NCBI GenBank assembly: GCA_001799195.1
Contig: MGSU01000238.1
Location: 12,486-32,878, forward strand
DNA: 20,393 nucleotides
From: Deltaproteobacteria bacterium RIFOXYA12_FULL_61_11
GTDB lineage: Bacteria; Bdellovibrionota_F; JAHFAK01; YA12-FULL-61-11
Reading direction: 5' to 3'
Positions 1 to 20,393 of the stretch are shown one piece after another. Numbering within the stretch: the first letter of the stretch is position 1; every line of letters starts with the position of its first letter. The position numbers were made by a program, and so were the translations under genes. The notes under the pieces are model-generated. The model ran no database searches and was not told the origin of the DNA. It saw only the letters and a program-made list of their open reading frames with translations.

Positions 1-422
1 CGTTGGGCGCCGAAGAGGCAATCGAGGCAGAGTTCGCGCAGTTCCGTCCCCAGACCTTCGCACTCCGCGCAACTACCGGGCGGTGCAATTGTTGGGCATC
101 CGTTTGCGGTGACGGGATCAGGGGTTGGCTGCACCGTTCCTCCCCAGCCTTGGTCCGACGAATCGTCCCCTCCCGTGGTCCCGCTCAGGGGATCGCCGGC
201 GTCCGTGGTTGGCGCTGGGGTTATCGGTTCTTCGGTCGGGGCCTCGGTCTTGGGCATGCAGTACCCGCTCAACACATCACAGAACTGCTCCGAGGGACAA
301 CTCTGGCTGGTACAGGCCAACCTCGGCAGAGTTGGAGCGGCTTCTCTAGCACTGCCGCCATCTCCCTGGCTGCAGGAGAGGGTTACCAGCAGTGCGAAGA
401 AGGGCAGCAGGAAGCGGTTCAT
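1..422 (-). CDS. Putative secreted lipoprotein, partial (C-terminus outside window)
   Basis: Reads leftward and runs off the window edge, so about 140 residues are visible and the C-terminus is missing. It starts MNRFLLPFFALLVTLSCS: a positively charged start, a hydrophobic core and a Cys at residue 17 preceded by Leu-Ser. That is an imperfect lipobox (Leu at -2 is unusual), so a lipoprotein is likely but not certain. After the Cys comes a cluster spaced C-x5-C-x4-C-x6-C (residues about 37-56, ending GYCMP). A low-complexity Pro/Thr/Gly/Asp linker follows, then a second Cys-rich part beginning CAECEGLG. Such Cys-spaced surface lipoproteins are common in myxobacteria-like genomes. Its ATG overlaps the stop of the glycogen synthase gene (ATGA, 4 bases), so it is probably translated from the glycogen operon mRNA. 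No enzymatic function can be assigned. Confidence 0.75.
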   Translation of the reverse strand, partial: MNRFLLPFFALLVTLSCSQGDGGSAREAAPTLPRLACTSQSCPSEQFCDVLSGYCMPKTEAPTEEPITPAPTTDAGDPLSGTTGGDDSSDQGWGGTVQPTPDPVTANGCPTIAPPGSCAECEGLGTELRELCLDCLFGAQ

Positions 423-2230
423 GAGCGTGGCGGCTGTTGCAATGCTAAGCGATAGGCTTCTTCGTAATTGCGGACCAGTTTTTCCCAGGCGAAGTGCTCG
501 GCAAGGCTCTCGACGTGGTTGCGGAGGAAGATGCGCTCGCGCTTGGACATATTGACAAAGGAGAGGAGTTGATAGGTCAATTGGTCCGCGGCTTCGTCGA
601 AGTCGCGGTCGTTGCGTTTGACCACGGTGATGCCGTTGCCGATTTCCTCGGGAAGATTGCGCATGACATAGGTGCCGAAACCCGCCAGATCGCTGGTAAT
701 GGCTGGAACACCGCTGGCGATGCATTCCAAGGGGGTGTAGCCCCAGGGCTCATAGTAGCTGGGAAAGATACCGAGGTGACAGCCACGCACGAACTGGTTG
801 TATTCCATATTGAAGAGGGGATTGGTGGTGGTGATGAAGTCCGGGTGGTAGATGACCCCGACCGGGTCTTCGGGTTTGTTGAACAGTTCGGCGCGGCGCA
901 GAAAATTGAGTACCTCGTCGTTGCGATCATCGACCAGGTTGTGGGTGACGATGATCGGGAGGGTACTGGTCTTCCAGCTCTGCACGATGCGCCGGTAGCG
1001 CAGCCGCCAGTACTCATCGACGAAATCGTTGAGTTGAGGGAACTGCTGGTCGTAGTGGGCCGTGGCCTCGTAGAACAAGCGCTCGCCGATCTGGTCCTTG
1101 ATCGCCCGCACGGTGTTGTGGATCTCCTCCATGGCGGCACGGGATTCGAACACCTGAGGGTTGATGGTGTGGTACGGTCGTTTGGTCACGATGAAGAGGA
1201 TGATCTTCTTGGTCATGCACTTGCGCTTCATCCTGGTGTTGAGGCGCCGCATGGCCTCGAGCACGAGGTCGTAGCCCTTGTTTACGAACTCGTAACGCCC
1301 GGCGGTGAAGAAATAGAGGGTTTCGTCGAGGTCGAAGGAGTAACTGTGGAAGAAGTGGGCCATGACGAAGGTATGGATGCGCTCTTTGTAGCGTTGGTGC
1401 AGGTTCTGGACTTCGTGCGTGACGGCAAAGCGTTTGATATTGAGACCGTTGGGCAGGATGACCTCAGGTTTTCGTCCGAGCAGGGCCTCGCACTCCCTGC
1501 CGGTCACCTCGCTGACCGTGGTCAAGACATCGGCATGTTGCGCGGCCATACGTTCGATGTGCACCTGAGTTTCGATACCGTAGTGCTTGGCTGCGTCCTG
1601 GACATCGACGGTGTAGAGGTTCTGGTAGAATTGCACGTCGTTCATGGCCAGGTAGCGGCCTAGTTGGGTGGCGTGCGTGGTGAAGACGCTGCGCAGAGCC
1701 GGACAGTCGAGTTTGGCGAGGTCGGGGAGACAACTCGCGGCCAGCCATTCGTGGAAGTGGGCGATGACCGGACGCTTACACGTCTTCCGATTGGCGAGTT
1801 CGGCCAGGAATTGTTTGACCATCTCTCCGAAGGCCAGGATGTTGTTGACCAATTCGTCCTGGACGGAACTGTCGATGCGGTAACTGTCCCAGAGGATGTA
1901 TTTGAGGTCGTTCAGCCTGGTTTCTGCGCAGGCCGGGTTGAGGAGGACTACCCTCGGTTTGCCGGTGACCAGCCAGCGGCCGTAGAGGACGTCGAGGTTC
2001 TGTTCGCGCAGGCGTTTGACCGCTCTACCGAAGGGGTCTGAGAGATCGTCGATGACCTCGAACTCGGCCATCACCCGGTCGTCGAGGTAGGGCCCCACCA
2101 GGCAATACTGGTCGCCCCAGTGTTCTACCATGGCGGCGACCTTGGAGCGGATGACCGTGTAGATGCCGCCTACCTGGTTGCAGACTTCCCAGGCGATCTC
2201 AACCAGCAAGGGTTCGTATAGGCTCTCCAT
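419..2230 (-). CDS. Glycogen synthase, eukaryotic-type GT3 family
   Basis: A 603-residue cytoplasmic glycosyltransferase that extends alpha-1,4-glucan chains. GT3 enzymes use UDP-glucose, unlike the usual bacterial GT5 GlgA, which uses ADP-glucose. The N-terminus has the nucleotide-sugar loop NQVGGIYTVIRSK (residues 18-30). The C-terminal half carries FPSYYEPWGYTPLE, giving the GT3 E-x7-E pair at E494 and E502, preceded by PIIVTHNLVDD and VRGCHLG as in animal and yeast Gys/Gsy. A basic stretch KRERIFLRNH (563-572) lies where eukaryotic enzymes bind glucose-6-phosphate; whether it works here is unknown. The frame stays open to 2377, but ATG 2230 is chosen: GGGAGGGG lies about 5-7 bases upstream, the protein then begins like the family, and the longer start would run into the GH57 gene. 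It lies 47 bases after the GH57 gene and overlaps the lipoprotein start. Confidence 0.93.
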   Translation of the reverse strand: MESLYEPLLVEIAWEVCNQVGGIYTVIRSKVAAMVEHWGDQYCLVGPYLDDRVMAEFEVIDDLSDPFGRAVKRLREQNLDVLYGRWLVTGKPRVVLLNPACAETRLNDLKYILWDSYRIDSSVQDELVNNILAFGEMVKQFLAELANRKTCKRPVIAHFHEWLAASCLPDLAKLDCPALRSVFTTHATQLGRYLAMNDVQFYQNLYTVDVQDAAKHYGIETQVHIERMAAQHADVLTTVSEVTGRECEALLGRKPEVILPNGLNIKRFAVTHEVQNLHQRYKERIHTFVMAHFFHSYSFDLDETLYFFTAGRYEFVNKGYDLVLEAMRRLNTRMKRKCMTKKIILFIVTKRPYHTINPQVFESRAAMEEIHNTVRAIKDQIGERLFYEATAHYDQQFPQLNDFVDEYWRLRYRRIVQSWKTSTLPIIVTHNLVDDRNDEVLNFLRRAELFNKPEDPVGVIYHPDFITTTNPLFNMEYNQFVRGCHLGIFPSYYEPWGYTPLECIASGVPAITSDLAGFGTYVMRNLPEEIGNGITVVKRNDRDFDEAADQLTYQLLSFVNMSKRERIFLRNHVESLAEHFAWEKLVRNYEEAYRLALQQPPRS

Positions 2231-2277
2231 CGCTCCCCTCCCGACCCATGAAGCCGCCGTTCGAGGTCTCCACCGGA

Positions 2278-4749
2278 TTATCGCGGCATCGAGTCCTCTT
2301 CGGTAGGACCTGCTCCGAGTTCGACCTTGCCCTTGACCTTCAGGTGACGGCCCAGGACCTGGTAGAGTGACAACCAAGCCCTGGCCTCTCGGTTGTCTTG
2401 CTCGGCTCGGGTCAGCATTCCCGGTACATGCCGTCGACCGAACTCGAAGTAGCTATTCTGAGCCTGCCATAAATCGAGCTTAATGCCCAGTCTGGAGAGA
2501 GTTCCGAGGAAGATGATCAAATTGCGCAATAATTCGCGTCGCCACGGTTCGGTCTCGAGTAAGTGGACGAGATCATTAGCCTTAGACGAAGCATGGAACC
2601 CGAGAATCTCCCGGTCGAGTGGAACTCCCCATTTGCGAACCTCTTTGGCCAAGGTTAACAACCTGCGCATATCATTCTCCTGACCCTGGAAGAAGCTCTT
2701 GAACTTCTGGTTGAGAACGAATTGAGCGACGTTCTTGAGGACCCAGGGGAGGGGGATATCCAGGGAAGTGACGAAGTTCATGAACGGGACGTTGGCTGCA
2801 TAGTGTTGGTCGAGAGAGTCCTCGAGCTGTTGGATGGAGCGTCTACGGATTCTCTCGATGACCTTGCGTTGTTCATCGCGGAAGAGATGCCAGAGGGAAT
2901 AGTTATGGTTCTCGAAATGGTGGTCGAGTTGCCTGATGACCTCGGGGATATTGCTGCGTTTGAATTCCGTGGTGATGTCGGTGCGCATTTCGTTGAAGGC
3001 GCCGTTGGTACGGGTGCGGCGTACTCCGCCGATGACGTTGTGATCTCCGAGGTGGAGTACGGCGAAGCTGATAGTCCCGGTCGCGAGCGTAATATCGGAG
3101 CGCAACAAGGCCTTGCCGATGACCAGGGACTGATTGCCGGCCTCGAGCTTGTAGAACTCCTGCATGCTGGCATGATAACAATAGATACGGGACTCTTCGG
3201 GGTAGTCGCGGAAGAGAGACGAAATGGCGCAGTGGGCCCCGACGCGGAGCAGGTCGACGCAGTAAGGCGCAATATGTTGCTGGTAGAATACCCCGGCATC
3301 CCTGTATTCGGGGACATTGCTACGGGCTTGCCGCAATCGGCGTATGACTTCAGCCTCGCAATCCAGACCGAGAGCATCCTGGGCGAGTTGGATGACGCGT
3401 TTGGCATAGGCGAGGATCTGGGCCGTCTCGAGTCCCGTGACTTCATCGAAGAACCAACCGCAACTCGTGTACATGAGCAGGGCGTTGCGTTGCATCTCGA
3501 GGAGTTGGAGGATGCGTTTGTGGTCCTGTTCTCCAAGCCGGGGTTGCAGGGTGAAGCCCTGTAAAAAACGCTCCCTATGGTCTTCCGAGCGATCGAGTAT
3601 CACATTGATGTACTCGTCACGCTTATGCCAGGGATCCTCGACGTAGTGCCCCAAGGCTTCTTCGAAGGGGCCGGCGAGGGTGTCACGCAGCCAGTCGAGG
3701 GCCTCGCGCAGCGGGGTTCGCCATTCCTGGTGCCATCCGGGGTGTTGCCCCGAATTGCAGCCGCAGTTGCTCCGCCAACGTTCGATGCCGTGGCAACAGC
3801 TCCAGGAGGTGTTCTCGCGCACACGGACGAGGTACTCGGGCGGGTGGAGTTCGAGGAATTGGCCATAGACGGTGATGGTGGCGAGGCCGCGACTCTCCAG
3901 GAAATGCAGAGCGTAGGACAGCGCCATCTCTCCATAGCGATGGTGATGCCCGTAACTCTCTCCATCGGTGGCGATATGCACGAGTTGAGGCTCCTCGCCC
4001 CGTCCGAAGGCTGAGGCTAAACGATGGGCGAAGGTTTCGCCGCTGTTGAGAAGGCCTTTGAAGGCGACCTCTTGCGCTATCTCGCCGTTGTAGAAGAACA
4101 CGGCGATGGATTGGCCCGAGGGGAGGTCGAGGCGATAGGATCTTGTCAGATCGAGGGCTTGGCCCTCTGCAGGGGTCCAGTGTTCGGCTCCTGGGGCTTG
4201 GAACTCGATGGCCTGCCAGGGAGCGAGGACGACGAAGAGGATGCCGTGCTCCGCAAGGATCTCGAGGGTTTCGAGGTCGACAGCGGTTTCTGCCAACCAC
4301 ATACCTTCCGGCGCTCGCTTGAATCTGAGTTCGAAATCACGAATACCCCAGCGCACTTGGGTGATCTTGTCCCTGCGGTTTGCGAGGGGCATGATCACGT
4401 GGTTATAGACCTGGGCCATGGCCGGGCCGTGACCGCCATAGTGCTCTTGCCCCTTGCGATCCGCCTCGAGAATGGCCTGATAGGTACGCGGTTGATGTGC
4501 TTCCATCCAGGCCAGCACGGTCGGACCGAAATTGAAGCTGATTCTTTCGAAGTTATTGAGGATATCGATGATGGAACCCTCGCCGTCGAGGATGCGAGAC
4601 GCGCTGTTCGGGGTGTAACACTCCGCGGTGATCCGTGCGTTCCAATCGTGATAGGGATAGGCGGAGTCCTGCAACTCGATTTCTTCAAGCCAGGGGTTTT
4701 CTCGGGCGGGTTGGTAGAAGTGACCGTGGATGCAGACATACCGGTTCAT
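2278..4749 (-). CDS. Glycoside hydrolase family 57 protein with DUF3536 domain
   Basis: An 823-residue protein of the GH57 (alpha-amylase, 4-alpha-glucanotransferase or branching-enzyme) superfamily with a long C-terminal region typical of the DUF3536 group. The first GH57 motif is HGHFYQP (residues 8-14). The nucleophile motif is GMWLAETA with E154. The acid/base motif is HIATDGESYGHHH with D262. The N-terminal barrel covers roughly residues 1-310. The rest is mostly helical and has no other recognisable catalytic motif. There is no signal peptide, so it should act in the cytoplasm. The start is supported by GGGAG about 7 bases upstream. Sitting between glgB and glycogen synthase, it probably trims, transfers or debranches glucan chains. 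The exact reaction cannot be read from sequence, because DUF3536 members are not well characterised. Confidence 0.9.
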   Translation of the reverse strand: MNRYVCIHGHFYQPARENPWLEEIELQDSAYPYHDWNARITAECYTPNSASRILDGEGSIIDILNNFERISFNFGPTVLAWMEAHQPRTYQAILEADRKGQEHYGGHGPAMAQVYNHVIMPLANRRDKITQVRWGIRDFELRFKRAPEGMWLAETAVDLETLEILAEHGILFVVLAPWQAIEFQAPGAEHWTPAEGQALDLTRSYRLDLPSGQSIAVFFYNGEIAQEVAFKGLLNSGETFAHRLASAFGRGEEPQLVHIATDGESYGHHHRYGEMALSYALHFLESRGLATITVYGQFLELHPPEYLVRVRENTSWSCCHGIERWRSNCGCNSGQHPGWHQEWRTPLREALDWLRDTLAGPFEEALGHYVEDPWHKRDEYINVILDRSEDHRERFLQGFTLQPRLGEQDHKRILQLLEMQRNALLMYTSCGWFFDEVTGLETAQILAYAKRVIQLAQDALGLDCEAEVIRRLRQARSNVPEYRDAGVFYQQHIAPYCVDLLRVGAHCAISSLFRDYPEESRIYCYHASMQEFYKLEAGNQSLVIGKALLRSDITLATGTISFAVLHLGDHNVIGGVRRTRTNGAFNEMRTDITTEFKRSNIPEVIRQLDHHFENHNYSLWHLFRDEQRKVIERIRRRSIQQLEDSLDQHYAANVPFMNFVTSLDIPLPWVLKNVAQFVLNQKFKSFFQGQENDMRRLLTLAKEVRKWGVPLDREILGFHASSKANDLVHLLETEPWRRELLRNLIIFLGTLSRLGIKLDLWQAQNSYFEFGRRHVPGMLTRAEQDNREARAWLSLYQVLGRHLKVKGKVELGAGPTEEDSMPR

Positions 4750-4821
4750 CGTGGTTCTCCCGAAGTTGTGTAGCCTTGTTGGCCGGATCGGTGCATTCCC
4801 GGCAGGGGAACCTGGGGTTCG

Positions 4822-6735
4822 TTAGAACAATGGAGCCACCCTGAATACCACGACCCCGAGTGGAGGCAAGGTCAGGGAGAGTGAGAAAGGCCTTCCGTGC
4901 CAAGGTGTTTCCTCTGCGTCGACCTTGCCGAAATTTCCCACCCCGCTGCCTCCGTAACAACGTGCGTCGGTATTCAAGATCTCGCGCCAGACCCCGCCCT
5001 GCGGTATGCCGAGACGGTACTGGTGTCTGGGAACCGGAGAGAAGTTACAGACGATGGCAAGAGTCTCCTCAGAGCGATCGGTCAAACGCAGGTAACTGAG
5101 AACATTGATTTCCGCTTCTTGATGGTCGATCCAGGCAAAACCCTCGGGTTTGGTATCGTAGAGGTGCAGTCCGGGTTCTCGACGATAGAGATGGTTGAGA
5201 TCCATGATCAGAGAACGCATCCCCTTGTGGGCATCGTACTCCAGGAGTTGCCAATCTAGGCTGTGCTCGTGGTTCCACTCGGCCCACTGTCCGAACTCTC
5301 CACCCATGAACAACAGTTTTTTCCCGGGCAGGGTGTACTGGTATCCGAGCAGGAGGCGGAGATTGGCCAGTTGCTGCCAGGTGTCGCCGGGCATTCTGGA
5401 GATCAGGGAACCCTTGCCGTGGACTACTTCATCGTGGCTGAGCGGCAGGATGAAATTCTCATTGTAGGCGTAGATCTGACGGAAGGTCAGCTCGCCGTGG
5501 TGATGCTTGCGGAAAATCGGGTCGCGGTGCTGGTATTGTAGGGTGTCGTGCATCCAGCCCATATCCCATTTGAAGCCGAAACCCAGGCCGCCGCCGGTAA
5601 CAGGTCTCGATACTCCCGGCCATGCGGTCGATTCTTCTGCGATGGTGAGGATGTCGGGGTGCCGAGCGTACAACTCTTCGTTCAATCGTTGTAAGAAATT
5701 GATCGCGGTGAGGTTTTCCCTGCCGCCGTATTCATTGGGAATCCATTGTCCTTCCTGCCGAGAATAGTCCAGGTAGAGCATCGAAGCGACCGCATCGACC
5801 CGGATGCCGTCGATGTGGAAGGATTCCATCCAGTAATTGGCGCTGCTGAGCAGGAAGCTGCGTATCTCGTGGCGATTGTAATTGAAGATCAAACTATTCC
5901 AGTCCGGATGGATACCTTGGCGAGGGTCCTCATGTTCGAAGAGGTGAGTGCCGTCGAAGAAACCGAGACCATGCTCGTCATTGGGGAAATGCGAGGGAAC
6001 CCAGTCGAAGATGACGCCGATACCACGCCGGTGCAAATGATCGACCAGAGCTCGGAGGTCATCAGGATTGCCGTAGCGACTGGTGGGGGAAAAATATCCG
6101 GTCGTCTGGTAGCCCCAGGAACCGTAGAAGGGGTGTTCCATGAGAGGGAGGAACTCGACGTGGGTAAATCCCAGTTCCACGATATAATCGGACAGCCGAT
6201 GCGCCAATTCGCGATAGGTCAAGGAACGGTTCCCCTCGATGGGTACCCGTACCCAAGAACCGGTGTGGACCTCGTAAATGCTGAGCGGCCGTTCGTAGAC
6301 ATTCAGGGTCTTGCGCTTCTCGAGCCATTCCTGATCGCCCCATTGGTAGCTGCTTTCCCAGACGACCGACGCCGTGCGCGGCGGCACTTCGGAATACCTG
6401 GCGAAGGGGTCGGCTTTGTCGACCCTATAACCATTGACCTTGCTCTGGATCCTGTACTTGTAGAGAGCACCGTGGCCCACCCCGGGGACGAAGCCCTCGA
6501 AAATGCCCGAGCTGTCGGAACGAGTGCGCAAGGGGTGCAGGGAACCGTCCCAAGCGTTGAAATCCCCTACAACCGCGACATGCTCGGCATTGGGTGCCCA
6601 GACGGCGAAGTGGGTTCCATGAACTCCGTCCACGGTCATTGGCCGAGCCCCTAACTTCTCGGCCAAGTCGGCATGGTTGCCTTGCTTGAACAGGAAGATA
6701 TCATAGTCGCTCAGACGGGAGACATCATGTCGCAT
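4822..6735 (-). CDS. glgB: 1,4-alpha-glucan branching enzyme
   Basis: A 637-residue GH13 branching enzyme that cuts alpha-1,4-glucan and re-attaches the piece through an alpha-1,6 bond, creating glycogen branches. A CBM48-like beta domain comes first (about residues 35-135, FAVWAPNAEHVAVVGDFN). The GH13 barrel follows, with WGYQTTGYF, the nucleophile in GIRVDAV (D314), the acid/base in TIAEEST (E367/E368) and LPLSHDEVVHGKG (D435). A C-terminal all-beta domain ends the protein. It is about 90 residues shorter than the E. coli enzyme (728) and appears to lack the extra N-terminal N1 module, as in many short bacterial forms. ATG 6735 has GAGGT 5 bases upstream. It is the first glucan gene of the operon, 44 bases after the DUF2934 gene and 72 bases before the GH57 gene. 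Confidence 0.96.
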   Translation of the reverse strand: MRHDVSRLSDYDIFLFKQGNHADLAEKLGARPMTVDGVHGTHFAVWAPNAEHVAVVGDFNAWDGSLHPLRTRSDSSGIFEGFVPGVGHGALYKYRIQSKVNGYRVDKADPFARYSEVPPRTASVVWESSYQWGDQEWLEKRKTLNVYERPLSIYEVHTGSWVRVPIEGNRSLTYRELAHRLSDYIVELGFTHVEFLPLMEHPFYGSWGYQTTGYFSPTSRYGNPDDLRALVDHLHRRGIGVIFDWVPSHFPNDEHGLGFFDGTHLFEHEDPRQGIHPDWNSLIFNYNRHEIRSFLLSSANYWMESFHIDGIRVDAVASMLYLDYSRQEGQWIPNEYGGRENLTAINFLQRLNEELYARHPDILTIAEESTAWPGVSRPVTGGGLGFGFKWDMGWMHDTLQYQHRDPIFRKHHHGELTFRQIYAYNENFILPLSHDEVVHGKGSLISRMPGDTWQQLANLRLLLGYQYTLPGKKLLFMGGEFGQWAEWNHEHSLDWQLLEYDAHKGMRSLIMDLNHLYRREPGLHLYDTKPEGFAWIDHQEAEINVLSYLRLTDRSEETLAIVCNFSPVPRHQYRLGIPQGGVWREILNTDARCYGGSGVGNFGKVDAEETPWHGRPFSLSLTLPPLGVVVFRVAPLF

Positions 6736-6779
6736 GCTTGACCTCGGTAACCACGGTACTCGAATCTAGTTCTCGGATT

Positions 6780-7130
6780 TCAAAGACCTCGATCACGCCA
6801 CTCAGCCAAGATTTCTGTTTCGGCCGTGATCCAGTCGCTCGCTGCATCGCCTTCGTTCGCGGTCCTCTTCAGATAGAGGTAATAGGCGCGTTCTCGGATG
6901 AGCGGTTCGAGGGCTTTCCTGTCGGCAGGACTGACCGGGGCCTGGAGGGGACGCAGCGGCTTACGCAGGGAGGGGGAAGCCTCTTGTGGCATGGAGGCGA
7001 CCTCGGGTTCTCGAGGCTGGGTCGACCGGGTTCTGGCCTTTGCCTCAGGGGCTTTGGCCGTCTTCTTGACTGTTTCGGTACCCGTTTTCTCGGTACCCGC
7101 TGTGGTGCTCTTGGTCGTGCTTCTCGCCAT
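6780..7130 (-). CDS. DUF2934 domain protein
   Basis: A 116-residue protein. Residues 1-70 are a low-complexity tail rich in Thr, Lys, Ala and Pro that looks disordered and basic. Residues 73-116 form the short DUF2934 helix pair: LIRERAYYLYLKR, then DWITAETEILAEW, a pattern seen in many soil and Deltaproteobacteria-like genomes, often next to glycogen genes. Molecular function is unknown. The frame is open upstream to 7172, but ATG 7130 is preferred because AGGAGG lies 5 bases upstream and the protein then begins MARSTTK. A promoter-like pair lies about 50 bases upstream. The gene ends 44 bases before glgB on the same strand, so it may be co-transcribed with the glycogen operon. Confidence 0.85.
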   Translation of the reverse strand: MARSTTKSTTAGTEKTGTETVKKTAKAPEAKARTRSTQPREPEVASMPQEASPSLRKPLRPLQAPVSPADRKALEPLIRERAYYLYLKRTANEGDAASDWITAETEILAEWRDRGL

Positions 7131-7392
7131 GATTCCCTCCTTCATCTTTCGGCGGTGGCCGAGGAACATCACTGTTCGGTGTATGCGGGAGGCAAGAGAG
7201 TGTCAAGCCGACTGACGGTCCGGTGCGTCGGGTCAGCCCGATGAACTGGGAAGAGCCGTTGGAGTGAGTTCGGCTGTCTTCGGACTCAACACCATCCGAA
7301 CTCCGAGGAAACCCGATGGTCCTGAAGTAGGCAAAGAAGGCCAGACTGACGAAGACAGTTCCCACGATCCACGACAGTGACTTCCTACTCAT
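7045..7392 (-). CDS. Hypothetical small membrane-anchored protein (tentative)
   Basis: A 115-residue reading frame. For: ATG 7392 has a strong GGAGG 4 bases upstream and overlaps the end of nudC by 8 bases, and the N-terminus MSRKSLSWIVGTVFVSLAFF is a good membrane anchor after positive residues. Against: from about residue 35 onward the sequence is polar and unremarkable, the last 86 bases overlap the well-supported DUF2934 gene in another frame, and the putative DUF2934 promoter lies inside it. Either this is a real small inner-membrane protein with a poorly constrained tail, or only the start was once functional. No family is recognised. Confidence 0.4.
   Translation of the reverse strand: MSRKSLSWIVGTVFVSLAFFAYFRTIGFPRSSDGVESEDSRTHSNGSSQFIGLTRRTGPSVGLTLSCLPHTPNSDVPRPPPKDEGGNHGEKHDQEHHSGYRENGYRNSQEDGQSP
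7178..7206 (-). promoter_or_regulatory. Putative sigma-70-type promoter for DUF2934/glycogen operon
   Basis: On the minus strand a perfect -35 hexamer TTGACA (7206-7201) is followed after 17 bases by a weak -10, TACACC (7183-7178). It lies about 48 bases upstream of the DUF2934 start. Spacing and position are right, but the -10 matches only 3 of 6 consensus bases and the site lies inside another reading frame. Confidence 0.35.
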
Positions 7393-8203
7393 GGGTCCTC
7401 CGATGCGATCGTTGGAGGTAGTCCGCGATCAACCGGCCGGCGATGCTCAGCCCGGTAGGTGTGGTCGGCAATCGGTCTGGGAGGAACCAGGCCGCTTCCA
7501 CGATCTCGTCAGGACCTGGACGAAGTTTGCCACCTCGGCAATTGGCGCTGAAAGCCACCATGAGGCTGCTGGGGAAGGGCCAAGCCTGGCTGTAACAATA
7601 CGAGAGGTTCTCGAGCTCGAGTCCGGTCTCTTCGAGGGCCTCGCGATGCGCAGCTTGTTCCAAGCTCTCCCCTGCCTCGACGAAGCCGGCAACGAGACTC
7701 CAGAGCTGGGGGGGGTGTCGGAGTGAACGCACGAGGAGGAGTTTTTCTCCCCTCGTGATCAAGAGGATGACCGCAGGGGCGAGGTGGGGGAAGTGATCTT
7801 GCCCGCACGTGGTACATCGCAGGGAACGTTCGACTGAGGCTCGGACCGTGGGGCTCCCGCACCTGCCACAATAGCGACGGGTCTGCCGCCAATGGAGGAG
7901 CTGGAAGGCAGTGGCGGTGAGGGCGAAGAGTTCTGTCGGCAGGGACGAGGTTAATTGGCGTAGCCGCGACCACCGCCATCCGGGAGGAGGGGAAAAGGAC
8001 TCGAGGCACTCGTGGAGTTGGTACCGGGCGTCGCCCCAGGTGAAACGCTCGAGTAGCGGCGCCGCAAGTTGAGGAAAGGACGCCCGGAGTTCTTCGACCT
8101 TCGGCAAACACACCCCCTGCTGGAACTCCCGTAGGAGGAGATGGTCCTCCTGAAAACACAGGCAGGTCTCCTCGGACCGAGGCCTTCTCTCGTCGAATTC
8201 CAT
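7385..8203 (-). CDS. nudC: NAD(H) pyrophosphatase / NudC-like Nudix hydrolase
   Basis: A 272-residue cytoplasmic Nudix enzyme that cleaves NADH to NMNH and AMP; NudC relatives also remove NAD caps from RNA. Layout: a divergent N-terminal domain (1-105), then a four-Cys zinc ribbon with C112, C115, C130 and C133 (YCGRCG and CTTCG). The Nudix box (173-195) starts GFVEAGE and ends REALEETGL, matching the consensus completely. The NudC signature follows at 205-213 as SQAWPFPSS, with Ala in place of the usual first Pro. The frame is open to a TTG at 8227, but ATG 8203 is preferred because CGGAGG lies about 6 bases upstream. It has its own promoter-like sequence and its stop is overlapped by the small membrane ORF. 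Confidence 0.93.
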   Translation of the reverse strand: MEFDERRPRSEETCLCFQEDHLLLREFQQGVCLPKVEELRASFPQLAAPLLERFTWGDARYQLHECLESFSPPPGWRWSRLRQLTSSLPTELFALTATAFQLLHWRQTRRYCGRCGSPTVRASVERSLRCTTCGQDHFPHLAPAVILLITRGEKLLLVRSLRHPPQLWSLVAGFVEAGESLEQAAHREALEETGLELENLSYCYSQAWPFPSSLMVAFSANCRGGKLRPGPDEIVEAAWFLPDRLPTTPTGLSIAGRLIADYLQRSHRRTHE

Positions 8204-8250
8204 CGTTATCCTCCGAGCAGCCCCCAAGGAGCCGAAGGGTTTGCGGAGTG

Positions 8251-8279
8251 ACCATAACGGATCACGGGGGCTGGATCAA
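8251..8279 (-). promoter_or_regulatory. Putative sigma-70-type promoter for nudC
   Basis: On the minus strand TTGATC (8279-8274), 17 bases, then TATGGT (8256-8251). Each hexamer matches 4 of 6 consensus bases, and the -10 is about 48 bases upstream of the nudC ATG. It lies in the 158-base gap after citrate synthase, which otherwise holds only a weak 5-bp inverted repeat (AAACC/GGTTT near 8310-8330) and no clear terminator. Confidence 0.45.
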
Positions 8280-8361
8280 GACTATGGGGTCCCCGAGAAG
8301 GAGACGAGGAAACCTTGATTCGGTTTATTTACGATAGCATGGAGGGGGGGCTACAGCTGGT

Positions 8362-9660
8362 TCAGGAACGCACGAACTTCTCGACCCACTCGGTGGTGAC
8401 GGTCTTGGGCCGCTCGAGCGGCAGGCCGAGGGCGCGGTCCCAGATCAAGGAGGCTAGGACGCCCATGGCCCTGGAGACGCCGAAGAGCACGGTGTAGTAA
8501 TCGTACTCGTGCATGCCGTAGTGGACCAAGAGGCAGCCGGAGTGAGCGTCGACGTTCGGCCACGGGTTGGCGGCCTTGCCGGCCTTGAGCAGGATATCGG
8601 GCACCACGTCATAGAGAGTGCTCACGACCTTGAAGATCGGGTCGTTGGGCAGGTGTTTGAGGGCGAACTCGCGCTGGGCGACGTAGCGCGGGTCGGTCTT
8701 GCGCAGCACGGCATGGCCGTAACCCGGGATGACTTGACCGGAGGCGAGGGTGTCTTCGCAGAACTTGGCCAGTTGTTCCTTGGTCGGAATGCCGCCGCCG
8801 AGCTTCTCTTGCACGTCCATGATCCAGCGAAGCACTTCTTGATTTGCCAGACCGTGCAGCGGGCCGGCCAGGGCTGCCATGCCGCCGGCCAAGCTGAGAT
8901 ACGGGTCGGACAGGGTGGAGCCGACCAAGTGGCAGGTGTGGGCGCTGGCGTTGCCGCCCTCGTGATCGCAGTGCAGGACGAGGTAGAGTCTCATCAGTTC
9001 TTGGAACTGCTCGTTGTTGAAGCCGAGCATGTGCGCGAAGTTGCCGCCCCAGTCCAGATCCTTGTTCTCGTTGATGTGCTGGCCGTTCTTGTAGCTGCGG
9101 CGGTAGATGTAGGCCGCGACCTTGGGCAGCTTGGCCAGGAGGTTCATAGTGTCCTCGTAGGCTGGCTCCCACAGTTGCTTTTTGTTGATACCCTCGCGGT
9201 ACTTGCTGGCGAAGAGGGACTCGTTCTGCAGCGCGGTGATGCCGATGATGAACTGGCTCATCGGGTGCGTGTCGATGGGCATGGCGTCGAGGGTCTTTTT
9301 GATGTAGGCGGGCAGTTCCCCGCGTTTGCGCCATTCGGCCGTGATTTCATCGACGTCGGCCTTGGTCGGCACGTCACCGGTCAGGAGCAAGTAGAAGATG
9401 CCCTCGGGCAGGGGTTCTTCTTTGATTTTGGGCAGGCGCTCGCGGACCTCGGGAATGGTCATGCCGCGGAAACGGATACCCTCATTGGGGTCGAGGGCCG
9501 AGGTCTCGGTGACGATGCTCTTCACGCTGCGCATGCCGCCGTAGGCCTGCTTCACGGTGCACTCGGAGATGACCCGGTCACCGAAATCAGTGGTGAGCTT
9601 CTTCACGCGATCGCGCATCGGTTCGATCTTGCTGATGAACTTTTCCTTCAGTCGTGACAT
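8362..9660 (-). CDS. gltA: Citrate synthase, eukaryote-like type
   Basis: A 432-residue enzyme condensing oxaloacetate and acetyl-CoA to citrate, the entry step of the TCA cycle. It has the features of the mitochondrial-type enzyme: HCDHEGGNASAHT (H233, equivalent to pig H238), GPLHGLANQEVL (H269 = pig H274), PGYGHAVLRKTDPR (H316 = pig H320) and NVDAHSG (D371 = pig D375). The catalytic His-His-Asp set is therefore complete. This type is known in Geobacter-like Deltaproteobacteria and differs from the hexameric NADH-inhibited enzyme of enterics. ATG 9660 has a strong AGGAGG 8 bases upstream and a good promoter 64 bases upstream. It is probably monocistronic, since nudC has its own promoter. 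Confidence 0.96.
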   Translation of the reverse strand: MSRLKEKFISKIEPMRDRVKKLTTDFGDRVISECTVKQAYGGMRSVKSIVTETSALDPNEGIRFRGMTIPEVRERLPKIKEEPLPEGIFYLLLTGDVPTKADVDEITAEWRKRGELPAYIKKTLDAMPIDTHPMSQFIIGITALQNESLFASKYREGINKKQLWEPAYEDTMNLLAKLPKVAAYIYRRSYKNGQHINENKDLDWGGNFAHMLGFNNEQFQELMRLYLVLHCDHEGGNASAHTCHLVGSTLSDPYLSLAGGMAALAGPLHGLANQEVLRWIMDVQEKLGGGIPTKEQLAKFCEDTLASGQVIPGYGHAVLRKTDPRYVAQREFALKHLPNDPIFKVVSTLYDVVPDILLKAGKAANPWPNVDAHSGCLLVHYGMHEYDYYTVLFGVSRAMGVLASLIWDRALGLPLERPKTVTTEWVEKFVRS

Positions 9661-10033
9661 GGGGTCATCCTCCTCAATCCCTTCGGTGACAGACGGTCGA
9701 CGGCACAGCTATCGACCGTGAATCTTGTAGCCGGGCCATCGGGGCTTGTCAAGGACTATCAAGACCCCGGCTGATTGTTTAACTATGTTGAAAATAAATG
9801 TAAAAAATGAGGTTGTTGTCTTCTGCACAAGCATGTTGCTCGGCTCGTGATCGGAGGTGTGGCACTGGAGCTCTTCTCGTTTCAGTAGTTCGGAGCGTAC
9901 CGTCCAGAAACAGATGCGTTGCCCCCATTTGCTTGGACAACAAATTAAGATACAACAGAGGTAGAGCAACCGCAGGGACAACGCGGCATTAAATGTGTAG
10001 TACTGGATGTACAACATAATAGCAGGACCGCGA
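9661..10033. other. Divergent intergenic region, AT-richer than its surroundings
   Basis: It separates the leftward and rightward gene blocks and holds the citrate synthase promoter and ribosome site on its left side. The stretch 9770-10020 is clearly AT-richer than the rest, with A runs near 9786-9808. A weak rightward promoter candidate is TTGCTT (9929-9934), 16 bases, TACAAC (9951-9956), which would serve the sulfatase-like gene. No tRNA, small RNA or convincing ORF was found here. A minus-strand frame of about 100 codons (9709-10017) lacks a ribosome site and family resemblance. Confidence 0.6.
9724..9752 (-). promoter_or_regulatory. Sigma-70-type promoter for citrate synthase
   Basis: On the minus strand a perfect TTGACA (9752-9747) is separated by exactly 17 bases from TACAAG (9729-9724), which matches 4 of 6 bases of the -10 consensus. 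Transcription would begin near 9717 and give a leader of about 57 bases containing the AGGAGG of citrate synthase. This is the most convincing promoter in the window. Confidence 0.6.
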
Positions 10034-13000
10034 GTGGCTAAACATTTGATTATGTTGTTCCTGTTCCTGTTGCCACCTGGCAGTGGCAGAACAGCTCAGG
10101 ACACTTTATTCGTAGAACCCTACGCGCCGCCCCCTTGTCCTGTGCAGGTCGCTCCTCTTGAGGGAGGAGCGATGGCCGCTCTCCTGGAGCGCGGTGCGCA
10201 GACCTCGGCGCGTGGTTGCCTGGAAAGGGATGCCGACCACATTCTCAAGACGGACCTCTTTTTCCATGCATTTGTCGATCATGTTCCGGCGAGAGGTCGG
10301 GTTCTTGTTCGGGCGTTTGTCGACCTGGTGTTGGTCTCGGAGTTGAACCGGATACGCGGCGCTGAAATCTTGCTACGTTTTGCCTCGGTACTCGAAGAGA
10401 GCGGTTACTACGCCTTGAGCGCTGAGGTGATCGGCCGTTGCATAGAGGAACCAGGTATCTTCGCGGGTCCCTGTCTCCTCGCGAGGGTCCAGCGCAGAGA
10501 TCGAGCCCTGCTCGGGTTGCTCGAGGAGGCGATCGAGGTCGAAGGGCATGTCGAATTCTACATCCCCTTGGCAGAACAGTTGGATCTGCCGGGGCAGTTC
10601 GAGTATCGCCGCCACTATGTTTCCAAGCTTGACGGCAGCTTCTTGCGAAGTCGTATGACATTGATCTCGTTACTTGAAGGTGTTCCGACTGGGTTGGTGG
10701 ATCCCGGACTTGCCACCCATTTCTTCTCCATCCTCGACAGGGATGACCTCGAGCTCGAGGTGCGAGCGCAGCTCGAGAATCGGCTCGGCCGCTGGCACTG
10801 GGCAGAGGGGCGAATGGACTTGGCTCGTAGTCTGTTCGAAGCCGCGCTCACCCATCAGCCGGATGACGATGCCATGATGTATGATCTGCTCGATTTTTTA
10901 GGTCAGGACTGGATCGCCCGTCAGGATCTACTCCACTGGAGCCACCCCGATTGCAAGGAGCCACTTTCGCCCGTCAGCGGTCGGGCCTTGGCCCGCTTGT
11001 TCCTTTCTGGTCGGAGAACCGAGGCAATAGCGTGCTTGGAACGCGACGCGGAAGCCCTCGATTGGATGGGCGGCTTCTTTGATGAGCTTCTCGATCACTT
11101 GCCGCTCATGCCGAGCGTGGTCCAGGCGTTCGTAGATCTTGTCAGGTCTACCCAGCTCCCCCCCGAACTCACTTGGCGCATGCTTCAAGGTTTTTCCTCA
11201 GTGCTCCGCCAACTCGGAGAGCAACGCGCCAGCCGATCCATCATGTTCTCCTGTCTGGCAGACCTTCACCTCCTGGCCAGCGGTTGTCTGGAACCCCTGG
11301 TCATGGAGGGATCTCCCCAGTTGCGGGGCCTGCTCGAACAGTCGGCAGTATGCGAAGGACACCCAGACATCCTCGTCCGTCTGGCTGCTCATTTCGATCC
11401 GCCCGATACGTTGGTTTTGAGGCGCCGTTACTTCTTACTGTTCGATACCCCCAGCGACCTAGAGCAGATGGCCATGGTCTCGCTCCTAGACGGGCTTTCT
11501 GGGGAGGATCTCGATTCGGTCCTGGTCGCGCGATTGTCGGAGTTGCTCCGAACACCCACGCTTGGTACGGCGGCACTGGGGAGGTTCGAACACCTGCTCG
11601 GACAGTGGTATCGACTGCACGGTGATATCGACAAGGCCTTGTCTCTTTTGGTGTCTTCCGTTCTTCATGCCCCGGGTGATTTTAGCTCTCTCTTCGACCT
11701 GTTCAGCCTGGCCAGTCAGCGGCCTCCGGTCGAACGCTGGACCGAGGAACCGCTGAGTGCCTTCCTGCAGGTACCGCGCAGGGTCGACGATCCGGAATTA
11801 GTCCCGGCCATCGAGATGCTCGCCTTCCACCACCCCCCCCATGGAGCGAGGTTGGCTCTGACCTGCCTCGAGGCTCACCCGAAGCACTTCGGCTGCCTGC
11901 GAGAGCTATTTCTCCTGGCCCGACAGCATGGTCCCCTCTCGCTCCTGCAACGGGCGGAACGGCATGTGAGAGAGAAGCTCGAGCACGATGAGACACTCTT
12001 CGAGTTGCTGCTGGGACTGGGAGAAGTGGAGCTGGCCGTCGAGCTGACGGCAGGACCGGCCTTCGCGGCCGCTCCGGTGGGATCTAAGGCTGCGATGTTG
12101 CGGCGGCTCGCCCAGGCCCAGCGCGATGCCCGACGTCCCCTCGACCGCAGTCGGCTTGTTCCTGGGGCTACCTCCAAGACCGTGATGGCCGACGCCGGCA
12201 CCGAGCCGCCTCCTCCGAACATCCTCTTCGTGACCGTCGACGCGTTGAACTACCGCCACCTCGGCCACGCTGGTTACCAGCGGCAGACTACCCCGGCCCT
12301 TGATCGCTTCGCCCGGCAAGCAGTGGTCTTCGAACGCGCGTATTCACCAGCTCCGGCGACCCTCCCGGCGGGCGTGGTCTTTATTACCGGACGCTATCTC
12401 CAGGTCATTTCCAGCCCGGACATGGGTAATCTGCTCGATCAGAGCTACACCACCATGGCCGAGTACCTCCGTGCGGCCGGCTATCGCACGGTCAGCATCG
12501 TCGGGAACCACTTTTTCGGCCGCGGTACCGGCTTCGAACAGGGGTTCGACGCGGTCCACGACCAGGACCTCGGGGCCCGCCGGATGGTTTCCCTGGCCCT
12601 GAAGAACCTGGTGCAGGCCGAACACGGCCGGCCCCTCTTCCTGTGGATGCACCTCTTCGACCCGCATGCACCCTATACCCCACCGTTCGGGAACACGCTC
12701 GATACAAGGTATTATCCACCGTGGATCCCGGCCACGGGGCGAGGCAGACCCGCTGAACACGCCGGTCCTCCGATGCTGCCCCTGGCTCCGACCGATCTTC
12801 CCTTCCTCAGCTTCGGCTCATACGACGGGGTCCACGATAGCCTGCGCTGGTATTTCGACCGGTACGACGAGGAAATCCTCTCCACCGATCGTGCCCTGGC
12901 CCCGCTGCTCGACTGGGTGTTGGCCTCCCGGAACACGATCCTCGTCTTTAGTGCCGATCACGGCGAATCCATGGGGGAACACAATTTCTGGTTCGGGCAC

Positions 13001-13492
13001 GGCAACTGTCTCTACAACGAAGAGCTCCGCGTACCTCTCCTCTTCTTCGATCCCGAGGACCCGACTCCAAGACGGATCCTGAGGCCGGTCGGGACCATCG
13101 ACATCCTACCCACGCTCCTGCAACGCCTCGCCCTCCCCTCGGAGGGGCTCGAGGGGAAACCGCTTCTGGACCTCGGGCCGAGGGTAGTACCGCTCAAGGC
13201 CAAGATGTGGATCAATGGAGTCTATTCCGCCATGCTGGTCAAAGACGGTTACAAGTACCTCCTCCACCAGGCCGATCAACAGCTTCGGGAAGAGCTTTTC
13301 GTTCTCGGGGACGATCCCTACGAACGCCACAACCTCGCCAGGCAACGACCCCATGTGACGGCCAGCCTGCGGGCCTTGCTCAAAGAGGAAATCACCCACT
13401 ACGAGCGCGCCGACCTCAACCCGGTCGAGGCGGCTCAAGTCTTCCCCGAGGACAGGTTGGAGATGCTACGTCAACTGGGGTACGTGCAGTGA
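10034..13492 (+). CDS. Exported sulfatase/alkaline-phosphatase-fold protein with duplicated N-terminal domain
   Basis: About 1152 residues. GTG 10034 is preferred because AGGA lies 6 bases upstream and the protein then starts MAKHLIMLFLFLLPPGSG, a signal peptide; ATG 10007, nine codons earlier, lacks a clear ribosome site. Residues 45-561 hold two copies of a helical domain of about 245 residues. Residues about 729-1031 are the sulfatase-like domain: FVTVDAL (D736, metal), PAPATLPAG, SADHGESMGEH (D975, H976) and WFGHGN (H989). The nucleophile position of CxPxR is Thr (T776), followed by Leu-Pro-Ala-Gly, so formylglycine cannot form. A Thr nucleophile occurs in phosphoglycerol or phosphoethanolamine transferases, so a true sulfatase is doubtful. 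The end, LRQLGYVQ, is typical of TPR-linked sulfatase-like proteins. Its stop overlaps the outer-membrane gene. Confidence 0.85.
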   Translation: MAKHLIMLFLFLLPPGSGRTAQDTLFVEPYAPPPCPVQVAPLEGGAMAALLERGAQTSARGCLERDADHILKTDLFFHAFVDHVPARGRVLVRAFVDLVLVSELNRIRGAEILLRFASVLEESGYYALSAEVIGRCIEEPGIFAGPCLLARVQRRDRALLGLLEEAIEVEGHVEFYIPLAEQLDLPGQFEYRRHYVSKLDGSFLRSRMTLISLLEGVPTGLVDPGLATHFFSILDRDDLELEVRAQLENRLGRWHWAEGRMDLARSLFEAALTHQPDDDAMMYDLLDFLGQDWIARQDLLHWSHPDCKEPLSPVSGRALARLFLSGRRTEAIACLERDAEALDWMGGFFDELLDHLPLMPSVVQAFVDLVRSTQLPPELTWRMLQGFSSVLRQLGEQRASRSIMFSCLADLHLLASGCLEPLVMEGSPQLRGLLEQSAVCEGHPDILVRLAAHFDPPDTLVLRRRYFLLFDTPSDLEQMAMVSLLDGLSGEDLDSVLVARLSELLRTPTLGTAALGRFEHLLGQWYRLHGDIDKALSLLVSSVLHAPGDFSSLFDLFSLASQRPPVERWTEEPLSAFLQVPRRVDDPELVPAIEMLAFHHPPHGARLALTCLEAHPKHFGCLRELFLLARQHGPLSLLQRAERHVREKLEHDETLFELLLGLGEVELAVELTAGPAFAAAPVGSKAAMLRRLAQAQRDARRPLDRSRLVPGATSKTVMADAGTEPPPPNILFVTVDALNYRHLGHAGYQRQTTPALDRFARQAVVFERAYSPAPATLPAGVVFITGRYLQVISSPDMGNLLDQSYTTMAEYLRAAGYRTVSIVGNHFFGRGTGFEQGFDAVHDQDLGARRMVSLALKNLVQAEHGRPLFLWMHLFDPHAPYTPPFGNTLDTRYYPPWIPATGRGRPAEHAGPPMLPLAPTDLPFLSFGSYDGVHDSLRWYFDRYDEEILSTDRALAPLLDWVLASRNTILVFSADHGESMGEHNFWFGHGNCLYNEELRVPLLFFDPEDPTPRRILRPVGTIDILPTLLQRLALPSEGLEGKPLLDLGPRVVPLKAKMWINGVYSAMLVKDGYKYLLHQADQQLREELFVLGDDPYERHNLARQRPHVTASLRALLKEEITHYERADLNPVEAAQVFPEDRLEMLRQLGYVQ
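10166..11716 (+). repeat. Two-copy internal domain duplication in the sulfatase-like protein
   Basis: Copy one is 10166-10900 and copy two 10979-11716. At protein level matching landmarks recur in the same order about 261-272 residues apart: CLERDA in both; AFVDLV in both; FASVLEESG against FSSVLRQLG; LLEEAIEVEGH against LLEQSAVCEGH; the RRHY and RRRYF segments; LISLLEGVP against VSLLDGLSG; and GRWHWAEGRMDLARSLFEA against GQWYRLHGDIDKALSLLVS. The last pair resembles a TPR helix hairpin. DNA identity is low, so the duplication is old. A shorter third, degenerate piece may follow (about 11720-11920). Confidence 0.8.
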
Positions 13493-13941
13493 CGCTCCCA
13501 CCGTTTCGAACCCTGACCATCCTCGGAATCCTATTCTCGTCCCTCGCGGTCGAGGCCGGCCCTCTGGGCGTCGGTGCCATGATCGGCGAACCGACCGGGC
13601 TCTCGGCCAAGCTCTGGATGGGGCCAACCACGGCCCTGCAGCTCGGCGCGGCCTGGTCCTTCCGCCGTGAGCCCTCGTTCCAGGTCCACCTCGATTACCT
13701 CTTTCACAACCTGGCCGTGTTCAAGACGCCGATCGCCGCGGTAGCTTTCTATGTCGGTATCGGAGGGCGTTTTTCCCTGCTCGAGGAAGACCGCTTCGGG
13801 GTGCGCTTCCCCCTGGGACTCGCCTATGCCTTTCCCCGCGTGCCCGTGGACCTCTTCCTCGAACTGGTGCCGATCCTGGAGCTCCTGCCGGCGAGCGAGT
13901 TCCACGCCGGAGCGGCCCTGGGGGTGCGCTACTACTTCTGA
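13489..13941 (+). CDS. Small outer-membrane beta-barrel-like protein
   Basis: 150 residues from GTG 13489, whose last two bases begin the stop codon of the preceding gene (GTGA), so translation is coupled. Residues 1-22 form a signal peptide (LTILGILFSSLAVEAGP). The mature part has short alternating strands: GVGAMIGEPTGLSAKLWMG, then ALQLGAAWSF, then FQVHLDYLFHNL, ending in GVRYYF, a C-terminal aromatic typical of barrels inserted by the BAM machinery. The GEPTGLSAK and DYLFHN pattern recalls small barrels of the DUF3996/BAPKO_0422-like group, though this is from memory only. The same frame stays open upstream inside the sulfatase gene to 13207, but that part is a shadow. It probably sits in the outer membrane, and a joint role with the sulfatase-like protein is suggested only by coupling. 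Confidence 0.8.
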   Translation: MTLPPFRTLTILGILFSSLAVEAGPLGVGAMIGEPTGLSAKLWMGPTTALQLGAAWSFRREPSFQVHLDYLFHNLAVFKTPIAAVAFYVGIGGRFSLLEEDRFGVRFPLGLAYAFPRVPVDLFLELVPILELLPASEFHAGAALGVRYYF

Positions 13942-14261
13942 GCGCACCGGCCCGAGGGCCAGGACGACACCGCGGGTGGAAAAGAGGGGAGGGTGAGGGG
14001 AGGTGTTCAGTAGCATGAAACCTATATATACCATGGGATTACGAAATAGTTTTTCCTGTTTCCCTACTTGGCATATCTTGTGCTTTGCCGTCTCGCGTCC
14101 CCAGCGGGAGCCCGCGGAGCCTGGATGTCGGCCGCGCCTCCTCCACCGTCTCAGGCCCCCCCTCGAGACCGGACCCGGGGCAGCCGCTCCGCGGCTACCG
14201 GGGTTCCCCCTGGCGACGTCTTCACCCGCATGCCGTGAACCATTCTCCACGACCGAGGATC
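13942..14261. other. 320-base spacer with AT-rich island and purine tract
   Basis: It begins with a short GGCCC/GGGCC inverted repeat (about 13949-13962) that might be a weak transcription end. A G-rich purine run follows (13977-14003). Then comes an AT-rich island around 14018-14085 containing CCTATATATACC and a sigma-54-like element. The last 170 bases are very GC-rich, with no clear gene. A frame opening at ATG 14015 has a good purine-rich ribosome site but continues in the wrong frame through the transporter gene and is not credible. Confidence 0.5.
14068..14083 (+). promoter_or_regulatory. Sigma-54-like -24/-12 element
   Basis: TTGGCATATCTTGTGC has the invariant GG (14070-14071) and GC (14082-14083) separated by exactly 10 bases, plus the favoured TTGGCA around -24. 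The -12 part is TGTGC rather than TTTGC. It lies about 180 bases upstream of the MFS gene in the right orientation. No sigma-54 activator gene is visible, so this rests on the pattern alone. Confidence 0.4.
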
Positions 14262-15533
14262 ATGTCCGGACACTTACCGCGTGGAGCCTGGGGTTGGGCC
14301 CTGTACGATTTCGCCAACTCGGCTTTCCCGACCACGGTCATGGCCGGCTTCTTTCCCATCTTCTTCAAGGAATACTGGAGCGCGGGTGTGGCTGCGAGCA
14401 CGGCTACCTTCTGGCTCGGCGCGAGCGTCAGTGTGGCCAGCCTCGTGGTGGCGCTGGCCGCACCCTTGCTCGGTGCCAGAGCGGATGCGACCGGTCGGCA
14501 CAAAGCCTTCCTCCTTGCCGCCATGCTCGTCGGAATAACGGCCACGCTGGCGCTGGCCCTAATCGGCCGAGGTGCCTGGCCTTCCGCCGCGTTCGCCTAT
14601 GTACTCGCCCTGGCCGGGTTCCTCCTGGCCAATGTGTTCTACGATTCCCTGCTGGTGCCGCTCTGCGGGGGTGAAAAGCTGGACCTCGTCTCCGGGCTCG
14701 GTTACGGCCTCGGCTACCTCGGCGGCGGGTTGCTGTTCCTGCAGAACGTGCTCATGGTCCAACACCCCTCCTGGTTCGGCCTGGCCGACGAGGCCGCCGC
14801 GGTGAAGGTTTCCTTCCTGCTCGTCGGTGGATGGTGGCTGCTCTTCTCCCTTCCCCTCTTGCTCGGTCCGCTCGGACGGGAAGCCGGAGAACGCTTCCGT
14901 CCAGCTCTTCCGGGGTGGTCCACCCTCCGGGCCCTCTGCAGAGAAGTGCTGCACCAGCGTCAGTTGCGGCTGTTCCTTTTAGCGTATTGGCTCTATATCG
15001 ACGGAGTGGACACGATCATCACCATGGCCGTGGATTTCGGCAAGAACCTGGGCTTCTCGACCGGAGACCTCATCGGTGCCCTGCTCCTGGTCCAGTTCAC
15101 CGGTTTCCCCTTCGCCCTGTTGTTCGGTTGGTTGGGGGGACGGGTCGGACCGCGCACCGGCATCCTCTTGGCCGTCGCCGTTTATCTCCTGGTCACCGTC
15201 TTCGCAGCCAACCTCGAGACAGCCCCGCTCCAGTTCCTGGGCTTCGAGTTCAGCCAGTTCCACCTCCTGGCCCTGCTCCTGGCCATGGTCCAGGGGGGTA
15301 TCCAGTCCCTCAGCCGGTCCTATTTTGCCCGGCTGGTGCCGCCGCATCGGGCCGCCGAGTACTTCGGATTGTACAACCTGCTTGGGAAGTTCGCCGCCAT
15401 CCTCGGTCCGCTGCTCCTTGGCATCGTGGTGGGTCTGAGCGGCAACCCGCGCGCCGGGATCCTCTCCGTGGCCCTGCTCTTCCTGGCCGGAGGCGCTGTG
15501 CTTGTGACCTTGCCCGAGGAGTCTCGGGCATGA
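14262..15533 (+). CDS. MFS transporter, UMF1 (Atg22-like) family
   Basis: 423 residues with about 12 hydrophobic segments, an inner-membrane major facilitator. The N-terminus GAWGWALYDFANSAF (residues 8-22) is the hallmark of the UMF1 family, whose name comes from the unknown major facilitator group and which includes yeast vacuolar Atg22, an amino-acid effluxer. The substrate here is unknown. ATG 14262 is the start that places this motif at the very N-terminus. GAGGA lies only 2 bases upstream, which is tight. The frame is open further upstream but that stretch is GC-rich, non-hydrophobic and unlike the family. The stop overlaps the next gene by 4 bases (ATGA), so the two are translationally coupled. 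Confidence 0.9.
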   Translation: MSGHLPRGAWGWALYDFANSAFPTTVMAGFFPIFFKEYWSAGVAASTATFWLGASVSVASLVVALAAPLLGARADATGRHKAFLLAAMLVGITATLALALIGRGAWPSAAFAYVLALAGFLLANVFYDSLLVPLCGGEKLDLVSGLGYGLGYLGGGLLFLQNVLMVQHPSWFGLADEAAAVKVSFLLVGGWWLLFSLPLLLGPLGREAGERFRPALPGWSTLRALCREVLHQRQLRLFLLAYWLYIDGVDTIITMAVDFGKNLGFSTGDLIGALLLVQFTGFPFALLFGWLGGRVGPRTGILLAVAVYLLVTVFAANLETAPLQFLGFEFSQFHLLALLLAMVQGGIQSLSRSYFARLVPPHRAAEYFGLYNLLGKFAAILGPLLLGIVVGLSGNPRAGILSVALLFLAGGAVLVTLPEESRA

Positions 15534-17566
15534 AGGAACGTGGATCCTGGCGCATCGCCCTCGTTTCGGCCGCGATCCTGTGCCTGGAGTTGGCCTTCAT
15601 TCGCCTCGTTCCGGCCGAGGTCCGAGTCATCTCGTACTTCACCAATCTGCTCCTCATCGCTGCCTTTTTCGGCCTTGGGCTGGGCTGCATCCTGCAAGGC
15701 GCGAGGTCCGTGGCCCTCTGCTTCCCACTCGGACTTTCCCTGGTGCTCGGCTTCGTCCTGCTCGGACGGGGGCTGGTCTTCCATGACGCCGCGGCCGAGG
15801 TACACTATTGGATCCAATACAAAAACCTCGGCCGACTCGCCCCTGACCTGCCCCTGTTCCCGGCTGCGGCCGCGATACTCTGTTGCGCGGCCCTGCCCTT
15901 CGTTGCCCTCGGTCAGACCTTGGCGAGACTGATGGCCCGGCAGGCGCGTCTGCCGGCGTATGGCTGGGACCTCCTCGGGAGCCTGCTCGGTACCATCCTC
16001 TTCTCCCTCTCGGCGAGTGTATGGTTACCTCCCTGGCTCTGGCCGCCGCTGTGTGCCCTGGCTTGGATCGCGGCTGCGAAACCCGGATTTCGCATCGGCT
16101 CAGCCGCGCTCCTGGCCGGTCTTGCCTTCACGGTCCTCGCCCACAGCGACCATCCTGCCGTTTGGAGCCCCTATTACCTTGTCCAGCACCGCCAGGAGCC
16201 CGGGGGCCTGCGCGTGTGGGTCAATGCCAGTTTCCATCAGTACGCCCTCGATTTCGACGCCACCTCGGACAAGGCCTCGAACCCGGTCGAAGCCCTGGTC
16301 CGGAAGTGGGAGATACCCTACCGCATCGCCAAGCGCATGCAGCCGGGACATTTCGCACCGCGGGTCCTGGTCCTGGGAGCGGGGACGGGCAATGATGTCG
16401 AAGTGGCCCTGCGCAACGGCGCGAGCGAGGTCGTGGCCGTCGAGATCGACCCTGCCATCCTCGAACTCGGCCGCACGCTGGCGCCGGGAAAACCCTATGC
16501 CGATCCCAGAGTGCGGGCCGTGGTCGACGATGCCCGGCACTTCCTGCGCAGCGAAGAGGGCAGGTACGACCTCGTCGTCTTCGGGACCCTCGATTCCCAA
16601 ACCCTCCTGCAGCACCAGGCCAACCTGCGGCTCGAGAGTTATGTCTACACCACCGAGGCCCTGCTCGACGCCCGACGCATCCTTGCCCGGGACGGGTTGC
16701 TGGTCGTCTACTACTCGGTCTTCAAACCCTGGCTTTGGGATCGCCTCCTGGCCACGGTCCGCTCGGCCTTCGGGGTTTCGACCAGGCTCTACCGGACCGA
16801 GGACCAGCGCTTGTTCAACACCATCATCCTGGCCGCTGACCCCGAGAATGCCGCCTTCGCCGCGCTGCCGGAGGGTATACCCCTGGCGGAGGAGGTCGGT
16901 GCGACCACGGACGATTGGCCCTTCGTCTATTTGTCGAGGCCGACCATCGCCCCTTTGTACGGCCAACTCTTCCTGCTCGTCCTCGGTCTCCTCGCAGCGG
17001 CCCTCCTGCTCCTTCGCCGGGTTTCGCCGGGGAGGGGTTGGTGCCCGGACCTCCTCTTCCTGGGAGTGGGCTTCACCCTGTTGGAGGCGGCGGCCATCGT
17101 GCGCCTTGCCCTGGTCTTCGGCAATACCTGGACGGTCAATGCCGTGGTGGTCGGGGCAGTGCTCGCGACCATGTCCGTGGCCAATCTGGGGGTACAGCTC
17201 GGTAGCAAGGTCTCGCCTGGGATAGTTTGGTCAGCCCTGATCCTGGCGGTCCTCTTGAACTATTTCTTCCCTCTGAACTGGCTGCTCGCGTTGCCGGCCT
17301 CGGGCCGAGTCCTGGTCTGCGTTCCCCTGCTCGGCGCACCGGTCTTCTGCGCAGCGTGGGCTTTCAGCCAACGCTTCGTGCTCCGGGAGTCGCCGGGCTA
17401 TGCCCTGGGCCTCAACCTCATCGGGGCCATGGCCGGAGGCACGCTCGAGTACGTTTCCATGCTCATAGGCTTGCGAGCCGTGTGGCTCTTGGTCCTAGCG
17501 GTCTACCTTGCCGCCTGGCTCGGAGCCCTGATCGAGGATCGCCGTTCGGCCTCCGCTGCGAGGTGA
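15530..17566 (+). CDS. Polytopic membrane protein with spermidine-synthase-like domain
   Basis: 678 residues in three parts. Residues 1-225 are about six transmembrane helices. Residues about 240-465 are a soluble Rossmann domain with VLVLGAGTGNDVEVA (near 280), the acidic VEIDP (near 304) and VVDDARHFL (near 333), as in spermidine synthases and other aminopropyl- or methyl-transferases. From about residue 480 to the end are some six more transmembrane helices. The usual aminopropyltransferase DSSDP-like active-site segment is replaced by GTLDSQTLL followed by LRLESYVYT, a form seen in uncharacterised bacterial membrane relatives. Polyamine synthesis should therefore not be assumed; it may modify a membrane or exported substrate. 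The start is ATG 15530, overlapping the MFS stop. Confidence 0.85.
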   Translation: MKERGSWRIALVSAAILCLELAFIRLVPAEVRVISYFTNLLLIAAFFGLGLGCILQGARSVALCFPLGLSLVLGFVLLGRGLVFHDAAAEVHYWIQYKNLGRLAPDLPLFPAAAAILCCAALPFVALGQTLARLMARQARLPAYGWDLLGSLLGTILFSLSASVWLPPWLWPPLCALAWIAAAKPGFRIGSAALLAGLAFTVLAHSDHPAVWSPYYLVQHRQEPGGLRVWVNASFHQYALDFDATSDKASNPVEALVRKWEIPYRIAKRMQPGHFAPRVLVLGAGTGNDVEVALRNGASEVVAVEIDPAILELGRTLAPGKPYADPRVRAVVDDARHFLRSEEGRYDLVVFGTLDSQTLLQHQANLRLESYVYTTEALLDARRILARDGLLVVYYSVFKPWLWDRLLATVRSAFGVSTRLYRTEDQRLFNTIILAADPENAAFAALPEGIPLAEEVGATTDDWPFVYLSRPTIAPLYGQLFLLVLGLLAAALLLLRRVSPGRGWCPDLLFLGVGFTLLEAAAIVRLALVFGNTWTVNAVVVGAVLATMSVANLGVQLGSKVSPGIVWSALILAVLLNYFFPLNWLLALPASGRVLVCVPLLGAPVFCAAWAFSQRFVLRESPGYALGLNLIGAMAGGTLEYVSMLIGLRAVWLLVLAVYLAAWLGALIEDRRSASAAR

Positions 17567-17591
17567 CCTGCCCTCGACGTAGGAGCAGGTC
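17565..17591 (+). terminator. Stem-loop directly after the membrane-protein gene
   Basis: GACCTGC (17565-17571) pairs with GCAGGTC (17585-17591). The stem continues with CCT/AGG past one bulged A, leaving a 6-base loop. It begins inside the stop codon of the preceding gene. There is no T-run after it, so it may be a processing or mRNA-protection hairpin rather than a classical intrinsic terminator. Confidence 0.4.
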
Positions 17592-17602
17592 GGGAGCTTC
17601 TG

Positions 17603-17632
17603 AAAGCCCCATGTAGAGCTTTGAGGGATCGA
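17603..17632. repeat. Degenerate dispersed repeat, copy A
   Basis: Contains AAAGCCCCATGT followed by TTGAGGGATCGA (17621-17632). The second block is identical over 12 bases to copy B on the other side of the deacetylase gene, and the first block matches approximately. Copy A is about 9 bases shorter between the blocks. Confidence 0.4.
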
Positions 17633-17747
17633 TGCGTGGAGAAGGTCATGGTGCGTCGTCTTTCCGGTATTGGGGATCCTTGCTTGCCGCTGAATCGACG
17701 CGATGGTACTCTTGCCGGCATGAAGAAAGCGGTTGGGAGAGCGGGGT

Positions 17748-18500
17748 GTGAAAACCGAGTCCGGCTTGGGAATTTTCCGAGGTCGTGCTGCCACGATCAA
17801 AGCATGGAAGACGATTCGCGACCTGCGACCTGATATTCCTTACGATGAAATCGTCCTAACCTTCGACGTGGATGGGGCCCCAGACGAGGTCATCCAATAC
17901 ACAGTGGACCTCGTTCGCGAACACGGTGCCCGCGCGACCTTCTTCGCCACTCACGCCAGCCCGCTGCTCCGCGACCTGGCAGAATCACGCGACCTCGAGG
18001 TCGGCATCCACCCCAACTACTTCTCTAGTACCGACTTCGAACGGCAAGTCGACGAGCTCATGGCCTGCTATCCCAGAGCTACCAGCATTCGCGGACATGG
18101 CCTGTACATCTCGACCGCTATTCAGGCTCTCTACGCGGCCAAAGGGATCACCCATTGCGTGGATGCGATCCTGCCCTACCACCCGGGGTTACGCCCGGTG
18201 TGGCGATTTACCAGGGGAGGGTTGATCCTGGTTCCCTATTTTTGGGAAGACGGGCACGCACTCTGGTACCTCGATCCTCCCGAATACCACCTCGACCCTG
18301 CCGCTTTCCCGACTGGGCTCAAGGTGTGCAACTTCCATCCGGTGCTCGTGTTCACCAACACTTCGGATTATCGTCTCTACGAGCAGCGCATCCGCCCGGA
18401 CACCAAAGACGTCGCGGCCCTCCGAGCCCTGCGCGGGGAGCGTGGCGCCGCCACGATGCTGCGCTCGCTGCTGAGCGGACTAACCAAAAGCCCGAGGTAA
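17748..18500 (+). CDS. Polysaccharide deacetylase, WbmS-like
   Basis: 250 residues of the carbohydrate esterase 4/NodB-homology type. The strongest resemblance is to the WbmS group named from a Bordetella O-antigen locus. Motif one is LTFDVDGAPDE (D40, D42). Motif two is GIHPNYFS (H88), where the usual H-S/T-x-x-H keeps only the first His. Motif three is IRGHGLY, and PYFWEDG comes later. Such enzymes remove acetyl groups from N-acetyl sugars in surface polysaccharides. There is no signal peptide, so it would act in the cytoplasm on a precursor. GTG 17748 is preferred over the TTG at 17733 because GGGAG lies 8 bases upstream. It stands alone between two spacers and is bracketed by the degenerate repeats. 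Confidence 0.82.
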   Translation: MKTESGLGIFRGRAATIKAWKTIRDLRPDIPYDEIVLTFDVDGAPDEVIQYTVDLVREHGARATFFATHASPLLRDLAESRDLEVGIHPNYFSSTDFERQVDELMACYPRATSIRGHGLYISTAIQALYAAKGITHCVDAILPYHPGLRPVWRFTRGGLILVPYFWEDGHALWYLDPPEYHLDPAAFPTGLKVCNFHPVLVFTNTSDYRLYEQRIRPDTKDVAALRALRGERGAATMLRSLLSGLTKSPR

Positions 18501-18539
18501 AAATCCCACGTTGGGCTTCGAAGGATCTTGAGGGATCGA
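18500..18539. repeat. Degenerate dispersed repeat, copy B
   Basis: Contains AAAATCCCACGT, then TTGAGGGATCGA (18528-18539), in the same order and orientation as copy A. The rest of the spacer to 18713 has no recognisable gene and holds only short inverted repeats such as GGTTTCGACC. Confidence 0.4.
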
Positions 18540-18713
18540 ATCAGGGTTTCGACCGGCGGGTTGTTGCAGGTGGGATGGGCGATCCCGCCGATCGACCTCC
18601 TTGCCCGAACAGGGCGTACCACGGCGGGACACTCGGTGCATCTTCTTTCCGACTTGGGACTCCACTACTTGCAGCCAAACCTCTTGGGGAAGCGACCGTA
18701 GAAATTATGTATC

Positions 18714-18720
18714 AGGAGGT
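18714..18720 (+). promoter_or_regulatory. Exceptionally strong Shine-Dalgarno
   Basis: AGGAGGT lies 9 bases upstream of ATG 18730 and is the best match to the 16S anti-Shine-Dalgarno in the window. It is the main reason for treating 18730 as a real translation start. The bases just before it, GTATCA, repeat a half-site of the palindrome inside the ORF, so folding could hide it. Confidence 0.6.
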
Positions 18721-18729
18721 GAGTATCCC

Positions 18730-18813
18730 ATGAGAAAGGTTGATACTAATAATGTATCAACCCCATGTCCTGGACTTCGGAGCAACCCGCGAGCTTCCCG
18801 CCGCATCCATTGA
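18730..18813 (+). CDS. Short peptide ORF (27 aa), possible RiPP precursor or leader peptide
   Basis: A 27-codon ORF starting MRKVDTNN and ending NPRASRRIH, with a single Cys at residue 13 (STPCPGLR). Evidence for translation is the optimal Shine-Dalgarno 9 bases upstream and its place 57 bases ahead of a nucleotidyltransferase gene. Codon use is AT-richer than in neighbouring genes. The first codons are spanned by a perfect 9-bp palindrome. The +1 frame from 18752 has GC-rich third positions and reads MYQPHVLDFGATREL, which looks more like a modified-peptide leader, so the annotated frame may be affected by a single-base change. It may be a leader peptide, a precursor or spurious; no family is recognised. 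Confidence 0.35.
   Translation: MRKVDTNNVSTPCPGLRSNPRASRRIH
18738..18762. repeat. Perfect 9-bp palindrome with 7-base spacer
   Basis: GGTTGATAC (18738-18746), spacer TAATAAT, then GTATCAACC (18754-18762), an exact inverted repeat. It could be a regulator operator or an mRNA hairpin starting 8 bases after the ATG. A third half-site, GTATCA, lies at 18708-18713 beside the Shine-Dalgarno and could pair with the left arm instead. The AT-rich character stands out in this GC-rich block. Confidence 0.65.
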
Positions 18814-18870
18814 CAAGGTCCGGCGGAGCGTGCAACCTGCGCGCCGGATGATCGTTTTGCCGGGAACGCG

Positions 18871-20199
18871 ATGCACCAACGCTCCGCCAGCGTGCTCTGT
18901 CTTCTCTGCAAGGCCGAGCCGACCTCCGAGGAAGAGGCCGACCTCGGTCGGAGGCTTGCCGAGTTGCGGCCGGCCGAGTGGGCGGAGCTTGTGCGCTTGG
19001 CCGAGCTGAACGCGGTCGTGCCTTGGGTTACCAAACGGTTGCGCATCCTGTTGCCCCGAGCCGAGGCTTTCTTGCCCCGGGTCTTCGTCGAAGCGGCGGA
19101 GCGGGCGTCGGTCGCGGGGAGCGCGCGGCTCGTCCAGGCGGCGGTTCTGGCCAAGCGCTTCGACGAGGCTGGGATACCGCTGATCGTGCTCAAGGGGGGG
19201 CTCTTCGCGGGCGAGTTCTATCGCGACCCGGGCTACAAGAAGATGAACGACGTGGACCTCCTGGTGCATCCCGACCACGTGGCCGCGGGGCTTGCGTTGT
19301 TCAAGGAGTTGGGGCTCCTCTCCATCGGCGATCTGTTCGGTACCTATCAGCCCGGGGCCACGACCCATCATACGCCGCCCTTCATCAGCCCGGACCTCGC
19401 CCTGGTCACCGGCTTGCACTGGGACCTCGTCTCTCCCCACTGCCGGGTGCGGACCGACCTCGTCGGCTTGCACTCCCGGCTGGTACGAACCGTCCTCGGC
19501 GAGGCTCCGGTGTGGCGTATGTCCTGGGAAGACAACCTGTTCCATCTCTGCATCCACCTGCCCTATTACAAATTGGGTTTGCGCGAACTGGCCGATGTCT
19601 CCAACCTCGTTTTACACGCCGGGACGGGCTTCGACTGGGACCTCTTCTCCCACCTCGTGGCCCGGGGCCGGGCCGAGGACGACGTCTACCGCTGCTTGAC
19701 CCTGGCCGATCGACTCCTGCCCTTCGCTCCACCCGGCGACCTCCTACGGCGTTGCCGCCGGCAGGCTTCGGCGCTCACCAGGGCCGACACCGAACGCCGC
19801 CGCCTCGACCTCTCCCTGCTCTTGCACTCGCGCAGCGCCCATCTGGCCAAGATAGAGAAGGCCTTCGTGGTGTTCCGCTTGGCCGAGCAGTACCGCGAGC
19901 GCTCGCTCGCCTATCTCGGTATGTGGTTGCCGGCGTTGTATCCTCCTCGCCGCGAACTGGAACGCATCGCTGCCCTGCCTCCCTGGGCCTCGCCCCTGAG
20001 GCGTCTCGGCGCCAGACTGCGGATGCCCTTCCTGCTGTGGAGAGCCCTCGGTCGGGACCACGGCCGCCTCGCCCTGGGGGTGGTCACCGCGCGGAATTTC
20101 CTGGACCTCGTGGGCGCGACTCTCGCGTGGCCCCTGAGGCCGCCGGGACGTTCACTTCGCAAGCATCCTCATATCGGTGTGCTCGAGAGGTTGGAATGA
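18871..20199 (+). CDS. Uncharacterised nucleotidyltransferase family protein (PF14907-like)
   Basis: 442 residues, cytoplasmic. The central part shows the minimal nucleotidyltransferase fold: IPLIVLKGG (residues 102-110), then YKKMNDVDLLV with the metal-binding D127 and D129. LHWDLVS and EDNLFHLCIHLPYYK follow, as in the NTP_transf_5 group. The C-terminal 150 residues are Arg-rich and helical. Members of this family occur in exopolysaccharide loci and in some lasso-peptide clusters, where a relative (PsmN of the pseudomycoidin cluster) phosphorylates or glycosylates the peptide. The substrate here is unknown. ATG 18871 is the first possible start after the in-frame stop of the short ORF; its ribosome site (GGGA) is weak, so it may rely on translation from upstream. 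Its stop overlaps the next gene (ATGA). Confidence 0.82.
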   Translation: MHQRSASVLCLLCKAEPTSEEEADLGRRLAELRPAEWAELVRLAELNAVVPWVTKRLRILLPRAEAFLPRVFVEAAERASVAGSARLVQAAVLAKRFDEAGIPLIVLKGGLFAGEFYRDPGYKKMNDVDLLVHPDHVAAGLALFKELGLLSIGDLFGTYQPGATTHHTPPFISPDLALVTGLHWDLVSPHCRVRTDLVGLHSRLVRTVLGEAPVWRMSWEDNLFHLCIHLPYYKLGLRELADVSNLVLHAGTGFDWDLFSHLVARGRAEDDVYRCLTLADRLLPFAPPGDLLRRCRRQASALTRADTERRRLDLSLLLHSRSAHLAKIEKAFVVFRLAEQYRERSLAYLGMWLPALYPPRRELERIAALPPWASPLRRLGARLRMPFLLWRALGRDHGRLALGVVTARNFLDLVGATLAWPLRPPGRSLRKHPHIGVLERLE

Positions 20200-20393
20200 C
20201 CGGACTGCTGCAGCGCTTGCGGCCGGACACGGATCCAGCCTCGTGCGGGGGGAAAGCCAAGAACCTCCTCGCCCTGCCGGCCTCGGCCGTTCCCCCGGGA
20301 TGGCATTCGCCGCTCGAACGGATCGAGGCCCTGCTCCTGGGGGTACCTGGTTGGAACGACCTCCTCGAGGCGCGGCGCTGGCATTCCGGCGAC
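20196..20393 (+). CDS. Probable PEP-synthase/PPDK N-terminal-like protein, partial
   Basis: Only the first 66 codons are inside the window. The visible part contains CGGKAKNLLAL followed by AVPPGWHSPLE, resembling the GGKxxNL...VPPG pattern at the start of the ATP-grasp nucleotide-binding domain of PEP synthase, pyruvate phosphate dikinase and rifampin phosphotransferase-like enzymes. It begins with the 4-base ATGA overlap on the nucleotidyltransferase stop, so the two are co-translated and probably work together. The assignment rests on a short motif; an unrelated protein is possible. Confidence 0.5.
   Translation, partial: MTGLLQRLRPDTDPASCGGKAKNLLALPASAVPPGWHSPLERIEALLLGVPGWNDLLEARRWHSGD

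Follow-up and report, generated by a model that had tools for sequence, protein, structure and literature searches.

The window, the whole stretch of 20,393 nucleotides analysed here from Deltaproteobacteria bacterium RIFOXYA12_FULL_61_11, corresponds to positions 12486–32878 of a contig of 32,878 bases (hereafter, C238) and reaches its exact end. A nucleotidyltransferase gene at this end overlaps a second frame similar to phosphoenolpyruvate (PEP) synthase, of which 66 codons are present before contig and window stop together. The features of the locus are as follows.

18714–18719, plus strand: AGGAGG, Shine-Dalgarno-like site of the 27-codon ORF
18730–18813, plus strand: 27-codon ORF with a strong Shine-Dalgarno sequence; unconserved and probably outside the system
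18738–18762: perfect palindrome GGTTGATAC-N7-GTATCAACC, 25 bp (9+7+9), upstream of the nucleotidyltransferase gene and overlapping the small ORF
18871–20199, plus strand: PF14907 (NTP_transf_5) nucleotidyltransferase, 442 amino acids, with a predicted Pol-beta fold and Gly181 at the putative third-carboxylate position
20196–20393, plus strand: first 66 codons of a dikinase resembling rifampin phosphotransferase (RPH) and PEP synthase; ATGA overlap with the preceding gene, open at the contig end
Contig C174, L115:9921–12059, minus strand: C-terminal part of a dikinase fused to a HAD domain, the probable continuation of the preceding frame

A gene for a WbmS-like polysaccharide deacetylase (17733–18500) lies upstream of the nucleotidyltransferase gene. 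The first-pass annotation had drawn attention to a short ORF with an optimal ribosome site. The ORF and its AGGAGG are indeed present, but the meaning attached to them is not supported: a comparable small ORF (ATG with Shine-Dalgarno) is absent from the 160 bases upstream of the orthologous gene in all 11 relatives described below, L043 having only TTG-initiated frames there, and the window contains, over both strands, more than 30 instances of GGAGG with a start codon 4–10 bases further on. The N-termini of the relatives align with the window protein from the start at 18871, which shows that the small ORF did not once extend this protein, and it is best regarded as a chance occurrence. A longer, out-of-frame ORF (18752–19009) begins MYQPHVLDFGATREL, which resembles a lasso leader; it was not seen upstream of the relatives.

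The palindrome may be an operator or an RNA hairpin. As a regulon marker it was uninformative, with no second exact copy anywhere in the genome; with two mismatches allowed, four further sites were returned, as against two for the reversed control, and none of the four is on C170, C174 or C213, the contigs that carry the companion genes discussed below.

The nucleotidyltransferase and its clade

The assignment to PF14907 and the ATGA overlap (20196–20199) with a PEP-synthase-like gene, both proposed at the outset, were borne out. The Pfam match covers residues 34–283 with an E-value of 1.8e-34 and 119.9 bits, against a gathering score of 31.2. The AlphaFold model (pLDDT 92.7) was matched by Foldseek to ANT(2'')-Ia and LnuA with probability 1.00, but with an E-value of 7e-3 at best; structural comparison (VIA) returned MenT1 (Z 12.7) and ANT(2'')-Ia (Z 11.7), and a weak similarity in fold to FKRP (Z 7.5). 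The model thus has a Pol-beta nucleotidyltransferase fold.

Only two genomes of the same phylum are in the whole-genome set, and the best matches among 386 diverse genomes reach at most 31% identity. Relatives were collected from a scan of GTDB contigs with a two-row alignment, an alignment of 13 diverse sequences being too divergent for scanning. Eleven were found (L037–L047), with 27–44% identity over most of the protein, in Bdellovibrionota, Myxococcota, Legionella and Sericytochromatia; a plasmid search gave one distant match. In a quick tree of 73 PF14907 sequences the window protein and the 11 relatives form one clade (SH-aLRT 100), in which L037 is the sister of the window sequence (support 93). 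Nucleotidyltransferases of pseudomycoidin-type lasso clusters belong to the same Pfam family, PF14907. The window clade is separate from these and from other PF14907 clusters, with a gene context of its own and an apparent loss in the active site.

The G..DxD motif is retained in the window protein (G109, D127 and D129). Position 181 is Gly in 11 of the 12 clade members and Ser in the remaining one, whereas 60 of the 61 PF14907 sequences outside the clade have Glu or Asp there. From the motif, and from the location of this column on the modelled strand beside the DxD strand, we read position 181 as the third catalytic carboxylate. Of the three carboxylates expected in an active Pol-beta nucleotidyltransferase, the window protein would thus lack the third. 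The clade as a whole appears to have lost it, and nucleotide transfer by these proteins is putative. The neighbouring His183, conserved in 11 of 12 members, may substitute. The scan pattern contains YKKMND, so that selection by the scan accounts in part for the conservation of this stretch among clade members, which is excluded from the evidence; position 181 lies outside both scan patterns. Neither this protein nor the dikinase and ThiL-like protein described below had a match in PADLOC.

The genome has two further PF14907 genes. One (L005:10817–14295, on C338, a contig other than that of the window) is immediately followed by genes for a PqqD-radical SAM-SPASM protein and a further radical SAM-SPASM protein; this context is RiPP-like, with no precursor identified. 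The other (L006:13708–19947, on C316) has three radical SAM genes around it, and two of these encode a B12-binding domain.

A shared gene neighbourhood and its counterpart in the genome of the window

Recurring families were determined by all-against-all comparison and profile searches of the loci. A PEP-synthase/rifampin-phosphotransferase-like dikinase is present at 10 of 11 clade loci and at none of 59 other PF14907 loci; at the sole exception, L041, the contig ends behind the nucleotidyltransferase gene. The corresponding Fisher p of 2.8e-11, uncorrected for relatedness, is indicative only, since the flanks of many control loci are shorter and genomes that are related do not count as independent. 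The pairing of a nucleotidyltransferase with a phosphotransferase-like partner, singled out in the first-pass annotation, is thus conserved and specific to the clade; no comparable small ORF accompanies it in the 11 relatives. The dikinase gene directly follows at seven loci (L037, L040, L042, L043 and L044–L046), and the two genes overlap by ATGA or GTGA in the window, L040, L042 and L043. The dikinases of L038 and L039 are divergent, are encoded on the opposite strand and more closely resemble L010, a second PEP-synthase-like protein from the window's genome, at 36% identity.

An alpha-oxoamine synthase resembling serine palmitoyltransferase (hereafter, AOS and SPT) is likewise found at 10 of 11 clade loci, in one case as a fragment. 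The other families are a DAGK-like lipid kinase (9 loci), a first thymidylate-kinase-like protein (TMK-like A, 8), a HAD protein (7), a ThiL/AIRS-like kinase (6), a second thymidylate-kinase-like protein (TMK-like B, 6), an SDR/epimerase (6 by all-against-all comparison, 5 by profile search) and a class III aminotransferase fused to an acyl-ACP-reductase-like domain (AT-III fusion, 3). Members of the dikinase, AOS, TMK and DAGK families are absent from the 59 other PF14907 loci, where weak SDR matches and one weak AIRS match were seen. The cluster is not a single operon in every genome. Radical SAM genes occur at two clade loci only (L037 and L047). In L037 (4244–7946), from a member of the Bdellovibrionales, two acyl-CoA dehydrogenase genes and a sulfotransferase gene lie just before the nucleotidyltransferase gene.

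The remainder of the locus had been expected to the right of the window, where the contig in fact ends; a probable continuation was located on C174, through a DAGK profile search of the same genome. The right end of C174 opens inside a dikinase, at the position of residue 354 of the L037 protein, and the frame runs to the dikinase end and its fused HAD domain. It is followed by genes for a TMK-like kinase, a DAGK and a ThiL-like kinase, nearly in the order of L037; a run of N breaks the DAGK gene. Alone, the 66-residue start on C238 (GGKAKNLLAL..VPPGW) has no Pfam or PDB match, and a search for relatives with it gave nothing useful. Aligned to the N-terminal region of a different PEP-synthase-like protein encoded in the genome, it scored 55, where the best of 300 shuffles reached 45; against the orthologous dikinases it was not clear of shuffles. 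Taken together, the shuffle test and the C-terminal dikinase part that ends C174 make its PEP-synthase-like identity very likely. The dikinase would then have been sequenced in two parts, residues 1–66 and from about 354 onwards, and we infer that C238 and C174 are adjacent, with about 0.86 kb missing between them. C243 and C26 also carry dikinase-like genes, but each of these has N-terminal and ATP-binding parts of its own and is a separate gene.

Beside this part, C174 continues with genes on the opposite strand for a fatty-acyl-AMP ligase (FAAL), an ACP and a GT2 glycosyltransferase; it also carries an FkbM methyltransferase gene. FAAL and ACP were not found at the loci of the relatives. 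A search of the window's genome for TMK-like B, run without a positive control, gave no match.

With Pfam matches to PPDK_N and PEP-utilizers only, the L037 dikinase is of the RPH-like/PEP-synthase-like type that has no PEP/pyruvate barrel. The model of the L042 dikinase matches full-length rifampin phosphotransferase (E 1.9e-43), with which it shares ATP-binding, central and C-terminal phosphohistidine swivel domains, and the swivel His lies within SH[AG] in 10 of 10 dikinases examined. The dikinase is not RPH proper: identity in the structural alignment is about 20%, and the NCBIfam RPH model gives 198 bits against a cut-off of 999. PigC/RedH is also among the NCBIfam matches, below the PEP-synthase and RPH models. 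Unlike RPH, the Bdellovibrio dikinases (L044:9373–10929, L045:3554–5092 and L046:9371–10909; 512–518 amino acids) lack the ATP-binding PPDK_N domain and keep the phosphohistidine domain.

The closest PDB match of the AOS is serine palmitoyltransferase (1.5e-85). The L042 protein scores 357 bits against the NCBIfam model for that enzyme (cut-off 640); since the AOS falls below every curated NCBIfam cut-off, serine as its amino acid is putative. The AOS gene of the window's genome, on C170, is cut by the contig end and its product is 42–48% identical to those of the clade; it was chosen over a full-length SPT-like gene on C128 (31–32%). The AT-III fusion of this genome, on C213, has 37% identity to that of L037. 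The C-terminal domain of the fusion matches PigE (6.4e-16) and cyanobacterial acyl-ACP reductase (2.4e-4), and PigE is its best NCBIfam model, at 267.8 bits against a cut-off of 850. The order of the domains is the reverse of that in PigE, so that neither architecture nor score identifies a PigE/TamH protein.

Proposed pathway and alternative readings

The window closes on the first genes of a conserved biosynthetic cluster of ten-odd genes, shared with relatives from Bdellovibrio, Legionella and the myxobacteria. It looks like a cluster for a phosphorylated lipid-like compound rather than for a modified peptide. The AOS, AT-III fusion and dikinase, together with FAAL and ACP, point to acyl chemistry, amine formation and several phosphorylations. 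We favour, with a probability of roughly 0.6, a lipid-type pathway in which an acyl-derived amine or amino-ketone receives a phosphorylated head on which the nucleotidyltransferase acts. A fatty acyl chain would be activated on the ACP and converted by the AOS, the reductase-aminotransferase or both to a long-chain amine or amino-ketone, and the polar end would then be phosphorylated. The dikinase, using ATP via a phosphohistidine, could phosphorylate a hydroxyl, as rifampin phosphotransferase does, or activate a group for condensation in the manner of PigC. Further phosphates might be added by the lipid kinase and by the TMK-like and ThiL-like kinases, and the putative nucleotidyltransferase could move a nucleotide or NDP-activated group onto the head. 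The overlap of its coding sequence with that of the dikinase suggests successive or coupled steps. Several observations weigh against this pathway: three to four kinase families plus a dikinase exceed the needs of a simple phospholipid head; FAAL and ACP are missing from the loci of the relatives; the AOS scores fall short of the curated cut-offs; and the cluster is not one operon everywhere, its parts in the window's genome being scattered over contigs whose adjacency is inferred.

The same enzyme types assemble prodiginine- and tambjamine-like alkaloids, where an ATP-dependent condensing dikinase (PigC/TamQ) joins amine and carbonyl halves supplied by a PigH-like AOS and a PigE/TamH-like reductase-aminotransferase. 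The tam pathway combines an AMP ligase (TamA), a dehydrogenase (TamT), TamH, TamD/PigH and TamQ/PigC (PMC6667630), and the parallel with its fatty-amine branch (TamA, TamT, TamH and TamQ; PMC6667630) is noteworthy. The reductase-like domain and top NCBIfam model of the AT-III fusion, and the PigC/RedH matches of the dikinase, agree with such a product. However, the reversed fusion, the better scores of the dikinase to PEP-synthase and RPH models, and the absence from the shared families of the PCP, prolyl-AMP ligase and ketosynthase set for pyrrole formation all argue against it, and the extra kinases, the nucleotidyltransferase and the HAD protein would be left without a role; we regard an alkaloid of this kind as unlikely. 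Tailoring of a cell-surface glycan, capsule or wall polymer, with nucleotidyltransferase and dikinase decorating a polysaccharide, is less probable still. The upstream deacetylase, the GT2 and FkbM genes of C174 and the faint resemblance to FKRP would fit it, but none of these three genes recurs at orthologous loci, where AOS, lipid kinase, other kinases and HAD form the recurring set. The glycan cassette first envisaged thus reduces to one GT2 gene on C174, glycosyltransferases not being among the families common to the relatives.

The first-pass annotation had leaned towards peptide modification, by which the small ORF would encode a RiPP precursor, nucleotidylated and phosphorylated as in pseudomycoidin-type lasso peptides. 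Nucleotidyltransferase genes are present in some Firmicutes lasso clusters (PMC8498205), and the ORF at 18752 has its lasso-leader-like start. Reading it as a lasso precursor requires a frameshift, however, and the ORF overlaps the nucleotidyltransferase gene. No precursor is conserved at the 11 orthologous loci; lasso B/C, PqqD, asparagine-synthetase-like and HPr-kinase-like genes do not recur, and radical SAM genes are confined to the two loci already named. Neither a PqqD/B protease nor an asparagine-synthetase-like cyclase is among the Pfam matches of the L037 neighbourhood or the C174 part, although the window's genome still has contig gaps. The conserved neighbours are acyl and lipid enzymes, and because these lipid and kinase genes both recur at the relatives and are present in the window's own genome, the peptide reading fails; we consider it highly improbable. 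A small ORF beside a PF14907 gene is insufficient to call a peptide cluster.

For the favoured lipid-type pathway, the nearest described counterpart in logic is a phosphosphingolipid locus of Caulobacter, whose ceramide kinase, CpgB, is DAGK-like. At this CPG/CPG2 locus (spt, cpgA–D) an SPT-type synthase, a ceramide kinase and nucleotidyltransferases likewise yield a phosphorylated sphingolipid head (PMC11324152, PMC12275187). The head-group enzyme families differ: the nucleotidyltransferases are described as CofC-like, LicD-like or sugar-phosphate-cytidylyltransferase-like, not as PF14907, and searches of these two papers returned no PEP-synthase-like or thymidylate-kinase-like gene (PMC11324152, PMC12275187).

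The gene set consists of ordinary parts that recur together, with predicted functions throughout. Literature searches (open-licence papers) found no described system with this set, in keeping with the initial impression of an unusual pair not recognised as a described system. It is conceivable, and we suggest it tentatively, that the product belongs to a hitherto undescribed class of phosphorylated amino-lipids (or lipo-alkaloids) in several phyla, including predatory bacteria and Legionella. Its head group would be built jointly by an RPH-like dikinase and a PF14907 enzyme that lacks the third carboxylate. Through this association a dikinase and a nucleotidyltransferase family that is still largely uncharacterised would gain a place in a lipid-type pathway that recurs in distant phyla, and because Bdellovibrio- and Legionella-related bacteria carry it, gene deletion combined with lipidomics could reveal the product and assign several enzymes at once.

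Elsewhere in the window, a citrate synthase gene is encoded on the minus strand (8362–9660), and a 58-bp segment (18545–18602) has copies on three other contigs, 76–84% identical, and is perhaps a mobile-element remnant.
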